A stretch of DNA of 64,000 nucleotides from Tausonia pullulans. Its lineage: Eukaryota; Basidiomycota; Tremellomycetes; Cystofilobasidiales; Mrakiaceae. A program made the translations under genes and the position numbers. The notes beneath the pieces were generated by a model. The model searched no databases. It was not told where the DNA came from and worked only from the letters and a program-made list of their open reading frames with translations. Positions 1 through 64,000 of this stretch are shown in pieces (within the stretch, counting starts at the first letter, position 1; the number at the start of each line of letters is the position of its first letter). Location of the stretch: contig OX637622.1 of assembly GCA_951802195.1 (NCBI GenBank), positions 1,488,001 through 1,552,000 of the forward strand, read 5' to 3'.

Positions 1-408
1 AGTACAGCGGTAGATAGACCTGGAAGGTCAGACAAAGATAACTGAGTGTAAGCGCTCGAGACGGACGAGACTCGCTCAGGGAGGTGGGAGTTGAGGGTTA
101 GGGGGGATCGGAGGGAAGCGGCGGTCGTCTCCGGTGATCTTGCGCGCTCTGGCCTTCCCGGCTTCTCACGTCGACACTGCAGGGACGCCGCTAATCAACA
201 TGCTCGGGCCGGACAATGAGATGGTGAGGATTGTCTGGGGTGGAGTTGAGGGACTCTTTGGATGAAGGATCCTGGAGAAGCAACACGCTGCCATCGGCCG
301 TCTTCGACGCACACTGGACGCGGTGCAGGCTCAACCACACCTACTCCTGCCTCCCCTCAACCATCATCGCCCTCTGCACTTTTCCCTCTTCCTCTCTTTA
401 TAATCGCG
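1..408. other. Upstream region of the dienelactone hydrolase gene
   Basis: No gene is supported here. The last ~100 bases before the ATG at 409 are pyrimidine-rich, as in the leaders of other genes in this window. A short minus-strand reading of 11 codons starting at 200 ends next to a GTGAGA donor-like site. It could be the first exon of a divergent gene running off the left edge, but it is too short to call. Confidence 0.3.
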
Positions 409-1921
409 ATGCTCGTCAAAGCCTCACACCAGGACGTAAAGACAGTCGCCGGCGGCTCGATTCGCATGTTCATCTACGAGCCCAACCTCCCGGATTATCC
501 GGACGCTCGGCGAGTCCCCCCTCCAAGGCGAAGTTGAAGCTGATCCTTACTGATCCAACCCGCTCGACTTGCAGCTGGCCCGGCGTCATCTGCTTCTCCG
601 AGATCTACCAGGTCACCGGTCCCGTCGAGCGTGTGAGTTTACTCATCATAGCAGACTTTGGCCCTCAGACTGAAGTGTACCTCGACTCTCTCAGTACGCC
701 TCCCAGAGTCAGTCGTTTCTCGACGCGTCCTATCTCGTCACCTCTCTCGCTCGCGCCTCACGCTGTCTCTGTCGCAGTCGCGTCCCAAGGATACATTGTT
801 GTGTGCCCCTCGTCTTTTCACGAGTTCGAGGGTCCCGAGGCGATCCCCGTACGTCGAGATCTGCACCTGCGCGACCATGAGCGTCGGCCCGCGCCTGATC
901 ACCGTCCGTGACACGACAGTATGACACGGAGGGAACCGACCGAGGGAACAAGTACAAGGTAATCGTGCTTCACTCGGTGTCTGGGACCTGTCCTTTCTGA
1001 TATCGCCCAACCTTGGCAACTCTCGCAGGCCGAGAAGACGCTCGAGGGCTACGACGAGGACTGCACGCTCGCAGTCGACCTCCTCATCAACCTCCAGCGC
1101 TGCACGGGACGAATCGCAGCGACGGGCATGTGTCTGGGTGGACATCTTGCACTCCGTGTACGTCCACCTCGGCGGCGCTGCGTGCCAGATCGCTCCTGCT
1201 GATGGCTTTTTCCGATGAACTCGCCCAGGCCGCCTTTGACTCGCGCGTCCTTGCGACCTACTGCTTCTTCGCGACCGACGTTCACTCGCACTCGCTCGGC
1301 AAGGGCGCCAAGGATGACACGCTCGTCAAGATTTCCCAGGGTGACGCAAATGGATGCGAAGTCGCCATGGTGTTTGGCAAGCAGGTAGGTGAAGCAGGCC
1401 GCCCGACAGTCAGGAGCTTTGATTGACCTCTCTGGTCTCATGAAAGGACACTCACGTCCCGAGAGAGGGGCGCAACCTCATTCGGGATACGCTCGACGCG
1501 TCGGGCGCGACGTTCTCAGTAGGTCTCTTGTAACCTTCCTGAGATCCCTGGAAAGCAGCTTAAATCGTCTCTCCGTCTCTCTTCTACTCCCAGTTCTACG
1601 AGGTTCAGGCACAGCACGGTGCGCAAGACCCTTCTTTCTGTCCCGCTCGGTCTCGCCGTCCTGACTCTGATCCACCGCGAATCAGCCTTCATCCGCGACA
1701 CCTCCTCCAAGGGCCGCTGGGACGCTGCTCTCACCCGATCGCTCGTTCGTTCATTCTTTTGTCGTCTCGCCCATCTGCTCATGTATGCTCACCTGCTGCG
1801 GTTGTCGGAATCTTGCTTGCCTCGACAGTTTGGTGTTATGATGGAGCTCTTCGAGCGGACCGTCGGCCGAGACCTCGGCAAACGCAAGGGAGGGAAAGCT
1901 GCCCCGGAACACGTCTGCTAA
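409..1921 (+). CDS. Dienelactone hydrolase family protein
   Basis: Alpha/beta hydrolase of the carboxymethylenebutenolidase (dienelactone hydrolase) family. The family hydrolyses lactone or ester bonds in aromatic-ring breakdown and is cytosolic; the substrate here cannot be told. The nucleophile motif G-x-C-x-G-G is seen as GMCLGGH in the exon near 1120-1160. It is preceded by WPGVICFSEIYQ and ASQGYIVVCPSSFHEF, typical of the family's N-terminal half, and followed by a C-terminal segment with the pattern FIRDTSSKGRWDAA. About eight short introns interrupt the gene. The first (510-574) only keeps the frame if spliced as GC-AG. The exact junction between the exon ending near 632 and the one starting near 777 is unresolved, and a small exon may lie between them. 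The start is the first ATG in frame with the conserved MLVKASHQDVKTVAGG block. It ends in TAA at 1919-1921. Confidence 0.8.
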
Positions 1922-3285
1922 GCAGTCGGTCGGTGCCTTGGCTGCCTTGATCTGTTAAAACGATTCCTTTCTCTCTTGCGCATGTGGGCGGGTGAGCCAC
2001 GATCAATGGCTGACTACAGACGGACATCAATCTGAGACGCAGGTCGAGTCTTCAAAATGACTGCCGGTGGCGATATAGAGTCCTCTCCGCGCTAGAGCTT
2101 GTGTTCATAAATTGAAAAGGAGACAGCGGGTGCTGTAACCAGTCTGAGGAATGAGGAAGAAGGACTAAGATGAAGTGACTGAGGCGTAGATGATCTCTTC
2201 ATCGATCTCGCGTCATCTCGATGTGCTAGCGGTCGGCTGGGAAGAGGGGCCGGCCCTTTCACAGCATTGTGAGGTTTCTCTGTGAGTCCTGGTTGCAGGA
2301 ACATTTCGGTTGAGTGGGAAGTCGCAGAGAGCCGGGACAGATAACAGAGAAATCCTTCATGTCTGTCGAGATGTAGAGGACGTAGACAGTGTCTGTTACA
2401 GGCAAGGAGCCTGATGCACCATGCGAAAACGCGGGCGGGCCATGGCGCATGGGTGCCGAGATGTCGTCACCCGGCAGCCTCTTTGTCCACAGACGCGTGG
2501 CACCTGTGGATTGATTCTGAAGCCAGGGATACCAGTGCTCCGCCGTACGCTACAGGATGTTCTCCGTTCTGTAGTACAGTGGTGGAGATGTATCGTTGGC
2601 ATTTAGCCTTTCGTCGGAGAAGGCTCGTCTTCCGTGCAAAAACTGAGTAGATACGTGACGATACAATCACGAAGAGATGTATGTGGGGTTGTCGTCTTGA
2701 GAGAAGTCCATCTGAGACAAAAATGCCGAGTTTGCGAGATATCGAAATGAGCTCAGGAAAGCACAATGCGCCTCATGTTACACCGGCAGCACATCCGCCG
2801 AAAGATGAAGAGGAAGGCTGGAGAAACAAGAGACCTGTAGAGGTAACGACTCTGACCCCAATCGAGATCCAGCTCGGTCGGCTCTTGACCATCAGAGTGT
2901 GCGCAGCACATGCCAGACAAACACGACAATCCCCGTGAATTCGATTAAGGGCAGAATATCCGGTCGAACTTTTCATCTCAAGAGGGATAAAATCCCGTCT
3001 CTCACTCACCACATCATACCACATACTCTGACGTCCTCAGTCCTCTAACGAAGACTGCAGAGCCGTTATCAGATGAGATCAAGAGATCTGTTGCGAACCA
3101 ATTTTCGTGAGTGGACTCTCAAATGCGCTGCGCTAATCCGCACGCGCAAGAAAGACGTTATCTTCTCTGCTTTCTAAACGAGGGCTCGCGCGCAGATTAT
3201 CGAACAATGCGACCATGATTTATTCGTCATCAGGTCAGCGGAATGAGGAAAGCCTTTATTTGCTTGGTGAGCGGCAAGCGCAGCA

Positions 3286-3326
3286 AATAGGCCAGGTTGA
3301 AGGAGAGAAAAAGAGGCTGGCCTATT
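3286..3326. repeat. Perfect 10-bp inverted repeat (hairpin)
   Basis: AATAGGCCAG at 3286-3295 is exactly complementary to CTGGCCTATT at 3317-3326, with a 21-nt purine-rich loop. It lies in a region without genes. It could be a remnant of a small transposable element or chance; no target-site duplication is evident. Confidence 0.6.
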
Positions 3327-4273
3327 GAGCCCTAAATCAGAATGCCTCCAAAAACATGATTTGCGCACGAAATCCGACGACTGTATCAGGGTCGACGCCA
3401 CAACTAAGGAGTCCACGAAAAATAGCTTATATTCTGACCATCGAACAATGCGGAAAGCGATCCCGAGAATGAACGAGTATCTTACTGCGTTCTATTCCTC
3501 TGATTGACACTCTTGATCTCCGACCCCTCTGCCCATTTTCTTTCTGGGATCGACCAGTTCCAAAGTGGATGTGGTCCTCCTTGAACTGAGCCAAAGGCCT
3601 GGGCGCGAATGGTGAGTGAAGGCTTGAGCACGCTTGCCGAGACGTCGATTATCACCTTCGACAGCGATTCATTGGTCCTGTGGCGCCTCTGGACACAAGA
3701 CGAAGTCCTTTGACAGCCATGAAAGGCCAAAGCAGTCGCAGCACACTCAGGATGAGATACTCGTGAGAAAGTAATGTACGAATCCCCGGGTTAACAACTT
3801 CATTGTCACTTCGCGATTCTTCCTCCATACCATCTTCCAGATCCATCGTCGGATCCACTGTCTCGGGTCAATGAAGATCTGGGCAGGGGCATCGCGATGG
3901 CCAAGGGTGAAGCCAGCCGCGAGATAAAAAGCTACCGCCCATCTTTCTTCTTCTTCTTAAAAGAGTGACAATCAGCATGTAAAGGAGAATAGAGAGGGAT
4001 TAAGATATTCTGAAACTGATCGCGCCGAAGGTAGAGTTCGAAACGCAAAAGGAACGATGAGGTTTGACCGGCTTCCCGCTCGGCTTCCATTTCCCACCGA
4101 CCCCCCCCCCGGCGGCCTCAAACGATGCCATGCTCCTCGGGATGTTTGAGGGGCGGGGTCTGTGATGTGCGTGTCCTCGTGCCCTCTCCTCTTGGCCGGC
4201 CGGATACCCCCGCCCCTCCGCAGACGGTCCGCCAGAGACGTCAAGGTTGCCGGCTCTGCAAGGGGGTGGGTGT

Positions 4274-4301
4274 GGGGGGGGGGGGGAGGGGGGGGGGGGG
4301 G
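4274..4301. repeat. G13-A-G14 homopolymer tract
   Basis: Thirteen G, one A, then fourteen G on the plus strand, intergenic. It is a strong G-quadruplex candidate and a likely length-error site in the assembly. Confidence 0.95.
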
Positions 4302-4550
4302 CAATCTTCTCCACGAGCCGAGGCCATGTTCCCTCGCAAGAAAGCATGCGATCTGCTGCTCATCCTCACGCTTGCAAATTACACTCTGTCCTTAGCTCCC
4401 TTCGACCACGACCCGGCTCCTCGCCCCCCCTCCCCTCACGTTCGCCCAACCTTCGTACATTAACCTCACACGTTGGTCCCCAATTTACCACTAGGGCGAT
4501 GCATGTGGGAGTCTTACTTCGGAGCTGACCCTTCTCCGCGTCGACTCTCA

Positions 4551-4589
4551 ATGTATTTGTTTGCTTCTCATCCGCGCCTTCACCCCTAA
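4551..4589 (+). promoter_or_regulatory. Upstream open reading frame in the leader of the repeat-peptide gene
   Basis: A 12-codon frame (MYLFASHPRLHP, then TAA) ends 14 nt before the main ATG at 4604. If the transcript starts upstream of 4551 it could damp translation of the precursor. The transcription start is unknown, so function is inference. Confidence 0.3.
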
Positions 4590-4603
4590 GAGACCTTCTC
4601 ATC

Positions 4604-6295
4604 ATGCTGCCCAAGACCCTTCTCGTCCTCGCTCTTTCAGCCGCTTCTTTCGTCGCCGCTGTGCCATTTAACCAGGATGCCTCGACTGACCGCTACAATG
4701 TCGGCGGCGGGCCCGGTGCGTCCCGGTGACGATGCAGCGTCGTATCGCTTGATAGGGCCCGTTTCGCTGACGGCATGCGTTCCGTGCATCCTTTCAGGCA
4801 AGCGCCAGGATGCCTCGACTGACCGCTACAATGTCGGCGGCGCGCCCGGTGCGTCTCGGTGACGATGCAGCGTCGTATCGCTTGATAGGGCCCGTTTCGC
4901 TGACGGCATGCGTTCCGTGCATCCTTTCAGGCAAGCGCCAGGATGCCTCGACTGACCGCTACAATGTCGGCGGCGCGCCCGGTGCGTCTCGGTGACGATG
5001 CAGCGTCGTATCGCTTGATAGGGCCCGTTTCGCTGACGGCATGCGTTCCGTGCATCCTTTCAGGCAAGCGCCAGGATGCCTCGACTGACCGCTACAATGT
5101 CGGCGGCGCGCCCGGTGCGTCTCGGTGACGATGCAGCGTCGTATCGCTTGATAGGGCCCGTTTCGCTGACGGCATGCGTTCCGTGCATCCTTTCAGGCAA
5201 GCGCCAGGATGCCTCGACTGACCGCTACAATGTCGGCGGCGCGCCCGGTGCGTCTCGGTGACGATGCAGCGTCGTATCGCTTGATAGGGCCCGTTTCGCT
5301 GACGGCATGCGTTCCGTGCATCCTTTCAGGCAAGCGCCAGGATGCTTCGACTGACCGCTACAATGTCGGCGGCGCGCCCGGTGCGTCCCGGTGACGATGC
5401 AGCGTCGTATCGCTTGATAGGGCCCGTTTCGCTGACGGCATGCGTTCCGTTCATCCTTTCAGGCAAGCGCCAGGATGCTTCGACTGACCGCTACGATGTT
5501 GGCGGCGCGCCCGGTGCGTCTCGGTGACGATGCAGCGTCGTATCGCTTGATAGGGCCCGTTTCGCTGACGGCATGCGTTCCGTGCATCCTTTCAGGCAAG
5601 CGCCAGGATGCTTCGACTGACCGCTACAATGTCGGCGGCGCGCCCGGTGCGTCCCGGTGACGATGCAGCGTCGTATCGCTTGATAGGGCCCGTTTCGCTG
5701 ACGGCATGCGTTCCGTTCATCCTTTCAGGCAAGCGCCAGGATGCTTCGACTGACCGCTACGATGTTGGCGGCGCGCCCGGTGCGTCTCGGTGACGATGCA
5801 GCGTCGTATCGCTTGATAGGGCCCGTTTCGCTGACGGCATGCGTTCCGTGCATCCTTTCAGGCAAGCGCCAGGATGCTTCGACTGACCGCTACAATGTCG
5901 GCGGCGCGCCCGGTGCGTCCCGGTGACGATGCAGCGTCGTATCGCTTGATAGGGCCCGTTTCGCTGACGGCATGCGTTCCGTTCATCCTTTCAGGCAAGC
6001 GCCAGGATGCTTCGACTGACCGCTACGATGTTGGCGGCGCGCCCGGTGCGTCTCGGTGACGATGCAGCGTCGTATCGCTTGATAGGGCCCGTTTCGCTGA
6101 CGGCATGCGTTCCGTGCATCCTTTCAGGCAAGCGCCAGGATGCCTCGACTGACCGCTACAATGTCGGCGGCGCGCCCGGTGCGTCTCGGTGACGATGCAG
6201 CGTCGTATCGCTTGATAGGGCCCGTTTCGCTGACGGCATGCGTTCCGTTCATCCTTTCAGGCAAGCGCCAAGATGGTTCGCCCGACCGCCGTTAA
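4604..6295 (+). CDS. Secreted kexin-processed repeat-peptide precursor (exon-intron tandem array)
   Basis: Predicted 235-residue precursor from 13 exons. Exon 1 (4604-4715) encodes a signal peptide (hydrophobic core LLVLALSAASFVAA, likely cleavage after Ala19) and a first peptide copy. Exons 2-12 are each 51 nt, starting at 4798 and then every 133 nt to 6128. Each encodes KR-QDASTDRY(N/D)VGGAPG, with the bounding Gly codon split by a phase-1 intron. Exon 13 (6261-6295) is a decayed copy reading KRQDGSPDRR then TAA. All 12 introns are 82 nt, with GTGCGT donors, a CTGAC branch site and CTTTCAG acceptors. Twelve Lys-Arg sites would let a Kex2-type protease release about twelve 15-mers: eight with Asn, three with Asp, and one amino-terminal variant ending GGGPG. 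There is no cysteine and no CAAX end, so it is not a farnesylated pheromone. Architecture matches kexin-processed repeat proteins (alpha-factor precursors, ustiloxin/phomopsin-type precursors). The peptide itself I do not recognise. Confidence 0.85.
4798..6260 (+). repeat. Eleven 133-bp tandem units, each one exon plus one intron
   Basis: Units begin at 4798, 4931, 5064, 5197, 5330, 5463, 5596, 5729, 5862, 5995 and 6128; the first intron (4716-4797) and exon 1 supply a partial unit before them. Units differ at only about five positions: GCC/GCT (Ala), AAT/GAT (Asn/Asp), GTC/GTT (Val), and two intron positions (GTGCGTCTC/GTGCGTCCC and GTGCATCC/GTTCATCC). Introns are as conserved as exons, which points to recent amplification or homogenisation of the whole unit. 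Confidence 0.97.
5330..6127 (+). repeat. Higher-order repeat: three 266-bp dimers inside the array
   Basis: Units at 5330, 5596 and 5862 share GCT, AAT-GTC, the CCC intron start and TTCATCC. Units at 5463, 5729 and 5995 share GCT, GAT-GTT, the CTC intron start and TGCATCC. They alternate strictly, giving three identical dimers. The four units before them are identical to each other, and the unit at 6128 is a hybrid. This is the pattern left by unequal crossing-over. Confidence 0.9.
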
Positions 6296-7337
6296 GTTGA
6301 CGGAGTGCTCGGTGAGTTTGTGCTCCTCTGGTAGTTTTTGATGTGAGACGTCACTGAACGGTTCGCTGTGCTTGCACAGAAGTAAATGCACATACTGTAT
6401 TCACTCTCGTTCCTACGCCTCAAAGGAGACGATGGTCCTTTTCGCTCGACTGTCTTCGTGATGGTGTTTCAACCGCTTTTTGCTAGTCTCCACCTTCGCA
6501 ACTCCACAACTTCGTGTCCCTTTCATCACACCATGCATCTGCCCTATGCTTTACTTCGCCAATGACCTCATGATCTTCAGCTAATCACCTGCGTGAACGA
6601 CGTGCGAGTCCGAATTGGCTGATCGCAGCTCGCCTTGCAGCCTTATGATCTGCCTAGAAAGTTTGCTCGCTCGACCGGATCGGAGCTTACATCGGAAGCT
6701 GGATGCAAACCAATCTCAACCACACACGTCTTTCACAGTCTCTTCCGGTCCTACGTTCACGGCGCTGTCAGTCCACGTTGGCCTCACACTGTTAGGTCCA
6801 CTAGCAGCAAACGCTCTACGGGCGCCACGCGGGTCGCGTCACTCGTCCGCCCGGCCACCCGCGCGCCCTCGCGCCTGAGACTTCCCCTTCCCCTTCGTAC
6901 TCCTTCCTCACCCCCTTCTTTGCGCATTCTTACCTCAACACTCACCGTTCCTTCGAGCCCTCTCTCTTTAACACTTAATTGAGTGCCCCAAGATACCATA
7001 GAACGCATTTGACGGCCTCTGTGAGTCCAGTCCAGCTGGCTCTCGGCCTTCCTTCCCGTCCTCTTCTCTTCCCTTGAGGCTTGAGGAAGCCGGCGAGACA
7101 AGAGCCCCGCCTCTGACGGTCTCAGCCTTCCTCCAACCTTCCTCTCCCTCCGCTACCTTCCTTCCTCTCTCTCCTTCCTTCCCCTCTCCCTTTCCCGTCT
7201 CTGTCTTTCCTTCCTTTTCTTCCCTCCCTCCGTCCTCCACCTTGCATCCCCCTCCGACCTATTCCTCTGCTTTCCATCCACGCTTCTTCGCAGACCTCTG
7301 TCGTCCATCCCCCTCGGACTCCCCTTAGTCCATTTCA
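6296..7337. other. Intergenic region between the repeat-peptide gene and the OPT transporter
   Basis: The first part is 3' untranslated sequence of the peptide gene. The decayed last repeat keeps its 51-nt exon length, and its donor (GTGAGT at 6312) is followed by a usable acceptor (GCACAG ending 6379), so a 3'-UTR intron is possible. From about 7100 to 7335 the plus strand is strongly pyrimidine-rich (CT runs), as expected for the leader of the transporter at 7338. No further gene is seen. Confidence 0.5.
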
Positions 7338-10300
7338 ATGGCGAACCCCCTCTCCTCCGCCGACTCGAGGCCGTCGACCGCCCGTCCCAGGACGTCGACC
7401 AGCCGCCCCCCCACCGCGACCTACGACCACCGCCCGGGGACGACCGGCAGCACCCTTTCGAACGGCATGCCCCTCACCCTCTTCCAGCCTGACCCGGAGC
7501 CTGTCGGCGAGGAGGGCGAAGAGGGCGATGAGAGCGAAGTTGAGGAGGACATCTTCGCCTTCCACCGGCCTGAGACGGGTGCCCCTCGCAACGAGACCGC
7601 CTACGTTGCCTACGATGTCCTGCATCCGCCTCACGTTCAGGGCAGACCCGCCAACGCAGGGGAATCCACCGACGACGTCTTCGCCTTCATGCCCCCCGTC
7701 CGTGCGCCGGGCTTGGGCCTCGCACATCCCGACTACACCCAAACCTTCTCGCGCGCGGCTCACTCCTCCGCCGCCGCTGGGCCCAGCGTTGGTGTTCCCA
7801 TCCCTTCCGAGCTGAATGCACCTCCCCCTTGGCGGGGGCTCCCTGCCCTCGACACCAGCTCCTTTATCTCCCGACCTTCCACCGCCACAACCTCGGCCTA
7901 CTCCACATCCACCCGACCTGGTCAAAGGGCGAGTTCGAGCCGCCACGGTGGCGATTTCCGCCCCCACACCGCTCAGACGGTGGAGACGGAGGAGGAGTAT
8001 CCGCGCGCCATGCCGGAGATGGCGGGTCAGTCGTATCCCCTTGCCATTATGTCGCCCTACGACGGCCGCGACGCGAGGGAGGCCGACGAGCGGGCTAAGG
8101 CTTGGGCAGAGGCCCACCGGGACGGTCGTTCTGAGCTGGAGGGCGCCACGACGGTCCCAGACGGGGTTACCACTCGAGGCGGCGGTGAGCCGTCCATAAC
8201 CCCAGAGGAGCTCATCGTCCCAGAGCTGCTGGCCACTCAAGATGCGGAAGGCTCCCAAGTGGAGCAGATTGTCAAGTACGTGCTTTCCACGATTGTGCCG
8301 ACCAGAAAAACAGTCTCATGTTCTCTTCTCCGTGTCAGGGATGGCATTGCAGCCGACCTCTGGGAGGACGACAGTCCCTACATCGAAGTCCGAGTCTCTG
8401 TCTCAAACATCGACGATTTAGAAACGCCCAGTGCGTATTGCCCGGCTCTTATCTTACTTATCCTGGCAGCTGACGAGGTACTCGTCAACAGCTCTCACGT
8501 TCCGCGTCTGGCTTATTGGAATCCCCCTGGCCATGATCGTCTCTGGTGCTCAGGTGTTCTTCTACCTTCGCCAGAACTCTCCGTCCATTCCTGCTATTCT
8601 CGTCATGTGCGTATGGGATCCCCCGTTCGAGTCTACCTTGACGACTGACTGAGAGAACTTGCCTCGCTCTCATTGCAGCTTCATCGCCTGGCCCTTCGGC
8701 AAGATCCTCGAATGGGTCCTCCCGATCAGGGATTTTGAGATCCCCTCTTGGTTCCCCTTCATCGGCGGTTCCGAGTTTTCCTTGAACCCCGGCCCCTTCA
8801 GCATCAAGGAACACGCCCTCATCGCCATGCTTGCTACCATCGGCGAAATCGCCCCGTACAGCATTGGCGTCACAGCGACGAGCTCCATGCGTTACGGGCA
8901 TTCCTTCGCCTTCGGGTGAGTTCCAGGCATCCCAAACCCATATCTTCCATGTCTCTGAATCTATTGCGGTCTTTGCTCCAGATTCGAGGTCCTCCTCATG
9001 TTTGTTTGCCAATTGACTGGGCTCTGCTTCGCGGGTTTCTTGGAACCTCTTCTTGTGAGCATTGCCCCTTGGCCTTTCATAATTTTCCGCAGAGCTAATT
9101 TAAGGGCTCTGCTGCATTGCGACTCAAGATTGCGCCTCCCTCCCTTCTGTGGCCGCAAAATCTCATTTTCTGCACGACCCTTAATGCGCTTCATTCCGAG
9201 GTTGATGGGGAGGATGGCCGAATGTCGAGGCTCAAATTCCTTGAATGGGTCACCGCTGGCGCGTTCATCTGGTACTTCGTGCCTGGTCCGTTGTAATCAT
9301 CAGTTGTCCCTCCCTAGACCAGCTTCACTGACTTACTCTACAGGCTTCCTCGTGCAGTGTCTTGCCTACTTCACCTTTGTCTGTTGGGCCGCGCCGAGTG
9401 CGTCTTGTGGCAGTCCGTCAAGGATTCTCGTGTCACGCTGACCTTCGCCCTCCAACAGACAATATCGTTGTCAACCAGCTCTTCGGCTCCGTCTCCGGCC
9501 TCGGCATGAATATTCTCAGCTTTGACTGGAGCGTCATCTCTGGTTTTGCATCGCCGCTCATGATCCCTTGGTGGGCACAGGCCAACTTGCTTGCCGGGTT
9601 TGTCGTGAGCTTCTGGGTCATCCTCCCCGCCATGTACTACTCGAATGTGAGTATCCCGCCTTCAGATGCATCTTTAGAGGCCGTTGGAAGCTGTGCTGAC
9701 ATTAGATATCTGTATGCACAGTCCTGGAACTTCGCGTATCTTCCCATTATGACCTCGCAAGCCTTCGATCGCTTCGGCCTGCCCTACAACTACACCTCGA
9801 TCCTCACCGCTCAGACCACGCTCGATGTAAAGGCCTACGCCAACTACTCGCCGCTCTATCTCTCGGGCTCCTTCGTCGCCATGTACTTTTGCAGCATCGC
9901 CGTCGCAACAACCGCCATAGTCCACATGGCCCTTTACTACCGCGCACCGATCTGGGCTGCTATACGGGGGCGCCAATTGGAGAAGGAGGACATTCATGCG
10001 CGCATGATGAAGAAATACCCTACAGTCCCGAGATGGTGAGTCTCATCGCGACCCCAAGTGCGTGTCGTCGGTCGCTCACCCTCCCCTCGTACTTTCTCAG
10101 GTGGTACGGTGTTCTTTTCGTCATTTGCTTTGTTCTCGGCGTTTGCGCCGTCCAGGTTCGTTGTCTTGGTCTGTGGAGCCCGCTCGACCTTTCTACCGCT
10201 GATCCGAAAGGTCTCCAGATCTATGACACAAAGTTCCCTGTCTGGGGTTTGCTCCTTGCCATTATCATATCTGCTGTCTACTCAGTGCCTTCCGGATATG

Positions 10301-11789
10301 TGTTTGCAATGACTGGTTTCTCTGTCAGTTCTGTTGCGCACTCGAACAACCTGGTGCCAGACTGAAATTTTCTTCTATCCACCTATCTTCAGCCGAGTCT
10401 CACCAACGTCGTTTCTCAAATCACTACCGGGTATCTCTTTCCTGGCATGCCCATCCCTGGAATGGTGAGGCGCAGCTTTTCAATCTTTTCACTTTTGTAC
10501 CTTTTCTGACTTCTAGTAACGTTGATCCTGGCTGCATAGATTTCTAAGGGTGTCTCGGTCCAGACACTACTCATGAGCACACGCTTCAGCCAGGTAGGAG
10601 CGCCAGATGCTGGTCTTCTCCCGTGCCTGAATGTCTGTTGAGCTGCTCTTCCTGGTTCGCAGAATATGAAGTTGGGCCACTACATAAAGATTTCGCCTCG
10701 TCACACGTTCCTTAGTTTGTGTTCTCTCCAATTCGGCTGACTTTTCCAGCTCTAACCGCTGCTGTTCTCGAACACACAGTCCAAGTCGTTGGCACATCGG
10801 TCATGTGTCTCTCACAGGCCGGTGTCAAGGTCCTGCTCTTTAAATCTCAGACAATATGTACTCCGGACGATCCCAAACAACTCACTTGCCCGACCCTCAA
10901 CACTTTCTTCACCGCCTCTGTCCTCTGGTTGGTCGTATATGCTCTTCATCTTCTTGACTACGTCCTCACTGCCCTGTTTTTCTCTAGGAGTCTTATCGGA
11001 CCTGAACGTCAATGGGGACCTTTGGCGCTTTATCACCCAGCCCTGTGGGCTTTCCTCATCGGCGCATTCCTTCCGGTCGCCAGCTGGCTTCTCATGAAGA
11101 AGGTTTGTTCCGTCCGGCATCGTCCTACGGAGAAGTTCTGACAGGCTGTTCCGAACAGTATCCGCGCAGTTGGACACGGAAGATCAACTTTATCATCATC
11201 CTTTGTGGCAGCTCATATCTTCCAGGGACACCAGCCCTAGTATACACGTCTTTCTTTCTTGTCGGGTTCATCACTCGTGCGTGAATCATTCCTTGCAACT
11301 CGTTCCTCGCGTGCTATTGACACAGCCGTACCGCGCAGAATACGTTCTCCGCCGGAAGTACTTCGACACCTGGTCTAAGGTGAGACTGCCATCTTCATTT
11401 TCAGCTAGCTATGCTCCCTCTAACTTCAATGTCTTCGACTATTGTAGTACAACTATGTTGGTAGTGCCGCACTTGATGCAGGAACGTGTCTCAGCATCAT
11501 CTTCATCTTCGTCACCCTGGTCTTGCCCAAGTCTGGTACAATCTTCCTGGACTGGATTGGCAACACCATCAATGACAAGAGTGAGCGCGCCTCTCTTGCC
11601 TTTCTATCGTCTGGCACTGACTTTGACTTTTCTAACTAGCTCTCGACTTCAAAGGAAATGAAACTTTCCGCCCTGTTCCGGAGACTGGTTTCGGACCCAG
11701 CTCTGTGCGTATGACGTCCATATTCGCTCTTTGTCGCCGACTCACTGACCTTCTTTTCCATTCGCCCGTCCTCGCAGTGGCCAACTTAA
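7338..11789 (+). CDS. OPT-family oligopeptide transporter
   Basis: Multi-pass proton-coupled importer of small peptides (OPT family, as in Opt1/Isp4), at plasma membrane or endomembranes. The family signature SPYxEVRxxVxxxDD is present as SPYIEVRVSVSNIDD (~8375-8425). The second signature is NPGPFSIKEH (~8785-8815). Later exons give typical OPT segments: NILSFDWSVISGFASPLMIPWW, NYSPLYLSGSFVAMYF, a Trp-rich WYGVLF helix, GYLFPGMPIPGM, GPERQWGPLALYHPALW and KYNYVGSAALDAGT. More than ten short introns were read. The first ~310 residues are a Ser/Thr/Pro-rich, acidic cytosolic extension with no membrane segment, longer than the family core needs. The last exon is short (WPT then TAA at 11787-11789), so the 3' end is the least certain part. 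It starts 1.04 kb downstream of the repeat-peptide precursor, on the same strand. Confidence 0.88.
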
Positions 11790-12511
11790 GGAGACTTGGC
11801 TTCCCTTGCGATAACCTTTTTCTCAGGTATTCTAAACCCTTGGCCTCAACGAGGCTCTCTCTCAAGTATGGACGATCTTCTCGACTGCGGGACATCTTAA
11901 TCTCCCCAATCTGCCTTTCGCCCTTCTTCCTTGTCTTTTTTCATTTCCTCCCTCTTTATTTTCCTCTTCCTCCCTCCTTCCCTCACCATATATAGCTTGG
12001 TCTCTTTTCTACTGTCGTTTCGCCTCTCATCCCTTAGCTCAGTCTGTTCGTCCGTTCCATTCATTCTCTTGCCTCGTTTCGTCTCGTCCCTGTTTCAGTT
12101 CTTGTCCCTATCGTGTCCTGCCTCTTTAAAATTACACCCCTCGAACGTCGGTGCCTCGTGTCCTTTGGCCACTATGTCGTCGTTCTCCTTGTGTCCTGGA
12201 TTGCCGTCACACGCGCTTGTTTGGACGACGAGTCGTACCGGCTGGGGTCTCCTGTTAGTTTCTTTCTGGCTTGTCTTTCCTTTCATTGCGATATGGTTAT
12301 CGGTTTCTTCTTTGCGTTGCTCTGAAAGGTCGATCGCTTGCTCCACCTCGGGGAGGAACAGGGCACAAGCGAAATAATGAAAAAGAGCCACGTCAGCGCG
12401 CCTGCTCGCCGAACTTGTACACTCGCCAACTCAAGACTCTTCTCTCGCCGTTGCGCTCGCTCCCTGTCTCTCGCGCCCGGTCGTAAGCAAGTCATCAAAT
12501 AAAAGGGACAT
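11790..12511. other. Convergent intergenic region
   Basis: Shared 3' flank of the OPT gene (+) and the Arf GEF (-). Mostly CT-rich sequence with no coding signal. AAATAAAAG at about 12497-12505 is AT-rich, but polyadenylation sites cannot be assigned by eye. Confidence 0.4.
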
Positions 12512-15500
12512 CTAAGCCAAAGGCTCCCTCGGAGTCTGCCCCTCCTCCCTCTCAACGACGACGGGCGCTACAGCGGCAGCCACCTCCTCAGGCGCGGAGG
12601 GCGTCGGCTCCGGGGGGAAAAGACCCTCGAGGAACGTCGGGAGAAAGCGTTCGATCCGGGTGAACGTCGCTGACCAGAAGCGAAGCTGCTCTTCGGTTCG
12701 GGGGTCGGGCGTGATGGGAGGGAGGAGGATGGAGGTTGAGTGAAGGACGAGGAGAAGGTCTGGAATTGGAGTTGGGGGGGAGGGGAGGAAGGAAGAATCA
12801 ACATCGAGGGATAACGGGAAAGAGGGAGCCGGGAGAATGCACTCTTGAGAGACTCCGGGACGGCTTCGTACTGAAGCGAGCGTGACAGGAAAGGAGAACG
12901 ATAAGTCTCGGCGCAAAGAGGAGATATATTAGACAGCCCTGGACTCACCAGCTGATCCGGCTTGCCACTGTTCATCAGTCGATCGAGACAGTCGACGATG
13001 GCCATCCAGAGCTCCATGACCTCGTCACCCGACGTCTTGTCGCTCAAGTAGACCAAGAAGACGCGGCACGTGAGCGCGCATGCCCTCAGCCGGGTCTCCT
13101 CCATGCCCTGAGGGTCGAGGAGGAAGGTCTGGGGTCGGAGGAGCTCGTCGATAGTCGGGAAGAGGACGGCGTCGAAGACGAGGCAAAGGGATTCGGACGG
13201 GATAGGCGTAGGGCCAGGGAGGGACCGCTGAAGGTGCAAGAGGGCCCGCTGGCGGATGTCGCGCGAGGCGCTCGAGAGCTGAGCGCCGAGCGCGCGGAGA
13301 GGTGGCAGCCAGTAGAGACGCGAGACTGGAAAAGGCGAGTGGATATGCCATGTCAGTCCTGAGTGAACAAGAAGAACGTTTAGCCAGCAATGCTCGACGG
13401 ACCCTCAGCGGGAGAAAGAGGAGAGGCGGCCTGGATAGCAGCCGCGGGCGTCCGGAGCTCGTAAAGAGCATCGAGCGCTCGGAGAGCGCGCTCCACGGCA
13501 GGCTCCCTGTGAAAATGAATCAAGCAGAAGCACGCGTCAGTCCTTGTCGTTGTGAGATCAGTCTGAAACCAGTGGCCAACTCACAGAGCTTCGGTCCCAG
13601 TGCTGCTCGTCTTGCGACCCCTCTGCTGCCTCGCGGCCGTCGACACCCCACCGTAGCCAGCGAAGTCCCCAAGGATTGCGACAATGCCCGCGAAGTTATC
13701 GGCGGTGAGCCCACGACCGAGCTCGCCAGCAAGGATACGCTCGATAAGCGCAAGGGCGACCTTAGAAGCTTCCGGGTGCGAGATGGCGGCTCGGACGAGG
13801 ACAAGGACTAGGCTCCACTCGGTCTGGGATTTAATGAGCCCGGAATCCTGCTCAAGGATCCAGGCGACACCGCCCATGAGCTGCTCCGAGACGGACTGGA
13901 TGACGGGAGGCGGGAGACTTCGGAGAAGGTCGAGCGCGACATATAGCTGGTCTCTCAGCGAGGGCTATGGAGGCACAAAAAGTTCAACAGAGGGACGATA
14001 GATGACCTAAGGGAGAAATAGAGCGACTGACCTCGGTCGAGATGACAACACAGAGGCGAAGGAGACCGACGACAGCGCGCTCGATGAGGAGGATGCTGAA
14101 CGAACCCGCCGAGGAGAGGAGAAGCGAGAGATGCTCAAAGACGATAGGCCTGCGTACCGCATGAGACAGTTAGAATGCAAATCTCGCTCGAACGAGAGAG
14201 CAAGAGGAACTGACCATGTCTCAGTGACGTGCTCCTTCGCCCGGCTCGCGATACTGACGAGCATCTCGAGGAGGAATACTGATGCCGGGTCGTAAAGCAG
14301 GACGACTTCGCGGCTGTTTCCACTCGGAGCTGGCGAATCCCGCCCGGCGGTGCCATTGCGGCCGCTGGGCTGGCGCTGGTGCGGCGACTCGCGTGGTGCC
14401 GACACGCGGGCGTCGGCGAGGTCTTTGAGGGCGCGAACGGCGGAGAGAAGGGAGTCGAGATCGAGGCCGCTGGAAGAAAGTAAACTCGATCAGATCAAGG
14501 TGTAGAGATAGGGAGGGCAATTGAAAAGCTCCTTGACGTACACCACTTGGCTATAAAGCTCCTCAAACCGGCACGAGCCGAGGCAGTCGACGGTCGAGAG
14601 CGTCGCCTCGATCTCGTCGTCGGTGCATTTTGGAACGTTGCTCAGTTGATCCGTGCTCGAGCCGTATGGGCTGAGGAGGTACGACGATAGTGTCGAGAGG
14701 AGCCCCGAGTCTGATCGACGGGTCGAGTCCTCCCGGGTGTTGGCGGGCGGGGCGACCTGGAGCGGGATCGTCGAGGTTCCACCGAGGAAGTCCTCCGTCT
14801 GGAGCATCGCCTGCGGGAGGAGCGAGTGCAAGAAGAGCGTCTGGTACATCTCAAAGATCTGAGACCATCCTTCGCGAATTGAATCGCCGTTGCCGTTGGC
14901 GATGGTGAAAAGGACGACAGCGGCGAGCTGGCTCTTAAAGTTGAGGCCGAACCGGACGGAGAGCGCCGAGACAGTGAGCGCCTGACCCTCGACCTCAACC
15001 ACGGGATTGTTAAGCGAGGAGCGTGAGGGATCCCGGTCATCGAGCAGTCCAGTAGCTAGAGGGCGCGAGGTCAGTACAAAACGTCTTAAAAGAGCGCTAG
15101 AGCCGGGGGACGGACTTTGGGAGAGCGCCATGACGATGTGGTCAAAGACCTCCGGGAGCTTGAACCGGCCGGCGAGAGTTGCGCACTGCCGGAAACCCGT
15201 GATGGCGCGCTGGATGGCGTAGTCCTCGTTGAACGAGGTAAATCTGAGAGAGGAGCCAACCAGTTAACGCCGCTCCAAATGGGCGAGAGAGGCAACTCAC
15301 GCGTAGGCGATCGCCGAGACGACCTGCTTCGAGACGACGGCAAACATGTCCTTGTCGAACGCGTTTGTGTCGCAAACGAGCATCGGTCCAGCCTTGGGAG
15401 CGCGAGCGAGAAGCTCTTTCCAGGCATAGTCGAAGCCGAATTGGCCCGTGTGCTCCTCAGGCAGGATAATCTCCCGGCGCTTGATTGAGTCATAGATGTT

Positions 15501-18379
15501 TTGGAGAAAAGAGTCGGAGAAGTCGGCGTTGTCATTGACGCCCCGGAGGTTGCGGCGATAGTCCTCGAATGTCATCCTGCGGGCGCGGTTCTGCGGGTTG
15601 TAAAGATCCGTGTTGAGCATAATGATGGAGTATGCGAGGACGTAGACGGCATCCTGCGTCTTGATCTCGGCGGGGCCCGAGGCAAAGTAGATCTCGGCAA
15701 ACGTCTCGGTGATCTGCGAGATCTGCTGCGACTCTCCAGGGAGGCGGAAAGCCTCGAGGAGATCGCGCATCGCCTCGGCGACGGGTTGCTGCGCGGAGCG
15801 GCCGAAGAAGTATCAGTCACGATCAACCTGGCGTTGCCCCGTCCTCCCACTCACATCCTTGAAGTGGAACATTTTCATGAACGCCGTCAAAATCTCAGCG
15901 TTTGCCGGCCGACTGAGGTAGTCGCCGAGGAGCCGCTTGTCGAGCTTCGGGCTTGTCCTCAGCATCCGCGCGATCGCCTCGCTCCTCTCTGGCCCCGGCT
16001 CTGAAGGGAGTAGACCATGCTCCTCGAGATAAGCGAGTCCAAGCTTGGGCTTCTGGTTGAAGTGCGCCGCTCCCGCCAGAAGGATTCGCTTCCGCTCCTT
16101 GGTGACGGCTAGCGCGTTGGGTGAAGGGTGCGTCGAGGGCCACGCGGGCGAGAGGGAGGGCTTCTCAATACGCTCGGCCATGCTGTTGACTGAGGCGAGG
16201 AGGATGTGCAGGCAGATGGCCTGGGCGTCCGTCTGACCATCGATGTGTTGGCCATTACTGGGCCCTCCCGGTTGGTGCGGGTAGACGCTCTTAGGGAGGA
16301 GAAGCAGGTCAGGCAGTCAGTCCATCAGTCCTCTTCTCTCTCCGTGCACCACTGATCGCGCCGTCCAAGACTCACCCGCGTCAAGAACTCGACGGTCCGC
16401 TCAAAGAGATCCTCGCGCTCCATATCGCAGTCATAGTTCGCCCACAAATCCGCGAGGAAAGTCGGTCCACGAGCAAGGTGAGCAAGCGCCTCGAGCAAGA
16501 GATCGCGCGTCTCAGCGGGGGGACCAGCACCGACGAGAGCAAGCGCATGCCTCGAAAGCGAGGGCTCAACGTCACCTCCTCCTGCTCCTCCTCCCGGAGC
16601 AGAGCTCGATGAGCTGCCCGGGGCGGCCGAGGACCCCTTACGTGAAGGGCGAAGCGCGCTCGGCGGAGGAGTGAGCCGATCGATGAGGTAGATAAGAAAG
16701 AGTTCGAGCTGCGGCTTAAGTTGCTCGCGCATCGTGGCAAACAGCGTCGAAACCGTTCGGAGACTTGACGCGAGCAGGTTGGGCGAATCGGATCGAGTGA
16801 GCTGGAAGAGGTATTTGCATCCCTCGTCTGAAAGGAGCGCCCGCATCTCGCCCCACTTGCCGACGTGGGTGCCAGCGACCTCGAGGGCGCAGTTGAGGAT
16901 ACCGAGCGCGGCAAGCCGCATCGAGTCGGTGTGCTGCTGATCCGAGGGGTTCAGGAGTGTGATAAGGACGCGAATAAGCTCGGTCGCCGTCGGGCCACCA
17001 TAAGGGGTGAAGGGAGGCGGCGAGGAGGGAGGGGGGAGAGCAGCCGTCTCAGCATCGGCATCATTGGTCTTGGGCTCTTGAGGTGTGAGTAAACGAACGC
17101 CTGTCAGTAACCATCAATGATGAGGGAGATGAAGATGCACACGAACCCTTCTCCCCTTCAATAGCCTCGAGCTGTTTCTCCTCAGCCTTGGGTGTCTCGC
17201 TTTCGACACCGCCGAGAGTTACACCCGCTGGGTCCATATGCGCGACGGCAGGCTCGGTCGCGTCGAGCGCTGCGGTAGCCGGCTCCTCCGGCGGCGGCTT
17301 GAGTGTCTTAAGGTGATTGAAGACGGTGCGGACCATGGCCTGGACGGTCGTCTCAGCCGTGCGGCGGAGGAGCTCTGGAGAGCGAGAGAAAGGAGGGTGT
17401 CATTGGTCAGAAGATGGCCAGTCGCAAGGGCGCGTCGCACGTCAGGAAGGAACGCGGCTCACCACTAAGCCGCATCTGGCAGCACATGCCAAGACCCGTT
17501 TCAAGCATCTCGCAGACTTCCTTGTCGCCGAGAAAGACGGAACCTGCGCCTCCTCCGCCGTAGCGGTCGACGACGACGCCGATGACACCGAGCATCTTAA
17601 GAAGGACAACCTCGTCGCCCTGCGAGTCGCTCGCCTCGAACTTGCACGATGTCACGGCCGACGAGATTTCGGAGAGTGCGCTGATGAGATCCTGCGATGA
17701 CTGCTCATCGATTGAGGAGGCGGGAGGGAAGATTTGGAGCAGCGAAAGGAGGGCGGTGAGAGCGTGCGAGGTGATGGGGCCCGTAGTCAAGGGCGACCGG
17801 ATGAGGGAGAGGAATGGCGCGACGAGGATCGCCAGCGGGGGCAGGTCTATCGTGACGAGGTCCGGGGGAAGAGAGAAGAAGGTGGAGAATCGATATGGAA
17901 ACCTCAGCCAGAGAGACAGACGAGCGGCGAGACATAGGCTGGAAGAGAAGGAAGCCACACGGCGAGACACGACGACACGCACCCTCAGACTCTTGGACCC
18001 GACGCCGCAGCTCGACGAAGCCGGCCATGAGCTCCTCCTGGCCGAGGACGCGGGCACGGTCGCTGCCTGGCGGGCCGTACTCGTTTGCAGAACGGTCAAG
18101 GAGGGAGGTGCGTGAGTGATGGCTCGAGTGGGCAGCGGAAGTGTAGGCTGAGGCGTTGGCCCAGCGCGAGTTCTTGCGCATGGCGGCGGTGACCTGAATG
18201 ATGGAGGCAAGCACGAGGTGGCTCGTCGGGAGGTCCATCGTGCTCGTGGGGGTGTGAGACGCTGGGGGCATGGCTGGCAGGCCCTCGGGGGCAGGGAGGT
18301 AAGGTGGTGGTTGGGGAGTGCAAGCGGGGCGAGGCGCGTTTGGGCTGACACGTCGTCTCAGCGGCGCGTCCTCGGCCAT
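12512..18379 (-). CDS. GEA1: Arf guanine nucleotide exchange factor, Gea1/Gea2/GBF1 type
   Basis: Large Sec7-domain GEF that loads Arf1 with GTP at the Golgi, driving COPI coat recruitment. The Sec7 domain lies at about 16110-15300. It shows the KPKLGLAYLEEHGLL start, the catalytic-finger motif FRLPGESQQI with its invariant Glu, and the VLAYSIIMLNTDLYNPQN helix. The N-terminal DCB-like region begins HLVLASIIQVTAAMRKNSRWAN (~18225), matching the NARW block of GBF1. HUS/HDS-type helical stretches follow on both sides, and the C-terminus is Ser/Pro-rich. I estimate 1,500-1,600 residues, near the family's usual size. The start is the ATG at 18379 (MAEDAPLRRR); the methionine at 18232 just before HLVLAS is an alternative. 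It has many short introns. Confidence 0.88.
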
Positions 18380-20339
18380 TCGGCTTGTCGTCAAAGCGGC
18401 GGCATCTCGACTCGCTGCTCACTGTCGCCAGGCGCGGGGCCTTTGGTCGCTTACAACATGACACCTAGGGCCAGGTCTGGGCTTGGACTGTGAGCCGCTG
18501 GGCCGTCGATCTTCGTTAACGAGACTTGGACGCGTGCGACGTCGCATACGAGAGCTTGGCCTCTGTCATCCTCCCAACGGCAGTCCTCTTCGAGCCGCTC
18601 CCTCCTGACCGGGGTCCATCTTCGCTCCATGTTCCATTATTCGCGTCCACTGTTGTCAGCCACCAGGGGCGGCCTCTCTTCAACGTTCAACACCCCCCAC
18701 CTGCAGACCCTTTGAAACCGCGGCCATTGGCGTTCGCTCCGTCCTGAATCCTACGCTGTATCGTCCCTATTCCGAGATGTTCCGGTTTCATCTGAAGAGA
18801 ATAATGGATCCGTGACTGCCTCCCTCTCCTGAACTCAAGGCCAACCAACTGGCTTTCTCGCTTCGTTTCGCCTCGCCATTCGGCGCTTCCCTCGTCTGCT
18901 CAGTCCTCCTCCCCCGCGCCGGCGGACCACTTCCACCTCTGAGCTCTCTCAGGGCCATCTCCAGATGTAAGCATCAGAAGATACTCCTAAATTCGCAGCA
19001 TACAGGAATACGCGTTTTGATTCTTTTGTGATTGCTTCTTGTCGGCATTGTCCTGCTCCAGCATCGACATCAGTGCTTCGAGTTCATGCCACCCGCATCC
19101 GTTCGGTGTTGGCGAACTCCCGTTTCTCATCTTTCTCGGCGAAGATCTGGCGGAAATTCTACTCGGTTCCATAAATTACGGATCCTGTGCGTTTCTAGGC
19201 CGCTACTTTCGAAGTACACAACATTTCTGTCAGTTGTTCGTGTTCGAGGAACATGATGACGATGCCTCGGTGTGACCGTGCGGGTGTCGCGCGACACGAT
19301 CCGCAACATTGAGTTGGTCTGCAGGCTGCTCTGGGGTGTGAGTATTTTAGTTGATTGTCTGGTTTCTCCTCAAATTATTGCTGACCAAATGCAGCAGAGA
19401 AAGCGCCTGCCACGTTCTATCCCGCGGTCTTACTCCGAGACCAAATCTTTCCAGGCCTTGGCTCGTCGTCAATCTCTCTTCGGGCAGGCCATCATCAAGA
19501 ACGCCTCTCAATGCTCGGTTTTTAGTGTTCTTCCAAGTCTTCATCCTCCAGTTATCGTTGCTTTCAAGTCGGAAGCGACGCTGAAAGCGCCCCGTCGTAC
19601 CTGCTCAGTGCAATGGCGATCCGTGCCCCTCCCGCCTCCCAATGAGGCTGGGAGATCTTGCTATGAATGACGACGACTTTCTCGCGGTTGTGTGCGCCTT
19701 CCGAAACCTCTCTCCATCCTTCATCACATCAGCATCACCGTTCGCCGCGAACTGGACAAGATACCCCTAATGGTATTGCAGCTTCTCGAGCTGCTTCATC
19801 TTCTTCTACCGGAGTACACTGCGAGCCTGCTGGTCGCTGACGATCAACACGGCTACGTCCAATCCAACGCAATCCTCTGAGCCCTCATCGCTGAAATTCG
19901 CCCGAAGCCCTGCTCAGTAATCGCGCGTATTTTGGGGGATATCGTCCCGTTTGACGTCCGCTACTCGCGCATGGCTCGCAGCAGTCGCTTGGGGGACCAC
20001 TCCAGCGGCCCATCGCAGCTTGAGTTTTCAACTTCGCGCACCGGAATTGATGTCATGCAGCCGGCCGACTCGTTTGGAATGTTTCCCCCCGATCGCGTGA
20101 GCTCAATTTGGATACGAGTACACATTATAAGGCGAAAAAAATACCTCGTTTGTCTAAAATGACAATCCTGCATGGTTTGCCTCAGGGAGGGAGTGGACTA
20201 AGGTCCGGGCGCATCTTGGCTCTCGTGCTCGTCGACTCTTTGCCCACGAGTCATTCTTTGAACGGCCACACGCCTTTCTCCTTGGCTCTAGCTCGGCAAC
20301 GCTCTATCCCGTTGCTCCGCCAGCCTCCTTGGATCATCC
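18380..20339. other. Unassigned interval with splice-like signals
   Basis: The region upstream of the Arf GEF start and of the carrier-like gene at 20340. From about 19060 to 20160 the plus strand has short frames with some protein-like character, such as HPFGVGELPFLIFLGEDLAE near 19100. It also has a well-formed intron-like element (GTGAGT at ~19338, CTGAC, then CAG at ~19396). I could not chain these into one gene or recognise a family. It may be a decayed gene or a fast-evolving one. Confidence 0.35.
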
Positions 20340-22418
20340 ATGCCCGCCGGCGGCGCGAACGTGGCGGACGACGCTGGAGGCAACAAGAACGCGTCAAGCC
20401 AGTCGTCGACTCCCACTCGTGTTCTCATCGTCGCCAAAAGCCCCAGAGATGTCACTTCTCACCTCAACGATTCATCGTCTGAGTCTGCTCTGGCTCTCTC
20501 CGGATCGGCAAGCTTATCAACGGCTGCTCCAGCGACGGCACCGACGACGCCAGCGTCCACCTTTCTTGCTTCCTTCTCTCGGTGAGCTGTGCTTTTGTTG
20601 GCCCAATCTCCCTCAGTCCGTTACTAAGTCGATACATCTTCAGAACCATCCTCTTCCTCGTCGGGATGATGCTCAAGCGGCCAGCGCGCCTCTTCCGCCC
20701 ATCCAAGGTGTCTTCAACCGCCTTTCTAAGCGCGCTCGCCCAGCGCGATGGTCGAAGCCTGACGCCAGGTGGACTGCTGGGCCTCGTCAGGGAGTACGGG
20801 GTACGTTGATAGTTGCTATCTCCTCAAAGATACGCTGTGTTGTTCGCTTTGATGCCAACAAGCTGACGACTTCGAACTCGAATGCACGACGCGCCGCTAC
20901 GACGCGTCGACTCCTCCAACCTTCCCTTTTTGCCTTGCTTCCAGCCCTGGTCCCTGGTCCTCCCGCTCGTCCCACCACTCGTGCTCAATACAGCACTCAC
21001 CACCCTCTTGTTTACAACACATTCGCTCCTCTCCTCCCTCTTCACTCACCAAGTCGCCTTTTTCGCCCCTCCTCCCCCTTCCCCTGACCTCCCAGACCAC
21101 CATCACCATCAGTCGGCGCACCCAACCCTACTAGCTGCGGTCGCTGGTGCCGGAGCGGGGGTCGCTCAGTCGACGCTCGCTCTCCCCATTGAAAAACTTG
21201 TTCGAAGTCTTTCCCGCGTCATCTCGGGGAAGCCCGCGAGCGGCGCCACAGCGACCTCGCCGCCGTTGACGTCCAAAGGCTCATCGTCGTCGTCGTCATC
21301 CTTAAACTCCAAGACCGGAGCTCATAGCACCACCTCCACCCCCCGGCTGGCAGGCAGTGCCAAGGCTCGGAGGGACACCCTTGCGTGGCTCAAGGAACTC
21401 CGTGGCTCTGGCATGGGTCTTTCCTCGTACTCAATGTCAGCGTCGGGTGCGGGAGGAGGATCTAGCTCGAGTGGCTGGGGGAAGCTCGGGAAGCTCGGGT
21501 TTGAAGGCTGGCGGTGGGGTGCTGCGAAGGACGGTGTTGGTTCGTACTCTCTTCTTTCTCAGTTGCGCCGGATCATGCATTGATCTGTCGACCCTTCGCC
21601 CTCTTATCTCAGGCTACGCCCTCTTTTTTGCTACCTTCGATGCCTCGCGGAGACTTGCCCTTCGAGTCCGACGAGCACTCGAAGACCATGCCTTATCCAC
21701 CTCATCCGCGACCCTCGCCTGGACAGCCACCGCGAGCGCTCCGCGTGCCGCCGCGTGGTTCGGGCTAGAGTCCCTTGGCGACGACGGGGAGGACGACAAG
21801 GAAGGTGGCTTGGGTATGCGAGGTACCCGGCTCGCGAGGACAGGGCAGGCGATTATTCTTATCTTGGGAGGATGTCTAGCTGGCACGCTGTGCGTACTCC
21901 CTGATCCTGTACCTCGCCTTTACACTTCCTCACTGACGCTCATCGCACCCAACTCTCAAAGCTTCGCTCTCTCCTCTCGCCCCTTCGACGCCGTCCTTCA
22001 CCTTCTGCGCTCCCCACACCACCTGTCTCCCTCGGCCTCCGCCCTCCCAGAAAACCGCCAGATCGCGAGGGGTTACATCCTCTCTCACCTCCGACATCCT
22101 CTCCACCCGGGGAGGCGGAATCCCAAGTACCGGACGGCGGCGCTTGGGACGGGGCCACTGCCAGCAGTTCCGGTCCGTCGGAATATCCTCCTCCCCCATG
22201 TACCGCGCTCCTCGCTGACCTCGGGGTTTGGAGAACAGCTCATCATCAAGACGTACAAGGCTCGAGGCCCAGTATACTTTTTCGGTCCCCAGGCAGGTGG
22301 AATGCATAAGATCGGCGGCGGAGGCTCCGTCTGGCGACGGGTCGGGTTCAAGTTGATCGGCGTCGCGCCGTGGTCGCTTGGGTTCCTGGCGTTTGCTTGG
22401 GCAGGTGGAGAACTTTGA
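20340..22418 (+). CDS. Mitochondrial-carrier-fold protein, divergent
   Basis: Predicted inner- or outer-membrane protein of the mitochondrial carrier superfamily; the substrate is unknown and it may not be a classical carrier. The carrier pattern is visible as three degenerate repeats: LLAAVAGAGAGVAQSTLALPIEK (AGxxAGxxQxxxxxPxE-like), GYALFFATFDASRR (the GYxxFFxTYE-like end of a repeat), and ILILGGCLAG followed by RPFDAVLHLLRS. The C-terminus RRVGFKLIGVAPWSLGFLAFAWAGGE fits the last odd-numbered helix. The N-terminal ~75 residues are Ser/Thr/Ala-rich, and a long low-complexity Ser/Gly insert sits between the second and third blocks. About four introns were read (for example 20582-20643, and one ending at 20942). 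The start ATG at 20340 is the first in frame. It ends in TGA just before 22419. Confidence 0.65.
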
Positions 22419-23127
22419 CCAGGAGAGAGTTTTGTAGATTGAGAGGCAACCTGCGTTTTAGAGGGGTATGTCTGCTTCGAGAAGCTAATCGGTCTGCCGC
22501 CCTGTGTGCTAACGGAGACTTTCATGCCCTCCTCCTCAGCGAGTCTAGTTAGAAAAAGCTGTATCTATAGTCATCGTGGTTGAGGTTCCCTCTTTATGTT
22601 ACGCAAAAAAGGAAGCTCTTGCTGCGCTGAACAAACTCGCAAACGGATTTATCTACAAGGGCAGCCGAGCAGCGCTCGTCTTCAGTGGGTGCTTTTCCAA
22701 GTGTGCGATTGTGGGAAGACTGCAACCATTCATGAGCGCCATTCTCGAAGAGGATACCGAGTTCTCCATGGTTACGTTGTCCTTGCACTCCGCGAGGTGG
22801 GAGAAGATCCCAGACAACGCAGCCCGAGCTGAAAGAGAACTCCAGGAGAAGCTAGACGATGGTCATCGTTGACTGAGGGAATGCTGGGAAGGAGCAAAAC
22901 CGACACACATTAAAAGTCCGAACCTGACGTCAACCGCCCGAGCTTTCCAATCCCAAATTCTGTGCAATAAAACAAGAGAGAAAGACGTCAGGATATGGGC
23001 GTGTTAGATCGGGATGATTGTCGGGCGTCAGGACATTCGCTCACGCCACCCTGGATCCGCCCTTATCGATTTCTCGAATCTCATCGGACAAACTCCAGGA
23101 GTGAGAATGTGCGGCGCGCGTTGTCAA
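22419..23127. other. Intergenic interval with one uninterpreted reading frame
   Basis: This is the 3' flank of the carrier-like gene and of the F-box gene (convergent). A plus-strand frame ending at 22872 has protein-like composition (ALNKLANGFIYKGSRAALVF...). It lacks a clear ATG, introns or a recognisable family. I treat it as unresolved. Confidence 0.3.
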
Positions 23128-24047
23128 TCACGGAAGTCGATGGAGTGGTGTGGCAGTTGAGGCAAGCTTGGTGCCAAATATGAGTCGGCTGGCTGGATGA
23201 ACACACAGATCTCCTTCGATGATGATGGCCTCAAGTGTCTCTCCCGAGCGGGAGACAAGTCGACCGAGTGCCGCCACATTGGCGCATGCTGCGCCGCGTG
23301 CCTGAGTCGTAGTCAGCGCTGGGATTGGTGGCCACCAGGGAACGAGAGCCCGTCTGCCAGTCCCATCCCCGAGCACTGGTCCGATCCGTCTAAGCTTGGG
23401 CTCGATGCGCTTGGTCTGGGCTAGGACGAGACGCCGAACACACGGGAGGGCGTCCAAGAACGCCGAGGGGAAGAGCGAGGAAGGGTCCCCATCGAGGCAA
23501 GCGATAGAGATCGTACGGATAGGTAGTAGGTGAGGGATGTTGGTGAAGGCGATTAAGGGGGAAGCGATGTGCAGGTCGAACTCGAGAAGGTTGGGGAAGG
23601 CTGTGGAGGCCATGAGCGGAGAGAGATGCGAGGCGACGAGTCGATCGAGCGACGAAGCGGCCCCGAGTCCCGACAAGAAACCGTACGTCTCACAGGGGAG
23701 CGGCCCACGGAGAGGTGTCTCGTTGATGATGATGCGCCTGGAGAGAGGGAGGGTCAGTGTTTCCCCAGATCGAAATGCTCGTGAGTTGTGACGCACTTAA
23801 CAGCCCGCCTCAGTCTGGCATGTTGACTAATATTTGCGAGCGTGTTCCATCGTACTTCATCGAGCCCAAGGTAGAGCGTTTCAAAGAGAATATTACAGCA
23901 GACCTCTTGGAGAGCTTGGCTGACGAGAGAAAGAGCTTGGAGGGAAGGGCGATCAAGGAGGTCGAGTACGTCGAGGAGGATCTCGAGGGGGAGTGCGGCA
24001 AGGAGCGAGATTCTTGAAGGGACAAAGTTTGGTCGCGGTGAGTCCAT
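23128..24047 (-). CDS. F-box domain protein
   Basis: Probable substrate adaptor of an SCF ubiquitin ligase. The N-terminal F-box is clear: LLAALPLEILLDVLDLLDRPSLQALSLVSQALQEVC, residues ~12-47, with the LPxEIL start. The rest is a leucine-rich, solenoid-like region (RLVLAQTKRIEP, LEAIIIEGDLCV) without repeats I can count reliably. One intron (23738-23796, 59 nt, GTGCGT donor, CTGAC branch) separates ...RRAVK from RIIINE. The start is the ATG at 24047. At about 286 residues it is short for an F-box/LRR protein but complete, with in-frame stop at 23128-23130. The target is unknown. Confidence 0.75.
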
Positions 24048-24436
24048 GTTGACGGTAGGGAGACCGTAGGAAGGAAATGGGTGTTGAAGCGAAAGAGAGG
24101 GAATTCTTTTCTTCTTCGAGGGAAGGTGAGATGAAGGAATCGACTTTTAGCTCCGCCCCCATCTCCTACGGCTCGGATCTTTCTGCGCGTGATACTAATT
24201 TGACTTCGCGCCCCCTCCTTGAGCGGCTCGAGCACGAGGGCTCAATAGCAGAAAAATGGACAGCTGATTGCTCGGTCTGAGTAAAACGAAGAAGAATAAG
24301 CGTCGCTAGCGCGTGACGGTGACTTCCTTCCAGCGCTCGACCTCGGACAACAATGAGCCTGAATCTCAAATCTCAACATGCCACACAGAAGACTTAATAC
24401 AGACACATTTTACATTCTCCCGCGGCGGACAAAACA
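24048..24436. other. Promoter interval of the F-box gene and 3' flank of SPP2
   Basis: 389 bp between two minus-strand genes. I see no coding signal or clear motif. Confidence 0.4.
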
Positions 24437-26146
24437 TCAGCGACGCCGGTCTGACTCCCTCTCATTCCGCCGCACCCTGTCCCTATCTCGGTCTCGGTCA
24501 CCGTCGTCCCCATACCGACGCCTGTCCCGCCGGTCGTCGTCATCGTAGCCCTCCCCCCTGCTACTATTCCGTCCATCTCGGCCCCGGTCGTCCCTGCTCC
24601 TACGATCATCCCTATCACGGTCGTCCCTTGGTCGGCTGCTCCTCCCGCTCTCTCTCCCGGCGCGGTTTTCCCTGTCCCTGTTGTCCCAATCCCGGTCGTC
24701 TCGCCGGTGGTCGCGGTCGCGGTCACGATCGTAGTCACGATCTCTATCTCTCGAGCGAGACCGATCCCGCCGCGAAGAGGACGACCGATCGTCATCGCGT
24801 CGCCTTGGGGGAGGCGAGCTTGAGCTCGACCGAGGCCGCCTGAAGGACGATCCCGGAGGGGTAGCGACCGCCGAGGATGCGGAGGATGACGACTGATGGT
24901 AAAGACAGCAAGACATCAGCATCCGCTGACCCGCTGCCAAGTCGACCGAATGAACCGCTTTACTCACCTCCCTCTGGACCTTGAGGACGGGAACGTACTT
25001 CCTCGCTTCCTCACGAATCTTCCAATCCTTCTTCTTCTTCTCTCCCTTGCCGAGCTCAACGGGTGCCCGCTCCTTCGCCCCTATTCCAAGTAAGCTAGGC
25101 CGAGCCGTGGGGACGTAGGGCTGCTCGAGTCCCTTGCGCGTGCGCGAGGCAGCGGTGCCCTCTTTCCAGCCCATTCCCTTGAGGAGAGCGAGGCCGAATG
25201 AGGCGACGGGAATGCGCTGGTAGTCCTCCATCGAAGGCTGAGACGGTGGGAGAAAATTGTCAGCCGACGGTGATGTGGTGACCCAAGTGTGGAGTCGCAT
25301 TGGCTCCGGACCCTGACGTACCCCCTCTGGTCGAGTCTCAACGTCGCGCCGGAAGGCCTCCTCCTCCGAGATTGGTACCTGCCGCTTGTTCTCCATGCTC
25401 TGGATGGCTTCAATCTCCTCCTCGGGCTCGTCCGCGTCCCCAGCAAGCAGCGCCTTCATCGCCCGCTGCTCCAGTGTCAACGATGTCCGTTCAGCAGCAG
25501 CAGCCTTTCCTGCCGTCGCGTCCTCGCCGGTGTCCTCCATCGGCTCAGCAGAAACAGCAGCAGAAGCTTGATCTTTCTTCCGACCGCTGAGAATAAGACC
25601 ACCCGAGTTGAGGTCGTCTCCATCGTTGACCTCGCGGGTAACTATCGGCTCGGTGGAAAGAGCCTGCTCGGCGCCCGGTGGGAGGTAGCGTGAGGAAGAC
25701 GCCGCACGAGAGGGGACGGTGGCGACTTGCGTCTTGGTCGCCCGCGAGGAGTTCTTCCAATCCTTGTTGGCGAGCGGAGCGATCGTCAAGGGGGCAGCCT
25801 TGGGCTTGGTCTCGCGGTACTTCCTATGGTGGTGGCGGCGAGAGGTAGCGGTGGAGACAAGTCGAGTCAGATGCGAGCCCACACGATCACACTGTCCAGC
25901 ATGAGAGAAGAGAGAAAAGCTGACGTACGCGTTACCCTTGGTGTCAAGATCCCATCCGATTTCCTCTTCCTCTTCTACGCCCTTGGCATGGTCGGCGGCG
26001 TTGTCGTCCGAGTCCGAGTCGTCGTTCGCGATAAACCCCCGGCCGCGGGCGTGGGCCGACGCGAGGGCTGACTGGCGGGCCGGCTGGTGAGGGACCTTGA
26101 AGCCGTTGCCACCAGGAGCGTTCGGGTTGGTGATCTTGAACGACAT
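24437..26146 (-). CDS. SPP2: Pre-mRNA splicing factor Spp2/GPKOW-type, G-patch protein
   Basis: Spliceosomal protein whose G-patch activates the DEAH helicase Prp2/DHX16 at the first catalytic step. The conserved Spp2 block is MEDYQRIPVASFGLALLKGMGWKEG at about 25235-25160, followed by YVPTARPSLLGIGAKE. Upstream is an acidic Asp/Ser segment and the N-terminal MSFKITNPN start. Downstream is a long Arg/Asp/Ser-rich tail (RD and RS dipeptides to the stop at 24437), reminiscent of SR-type proteins and much longer than in budding yeast. At least three short introns were read: GTACGT...CATAG within GNA|KYRETK, one before the G-patch (ends CTCAG), and one before the RS tail (GTGAGT...CATCAG). Start at the ATG at 26146. 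Confidence 0.85.
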   Translation of the reverse strand: MSFKITNPNAPGGNGFKVPHQPARQSALASAHARGRGFIANDDSDSDDNAADHAKGVEEEEEIGWDLDTKGNAYVSFSLFSHAGQCDRVGSHLTRLVSTATSRRHHHRKYRETKPKAAPLTIAPLANKDWKNSSRATKTQVATVPSRAASSSRYLPPGAEQALSTEPIVTREVNDGDDLNSGGLILSGRKKDQASAAVSAEPMEDTGEDATAGKAAAAERTSLTLEQRAMKALLAGDADEPEEEIEAIQSMENKRQVPISEEEAFRRDVETRPEGVRQGPEPMRLHTWVTTSPSADNFLPPSQPSMEDYQRIPVASFGLALLKGMGWKEGTAASRTRKGLEQPYVPTARPSLLGIGAKERAPVELGKGEKKKKDWKIREEARKYVPVLKVQREVSKAVHSVDLAAGQRMLMSCCLYHQSSSSASSAVATPPGSSFRRPRSSSSSPPPRRRDDDRSSSSRRDRSRSRDRDRDYDRDRDRDHRRDDRDWDNRDRENRAGRESGRSSRPRDDRDRDDRRSRDDRGRDGRNSSRGEGYDDDDRRDRRRYGDDGDRDRDRDRVRRNERESDRRR

Positions 26147-26441
26147 GGAGAGGGGACCACTGTGGGGTTGATGATCGTTGGACGCGGAGGAGGAAATAAG
26201 GGGAAGGACTCAAGTTCGCGTGTGACGTCGACGCGCCTTGACAACCGGTCGCGCTCTTGGCCACCAAAGGGGTGGCTCTTTCTGATCGACCAGCGTCCAG
26301 TGTCTGATGGGATGTGGTATGAGAACAGCAGACTTCGAATCATCGTCCATGTCATTACAATTGAGACTTGTCGTGCCGTACTACCGCTCCTGCCCTTATC
26401 CGCCTGCTTCGTCCAATCTCCAGCCCTCCTGTATCCTTGGC

Positions 26442-27687
26442 TCACGAGACATAGGTCAAAAGTCCGACTACGAGTGTGCCAATGATGCAGCCCATGATGA
26501 CGTTGTCGCGTCGCCGTCTCGACTGGATGAGGCCGAGGAGGGTGTTCATCCCAGGGAGTGTGTCTAGAGGAGGCAGCTGATCAGCGCAAACCCAGAGTTG
26601 ATCCTCAGTCGATGAAGGAGGGGATACACACTTAGTGTCGAGCCCATGCGGGCATTGATGCCTTGAAGCGATGAGCGCTGCGAAGAAAAGTCGGCGCGCG
26701 TCGCGTAGGCTTGCCTGCCAAGATATGAGGAGAGGGCCCGGGGCGTCAGAAAGCAAGCTAGCTGGCTATTCTAGGGACAAAATCCATGTATGCCACGTAC
26801 TCGAGAATGTCGTCCGTCATCTGGTGAGACGAGTCGATAGTATTCCGCTCGTTCAGCAGCGCGTCGGCCGTTGACGAACGGGCCGTCTTGTACGCGCTGC
26901 GAGTGGAAAGACCGAGAGCAGGCACAAGTACAGAGAGGAAATGGCGGGGATTAGACCATGCACCAGTTGACTCAAGGCGAGAGTCTGTTAGACGACTGAC
27001 TTGATATCCTTGCGAACCGAACCGAGAAGGTTACGCGAGTTGATCGCGTGCTGGACGTTGGTCTGAGAGCAACGAGGGCCCGCCATAGATCAGCAACCCG
27101 ATAGCTTTAGCGGGAAACCTAAGAAAGCGAGACCCACTCTTGTCTGCCCAAAATCGCGTCGGTAGTCGCCGAGGACCTCGCGATGCCGCTGGACGGCGTT
27201 GACCTGGCTCGTGCTCGGCGTCATGTCCGGGTCCTCTAATATCCGGCTCATGTCCTCAACTGTCGAGCTTAGCTGCAGATCAAACCTGACGTCAGCCTAA
27301 TCGTCCTCCATCACTTGCCCCACCACGAGTCTGGCTTCATCCTCCTCCACCGGCCGGACTGCCACTCTCGTGTCATGTCCTCGCTCGCGCGTGATGCACC
27401 TTGGACATCAACTCCTCCACCTCCTCCTCGACGAGCTTGTACCCTCCTTCTCCCTCCTCCTCCATTACAAGCTCGTCCCGAGCGCCGCCGGAGCGCGAGA
27501 TAGATGATGCGACCTTGGAGTAAGTTGTCAGCTTCGAGTCGAGCGCCGTCTCGAGCGACCGGGCGTGGCGGCGGAGGTCTATTGAATGAGGGAGAATGGC
27601 AGCGAGGTCAGAGGGATCCAAAGTGAGGATATAAGGTCAGAAAGGGAGAGAGGGAGACAGGAACTAACTGTCCCAAGGTGTTGACAT
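26442..27687 (-). CDS. GOS1: Golgi SNARE Gos1/GS28
   Basis: Qb-SNARE of intra-Golgi and endosome-to-Golgi fusion. The N-terminus spliced across a short intron reads MSTPWDNLRRHARSLETALDSKLTTYSKVASSIS, the hallmark of GS28/Gos1. The C-terminus LPGMNTLLGLIQSRRRRDNVIMGCIIGTLVVGLLTYVS contains the basic SRRRRD junction and a single tail-anchor membrane helix. Exons between carry the coiled-coil SNARE region but are short and split by several introns (26.6-27.3 kb). Start is the ATG at 27687 in MSTPWD; a frame starting further downstream lacks this motif. Stop TGA at 26442-26444. Confidence 0.88.
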
Positions 27688-28157
27688 TATGATGGTGGTC
27701 GAGCGCTGGTGAGAGGACCGCCCTTTCGCCTTTGACCGAGGGCGTCACGGCAGGCCTCGCCTGCTCCGCGCACGAGCCGCCCCAAATGCAACTGCCACCC
27801 ATGATGACTATTGGGTAGGTGAGGCGGGGAGATACAGCAGTTTGCAGAACTAGACGTATGACTTTTTCGTAATCCTAGCTTGGCGAGGTGCACGTCCGGC
27901 GCTGAAAGCGACTCTAGCCATCGATTACCGCACCTACAGCGACCCAAAGGGACAATCGATCGTATACCCGCAATCCAAAATGTAGCAAGAGAGAAAAAGT
28001 GAAGATAGCAAAGAACAATTCAAGGGAAATCTTTATGGAGACAGTCAATCAAGAGTCCATCTAGGCACAATTTAGACGCCCATCTGCGCAGAGCACGCGC
28101 ACAGGACCCAGGGCTCGTAATAAGGAGAAATAAGAGAGAGGGAACACATTTTGCTCT
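27688..28157. other. Intergenic region between alpha-glucosidase 3' end and GOS1
   Basis: 470 bp holding the GOS1 promoter and the alpha-glucosidase 3' flank. I see no gene. Confidence 0.4.
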
Positions 28158-31389
<3,232 letters not shown>

Positions 31390-33011
31390 GTTCAGATGTA
31401 GAGGAAGGAGAGGGTTAAGAAAGGCGGAATGAGGGGTGAGTGGAGAAGACGAGGAAGTGAGAGGAAGGATGGTGTGAGAGATTAGGGGGAACGACGAGCC
31501 GGGAATCAATATGCTGTGGAGCGAGGGTGGTAGCGGCAACGGTTTCTCGGTTCCCGGCTTCGCTGGTTGTCGACTCAACGCGTGAGTCCTTCCTGGCCCT
31601 CCCACTCTTGCGGCAACTTGCGCGGGAAGGTGGGCGAAGGCCGGAGAGGGTAGCTTGCGGTGTCAGAAGGGTCATGTTGGGCCTAGCCAAGGACAACGAC
31701 GGCCGCGGCACTAGTCTTGGAACCAGAGGAGACCCGAGTAAAAGTTGAGGAAAATGGCACACTGCCTGCCTCGTTTCGTACAATCGAAGCCGCCTTTGAA
31801 GCCACTCCTCCCGAATGCACGACGCGCGTGCGTTGGTGGTGATGGCCGCCGGCTTGACTCGGGGCGGGCGGCAACGGCCTTCGCCACAATAAGGCCGCAG
31901 CCCAAGATAAAAAAAACCAATGTTCATCAAACATTTGAGACCCAATACTGAGAAGAGATATATCCCAAAGGAAGTAGTGTAGAATTTTTGTTAGGCATGT
32001 AGGCTTGAGATCGGCTTTCTGCTGGGCAGGAGAGAGATCATCCAGCCACTGTCACGGGGCACGCGCAGCTTTAAAGCGCCCTCTCCCCCCTCGGCTTCGG
32101 GTGGATGATCAGCCGACCTTAGTCTGACCCTCCCTTCTCAAGCTTTGCGCCACTGCAGTTTTGCTAAGCGTTCTCTGACAGAGCTCCGTTCGAAAGAACG
32201 CCGCTATTGCCGGCGGCAGTGACTTGCTTCGTTGGATGTGGGGAAACCCGCGTTTGCGGCAATAGCACCAAAGCTGAGAGATGTTGTCGTCCCCCTGCGG
32301 GCGAGGGAAGCCGCGGAAGAGAGAGGTGCGCGCAAGTGCTGCCGAGTTGTGTTGCATCTAGAAGATGAGATTATCGAACTTAAAACGGCACCGGGTCAAG
32401 TGCTGTGAGGCGTGATGGTGCGGCAATGGCCAGTCCTGTGGGAGAGACGGCGAAACCGAAGCAACAGCCAGGAAGGGAAACACGCTTGTCTCTAGCCCGC
32501 CGCCTTGTCTCGTGCGAGCCGCGGTGCGATCAGAGGAGAAAGGTTACGAGTTTGGTCAAAGGCGGATGGTAAGCGCCACACCTCACGAACCCGGTTCTGC
32601 GACGAATATCTCGTTGCCGAGCCGGTTTCTCTTGAACCGGCTCCCGCGGTTGCCTCGACTTGGTGAGAGGGCGGGACTCGCGAAAGTCAGGTGACCCTGA
32701 TCTGCATGGCCCGCATAGCGGAGCGATTGAAACCGCCCACATGCTACTCGAGTCGTCTTCTACGAGCTGGGCCTGTCATCTCTCCGGGGGCCCTCCTGAG
32801 CGAGGTCAGGGAATAGATCAAAAAGGAGGTCGATCCTCATCTGTGCTTCTTTCCCCACACTGCATCCAACACATCATCTTCCCATAAACCTCTCTCGTGG
32901 TTCAATTCATTCCCATCTTATCGACCTCTCCCCGCTTTCCCCTAACTTCGACAAGCTCTCCCATTCATTGCTTTCTCCCGTCCCCATCCCTCTCTCCTTC
33001 CCTTCGTCGCC
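31390..33011. promoter_or_regulatory. Shared divergent promoter region of the alpha-glucosidase/permease pair
   Basis: 1.6 kb between two divergently transcribed sugar-utilisation genes, with no gene inside. Between 32587 and 32643 there are three CCGGTT/AACCGG half-sites. One is an odd palindrome GAACCCGGTTC (32587-32597). The other two are the arms of a 9-bp inverted repeat (GAGCCGGTT at 32619-32627 and AACCGGCTC at 32635-32643). This spacing suits a dimeric zinc-cluster activator, but that is inference. The last ~130 bp before 33012 are CT-rich. Confidence 0.5.
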
Positions 33012-35534
33012 ATGTCCGACACAAAGACCGACTACAAGGAATCCGACCAGCACGTCGAGAACGTTTACCCCGAGAAGGACGATGGCTCGTACTCACCCGC
33101 CGTCGCCTCTGCGTGAGTGCTCAGCTTCTTTCGCTGCGATTCGCGTTCTGTTCCTCGTCCTGTCTCGTCGTCTCTACATCTGCACGCTCGCATCTGTCCG
33201 GCCCTCTTCGGAGTCACGGTTATCCCCGTGTCAAATAGTGACGACGCGCGGCACGCCCCTTCGCTTCTCTCATTAGACTGAACGCTCATCGATCTCTTCC
33301 TCTCTAGCCGCGCCGGTGTCGAGGCCGAACACAAGATGACCCTCCGCGAGGTCAGTCTACGCCCAAAGCTGGCTAGTTCTGATGTATCGATCTGATCTTG
33401 CCTTTCCTTCAATGTGCAGGGCATTCGCCTCTACCCCAAAGCCATTGGATGGTCCCTCCTCCTCTCGACTGCCATCATCATGGAGGGCTATGACACGACT
33501 CTTCTCGGATCCTTTTACGCCTTCCCGGAATTCAACAAGAAGTTCGGTGACCTCCAACCTGACGGGTGAGTAAATTCCACGCACAGACTTATTATCAATC
33601 AGTGCACAATGGCTGAACATTCTTTCCACTCTCAGCACATACCTCATCGCTGCCTCTTGGCAGGCTGGTCTTTCTAACGCTTCCTCAGTTGGATCGATCT
33701 TTGGTCTCGTGCTCAACGGATGGCTCTCCGAGAAGATCGGATACCGCAAGACTATCTTGATGGCACTCGTCCTCATGATCGGTCTCCTCTTCATCCCTTT
33801 CTTCGCTCAGGTGTGTCTTCATTTTTACCTCGTGTCTCAGGCAGGCTATTCTGACGCTGATCTTTCTCTTCAGAACGTTCCGACCCTCCTCGTCGGTCAG
33901 TTTCTCCAGGGTGTCCCCTGGGGAATCTTTCAGACCCTCACCACCGCCTACGCCTCGGAAATTGTCCCTGTTGCTCTTCGCGCCTACCTCACCACTTACG
34001 TCAACCTTTGCTGGGTCATCGGCCAGTTCATCGCTGCCGGCGTTCTCAAGGGCATGCTCCAGAGGCACGATGAGTGGGGATACCGCATTCCCTTCGCCCT
34101 CCAGTGGATGTGGCCTGTCCCCATCCTCATCGGCTGCTGGTTCGCACCCGAGTCCCCCTGGTGGCTCGTACGTCATGGTCGCATCGCCGAAGCTCGCCAC
34201 ACTCTCGTCCGCCTCACGTCCCCCGGCAACACTGACTTCGACCCTGATGCTACTATCGCTGTGGGTGTTTATTGTCCTTTTTCATGGTTCGATTTTGCTC
34301 TGACTGTCTCCTCCCGCCCAGATGATTGTTCACACGAATGAGCTTGAGAAGACTCTCAACGAGGGAACCTCCTATCTCGATCTCTTCAAAGGCATCGACC
34401 GTCGCCGCACCGAGATCGCCGCCGGCGTCTGGGCCATCCAGAACCTCTGCGGATCGGCCTTCATGGGATACTCGACCTACTTCCTCACCCAGGCCGGCAT
34501 GGCCACCGAGAACGCTTTCACCATTTCACTCTGCCAGTACGCCATCGGCGCTATCGGCACCATCTCCTCCTGGTTCCTCATGACCCGCATCGGCCGGCGC
34601 TCGCTCTACCTCTATGGTCTCGTCGTCATGGTCGGGATCCTCCTCGTCATTGGATGCCTCGGACTAGCGCCTTCCTCCAAAATCACTGATGTCTCATGGG
34701 GTGTCGGTGGAATGTGAGTATGCTTTCCACCGGACAGATTTTGGCTGTAACGCCTATTCTGATATATCAAATTGCATATTACAGGCTGCTCTTCTACGTT
34801 TTCGTGTACGACATCAGTGTTGGGCCTGTTTGCTACTGTCTTGTCGCGGAGATCTCCTCGACTCGTCTCCGCGCCAAGACAGTCGTCTTCGCTCGCGCTT
34901 GTTGTGAGTTAGAAAGTCAGGCATGCACCAGAAAAGCTTTCCCGCTGATTGCCTCTCTTCCCTACAGACAACATCATCGCTATCATCAACGGTGTTATCA
35001 CCCCTTACATGCTCAACCCCGAGGTGCGTCTGACGAGGTGGCGAAGGCCGCCAAGGTCAAACGCGCGCCCGACGACGATCATCTCGACCTCGCGCGCGCA
35101 TGTCCTGACGTCCTCTCTTTCTATCTTCCAGGCTTGGAACTGGGGAGCCAAGACGGGATTCTTCTGGTTTGGAATTTGGTGCGTACCGTCTGTTCCTCGC
35201 TCCCGCCATACTGGCGGTTTATGCTGACCCTCGCCCGGCTTCCCCGGAGTCTTTCTGCAGCTTGTGCTGCGTCGCCTGGACCTTCTTCCGCCTCCCGGAA
35301 CCTAAAGGCCGCACATTTGGAGAGCTCGATGTTCTCTTTGAACAACGCATCTGTGAGTGGTTGCATCTATCTGCTGTGGCGCGCTCGTGAACTTGATAAT
35401 TGACGACGCGCCTCTTCAACCTGTTACCACTTGCAGCCGCTCGCAAGTTCGCCTCCACTAAGGTCGATCAGTTCACTGACGGAGGCGAGGCCTCTGAGCA
35501 CGCCAACGCCGCCGTCCACGTTGAGCGAATCTAG
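33012..35534 (+). CDS. MFS alpha-glucoside/sugar permease (maltose permease type)
   Basis: Twelve-helix proton symporter of the sugar-porter family. Signatures are [22 protein letters not shown] (helix 1, typical of MAL permeases), [12 protein letters not shown] (GxxxDxxGRR-like loop), [12 protein letters not shown] at the end of helix 6, [11 protein letters not shown] after helix 8, and [16 protein letters not shown] at the end of helix 12. About eight short introns were read. Both N- and C-terminal tails are cytosolic and charged, and the last residues are AAVHVERI. Start is the ATG at 33012 ([11 protein letters not shown]); TAG at 35532-35534. Divergent pairing with the GH13 alpha-glucosidase makes this a compact MAL-like locus. 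No MAL-type regulator gene is present in the window. Confidence 0.9.
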
Positions 35535-36076
35535 AATGCCTCAACTTCATCCTACTCTCGCTCCGTACATTACTTTCGTGGCTCGCTCGCTTGCAGCACC
35601 TTTTCTATTGCTTTTTCAGCTTTAGTCCGTCCCCCTTGTTTGTTACTCTGTTACGTTTGTCTCTAGTTGGTGTGCTCCTTGTCTTGGCTTGTGTCTTGTG
35701 TGTGGAATGTTACTCTACTACGTGTGACGCTGCTGCGTCAATGAATTTGTACTTGAATATCGATCTCGAGCTCCCTTGGATTTCCCAAGCGTCGACCTCT
35801 GCCATGTTCTTCTATCGTCTTCACCTCTCCTTGCCTACTCGTGAGCTTTTCGCTCGTTTGATTCTGGTGGTGTTACTGGGCATTCGCTGCTGTTGTCACT
35901 CAGGCCTGTGCGCCTGTCAGCATCCCCTCAACGACAGCTCGATTCCCCGTCTCGCGCGACTCTCTCATCCAACTTCCATCATCCATCCTGCACACTCGCG
36001 CCCGCCGGACTCCCTCATCTTCTCCTCCCACCAGCGATTCCTGGCCGTTAGCTACTCCGACGAACCGCCTGCTGCC
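35535..36076. other. Intergenic region before CTK3
   Basis: 542 bp. It is T- and CT-rich, with an open frame but no protein-like content. It likely contains the permease 3' UTR and the CTK3 leader. Confidence 0.4.
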
Positions 36077-38533
36077 ATGTCGTCCTCGTTCGACGCGTTC
36101 GAGGTCAGGATGCAGCTCCTCGGCCTCTTGAAGCGACTCAATGCCTCCCAGCAGTCAATACAGAAGGTCGTCGCCTTCGCCATCAAGTACGGCTCTCGAT
36201 GTGGCGAGGATCTCTGGGACTGCATGACGGAGGAGTGCGAAAAGGTGTGTGGGCCGCCTACATCTGCCTGCCCGTTTCTCCTTCTTGCAAGTCGCGTGCT
36301 GACGAGGTACAACATCCGCCAGGGCACGCTCAACGTCCGAATCAACGTCCTATACCTCCTCGACTCTCTGTGCGAGACGAGCCTCTACGTCGGCATGCCC
36401 GACGCCCCTTATCTTGGTTTCGTGACCCGGGATCTGGCCAAGGTCATTGACTCTGTCGTCCCGGCGACGCGGGAGGGCATCCTCAATCTCATGAGCGCGA
36501 AGCAGGTCAGTCATGCGTGTCTCCTCTCTCCTGGTCCATTCGCTGCCTCGCACACGCCCTGTTAGCATGGGCTTCGCTGAGACTGCATTCCGACGAAAGA
36601 TCTTGGACAGCTGGCGGACGAAACGGCTCATCAACCCGGAGGTTATCGACGAGGTTAACAGGACGCTCGACGAACGCAAGGCTAGGTGCGTGCTGTTAAT
36701 CTCCTTCTCTCTGCAATCTTGTCTTGCCATGTTGGGTACCCTTGCGCATCGCCTATGCATGTCCGTGCTAGTTGTGAGGCCTTGCCGAGCGTCTGTCTTC
36801 CTGGGTCTGGAGGTGAGACGAGACGTGGTAGAGCGCGTGTCGACGCAGGGGAGCGTGAGCCAACGTCAAGGCTTCACTTGCAAAGCCCGCTCTGTGTAAT
36901 ATGCGCGTCTTGATCCATCCTCCTGCTTTGGAGAGAAGAAGGAGAAGGAGGAGAGGCCGCGTTGTTCCGTTGTGTCTCGATCTTCCGTCAGATGCGCTCA
37001 CTGACCTGGCTCTCCGACTCCTCCTTTTTTCACCGTCGCTTCACTCAGCCTTCACTCACAGCCGCACGCAGAAGGCAAGAAGCGGGCGTTTGAGAACTTC
37101 TCCCATTCCGATACCCTCCGTCGCATGGAGGAGGATCGAGAACGGGTACGTTGTCACCTTCGCGCGTTCGACGCGAGGCACTGCATCGCGCGGACTTCTC
37201 CTACTGACTTGCCCATTTGTGGCCCTCCCTCCTCTAGCACAAACGCCTTCGAGAACGGATCTGGGTCCTCCCGTTACCGCATACAGCAACCGCTGTCGCC
37301 TCGTCCTCGCGGATCAAGCTTCCCTCAGGCTCATCGTCGGCTAATCCCAGCCCCGAGAGCCCCTTTACGCCCGCCTCGCCGAGTCACGCCGCGGGTGGGT
37401 TGCGGGCAGTGGCAGCAGAGCCTGTGGGCGTCACTGCCGAGACGGACCCTGCGGAGCTGGAGTTTGAACAGGTCTGGGAGGGAACTGGCGAGATGAACGA
37501 GGACGACCTGCGAGACATGCTGGTGAGTCCAGGGTGACGGTACGTTGCCACCCTTACTCGAGGTTGACGACTTCTTCCTGAGCAGGAGGAGAATGATCTC
37601 TGCTTCGCACCACGGTTGTCTCCCCGGCCGGCCGCCCAACCATTGAAGGAGTCGCTGCTGCCGCCATCGCTGCCGGTTGAGGACGTGCAACCACCGCCTC
37701 AGTTCGCCGAATCACAACCACCATCAACGACGTACGGGCACTGGGACGACCCTTCGTCCTTCCAACAGCCTCGACATACATCTGCAACTCTTGCCTTCGC
37801 GCCTCCTCCATCTCACTTCGTGCCTCCCACATCTTTCCCCTCATACGCTGCTCCTCCTCCCTCTACTCGACAAGAAACCCTTGTCGACGCAGACTACCCT
37901 TCCCCTACCCCACCTCGAGGTCCTCGCTTCTCTCAGCCGGACCAGCAGCAGCAGCAGCAGCAGCAACACGCCCAAATGGCAGGTGGCTTCATGCCGCCTC
38001 CACCCCCACCGGGTCCCAGGTACTACGCTCCCGGCCCTCCCCCCTCTTCTTCGTGGAACAATACCATCGGACCGTCTCCACCGCCCCATCATCAACTCCG
38101 CGACCAATACCCTGCCCCCGGCGGCCGTTTTGCAGGCGGCGGCGCTTTTGGCCACAACAACAACAACAACAACAACGGTTCGCCCATCCCGTCCCCAAGG
38201 ATGCAGCCGCTCAAGCTCCAGCAGCAGCACCAGCACTCCGACGGAACGCCTCCGCCCTCGGGCCCAGCAGGTTACCGGCGAGACATGGCTGGCTCGGCGG
38301 CGCCCTCGCCCGTTCAGTACGACCCTTCGGGTGTTGGTGGAGATGGAGCACTCCGACCGCCAAATGAGTCCAGGGGAGGAGCGGGAGGGTTTGTATACGG
38401 TGTAGGCGGGGCGTACCGAGGCGGTGGTGGTGGCGGGGATCTTACGACTCAGCAGGGTGGTGGTGGCCCGTCGTCGTTCCGCCCGCCGACTTCGCCAAGG
38501 CGGGGTCGGACTTCGTCGAATGGTGCCTATTGA
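36077..38533 (+). CDS. CTK3: CTD kinase subunit gamma, Ctk3/Lsg1 type
   Basis: Third subunit of the CTDK-1 kinase that phosphorylates Ser2 of the RNA polymerase II C-terminal domain. The N-terminal CID-like domain is distinctive: MSSSFDAFEVRMQLLGLLKRLNASQQSIQK, then KYGSRCGEDLWDCMTEECEK, GTLNVRINVLYLLDSLCE, and ILDSWRTKRLINPEVIDEVNRTL. A charged helix (FENFSHSDTLRRMEEDRER) follows. The C-terminal half is low-complexity Pro/Gly/Gln-rich. It has a run of eight Gln (~37943-37966), a run of eight Asn (~38156-38178) and a Gly-rich end. About six introns were read, the last just before EENDLCFAP near 37585. Start ATG at 36077; the stop TGA is at 38531-38533. Confidence 0.87.
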
Positions 38534-38859
38534 TGCTCCAGTGTGCTTTAGTCCGATGCGAGAGTGAGATGGAGAGAGATGATCTCGGTTGGCTGGTGTG
38601 GGACCCGAAGGGTGCCAGCGCGCAGAATCGGCGACTGGTGAGATGGCTCTCGATCGAACCTGGTTTCTACTGACATGTAATCCCTCGCTCTGTACGAGCC
38701 TTGCCAGCAATCTCATGGCGTTGAGCGAATGATGTCATCTTGTATCTCGCCGGATTATCGGAGCGAGATGAAGGAGGGGGGCGCGTCTGAGATAGCCCCG
38801 GCGCCGCTCAACTTGCCTGTTTCCCTCTGACGTCCACCAGCACCCCCCTCCTCTTCACG
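38534..38859. other. Intergenic region between CTK3 and the phosphotransferase gene
   Basis: 326 bp with no coding signal; CTK3 3' flank and downstream promoter. Confidence 0.4.
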
Positions 38860-41142
38860 ATGTATCTTCAGAAGAAGTACCTCGTCAACCTCGAGAAGTA
38901 GTGCGTTTGCCTGCCCTAACAATCGCCCTAAGAAACGATGCTGACGGTGTCTCCGCTCTGCAGCAAGTACAGTGGCGTCGATAAGTGTGTCATCGGCCTT
39001 TCTTTCCTTCCTTCTCGCGCGCGCGAGGCCCCCTCCGCCTATGTCCGTTGCCCCCCACCCCCCCCGCTGACGTTGTTGTCCCCGTCCCCAGGTCGATCGT
39101 CTCGCAGTATGTCCTCACGCCGTATTGGAACTGGCTCGTGACGCTCTTCCCTAAGACGCTCGCTCCCAACGCCGTGCGTCGCTGTGCTCCCTTCGTCGCG
39201 CCTGTGTCTGGGCGGCGGCTTCCGCGCGTTGCCTTCCCTCTGACGTATCCTCTTGCGACTCCCTACAGATCACCTTCATCGGCCTCTGCATTGTCTTCTG
39301 CAACTTTGGAACGCTCATTTATTACGACCCGGAGTTCTTGTGCGAGAGCGGAGGATGCAAACCTCTCCCTCGCTGGGTCTACTTTTCGTGAGCACTCACC
39401 CACGGCCCCCCCCCCCCCCCCCGCCGCCCCGTTCTACCCGCCTTGGCGGCCGCGACGCGACCAGGGGGAAAATGTTGACTCGCGAACGTTTGTTTATCGT
39501 GGCAGCTGGGGTATTGGTCTCTTTGCGTACCAGAGTATGGACGCCATTGACGGGTGAGTTGAGAGGACCGCGAGATTTGGAACTCACGGACGCGACGGAT
39601 GCCGACGCTCACATGCTCTCACTTTTGGCTTTACCAGCAAGCAGGCCCGCAGGACCGGCATGGCTGGACCGCTAGGGGAGATGTTCGACCACGGTTGTGA
39701 TGCCCTCAACACGACAGTGCGTTCCTTCCCGGTCGTGACGAGGGAGGCCTGAGCCTTACGCGTTACGCCCGTGGCTTCTCTCCTTCTCAGCTCGAGTGCG
39801 TCATCGGAGCGCATGCGCTCAACCTCGGCCGAAGCTGGTGGACGGTCGCGAGTATGGTTGCTGCCCTGACCAACTTCTACCTGTGAGCACTGGGCGATCA
39901 GCGTGTCGTTCTCGTTCAAAACGAACGGACGAGCGCGCCACCCGAGGTGTCGGCGCTGACTGACCTCGCGGCTGCCCTGTCAATAGCACGACGTGGGAGG
40001 AGTTCCACACTGGTTCGTCTCTCATGCGCTTTGCATGTTGTCCTGACGTGGACTGAGATGACCCCTTCCACCAGGTACCCTCTATCTCTCCGCCTTTTCG
40101 GGCCCCGTCGAGGGCATCCTTCTCATTTGCGCCATCTACTTTATCACTGGTGAGGCGGCGTTCGCCTCTTACATGTCCCATCTGTTCTCTGTTCTAACGC
40201 AAATGTGCCTTCCCTCATCCTCCCCCTTCTGCTAGGCATCTGGGGCCCGGGAATCTGGGACACTAAGGTCACCCATTTCTTCCACGTCCCATCGCTCGCC
40301 AAGTACATCCCTTACGATCTCGGCCTGAACGACGCGTTCATGGTGTTCGGGGCGATCTCGCTGGCGGGCAACATTGTCGGCAGGTGAGCTCGCTCTTCTA
40401 TGCAAGAGCTCTCATCTCCTGTACTGACCTCAGTCTCCCCCCTCAACAATAGCTACGGCAACGTCATCGTCGCTCGCCGCAAGGCCAAGAAGGCGATTTT
40501 ACCCCCACTCCTTGGCCTGATCCCCTTCTGCGTCAACACGGCGATTCTTCTCTCGTGGCTTCTCGCCGAGCCGCACACCAATATTCTCAAGAGCGGCCGC
40601 TTTGTGCCGTTCCTTGGCTACTGGGGGCTCGGCTTTGCCTATCAGGTCGGCCAGCTTATCCTTGCCCATGTGGCAAAGATGCCGTTTCCTTGGTGGAACG
40701 GGCTCATGTTCTGGTCGGCTATCGGCGCGCTCGACGCGAACGCCCTGCGGGTCTTCAACGTGTCAGTCTGGCCGTCTGCTACATAACCACCTGGTCGTCG
40801 CAAGATCCTGACATGAGGTCTCCTTCTACCCTAGCGACCCGATCCTCCAGGCGACCGAGACCCGGCGCAACATCTTCATCGCCGTCTCGTTCCTCCTCGC
40901 CCTGGCCGTCTACCTGCACTTTGCATTCACCGTCATCTGGGCGATGTGGGTCGATTCCCCTCCCCCTCCCCCTCCTTCCCTCCCTCCCATTCTCTCCACC
41001 TCCTCCGTCCTTTGCGTGCTGAAACGGTTCTCTTCCGTCTAGCACGAACCACCTCGGCGTCGCCTGTTTCACTGTCCGCAAGAAGAACGCCGACGGCGAG
41101 TGGGAGACGGCCGAGAAGGTCGAGGCTGAGCGCCGGAAATGA
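38860..41142 (+). CDS. EPT1: Choline/ethanolamine phosphotransferase (Cpt1/Ept1)
   Basis: ER membrane enzyme of the Kennedy pathway, joining CDP-choline or CDP-ethanolamine to diacylglycerol. The CDP-alcohol phosphotransferase signature DGx2ARx8Gx3Dx3D is complete: DAIDGKQARRTGMAG followed by PLGEMFDHGCDALNTT (exons at ~39535-39720). The N-terminus MYLQKKYLVNLEKYKYSGVDKS spans two introns that split codons cleanly. PYWNWLVTLFPKTLAPN matches the family. About eight hydrophobic segments follow, and the C-terminus is basic and acidic (EVEAERRK). About nine introns were read. One intron (from ~39389) contains 17 consecutive C. Choline versus ethanolamine preference cannot be read from the sequence. 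Confidence 0.9.
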
Positions 41143-41398
41143 GCCGAGTCGAGTCGAAAGCGGAGGGTGGCCGGGGCCGGGGTGGCGGCGACCGACGGGT
41201 TAAGACACAAGAGAAGGGGGGGCAAGGTCAGGTTTCCCAAAGGATCTCTCGAGGACGAGGACGGAGTGCCTCGGACAGGACCCTCCTTCCGAATCCATCT
41301 CATATAGATGCGACTAAATGCGAGCACTGTTATCGTACAGGTGTGATATCGATCGGGCCAAAAGAAGAACTCAGAAACGTCGAGCTGCCCTCTTCCCT

Positions 41399-41425
41399 CC
41401 CCCCCCCCCCCCCCCCCCCCCCCCC
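41399..41425. repeat. C27 homopolymer tract
   Basis: Twenty-seven consecutive C on the plus strand, in the 3' flank of the phosphotransferase gene. Its true length is uncertain in any assembly. Confidence 0.95.
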
Positions 41426-41541
41426 TTTCCCCTCCTCCTTTCACAACTTCTTCCTCACCTCCTAGGGCGACATCTCCTCGTGGCCCATTCTGTGCGTGAC
41501 GTTCTTTCAGCTCCGCGTCGTACGCGTGCGTGCGGGGCTGG

Positions 41542-41873
41542 TTACTGCCGTTCGGGGCAGGGGCTGGTCATGACCGCTCCGCTGCGCTGAGAAGGAAGAG
41601 GACGGGGGATGAGGAGGGTCGGTCAGCACCCGTGGAAATGAGCGAGCGAGACGCAGGCGACAGAGACGTACGTCGCCGGTCATGTAGGGGTGGCTGCTGA
41701 GGACCGACTGAAGAAGGAGAGAGAGAGAGGGGGGGGGGGGGGGGGGGGGGGGCGCGCTAAATGCCAGCGCAGGTCGTTGTGGGAGATCGATCGGCTGACG
41801 CTCCCCTCCTTCGAGACGGCCTGGACGACGTCGACGTGTTTGATGACCTTGATGAAAGCGCGTTGACACCCGC
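41542..41873 (-). CDS. Unrecognised short protein, C-terminal exons only
   Basis: Three minus-strand exons with strong C/G third-position bias appear to join. One exon, ending at 41800, reads CQRAFIKVIKHVDVVQAVSKEGS and is followed by a GTCAGC donor, a donor type also used by the myosin-I gene here. A 36-nt exon (41672-41707) reads SVLSSHPYMTGD, with a GTACGT donor. A last exon (41542-41586) reads RSGAVMTSPCPERQ then TAA. The intron between the first two contains a C24 run followed by CT repeats and CAG. I do not recognise the family and could not place the start, which should lie upstream (higher coordinates). It could be a small conserved subunit or a misread. Confidence 0.35.
41729..41752. 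repeat. G24 homopolymer tract
   Basis: Twenty-four consecutive G on the plus strand (C on minus), next to a GA repeat. On the minus strand it sits just upstream of a probable intron acceptor, serving as an extreme polypyrimidine tract. Confidence 0.95.
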
Positions 41874-43116
41874 TCTCGGATCAGCTCGCTTGCCCAGGCT
41901 CGTTGAGAGAGAGGGAGAGAGAGAAAGAGAGAGAGAACACTCCATCGACCCTGTCGTTCTGGACCCGCTTCATCGGTCGAGCGTGTGCCTGGTCGATCTA
42001 GGCGCAACCCTCGTCCGTCGAGAGGAAGGGCAACCGACACAGCTACCGTCTCGATCAAGACGGGGCCACAGGCTGCCTCAGCCTCGCGGTGTCGGGAGCG
42101 TGGCCATGGGATCTTGCGCAAGAGACGCCCACCACAGCGCCGTATCGGCGGAATGGAATGAGCCATGGCGAACCCACTGGAGCGCGTGGAGGCGGTGCTA
42201 TACCATCTACGCGCGGAACCATGGGTCGGGGGAGCAAGCGTGATTTGAGATAGTGAGCAAGAGCAGAGGATGAGGGAGGCCCTCACGAAGGCCGGAAGCC
42301 AGGTGAGTAGTATCCCGCGTCGTCAAAGCCCGATGGGCTCTGCAAGATGGGCGTCGTCCTGGGTGGCAGACTGGAGGAGTACGGTGGCGAGCGTCTTCAG
42401 GAAGAGAGAGCGAAGGGGAGACGTACTTGTTCGACACAGGCGGTGCTTGGCTGAGTTCCATGTCGAATCGCCACATCCTCCAGAGCTGTTGAGAACCGCC
42501 ACTGAAAACGAGGGACCATCATCTGGGTTGGGGTGCTAGAAGAAGCAATCTGGGCCCATCCGTATGAACAGACATATCCGGGGGCGATGGGTCGATGACG
42601 GTCATGAGAGGGCATAGGTCGAATGAGCGTGAATTGAGTAAGAACGAACAGGCAGATGTCGCGAGGAAAAGAGAAGGGGGGAAGGGGAAAGGGAGAAGAG
42701 GGGATCACGAGGGCGGCTGGCGGGTGAACGAGCAGATGAAAATCACAGTTTTCGATTGAGGTGCTGTAGAGGTTCCCATTCTTGCAAAGCAGCATGATCC
42801 ATGCGAGTAGTTCAAATGTCTGGGGACAACCACCACCTCGGCGAAACGGTGAACAGGTTGCAAAGTGGAGACCCCTTTGCTGGCCCGACTAAAGTCGTCG
42901 GATAGGTGAAAGGGATGATCATTCGTGCATGAGTGACTCTCGAGAGGTGGCACTCTTCACCAGAATATTCACAAGAACAGATCAGCATGAGTACAAGATG
43001 GTAAAGTAAAAATACGCATCACCATCCCTCCAAATGGCGCGCAGGTCGCCCGTCGGTCGGGCGGTCTTTCCTCGTTTTCCTTCCTCTTTCCCTTTAATCG
43101 CTCGCTCGCTGTCCAC

Positions 43117-44848
43117 TCAACCCAATCTCCCCTTCTTTCTCGCTCCCTCTGTCGCCCTCCCAACCATTCCCCCTGCCCCGCTACCCCCTCCGCCATTCCC
43201 TCCGACCGTTGGCCTCCCCCCACCTGAGTTCATCGCCGCCGCTGCCGCCGTGACACTGACGCTCGGGAAAGAGAGCGAGGGAGCCTGGCTCGAGCCCATC
43301 TTGGGGTCACCGGCATCGTCGTGGGTGACGCGGCGGTCTGGGTAGGTTATAGGGGAGGAGGAGAAAGCGCTGAGGGTGGTGCAAGACGTCAGGCTTCTTT
43401 TCGTTAAGGAAAGAGGGAGAGTGAGAAGAAGAAGACGCCTACTTGATGCTCGGTCTCGGTTCGTCCTCCGTGAACCACGGATGCGCCAACGCCTCCCTCG
43501 CCGTGATGCGTCGCTCCGGGTCAAACTCAAACAACCTTGAGAGCAAGTCGAACCCCCTCAGCGAATACGTCGGTTGCGCCGCCTTCGTCTTGTACCAGCT
43601 CCCCAACGAGTTCGTGTATCGTTCCAATCGAGCGAGATGGGGCGCCTCCGGATAGTGGTGGATATTGGGCCAGCGATCCTTGTCAATCGAGCCAAGGACC
43701 TCGAGGATCTTGACCATTTGGTCCTTTTGAAACGGCAAATTCTTCTTCGAGTCAATCTTGGCCTCTTCGCCCTTGAAGATGGGTCGGAGCGAGAGGAGCT
43801 CGGCATAGATGCAGCCGACGGCCCAGAGGTCTGACGTTTCGGTCGAGAGAATGGCGAGAGTCAGCGGCGGATGAGTTGCCTCCCTAATCCGCAAGGGTAG
43901 ACAGCAACGCACCAACGGCACTCGTGTAGTGCCTCGCTCCCAACAACAGCTCCGGTGAGCGATACCAAATGGTGACGACGACCTTATCACCCTGCCAAAG
44001 CGGCTGCAACGGATCTCTCCCGACGCGAGCGAGACCCAAGTCGCCAATCTTGACGACGCCCTTGGAGGTGACGAGGATGTTGGCCGGCTTGAGATCGCGG
44101 TGGAGGATGTGATGCGTGTGGAGGTAAAGGACGCCGTTGAGAAGCTGGTGGAGGAGCGATTTGAGCGTCGGCGCTGGGAGAGGGAGGCGGATCGTTTGAG
44201 AGTGGTGGTGGATGATTTGCTGTGGACGGCGGGCGGGAAGGAAGGAAGATGGATGTGAGCATATGGTGGCAAACCAACGAAAACTGTGCTTGGGGACGAC
44301 GCACCAGAAAGTCGTGCTCGGCGTAACCAAAGACCATGAAGATGGATTTTTCCTCGAGGATGACCTCGCGCAGGGCGACGACGTTGATGTGGTGAAGTTC
44401 TCGGTTGATCTAGAAGTGAGCGATGAACCGGTCAGCCGTCTGTCGTCTTCCTTCCCCATCTTGCCCGCGTGCCCGACACGCACAGCAATCTCCCGGATTG
44501 CACTCTGGCTGATGCCCGTGTACGTGACGACCTCGCCCTCCTTGTCCGGCTTGAACTTTTTGATCGCGTACAGCTCGCCCTCCTTGCCGCGGAGATCGCC
44601 CGGCCGTGTCGGGAGCGTCGAGTCGAACCCGCCGGGGGTGGAGGGCTTGAGGCGGGCCTTGTAGACGCGACCGTAGGTGCCCGAAGAGATGAAGCCGAGG
44701 ATGAGATAGCTGGGGGCTTTCTATGTGAGTGTCGAGGACGCAGAGGGAAGCCGGCGTCGGCTCATCTGACGCACCTGTCGAGGACGTTGCGACGGCGCGC
44801 GTCCATCGATGCGCGGTACGAGCGCATGGGAGAGGGGTCGCGAGCCAT
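43117..44848 (-). CDS. SSN3: Mediator-associated cyclin-dependent kinase Ssn3/Srb10/Cdk8
   Basis: Kinase of the Mediator CDK module, phosphorylating the polymerase II CTD and transcription factors. The Gly-rich loop is GFISSGTYGRVYKAR, and the catalytic Lys is in YAIKKFKPDKEGE. The CDK8-specific helix is YTGISQSAIREIA. HRDLKPANILV carries the catalytic Asp, and the metal-binding triad is DLG in KIGDLGLARV. The activation loop VVVTIWYRSPELLLGARHYTSAV lacks a phospho-threonine, as in Cdk8. DLWAVGCIYAELLSLRPIFKGEEAKIDSKKNLPF and ITYPDRRVTHDDAGDPK are also Cdk8-type. The C-terminal tail is Gly/Ala-rich. About five introns were read. Start at ATG 44848 (MARDPSPMRSYRAS). It diverges from the Rab5 gene across the assembly gap. 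Confidence 0.93.
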
Positions 44849-45459
44849 GATGATGTGTGATGATGCAGGGAGTGCGAAGAGAAGAGACGGGCCTGTAGAT
44901 GGACAGGTCTGATCAGCCCAGGTCGACGAGTGCCTNNNNNNNNNNNNNNNNNNNNNNNNNNNNNNNNNNNNNNNNNNNNNNNNNNNNNNNNNNNNNNNNN
45001 NNNNNNNNNNNNNNNNNNNNNNNNNNNNNNNNNNNNNNNNNNNNNNNNNNNNNNNNNNNNNNNNNNNNNNNNNNNNNNNNNNNNNNNNNNNNNNNNNNNN
45101 NNNNNNNNNNNNNNNNNNNNNNNNNNNNNNNNNNNGGGGGCGGACGCGACGGCGGACGCGCAGAGGCGGCGGCGAGTGGGCGGGCTGCTGGGCGGAGTGT
45201 CTGGCGCGGACACGGCGGGCTGGGCTTGCTCTCTTGTCAGGGCACGTCGGGCTGGGCCTGGTGCATGGCCTGGCCGGGGTGGTGTGCAGCGGGCGGTGGT
45301 GGTTGACGGTCGCCTGCTCCGTGCGCTCCGCCCGCCGCTCGCCGTCGCCGCCTCCCGCCTGGCCCACGCGTGTCTCCACCAACCACGCTCCCCGCCAGCT
45401 TCACCACGCCACACCTCCCTCCCTCCCCGTCGTCCCGCCCGCTTACCCCCAGCCCTCTC
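44849..45459. other. Divergent promoter region of SSN3 and the Rab5 gene, containing an assembly gap
   Basis: 611 bp, of which 200 are N (44936-45135). The sequence on either side of the gap is extremely GC-rich. No gene can be read here. Confidence 0.6.
44936..45135. other. Assembly gap, 200 N
   Basis: Exactly 200 undetermined bases, a round number suggesting a scaffold gap of unknown or estimated size. Confidence 0.99.
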
Positions 45460-47128
45460 ATGTCCGCACCCCAGAGCGCCAAGCTCGTCCTCCTCGGTCC
45501 GTCCCGCCGCAAGCCAGCCGCCCGTGGGCCGGGCTCGATCCCGTCGGGCGTCTCCCGGGCTGATACGCCGCGCTTCTCGCGCACAACCATGCTCCCCTCC
45601 AGGCGAGTCAGCCGTCGGCAAGTCCTCCCTCGTCCTCCAGTTCGTCCGGGGCGAGTTCAGCGACTTCCGCGAGAGGTTCGTCCGCCCTCTCGCGTCCTCC
45701 CGGTTTCTTTCCCCCCTGGCCCCTGGTTTCCGCGCGCTTCACATCCCCCCTGCCTTCCCCGCCTTCTCTCGTCGTCCCCCCCCCCCTCTCCGGCTGGATG
45801 GCCGGTGGGCTGCCGTCATCGGTGACCAGTTGATGTGTCTGACACTTCTTTTCCGTTTCTGCTCATTCTAGCACTATCGGAGGTTCGTCGGGCGATGTCA
45901 CTGGTGGACAGGCAGGCCGCAGGCTCTCATGCTTACCCGGTCTCGCTTTCGCCTTGCTCCAGCCGCGTTCCTCACGCAGACCGTCCAGATTGCGGGCAAG
46001 GATGGTTCCCCCCCCAGGACGCTCAAGTTTGAGATCTGGTGCGTCGTGTCTGCTCACGTCCGCTCCTCTTGCTGTCCTTACGCCTCTCTGGACGACTCGC
46101 GTCATCAGGGACACCGCCGGACAGGAGCGTACGTGTGCCGCCACAGCGAGAGGGCGACGGCGACGGCGACGGCGACCCGACACTGACCGTTCTCGCTTGC
46201 TCGTGGTCTGCCTCTGCAGGCTACAAGGTGAGCCCGGCTGTGGCTGCCCCCTCCGCGAGAGGGGCTGGTTGGATTCGCTGCTGATCCGTCGTCTGTCGCG
46301 TGCCTTGCAGTCTCTCGCCCCCATCGTGCGCGCCCAGCCACTGACCACTTCTTCACCTTCTTGTCCCTGCTGATGCTGTGGACCTTTCCTGCCCTCCCAG
46401 TACTATCGCAATGCCACTGCCTCTCTGTTCGTCTGACGGCCTAGACTCACCCACCCGCTCCTCCGTGCCTGACCATTCCGCGCGCTTTCGGCTTCGCCCG
46501 CAAATGATGCTCTCTTTCCAGCGTTGTTTATGACATCACCTCGCCTCCCTCGTTTGAGGTTCGTCTCCTCTCTCGCCCCCCTCTTTCTGCTCCAGTACTG
46601 AATCCCCCCATAGAAAGCCAAGACTTGGATCCGCGACCTTCGACGCCAGGCCGACCCGGGCCTCGTGATTCTGCTTTGCGGCAACAAGAAGGACCTGCCG
46701 GGGCGGGAGGTCTCGACTGAGACTGGAGAGGTCCGTCCCATCCCAATCGCCCCTCTTTCCCTCGGAGGGAGGTGCGAGCGTTCGTCGTTGCTGACATGAT
46801 GGGCATGTCATCGATGACCCCGTAGGCTTATGCAAAGGAGGAGGGCCTCCTCTTCCTCGAGGCGAGCGCCAAGAGTGGCGAGGGTGTCAAGGAGATCTTT
46901 GACCTGATCGGTGAGCGCGGGGCCGTTGTTCCTTGTTTCCATTCCTCCTGTGACATCAGCTCACCCACCCACCCACCAACCTCTCCTCATATCCCAGCCG
47001 AGACCCTCCCTGCCCCTACACCGAAACCGACGGCTGGAGGAACCGGCGCGGCCGCGGGAGGCGTCAACCTCGCTGCGGGAGGTGCCGGCGGAGACGGCGC
47101 TGGAGCGAAGGACGGATGTGCCTGCTAG
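45460..47128 (+). CDS. VPS21: Rab5-type small GTPase (Vps21/Ypt5)
   Basis: Early-endosome Rab GTPase controlling homotypic fusion. The P-loop is GESAVGKSS, split by an intron after KLVLLG. Switch I is STIGAAFLTQTV, the Rab5-specific effector sequence. G3 is WDTAGQERYK across two introns, G4 is GNKKDL, and G5 is EASAKSG. The C-terminus is a Gly/Ala-rich linker ending DGCAC, a CxC site for double geranylgeranylation. About eight introns split a ~220-residue protein, unusually dense even here. Start at the ATG at 45460 (MSAPQSAKLVLLG); stop TAG at 47126-47128. Confidence 0.92.
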
Positions 47129-47814
47129 ATCCTCTCTCTCGGAGGGAGAGGAGTTTTATCGCGCAGGCACTCATTGGGGGGACGTTGGTGCTCGTTGTCT
47201 TCTGCCTCAGTGTGCTAATATTGCGCGCGGACGCGTATGCGTCGCTCGTTCGCTCTCTCTTTGTTTGTCTCTTCTCTCTTCATTACTCTCTTTCCCTTTC
47301 CCTCTCTTGATTCTCCCCCTCCGCCTCCATTCCTCTCTATTCCCCTCCATTCCCCTCCGTACCCTACCCCGCTTCCCTCGCTCGTTTTCTGATGATATTC
47401 ATGCCCTAACTCTCTCGATATCTCTGGCCCTTGGTGACGACGCATCGACCGCGCCCCTCACACCCTCTAGACTTCCCCTCTCGAGAAAAGGGCGGGTCAA
47501 CTTCCGACGACCGCCATCGGCCAACTGCCTGCTTGCTCTCTTCCCACCTTCCGCCCTGGCTCTAGGGCTGATTTAGCCAGCTCGTGCACGTAAGCCCCTG
47601 CCTCTCCTCTGCCGCGATCTCGTCAGAGGAATCCCTCACTCTCCTCAGCTCGGCTGCTCGTCGTCCATTCTGACCAGCGGCGTTCTCCTCCTCCTCCTCG
47701 CGACCCTCTCCTCCCCGCCTCAGATCTCACCAGACCAGGGGCACCGCTAGGTTTCTCTCTCTCTCCTCCTCCTCCTCCTCCTCCTCCTCCTCCTCCTCCT
47801 CCTCCCGAGCCAGC
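47129..47814. other. Intergenic region before COX10
   Basis: 686 bp. CT-rich blocks and a (TCC)14-like microsatellite (47763-47805) lie immediately upstream of the COX10 start codon. No gene is seen. Confidence 0.5.
47763..47805. repeat. TCC/CTC trinucleotide microsatellite
   Basis: About fourteen tandem TCC units, ending 10 nt before the COX10 ATG at 47815, so probably within its 5' leader. Confidence 0.9.
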
Positions 47815-49701
47815 ATGGCGTTCCTCCCGCCCTGCGCGCGCGCGCTCCAGCACCACCTCCCCTCGCTCGTCGCGTCCTCCTCCGTCCGCGCTCTCTGCTC
47901 GTCGACGTCCGCCTTCCCGCTGTTCCCCGCTCGGCCGTCTCGGACGCGAGCTGCCGCGTCGTCGCCTCTGGTGTTCGCTGCTGCTGCTGCTGCTGCGAGC
48001 TGGAAGGGCAAGGGGAGGGAGATGAGCTCGTCAACGACAACTGGCGAATCGCCGCGGACGCCATCAGCGGCGGGACGGGTTGTCCCGGAGGAAGGCGGAC
48101 TGGGTGTCGGTGGAACAGGTCAGTCTTCGTTGTTGAGACTTCTATGGAGCGAGGGCTGACGACGGGAAGGGCCTTCCCCCCACCCACCCCAGTCTCCCCG
48201 CCAGCGTCGCCTACACCGGCAAGCTCGTCGTCGATGCCTGCCTCGCCCACAACGTACAGGCCGCTCCCACCCTTGCTCCGACCGAAGCGGCTCGCCAACC
48301 TCTACCTCCAGCTCGCCAAGAACCGGCTCACCCTCCTCATAGTCCTCACCTCCACCACGGGGCTCGCCCTCTCCCCCCTCCCGACGACGCTGCCCATGCT
48401 TCTCTCCCTCTCCGTGGGGACCTACCTCTCCTCGGCCGCCGCGAATGCCATCAACCAGCTCTTCGAGTCCCCTCTCGATGCGCAGGCACTCCGGACCCGG
48501 AATCGGCCGCTCGTCACGAGGGCCATCTCCCCAGTGCATGCGGCGCTCTTCGCTCTGACATGCGCGACGCTCGGGACCCTGCTCCTCTGGTGGGGCTGCA
48601 ACCCGACGACGGCTGCTCTGGGTGTGGCGAACCTCGTGCTGTACGCGTTCGTCTACACGCCCATGAAGCGGCTCTCCGTGGCCAACACGTGGGTCGGGGC
48701 CATCGTCGGGGCGATCCCGCCCGTCATGGGTTGGACTGCGACGGGGGCGGGGCTCTTCCCTACGGAGGCGCAGAAGGAGTGGCTCGGACTGCCAAGTTGG
48801 TTCCCAACTTCGCCCCCGCTAGTCGCTCCTGCCACGACGACGACAGGTGGTGGTGGTGGTGGTGATGGTGAAAGCGACGAGTACTACCCCGCCCAAGAAG
48901 GCTTCAAGCCCGTCCGGAAACGATCCTACATCACCCCGGAACCCGCCGCCGAGCTCGACGACCCCCTTCCGTCCATCGCCCTCCCGAACGCCTCCCTCCC
49001 AGCGATCCCCTTCCTCTCTCATCTCAAAGCCCAACTCCCCTCCCCAGAGATCAACGTCCTCGCCCCCCTCACGCTCGCACTCTTCCTCTTCTCGTGGCAA
49101 TTCCCGCACTTCAACCCGCTCTCGCACCTCCTGAGGGCGTCGTACGCCAGCTCGAGCTACAAGATGCTCGCGGTTCTGAACCCGCAACGGAACGCGACCG
49201 TCGGGCTGAGGCACGCGGTCTATCTCGTGGGGATCTGCTCGGTCATCGCGCCCTTGAGTGGGGCGGTGGGATGGGGTTTCGCGCTGACGAGCCTGGTGCC
49301 GAACGGAATTGTGCGTTCGCCTCCTTCACTCGTTCGTTTGCTCCCCCCTCGCTTGACCTGTGGACTGACGCCAAGATGCATCGGATCGACCGACTGACCG
49401 ACAGCTCCTCAAGCACGCCTACGCCTTCTATCTCCGCCAACGGGAGAAACAAGCCCGCCGACTCTTCTGGTCGTCGCTCTGGTACCTCCCTGTCGTCCTC
49501 GGCCTCATGATCGTCCACAAGAAGGACGCGGACTGGACGAGCTGGGCGACGGAGTCGAGGTTGGGGAAGGTCGTCAGGGAGGTCGTCAGTGGGGGCGGGG
49601 AGAGCCCGGAGGAGATGGTGGAGAGGGCGCTGAGGGAGCGGGAGAGGAGGCGGCGGGGAGGGGTCGGGGAGGGAGGGAAGTTTGAGGTGGTCGCCAACTG
49701 A
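47815..49701 (+). CDS. COX10: Protoheme IX farnesyltransferase Cox10
   Basis: Mitochondrial inner-membrane UbiA-family enzyme that converts heme B to heme O for cytochrome oxidase. The N-terminus is Ala/Ser/Arg-rich without acidic residues, as for a mitochondrial targeting presequence. Signature one is NAINQLFESPLDAQALRTRNRPL (prenyl-diphosphate-binding N...D...D-type motif with RTxxRPL) near 48450. Signature two is YTPMKRLSVANTWVGAIVGAIPPVMGW near 48655. FSWQFPHFN follows at ~49095. Two introns were read: GTCAGT near 48119, joining GGT to VSPPAS, and one after LVPNGI (~49312) joining to LLKHAYAFYLRQ. A lineage-specific linker rich in Thr and Gly (~48830-48900) separates the two halves. Stop TGA at 49699-49701. 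Confidence 0.93.
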
Positions 49702-49733
49702 TGAGGGAAATAATGGCCATTCACGCGAAGAAG

Positions 49734-49774
<41 letters not shown>

Positions 49775-50382
49775 TCCCTCAGGGCGGCGAGCACGTGGAG
49801 TTGGGTGGCCGAGCGATCTGCACGGCAGCGGTCCCGGTCCGACTCCGCTGTTCGTTCATCCTCCTGCATCGGCGGTCAGTCGATCGATCGTATCAGGGGC
49901 GGGCGGTGACGTCCAGGCCGGAAGTTTTCCATTCTCCAGGAGGGAAAGATGACTGAACATGGCAAGTTGGGTGCCTGTCTCCTCCAAGCGGTCTGGCTTA
50001 TGAGGCGAGCGAGAAAAGAGAGAGAGAGGCTCTCGGATTAGGATGGCCGCCGCCGCCATCAGCGGCCGAGAGACAAGAAAGCTGGGAGGCTGTCCGGAAC
50101 AGAGGGCGAGCGACCGTAAGGGCTGAAGGAGGACGGACCGGGGGGGGGGGGGAGGGGAAGGGTGGGAAGAAAGCGCGTTTAATATAATATCGCATCAGAG
50201 CCTCCTCGTCTCGGAGATGACGGTGCAACGGCGAAACGACGTCTGGGAGAGAGGAGACCGCGAGGCGACGAGAGGCCCGCTCGCTTGAGCCCGCGCCGCC
50301 CGCCCATGGCCGCGCCGCCGCCCTCGCGCTCTCGCTGACGTTGGCTTTCAACCACCATTATCCCCTCCCATTCCGACCCCCC
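49702..50382. other. Intergenic region between COX10 and myosin-I
   Basis: 681 bp with an ATC microsatellite just after the COX10 stop and a G13 run (50140-50152). No gene is seen; the last ~50 bp are a CT-rich leader of the myosin gene. Confidence 0.5.
49734..49774. repeat. ATC trinucleotide microsatellite
   Basis: About 13.7 tandem ATC units starting 33 nt after the COX10 stop, so probably in its 3' UTR. Confidence 0.95.
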
Positions 50383-53300
50383 ATGGTCAGCCGAACACAC
50401 CGCCGCACCCCCTCCGGCCACAGGCCTCCCAGCCATCCTGACCTCTCCCGCGTGGCTACCGCAGGCCCCATCCAAGAAGGCCCTCGGCAAGCTCAAGGGC
50501 GGGACGTCCTCCAAAGGGGCTGCTGCCGCCGCCTCAGCGCCCGGCAAGGTCGCAAAGGTGCGGCTCAGGCTCGCGTGGACAACGACGAGCAGGGAGATCG
50601 ACGTTGGCTGACGGGCGAGACCGTCTCCCACAGGCCGACTGGAAGGAGGGCTTCAAGAAGAAGCAGGCCGGTGTTTCCGACATGACGCTCCTCTCGACGA
50701 TCTCGAACGAGGCTATCAACGAGAATCTCAAGAAGCGGTTCGAGAACAAGGAGATCTACGTAAGTGGCAGCCTTGAATGCCATCAGGAGCACTCCCAGTT
50801 CTTCCCCGCTCGTCGCCGGCGAGCGAGACCAAGGAGCGTGGCATTGCGGAGCGGGAGGGGGCGGAGAGGGTGAGGAAGGGCGGTAGGAGAGGAAGGGGGA
50901 AGCCGGCGCCCGCTCTCGCCCTCCGTTTCCTCTCCTTCGCACGGCCCCGAGGCAGAGCGTTGAGCACTCCTCCGGCGCTGGCTGGTCGAGCGTCGAAGGT
51001 TGACAGCTCGAGGGCGCAGGGCCCTGAACGTCCCGGCCTCGGGGCAAAGGCCATCGCGTGAGCCACCAGGAGACCGGATGGACCCCAGCGCGTCTCGCTC
51101 TCGCCCGCCCCTCCCCCCCCCCGCCTCGTCTCGCCCTCCTGGCCGAAGGGAGGGACGTTGAGCGGCACTCGGGCTGATGTTGGTCCCTTGCCGTTCTCCC
51201 AGACCTACATCGCCCATGTCCTCATCTCTGTCAACCCCTTCCGTGGTGAGTCGTCCCCTCTTGCCCCACTCGGTCGCTCGAGACGCCCGCCGCCCCAGGT
51301 CGCTCCGGGCCATCCATCACTCACGCTCGCCCCCCGCCGCTGCCGATGCTGCCACTCTCTTCTTCAGACCTCGGAATCTACACCACGCCGATCCTCCAGT
51401 CCTACAAGGGTGCGTCCGCCTGGTTTGCAAAGTCTGTCTCTGGTCGGTCTCATTCGCTGACGATCAACCCCCTTCCGCTGGCTCTCCAGGCAAGAACCGT
51501 CTCGAGATGCCGCCGCACGTCTACGCTATCGCCGAGTCAGCCTACTACTCGATGAACGCCTACGGCGAGAACCAGTGCGTCATTATTTCGGGCGAGTCCG
51601 GTGCCGGCAAGACCGAGGCCGCCAAGCGGATCATGCAGTACATCGCCGAGGTCTCGGGCCAAGGCGAGGACGACGTCGTTGGTAACGCCGCGGGCGGAAT
51701 CGGCAAGATTAAGGACATGGTGGGATGGAAACGCTCTCTACTGGACTTGAGGGGGGGGGGGGGGAAGATGCTGACTGCAAACTCTGACTAGGTCCTGGCC
51801 ACTAACCCGCTCCTCGAGTCCTTCGGATGCGCCAAGACGCTGAGGAACGACAACAGTTCACGACACGTTGAGTTTTCATCCTCCATGGGCTTACGATCGA
51901 CAACGGCTGATGATTCCCCTCTCGTGTTCTACAGGGAAAGTACCTCGAGATCATGTTCAACTCACGGGGTGAGCCCGTCGGAGCCCAGATCACCAACTAC
52001 TTGCTCGAGAAGGTCAGCCATCGTACTCCTCCAAGAGACGGGGTTTCAGTTCCCTGACACCATGTCTCCCCATCCTTCCTTCAGGGCCGCGTCGTCGGCC
52101 AGATCAAAAACGAGCGCAACTTTCACATCTTCTATCAGTTCACCAAGAGCGCCTCGGACCAACAGCGCGAGACGTTTGGCATCCAGGGACCCGAGGCCTA
52201 CGTCTACACCTCGCGGTCGGGTTGCCTTGACGTTCCCTCGATCAATGACCAGGCGGACTTCGCCGAGACGGTCAAGGCGATGAACATCGTTGGCCTCACG
52301 GCGGAGGAGCAGGACTCGATCTTCCGATGCCTTGCGATGGTCCTCTGGTGAGTGGAAGGAGGATTTGGGGGGGTGGGGGGGGGAGGGGGGAGACGGAGGG
52401 GGAGGACGGGTGGCTGTCGTCGCGCCGATCGGTTGCTCACCGCTTTGTTTCACTCTAGGCTCGGCAACGTTCAGTTTGGTGAGGACGACAGTGGCAACTC
52501 GACGGTCCCCGACGAGGGCGTTACGGAGTTCATTGCATACCTCATGGAGGTCGAGAAGCATGTCGTCAACAAGGTTCTGACGACCAAGGTCATGGAGACC
52601 CAGCGCGGAGGCAGGCGAGGTGAGTTGCGCGCTCTTGTGTCTCCGATGCAACGAGGATGAGCTGACGCCGAAAACTTCCTCACCAGGCTCCATTTACGAC
52701 GTCCCCCTCAACATCGCCCAGGCTGGCGCCGGACGTGACGCCCTCGCCAAGGCCATCTGTGCGCTTTCGACCGCCTACGCCTCGAAGGGAGTCTTCAGCG
52801 CTGACGCTCTTCCTTCGTCCCTCCCAGACGAGCGGCTCTTCCAATGGATCGTCGACCGCGTCAACGTCTCGATGAAGCCCCGAGGCCCCCACCAGAATGT
52901 CGTCGGTGTCCTTGATATCTACGGGTGTGTCCTGGCGGCTCTCTCTCAAACTAGCTTCTCTGTGTCTGACGACTTCGTCTCCCTCCCAGTTTCGAGATCT
53001 TCCAGAACAATTCGTTCGAGCAGCTCTGTATCAACTACGTCAACGAGAAGCGTGAGTCTGAGGCCACCCGTTTGCTCAGGATCTCTCCCCTAACGTGCCT
53101 CCTTTGCGCCCTCCAGTCCAGCAGATCTTCATTGAGCTCACCCTCAAAACCGAGCAGGAGGAGTACGTCCGCGAGCAGATCAAATGGACGCCGATCGACT
53201 ACTTTGACAACAAGGTGCGACCGAGCCGGCCGGCCTGAGCCTCCTGCCTTCTCCCTCAGGCTGACAGCGTGTACTTCCAGGTCGTCTGCGAGCTTATCGA

Positions 53301-56143
53301 GGAGAAGCGTCCCCCCGGTATCTTCGCCGCCCTCAACGACGCCGTCGCGACCGCGCACGCCGACCCTTCGGCCGCGGATAACTCATTCGTTCAGCGGCTC
53401 TCGTCGCTCGGGTCGAACCCAAACTTTGAGTCTCGCGGCTCCAAGTTCCTCATCAAACACTACGCCGGCGAGGTCCTCTACGACATTGGGGGCATGACGG
53501 ACAAGAACAAGGACTCGCTCGTCAAGGACATTCTTGACCTCGTCGCTGGGTCGCAGAACCAGTTCCTCCAGGGTCTTTTCCCGGAAAAGGTTGACCCTAC
53601 GAGCAAGAAGCGTCCACCCACTGCTGGTGACAGGATCAAAGTAGGTTGTTGTCCCCGTTCTAGTGCGTTTAGTTACTCTTGCTGATGTCGCGTTGCATCC
53701 GTTCGCTCGCCCACTCCATTAGGCCTCGGCCAACGCCCTCGTCGAAAACCTCATGAAGGCGCAGCCCTCCTACATCCGGACGATCAAGCCCAACCAGAAC
53801 CGGAGCCCGCAGGAGTACGACACCAAGGCGATCCTCCACCAGGTCAAGTACCTCGGTCTCCAGGAGAACATCCGCGTCCGCCGCGCTGGTTTCGCCTACC
53901 GCAACACGTTCGAGAAGATGGTCGAGAGGTTCTACCTTCTCTCGCCGCACACCTCGTACGCGGGAGAGTACACGTGGCAAGGGGACCCGCAGTCTGGGTG
54001 CGAGCAGATCCTCAAGGATACAGGCATTGCCAAGGATGAGTGGCAGATGGGCACGACTAAGGCGTTCATCAAGAACCCTGAAACTGTAAGCCGCCGGCTC
54101 TTCTGCAGACGCATCTCGAATTGCCACTCACGACTCTTTACCTCCAGCTCTTCGCCCTCGAGACCATGCGCGACCGCTACTGGCACAACATGGCCGGCCG
54201 CATTCAGCGGGCGTGGCGCAACTTCCTCCGATACCGGATCGAGTGCGCGACGCGCATCCAACGGTTCTGGCGCCGCAAGAAGGACGGCATCGAGTACGCT
54301 CGTTTCCGGCAGAAGGGCCACGACCTCCTCGCGGGCCGCAAGGAACGGAGGAGGTACTCACTTGTCTCGCAGAGGCGCTTCTTCGGGGACTACCTCGACG
54401 TCGGGGGGAAGTCGAACAGCGGAGGTGTGCTACGGCAAGCGGCGGGACTCAGCGGAAATGAGAACGTTATCTTCTCAGGCCGCGTTGAGCTTCTCAAGTC
54501 TGCGTTTGGACGTTCGAGCAAGCCGAGCCCGCGTTTCCTCGTTGTGGTAAGTCCTAACGATGTGATGAGCGGAGTGAGCTTGCGCTGACACACCGACCAC
54601 TCAGACCAACTCGGCCGCTTACTTCCTCATCTCGGCCGCCAAGGACGGCCGGATCACGACCACGATTGACCGCAAGATCCCGCTTGTCACCATCAAATCA
54701 ATCGCGCTCTCAAACCTCCGTGACGACTGGATCGCCTTCAATGTTAACGCCTGCGAGGAGGGCGACCCGGTCTTCACCTCGGTCTTCAAGACGGAGCTTG
54801 CCCTCCAGGTCCAGACGGCTACGAACGGCAGCATCTCGGTTAACATTGGCCCGACGTCAGTGCCTATCCTCTTCTTCCTTGTCCTCAGTCGCCCCAATCT
54901 GACCAACGTCGTCTTCGCCTTGCAGCATCAACTATGCCAAGAAGAAGGACAAAATGGCCGTCATCACGTTCAGAAAGGACGAGTCGGTCCAGCGCAACGA
55001 CGTCTACAAGAGCCACACGGTCTCGGTCTGTTCGGGCGAGCCGCCAAACAGCGTCTCCAAGCCTGCCGCCCGACGCAAGCCGGGTGTCTCCAAGCCCATC
55101 ACCTCTGGCAAGCTCATCAAGCGCGGTGGGCCTTCGAACCCGCATCCGAGCGTGAGTCCACACAATTGCCGACACCCAAGATTTTCGCTGTTGGACGACT
55201 AACTTCTTCTCCCTCTCCAGGCTCCCCGGTCCGTCCCCGTGGCCACCAAGCCCAAGCCTGCGGCCCTCCCTGGAGGAGTCAAGCCCATCAACCCGCTCGC
55301 CTCTATCCCCGCCGTGGCCCCCAAGCCATCCGCTCCAGCCGCTGCCGCTGGAGGAGTTCGCGCAGCTCCCCCTCCGCCTCCCCGGGCGGCCGCTCCTCCT
55401 CCCCCTCCCCCGACGAAGCCCGAGGTTCCGCGGTACAAGGCGCTCTTCGCGTTTGAGGGCCAGCCGGGCGAAATCAACCTCACCAAGGGGGACATTGTCG
55501 AGCTCAAGGAGAAGGATGACAACGGCTGGTGGCTCGTCTCCAAGAACGGCACCGAAGGCTGGGCTCCGTCCAACTACCTCGAGCTCCTCCCGCCACCCAA
55601 GGCGGCTGCCCCGCCGCCGCCGCCGCCTCCGGGTCGTCGCGCCCCACCGCCGGCGCCAAAGCCTACCGGGCTCAGCAATGGGGCGGGAGGAAGCGCGAGG
55701 ACGACGCCTCCCTCGAGCGGAGCGAACACCCCGCCGGTGCTTAAACCTAAACCCGCAATAATCCCGCCGACGCTGGCGCCCAAACCGGGCCCGCCGCCTC
55801 TTGCGGCCAAGCCGAAGCCCGCGGTACCTGCTGCCGGTGGTGGTGGGGGTGCGTCGAGGGTGCCGCCGATCCCGAAGGCGCCCGTTGGGCTCGGAAAGCC
55901 AGTCGGAGGTGGTGGTGGAGGAGGAGGTGGAGGTGGATCGGGCATCTCGCTCTCGGCTCTGGGTGGTGGGCAGGGCAGGCCTGGTGGAGGTATTCAGCAG
56001 ATGGACCTCGCTGCGGCTGTGAGTGCACTCCTCCTTTTTCGTTCTTGTGGATGGCACGCTGACCTCGTGTCTCTCACACCCTACCCTGTCTGTCTGTCTC
56101 CTTCCAGCTGAGGAAAAAGACTGGAAAACCGATCATTGACTGA
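50383..56143 (+). CDS. MYO5: Class I myosin (Myo3/Myo5/MyoA type)
   Basis: Actin motor of cortical patches and endocytosis. The first coding exon is only ATG (50383-50385); a 79-nt intron (50386-50464) joins it to [13 protein letters not shown]. Motor: [21 protein letters not shown]-loop GESGAGKT, switch [33 protein letters not shown]. The TEDS-site Ser is in [11 protein letters not shown]. Two IQ motifs follow ([23 protein letters not shown]), then a TH1 basic tail, a Pro-rich TH2 region, and an SH3 domain ([18 protein letters not shown]...[10 protein letters not shown]). After a Pro/Gly-rich stretch the protein ends [15 protein letters not shown]. The usual acidic Arp2/3-binding tail with a terminal Trp is not seen. 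The intron at 50761-51202 (442 nt) is much longer than the rest. About fifteen introns in all. Confidence 0.93.
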
Positions 56144-56505
56144 TTGATCTCATGAGGATGAACCTAGGGGTTCTAGACTGAACGATGGATGAACATGACT
56201 TGCGTTTCTCTAAGTCTGGATGGAAAGGTTTAAAAAAAATGAAGAAGACAAAAAAAAAAAAACAGGAGAGAGCCATGAGGGTACATATTAAAGAGGCAAG
56301 GGCGCGTGGGTTCGTGACATAAGCCAACCGTCGTCGTAAAACAGAGGAGAAAAGCGAAAGCGAATCATTAGGAGGAAGGTCGAAGACGAATAAGAAGCCC
56401 GAAAGAGTAGTAAGCAAGCTAGAACGAACATCGAAAGGACAAAAGAAGAGAGCAGAACAGAAGGGTCCATCCCGGGCCGACGCCATCCATCGTCGGCCTA
56501 TCTAT
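56144..56505. other. Convergent 3' flank of myosin-I and the DUF4203 gene
   Basis: 362 bp with A-rich runs (A7 and A11 near 56230-56262), suitable as 3' ends for the two converging genes. No gene is seen. Confidence 0.5.
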
Positions 56506-59127
56506 CTATCGCCCAGCGTGAGCTCCTCCGCCCCCCGCTCCCTCCGCCTTGTCCTGGACCTCGTCCCAGAACGCCGCCCAGTCCCCCTTGGTCTCGGACG
56601 TCTCCCACGTCCTCCGCTTGGTTTGCATCAGCTCTCGGTCCCGCTCGCGCTCGCGCTCGCTCTTGACCGACGATGGCGAGTCCTTGTCTCCTGCGGCGGC
56701 GGCGCCACCGCTGCCACGAAGGGAGATCTCCCGGGCTTCACGCTGACCGCGGGCGATCCGGTCAAACGCCTGAATGAGACTCGGCGTCGCAGGCACGGCG
56801 GCGAACTCCTTGGGGTCCGGAAGCGCTCTCGGACCAGAGAGGTAGGCGCGCGGTCGGTCGAGGGTCCGACGGAGCTGGAGAGGGTAAGGCGTGGTGAACG
56901 TCTCGCGGGGGGTCCAGTCTGAGGGGGGCGGGTGAGTATTGAAGGATGACGTTGGGGATGACGGGGAGGGGAGTCCTCCGCCTACGGGGGCGCTGAAGTT
57001 GCGGGAGGTGGAGAACTCGCGCGAGTGGGATCGAGCGGAGTAAGAAGATGACGAGGCATGTCGGGAGGGAGGCCGCCCTTCCGGGATGGACGCGATGGAT
57101 GAGATCGAGTTGTACCGCTGGACCATCTTGCCGACCTTGCCACCTCCTACTGACCGCTCGCGACCACCGTCCGAACCGACCAGCGTCGCTTGCGACTCCC
57201 GCGAGGGTACTGACGGTCGACTCGCCCATGATGGCCGGGCCGACTCGATCTCTGACGGCTCGTCCGTCAGCACCGTCCGGATGTAGACTTGGGTGCCCTT
57301 CAACGAGCGTTCATCGGTGAAGGAGTTGGCGCGGCCGAGATCGCCGCTGGTGTCCCCGTCAATGAGCCCCTTCTCATCATGATCTTCATCGTCCGAGTCG
57401 TCGTCAACTGCGAGCGGCTGAAACTTTGCGAGCCGGACGGGATTGACGTGCTCCTCCTCGCGCTCAAAGGGGTGATGGTCGAGTGGCGACTTGAGGCCAC
57501 TTTCGGACATCTCGCCGCTGGAAGAGGGTGTCGTCCTTGCACCACCGGCTGGGGTCGACTTCTGGTTGAGGGCGAGGAGTCGAGCCCATGGAGAGAGATG
57601 AGGGGTAAACTGGCCGGCGCGGCCGGCGGACGAAGGGAGGCCACGCTCGGCGTAGTCATCGAGGTACTTGCTCCACGTCTAAGGGCAAAAGAGGCATCAT
57701 GTCAGCAGGTTCTCTCCAGACCCCACGCAGCTATCAACGTGCCTCGTCCGGGTTCTCTCCAAAATTGTTGTAAAGGATGAGCCAGTCGATGAGAAAGCCG
57801 GCGAAAGAGAGGAGCCACACACCCGCCGTGATGCCCTTCCAGGCGCTAAAGAGGGATGGAGGCACATAGTGGGTTAGAGGGACGTATTGATTTCGCAATG
57901 GCTGATCCATCACTCACGGCGCGTTCCAAAGCAGGCCAGCGTCGCCGTCGATGGTAAGGAAGACAAGCGTGTCCGCCCAGTCCCTCTGAACCAGCAGACT
58001 GAACCCGATGGCCGTCGAGTAGGCACCTGCGATGCTCGTGGCGGCGCGGAGGCTGTATCGTCGGACAACGGCATACGGGAGGAGCGGGAGGACGATTTGA
58101 GGGACAGTGAAAACGAGAAAGAGGATGAGCCGGTTGGTGAGGCTTTGGATGTGAATGGACGCGGTGAGAATGATGGCGACTGAGGCTCCTCCAATAAGAC
58201 CTATGGTGTGATAGTCAGTGCTTGCTCACTCGAGCAGAGGGGACACAAAGAAGAGACGTACCAATGAGGGGGAAAGCGAGATAACGGAAGCGAAGGCATG
58301 CGATGCCCAGGACAATCGACGGCAAGAGCTGCGAGCAATGAGATCAGGGCTGCGGCCAACGAGGTTCCGCCCAGGAAGACTCACCCAGACGAAGAAGAAG
58401 CTGACGGAGGAGAGCAAGTTCATGGTGGTCTGATTGAGGATCAGAAGCGAAAAATAGCTTGAGAGCATGCCTGAACAGCCCGCAGTCAGTCTCGTCAGTC
58501 CCAGATGATCCCCAATGGCACAAAATAGGCCAGACCGACGCAGGCAGGTGTGACGTACCTCCAGCCAGCCAACCCCCTAGGAGTCCTCCAACCCCGCCCG
58601 TGCTCTCCCAGGCCCAACGGCCCTTCTCCGGTTCCTCAATGTCGGCGTACCGCGGTTTCTTCCGCTGCGGCACTCGCCGCGTCCTGTCGAGGGAGAGAAA
58701 CGTGCCGGAGAAGCATAGAACAAGGCCTGCAAGGAGGGTTGCAATCCCGACGATGAGCCGGAAAGGGGTTGAGGAGACAACGAGGGAAGAGACTGGCGCG
58801 TGTGGGGGGGGGGGGGGGGGGGGGAAGAGAGGCGCAGCAAGCGACGCGACGGGTCAGGCCTTCACGTCCGTGGACTGTCCGACAGGTCACGGAATGGGAT
58901 GGACGGTGATCCTCACGAGTGACAATCGGGCGAGAGACCACAACAGCAGTCACACGATGGACGGCAGGAGACGTCGTCTCGGCGTCCGCCGCCGCTGCCA
59001 TGCCGTGGACGATGTCTGAGAACGCGCGAAGACCCGACGCGAGCTGGTTGGCGGCATCCTCGTTCTCAAGAGTCGCCGCGTTGGCGATGAGGGCTGCGTA
59101 AAGCTCGTCGGGAGTATAGGGAGGCAT
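56506..59127 (-). CDS. Multi-pass membrane protein, DUF4203/TMEM198-like
   Basis: Integral membrane protein of unknown biochemical role. The N-terminus MPPYTPDELYAALIANAATLENEDAAN is soluble. It is followed by about seven hydrophobic helices with Gly-rich faces: FRLIVGIATLLAGLVLCFSG, GGVGGLLGGW, YFSLLILNQTTMNLLSSVSFFFVW, a RFRYLAFPLIGLIGGASVAIIL-type helix, TNRLILFLVFTVPQIVLPLLPY, and KGITAGVWLLSFAGFLIDWLILYNNFG. This layout fits DUF4203 (TM7S3/TM198-like) proteins of fungi. A cytosolic C-terminal tail of ~400 residues is Ser/Arg-rich and contains many likely phosphorylation sites. It ends AEGAGGGGAHAGR. About seven introns were read, the first containing a run of 21 C on the coding strand. 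Start ATG at 59127. Confidence 0.7.
58804..58824. repeat. G21 homopolymer tract inside an intron
   Basis: Twenty-one G on the plus strand; on the coding minus strand it is C21, just before the CGCCAG acceptor of the first intron of the DUF4203-like gene. Confidence 0.95.
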
Positions 59128-60557
59128 GGAGTAGCGCTCGCGAGGGCAGCGTCCTGGAAGGTAGGGAGCAGGATGCAGTGAAGCTAGGCGAGTTGAGGAG
59201 ACCAGAAGAGGAGAGGTGCGAGGGAGTCGGAGAAGGCAAGGCTAGAGTCGAACCGTTCGGATAGCAGGCGGAGAGTCGTGAGAAGGTCGTGAGGGCGGAT
59301 CGTGAGGTGGAGAGAGGGCGTAGGTCAGGGCAGATCTTAGGTCGTAGTCGTGGTTGTGGGAAGACGCACGAAGTTCTGCTGGAGAGGCAGGAGAAGACTA
59401 GAGGATCTGACGACGACGAGAGCGGGGCAGAAGCTCGCGAACAGGGGGTCGTCGGTCGGTCTATAGGGGTCAACTCAGCTGGAGGGACCGTGGGCTAGGC
59501 TGCTGGAATACTCAATGGTGGGACAAGTCTTTGTATGATAATAGGCCGCGAAGGACCGATCACGTCGCTCCCGAGCATGGCCAGCTAGGCGAGCTAGATG
59601 GGGGTCGAGAGGAGACCGAGAGGAGAGATGGTGCGTCCCCCTCGCTCGCGTGAGGCGCTGGGATTCCGCAGCAGCGACAACACCTCTTTTCAGCATCGCC
59701 ACCATCACTCTCTCGCATTGCATGAAATTCACTCTCACTCTCGTCAAATTACAAGATCAGGCAGGCGTCTGTCCTCAAGCCCTCGGCGTCAGCCATCCGC
59801 TTGCGCCAACGCCCCCCCCCCCCGCAAAGCCAGCCCAACAACGGCAACTCATGTATCTACAAGCCTACGGTAAGTGGATCTCTCTGCGTCTAGCCCGGAC
59901 GTTCTAGATACGTTCTGGATAGGACAATTTCGGCCGGACGATCCAATGAGACAAAGGGGCTGCCCCAAGTTCGACGGTGTGTCCGGTGAGTGTGCGACCT
60001 CCACGTACTTTCGAAAAGATCTACTGGATGTAATATGTGGTAGGGGTGAACGGAAGGGATGACCGAGAGGGGCCGAGGTTGAACTTTGCCCAAGAGCGGA
60101 CTGCGAGGCTGGATCGATTCCGACAGGGAGAAGATCCTTGCATGGGGGTCGACCGGAAGCTTCGGAAGGAGGAGACCCTGGGTGGGTGAGCGTGGGGATA
60201 TTTTTGCCAAGGACTTGAGCAGATGCTGGCGTACAAGGGATGGAAAGATGGGTGACTTGTCGTTGTCGGGGGTGAGGCGCGCCATGCGAAGAGGATGAGG
60301 GGAATGGGTCCATTCCTGCGCGTGCCTCGGTGCCTTCACATTGCTCGCTGGTTTTCGTAGCCGAAAGAAGATAAAACCAACCCCTTTAAATTCCATCGAG
60401 CGTAAAATCTAACAGTCGATGAGCAGCATTAACGTTGTAAGAAAAGCGAAACGGAAGCTATAGTGCTCCGGCCAAGCAAAAAGGAAGAAACAGCAAAGCC
60501 AGACAAAGCAGATTCGATGGCGAAGACCAGCCCATGCGTATTAAACGAATCAACGAA
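59128..60557. other. Intergenic region, promoter of the DUF4203 gene
   Basis: 1.43 kb without a supported gene. It contains a C12 run (59812-59823) and a purine-rich stretch directly upstream of 59127. A small plus-strand frame from 59732 (MKFTLTLVKL...) has no family resemblance and crosses a GTAAGT donor-like site; I did not call it. Confidence 0.4.
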
Positions 60558-62013
60558 TCAAGCATTCTTCGCCCGAGCCTTCTGAGTCTTCATTTGCTCG
60601 CCCAGCTCGTTGCCAGGGAGGAAAAAGACAGGGAGAGCGAACGCAGACTGTCCAGGGGGACCAAGGAGGGAGGCGAGACCGAGGTAGAAGCCCGAGAAAG
60701 CAGTGACGAGGCCGAAGCCTCCTCCGACGTGGGGCCAGATATCAGCGCCCACACGGAACTGGCCAATAGCGAGGAAGAGGAACTGCATCATGACGCTGAA
60801 GAAGATTAGGACAAGCTGGGGTTGGATAGAGAACGGCGAAGGAGATGTTAGCAGGGGCACAGGCTTCTTGTGAGACGCCAGGGGATGGGACGTCGGGGAT
60901 TACGCACGAAGATGTTGGACTTGAAGGAGGCGAGAAGGAAGAGGAAGGTGACAATGAACCACGCGAAGAGCTGCACATGAAAAAAAAAATGAGGTTAGCT
61001 TCAAAGGGATTGGGCGCCGCGGCTGGATTGAGAGCAAGACGCACGTAAATGCCGACGGCGTTTCCGAGCTCAGTGAGGCGGGGGATAGTCGGGGCATAGA
61101 CTCCAGTCGAAGTGTAGAGGTAGGCCTGAAGGATTCCGCTCGACGGCCAGTAGAGAAGCTGAAAGAGTGAGAAGCAAGAGAGAGGTTAGGAACGCGCGAG
61201 CTGACGGCAACGGGAGCTGGGGAGGGTGGCAGACGCCTCAGGCGTCGCCCGGTAGCAGCGAAGAAGGAGGAATTACACCATAGGAGATGAAGAAGCCACC
61301 GTAGGAGGTGAAGGAGGTGGCGGCGAGGGTGTTTCCACCGACGAACTCGAAGATACCAGAGATGACTGCACGGACAGGGGAGAAGGCTTTCAGTTTTCAT
61401 GTTCGGCCAAGTTTATCTCCTAGATGCTGACTGCTCACTCATGTTGAGGCCTCCGACGGCCATGGCCATGCCAACGCTAGTGAAGGGAAGATTCGGGACA
61501 TCGAATCAGCATCATGAGTCAGGTTTGGAGCCGCCGTAATGAATGATGGGCTGACGCGACATTTGGGGTGTGAACACCGCGAGTGTTGAGGTTGTAGAGA
61601 CTGAGGACAAAGGTGCTCATAGCAAAGCTGAGGAGCCCGAGAGGAGCTTCATGTGAGCCAAGGTGAGAGGGGTGGAAGGAGGGTGTCAGTCGCTGTGGCG
61701 CGCGGATATCTGCCCCCTGACGGTGGTTCAGACTGACCGGCATCTCCTAGTTTGCGGTGATAGACAGGGAAGGCCGGCTGACTGGTGTCGACGGGATGAC
61801 CACCTGTGGAGAGGAAAACTTGTAAGGATTGCTGACACGAGGGCCGGCGGAGAGAGCACGAAAGCACACGAGAGACTACTGACCGGCAGTGAGTTGACGG
61901 TGGATCGGGAAGGCATTGCCGCCACGCTCAACATCCTCATTCGAGCGATTGTTGATGGGCTTGCCCGAGTCGTTTGTGATGGCCGGGTTGAGATGGGTGT
62001 CGTCAGCGAGCAT
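60558..62013 (-). CDS. ADY2: GPR1/FUN34/YaaH family membrane protein (acetate/ammonium transporter Ady2/Ato type)
   Basis: Six-helix plasma-membrane protein of the acetate uptake transporter family. The N-terminus MLADDTHLNPAITNDSGKPIN is hydrophilic. The family block is APLGLLSFAMSTFVLSLYNLNTRGV (NPAPLGLxxF-like). It is followed by MAMAVGGLNMVISGIFEFVGGNTLAATSFTSYGGFF, with the GNTxxAxxFxxYGxFW-type motif, then YLFAWFIVTFLFLLASFKSN and VGGGFGLVTAFSGFYLGLASLLG. The C-terminus ends EQMKTQKARAKNA. About six introns were read. Start ATG 62013; TGA 60558-60560. Transport of acetate is known for the family; the role here is inference. Confidence 0.9.
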
Positions 62014-63623
62014 AGTGGGGAGGGAGATGCGGGGAGTGGATGAAGTTGGAGGAGAGAATGTGGGGAGAGGAAGGGGTGAGAAAGATGAAGTGGGGAGTAC
62101 GTACGGAAACGCAAATAGCAGGAATCACAAGGGCCGGCCGGTTGAAAGTTAAGCGGGGGAGACAGAGTCCGACCTCGCTCCAATCACTGCTTCCGTTCCA
62201 TCGCCCTACGTTTTGACTTCGCCGATCCACACGAGGTCAGATGGCCATGGGCGGGCCTCAGGAACAACATAACCGGAAGCCGTGCAATTAGGCCTTCCTC
62301 CTGGGAGGTGGTTGGGCTGACGCACGTCGTCAGTCTTCAGCTTCCTATTCTTTCAGCAAGGAGCCCTCGCCTAGGCCCGACACTGTAATTTACCACTTTC
62401 AGCCAATTGAGATTGTTCTTATGTGCGATATCCCAATAAAAGCGAGGCTGGCGTCTCCTCCGGGAGATTAGGGAAGGTTGGAAGAATTGCCTGCCTACCT
62501 TCCCTGAAGTAGAGACCCCTTCGGTCGGGAGTCCTTTCCCGGATTGGCGCAAGCGCTCTCCACACGTACTGAGCGAGATACCGGTGTGGAGATAAATAAA
62601 GGCATGTGGGTCCAGATCTGCGATCATTGCCTCCCCCCGGTTTCTCGTGGATCTCCTGACCCAATGAGAGCCAACAGAGACCGGAACTTGCCACCCATTT
62701 CGGGGTTAGTTCGGCCAAGCCAAGGTCGCCAAGGATCAGCTGACCGCAATCTAGCCTGGATGGTTCTGCGCTCAGCTGTGGAAGCGTTACCCGTGTTGTT
62801 GTCATCTGTCTTTTGCTGCTCGCGTACGACTCGCCCTCTAATGGCAGTATGATCTACAGTCAAAGCAGCCGAGGCTGGGTGACGTCCCTGAGTTTGAGTA
62901 AGCTTTGAAGCTTTTCGGCGACCGTGTCGCAGGGCACACACGTGGAAAATCACATGCTTGAATGCTAGCCCCTTATCTGAGAAGAATTTGGAAGGTGATT
63001 CTGCTAAAGGCGGCGAAGCTGGCGCCGAGTAAAAGAAGAGAAGGGAAGGAAACAACGAGACGCACGCTTCGCAGCAGAATGTTGATGCGCGCCCGGGCTT
63101 GCTATCGCCCCTCATCGAGGGCCAGATCGTCGCCATCAGGAGAGGGTGGGAGCTGTGCACAGTGGAGCCTGTTGACAAAGCTATGGATTGTACGGCTCTC
63201 GACAGCGACGGGGAACCGTAAAGTGTGATAAGAGACGGCATGGTGGGGGTCGAGGATTAGACGAAGTTAAGGGACCACGTCGCTCACTCATCCAGATTTG
63301 CTGCATCGTCAGCGAGTGGAGCGTTCTCATGGAAGGAGAAGTGCGAAGCCGGCCGAAACGGCGGCCTCGGGCTCACGAGGCCGCGTGCCACTAGTAATAG
63401 ATTTAAGCAGCACTCTCGCTCTTGCGCGCCTTGCTCGCAGCGTAAGTATGTCTTCGCTGACTGAGAAAAGAGATGCAGGAAATATATCTCAGATGCATGC
63501 ATTAATTGAAAACAGAAGAAAGGCCCATAGGAAAACGTGTGGCAAAATACAAGGAGGAGGGAGGCCAGCCAGCCTTTACGTGGGGAACAGAGAGGAATAG
63601 ACAACAGACAAGAAACTGTCACT
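62014..63623. other. Intergenic region upstream of the GPR1-family gene
   Basis: 1.6 kb with no convincing gene. Composition is more even than in the genes. The part next to 62014 must hold the promoter of the acetate-transporter gene; CCAATAAAA occurs near 62430 but its meaning is unclear. Confidence 0.4.
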
Positions 63624-64000
63624 CTACTTCTGGCCGAAGCGGATCCAGTAAGGGTCATCATGGGGCGTGCCTGGGTGAATCTGGATCTTGCCCGAAGCGA
63701 GCGCGGCCGACGAGGCAGAGGGGTCGGAGCCCGCGGGATCGTCGAGGCCACCCTGTCGTTCCTGCGGAGTCCAGCCGGCACCAACGGACGAGGCAATGAG
63801 TGAAGGGATAATGGCGAGAAGCGAGGTCGGCTCGATGCCCTGCTTCTTGAGCTGCGAAGAGCGCGACTTGAACGTCTTGGGGATGCCGTGGGCGTTGAAC
63901 CGGCCGCCACGGATGGTGGTATAGGCAGTCATGTGGCCGATGGACTTGTCAATGGCCTCGTTCCAGTGAAGCTGCTCGGAGGCGGCCGACTCCTTGGGGA
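63624..64000 (-). CDS. Unrecognised protein, C-terminal fragment cut by the window edge
   Basis: A continuous frame enters from the right edge and ends in TAG at 63624-63626. It reads SAASEQLHWNEAIDKSIGHMTAYTTIRGG and continues RFNAHGIPKTFKSRSSQLKKQGIEP to the end QIHPGTPHDDPYWIRFGQK. Third positions are strongly C/G, so it is coding. I do not recognise the family. The final third is Ser/Ala/Gly-rich and likely disordered, with a conserved-looking aromatic tail. Confidence 0.65.
   Translation of the reverse strand, partial: PKESAASEQLHWNEAIDKSIGHMTAYTTIRGGRFNAHGIPKTFKSRSSQLKKQGIEPTSLLAIIPSLIASSVGAGWTPQERQGGLDDPAGSDPSASSAALASGKIQIHPGTPHDDPYWIRFGQK

Follow-up and report, generated by a model that had tools for sequence, protein, structure and literature searches.

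A putative Kex2-processed repeat precursor of Tausonia pullulans whose repeated unit is an exon plus an intron

Structure of the locus

We analyzed a 64,000-nt window of contig OX637622.1 of Tausonia pullulans (the window is the whole stretch of DNA studied, and positions are those of the window). Positions 4604-6295 hold an array of 133-bp repeats, to which TRF assigned a period of 133, 12.2 copies and 97% matches over 4672-6289. Left unspliced, the array carries stops in all three forward frames. Read from the sequence as a gene on the plus strand, it resolves into twelve 82-nt introns of the form GTGCGT...CTGAC...TTTCAG with phase 1 at all junctions. Its exons are, in order, one for a putative signal peptide and the first core, 11 internal ones of 51 nt each, and a short one at the end. 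The modelled spliced coding sequence is 708 nt long, ends with TAA at 6295 and encodes a product of 235 aa in which Lys-Arg stands after each of twelve 15-residue cores (12 Lys-Arg sites). Eight cores have the N form QDASTDRYNVGGAPG, three the D form QDASTDRYDVGGAPG and one the GGGPG form QDASTDRYNVGGGPG. The copy number is taken from an assembly with a gap elsewhere in the window; this gap consists of exactly 200 N at 44936-45135.

Exon 1 (4604-4715, plus strand, 112 nt) contains the ATG, the signal peptide MLPKTLLVLALSAASFVAA with its presumed cleavage point, the residues VPFN and core 1, QDASTDRYNVGGGPG, and ends with only the first base of the last Gly codon of that core. The signal peptide is putative and was judged by hydropathy: the Kyte-Doolittle window mean rises to 2.4 and the end is Ala-rich. 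An in-frame stop is present 5' of the start, at 4526, and the stretch from there to the ATG at 4604 contains no other ATG. A G-rich tract of 40 bases (4262-4301, 79% poly-G match) is found about 300 bp 5' of the start codon.

Intron 1 (4716-4797, 82 nt) is followed, on the same strand, by unit 2 (4798-4930), which consists of a 51-nt exon (GKR-QDASTDRYNVGGAPG, phase 1) and an 82-nt intron, and by units 3-5 (4931-5063, 5064-5196 and 5197-5329), which have the same sequence as unit 2. Units 6-11 (5330-6127) are a 266-bp dimer of one N-form and one D-form unit, present three times, with the D-form exons at 5463-5513, 5729-5779 and 5995-6045. In unit 12 (6128-6260), the final intact exon (6128-6178) is joined to intron 12 (6179-6260). 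An earlier note, made from these letters alone, had given every peptide copy its own 51-nt exon and 82-nt intron; this holds for 11 of the 12 cores, whereas core 1 shares its 112-nt exon with the signal peptide. The copies are also near-identical rather than identical, as that note had it: there are four intron sequences (7, 3, 1 and 1 copies), the least alike pair agreeing at 80/82 positions, and three internal exon sequences.

The array ends in a degenerate unit. Exon 13 (6261-6311, plus strand) aligns ungapped with the core exon at 36/51 identical positions and codes for GKR-QDGSPDRR, after which TAA (6293-6295) stands in place of the AAT of the core. Past its first 11 bases it matches the core exon at 26 of 40 positions, a value reached by none of 20000 shuffles (maximum 22), and the likeness continues beyond the stop (11/16). 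The intron-like stretch that follows 3' of the stop codon (6312-6379, plus strand, 68 nt, GTGAGT...CACAG) is diverged and aligns weakly with introns 1-12, with a score of 36.5 against 20.7 +/- 5.6 for shuffled sequences, 27 of 3000 of which reach it. Its GTGAGT donor and CAG acceptor are still present despite the diverged sequence between them. Unit 13 would thus be the oldest visible copy, one that predates the present homogeneous array and probably now ends the protein.

Splice signals and reading frame

Whether the introns and the frame are real was assessed from the splice signals of the host. Outside the array, on both strands of the window, the motif GTGCGT..CT[AG]AC..YAG occurs 18 times, compared with a mean of 2.05 and a maximum of 5 in 20 shuffles, and the wider GTRHGT form occurs 41 times against a shuffled mean of 8.1 (maximum 16). 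Among these GTRHGT-type sites, the most frequent donor is GTGCGT. The COX10 intron at 49311-49404 (94 nt), the bounds of which are set by homology, likewise has GTGCGT, CTGAC and CAG. The presence of CTGAC branch sites in the introns, one of the original arguments for a working gene, was confirmed, but the motif alone says little because one CTGAC also lies within each exon.

Nor is an open frame decisive by itself: removal of the modelled intron leaves both a frame that contains KR and a second open frame that lacks any dibasic site, and it is the former that continues the frame of the signal peptide. In the real unit a single choice of intron and frame produces the KR exon. Among 3000 dinucleotide-shuffled units, only 8 had a branch-site-bearing intron whose removal produced an open exon carrying KR or RR, a figure that leaves the in-phase signal peptide uncounted. 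Codon use in the core leans towards that of the host (187 of 5000 GC-weighted synonymous versions were as good; GC3 14/17 compared with 0.82 in 579 host codons), and the signal peptide shows a weaker fit (457 of 5000).

These results bear on the simplest rival, namely that the locus is a non-coding 133-bp minisatellite which by chance offers a KR-bearing exon and an intron beside a short ORF resembling a signal peptide. We regard this as improbable, given the rarity of such coherence among shuffled units, the host splice signals at the right places and in the right phase, the in-phase signal peptide and the retention of donor and acceptor in the diverged unit 13. The earlier rejection of a minisatellite is well supported, albeit short of proof, for which RNA would be needed.

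The consequences of the arrangement for the product were followed in silico. If any one of the 12 introns is retained, the product gains ASR and then meets a stop, which shortens the precursor, whereas all 78 of the single donor-acceptor choices keep the frame to the normal stop. Because the internal exons are all 51 nt long and of phase 1-1, the gain or loss of units, or skipping from site to site, keeps the frame.

Variation among units and growth of the array

Units 2-12 vary at 3 of 51 exon columns and at 2 of 82 intron columns (Fisher p = 0.37), and unit 1 has one extra exon change. As exon and intron columns vary alike, there is no sign of selection on the peptide within the array, and the substitution of Asp for Asn, which the earlier note had read as a mark of function, loses its force. 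The array is too recent for constraint to show. The equal homogeneity of exon and intron columns is what a minisatellite would also present, and the absence of selection on exons relative to introns, together with the decay of unit 13, is compatible with a repeat-precursor gene that has since fallen silent while its array still turns over. The latter has, in our estimation, a low probability, similar to that of the minisatellite: the frame is open across all 12 intact cores, and each has kept its splice donor and the KR after it, although recent homogenization alone would have the same outcome.

That exon and intron were amplified together, as had been proposed, is supported by the unit sequences and the copies of the 266-bp dimer. 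The identity of units 2-5 and the thrice-copied dimer form the pattern that would be expected of unequal exchange of exon-plus-intron units.

Distribution in the genome and searches for homologues

Within the 23.9-Mb assembly, the array is the sole locus found, bar one chance-level match. Of the 13 places retrieved with the shortened precursor, all but one (E 0.93) belong to the array. The pattern YAGGNAARCGNCARGA matched 12 times within the array and at two single places elsewhere (14 in all), with two control matches, and a wider KR-donor-acceptor-KR pattern matched at 11 places, all in the array, again with two control matches. No second array of the same type was thus found by the two pattern searches, which are blind to arrays whose exons or introns differ in size or phase. 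TRF detected no other array of period 60 to 500 in 264,000 sampled genome bases (2,000 of them overlapping), which is a further point against the minisatellite.

Near-identical introns are the hallmark of introner-like elements (PMC4457414), and an invasion of a repeat gene by such elements was considered. The intron sequence has 12 matches in the genome, every one of them inside the array and none in unrelated genes, and the exons were copied along with the introns; we rejected this explanation, which appears highly implausible.

Searches for related proteins were negative. The full precursor had no homologue at E <= 0.001 in a protein search that scored the 8000 candidates with the largest number of shared words, and a shortened 99-aa precursor had none at E <= 10 among 905 candidates. 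Such an outcome of two protein searches would suit a minisatellite, but it is a weak negative because many metagenome entries are expected to be unspliced predictions. The precursor matched no Pfam family at E up to 1, and a degenerate core pattern had no match in viral contigs.

Processing genes and neighbourhood

The genome encodes a kexin (P_proprotein above the cut-off; catalytic exon with E 2.7e-74 to a solved kexin) and S10 carboxypeptidases, the latter as family-level matches. The model of a signal peptide, 12 Lys-Arg sites and phase-1 junctions put forward earlier is hence supported by the sequence, the host splice signals, the COX10 intron, the shuffles and the kexin gene. A STE3-type pheromone receptor is present as well (G000:C14:628845-629869; 3.2e-43). 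STE2 (PF02116) had no match in the genome by the same method that found STE3, and none in the control genomes. UstYa/DUF3328 (PF11807) also had no genome match, a weak negative as the control genomes gave none either.

The next downstream gene identified, on the same strand as the precursor, is an oligopeptide transporter (OPT, PF03169; 7338-11111, plus strand, with profile matches over 8683-11111), the scan having covered ORFs other than those between 6296 and 7338. The ORF at 7338-8645, which has no Pfam match of its own, probably represents the N-terminal part of this gene. We counted 45 OPT profile matches in the genome, grouped by hand into about 11 loci, so that a given spot would lie within 5 kb of an OPT locus in about 0.5% of the genome. 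Since other types of neighbour would have looked suggestive too, the adjacency is a lead only. None of the six left-flank window ORFs compared with Pfam (of 11 listed) had a match, and one of six ORFs from the 10 kb upstream (of 28 listed) did, a nucleoside transporter. ARAGORN reported no tRNA in the window, and Rfam at the gathering score nothing.

Further along the window, COX10 (protoheme IX farnesyltransferase, 48144-49545) has its closest named relative, among the matches listed, in Phaffia rhodozyma (57% identity). A midpoint-rooted tree of 21 rows, the window protein and 20 chosen from 120 listed matches, placed it within Tremellomycetes (100/100), on the Phaffia side (94/93).

Proposed precursor

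Taken together, these observations make it probable that the gene is a Kex2-processed repeat precursor with one exon-plus-intron unit per core, grown by unequal exchange. According to this reading, which draws on the DNA itself, the 12 near-identical introns would be spliced out and the 235-aa product would enter the secretory pathway by way of its signal peptide. Kexin would cleave after each of the 12 Lys-Arg pairs and a Kex1-type carboxypeptidase would trim the Lys-Arg, releasing linear 15-mers: eight of QDASTDRYNVGGAPG, three of the Asp form and a single GGGPG form preceded by VPFN at its N-terminus. The calculated monoisotopic masses are 1506.67 and 1507.65 for the 15-mers and 1492.65 for the GGGPG core lacking VPFN. 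The N-terminal Gln may cyclize, and the expressed peptides may act as a secreted signal. The array would have expanded from an older unit by unequal exchange of whole 133-bp units and of the 266-bp dimer, and a decayed relic of that older unit, unit 13, would supply the stop codon.

Comparison with known repeat precursors

Kex2-processed repeat proteins (KEPs) share with the present precursor a signal peptide (putative here), many near-identical cores and dibasic Kex2 sites, as far as the accessible text of the sources goes (PMC6339444, PMC7329392, PMC9769878). Given the modelled splicing, the KEP features here are 12 cores and 12 KR in the spliced frame, and a kexin is encoded in the genome. 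The 15-aa core fits the class of 9-24 aa, described as the commonest in Dikarya except for yeast-like basidiomycetes, which have longer peptides (PMC6339444), and the lack of a homologue is usual among KEPs, 2560 of 7878 of which have none in the survey sections available (PMC7329392). A table in the same survey lists KEPs in 271 of 317 basidiomycete strains (PMC7329392); the 46 strains without any are all Tremellomycetes, a class with a mean of 1.00 KEP per strain and the exception among classes in the gain of DUF3328 partners by KEP genes (PMC7329392).

In the present precursor, nearly every core has its own exon and near-identical intron. Agaricomycete KEP genes do have introns, intron-less sequences having been amplified from cDNA, and an intron per core may occur there too (PMC9769878). 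The words intron and exon are absent from the text of the two KEP surveys (PMC6339444, PMC7329392). In the abstracts and passages searched we found no fungal repeat precursor described as having an intron in each core, although such an account may exist in print. The earlier remark that KR repeat precursors are known but that this form was unfamiliar can be sharpened: KR-spaced repeats are a named class, the KEPs, and it is the intron per unit that stands out. What appears distinctive is a KEP whose amplified unit is an exon plus an intron, twelve times over.

Ascomycete alpha-factor precursors resemble this one in being secreted and in containing repeated, KR-released peptides, but no XA/XP (STE13) spacer is visible by eye here, QD follows KR, and there is no Pfam match. 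An alpha-factor role seems unlikely, as STE3 has a match, STE2 has none here or in the control genomes, and the residues after KR are not of the XA/XP type.

In ustiloxin, Tyr is the cyclized residue. The precursor here has KR-spaced repeats and Tyr in the core in common with cyclic RiPPs of the ustiloxin/epichloecyclin type (epichloecyclin: PMC7317419 and PMC6374014, as accessible); the genome gave no UstYa/DUF3328 match, nor did the control genomes, which makes this a weak contrast.

The Qsp1-Opt1 quorum-sensing system of Cryptococcus is a Tremellomycete case of a secreted peptide derived from a secreted precursor (PMC7537855, PMC6571750); here, an OPT gene is the first one identified downstream. 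Compared by description in the accessible parts of these sources, Qsp1 matures extracellularly by Pqp1, in contrast to Kex2 acting on a repeat array, and has 11 residues as opposed to a 15-mer (PMC7537855, PMC6571750). In the metallothionein AcMT1, another basidiomycete gene, an exon-and-intron segment was duplicated within the gene, but the account available reports one duplication (PMC12508003), compared with 12 homogeneous units plus a relic, with near-identical introns, in T. pullulans.

Implications

Predicted protein catalogues were the source material for at least one of the KEP surveys (PMC6339444). Such surveys could fail to capture a precursor with an intron breaking up each core, and gene-finding programs may overlook the arrangement. 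A bolder reading, to which we give only a small chance, is that Tremellomycetes use intron-per-core precursors that predictors miss, the scarcity of KEPs in the class being partly an artefact of annotation, and that the peptide is an autoinducer re-imported by the adjoining OPT, a Kex2-released counterpart of Qsp1-Opt1. Under the same tentative proposal, the exon-plus-intron unit would permit free change of copy number, both in DNA and by exon skipping, with the frame kept. The gene, if real, would provide a search rule at the DNA level, a repeated KR just past a phase-1 acceptor, for groups poor in KEPs such as the Tremellomycetes.

In Zymoseptoria tritici, intron duplications other than those of introner-like elements, the tandem route included, make up <1% of single intron gains in the portion of the study available (PMC4457414). 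The array would offer an uncluttered natural example of how tandem duplication within a single gene multiplies spliceosomal introns, and it may be a useful system for studying how splicing proceeds where a dozen nearly identical splice sites lie side by side.
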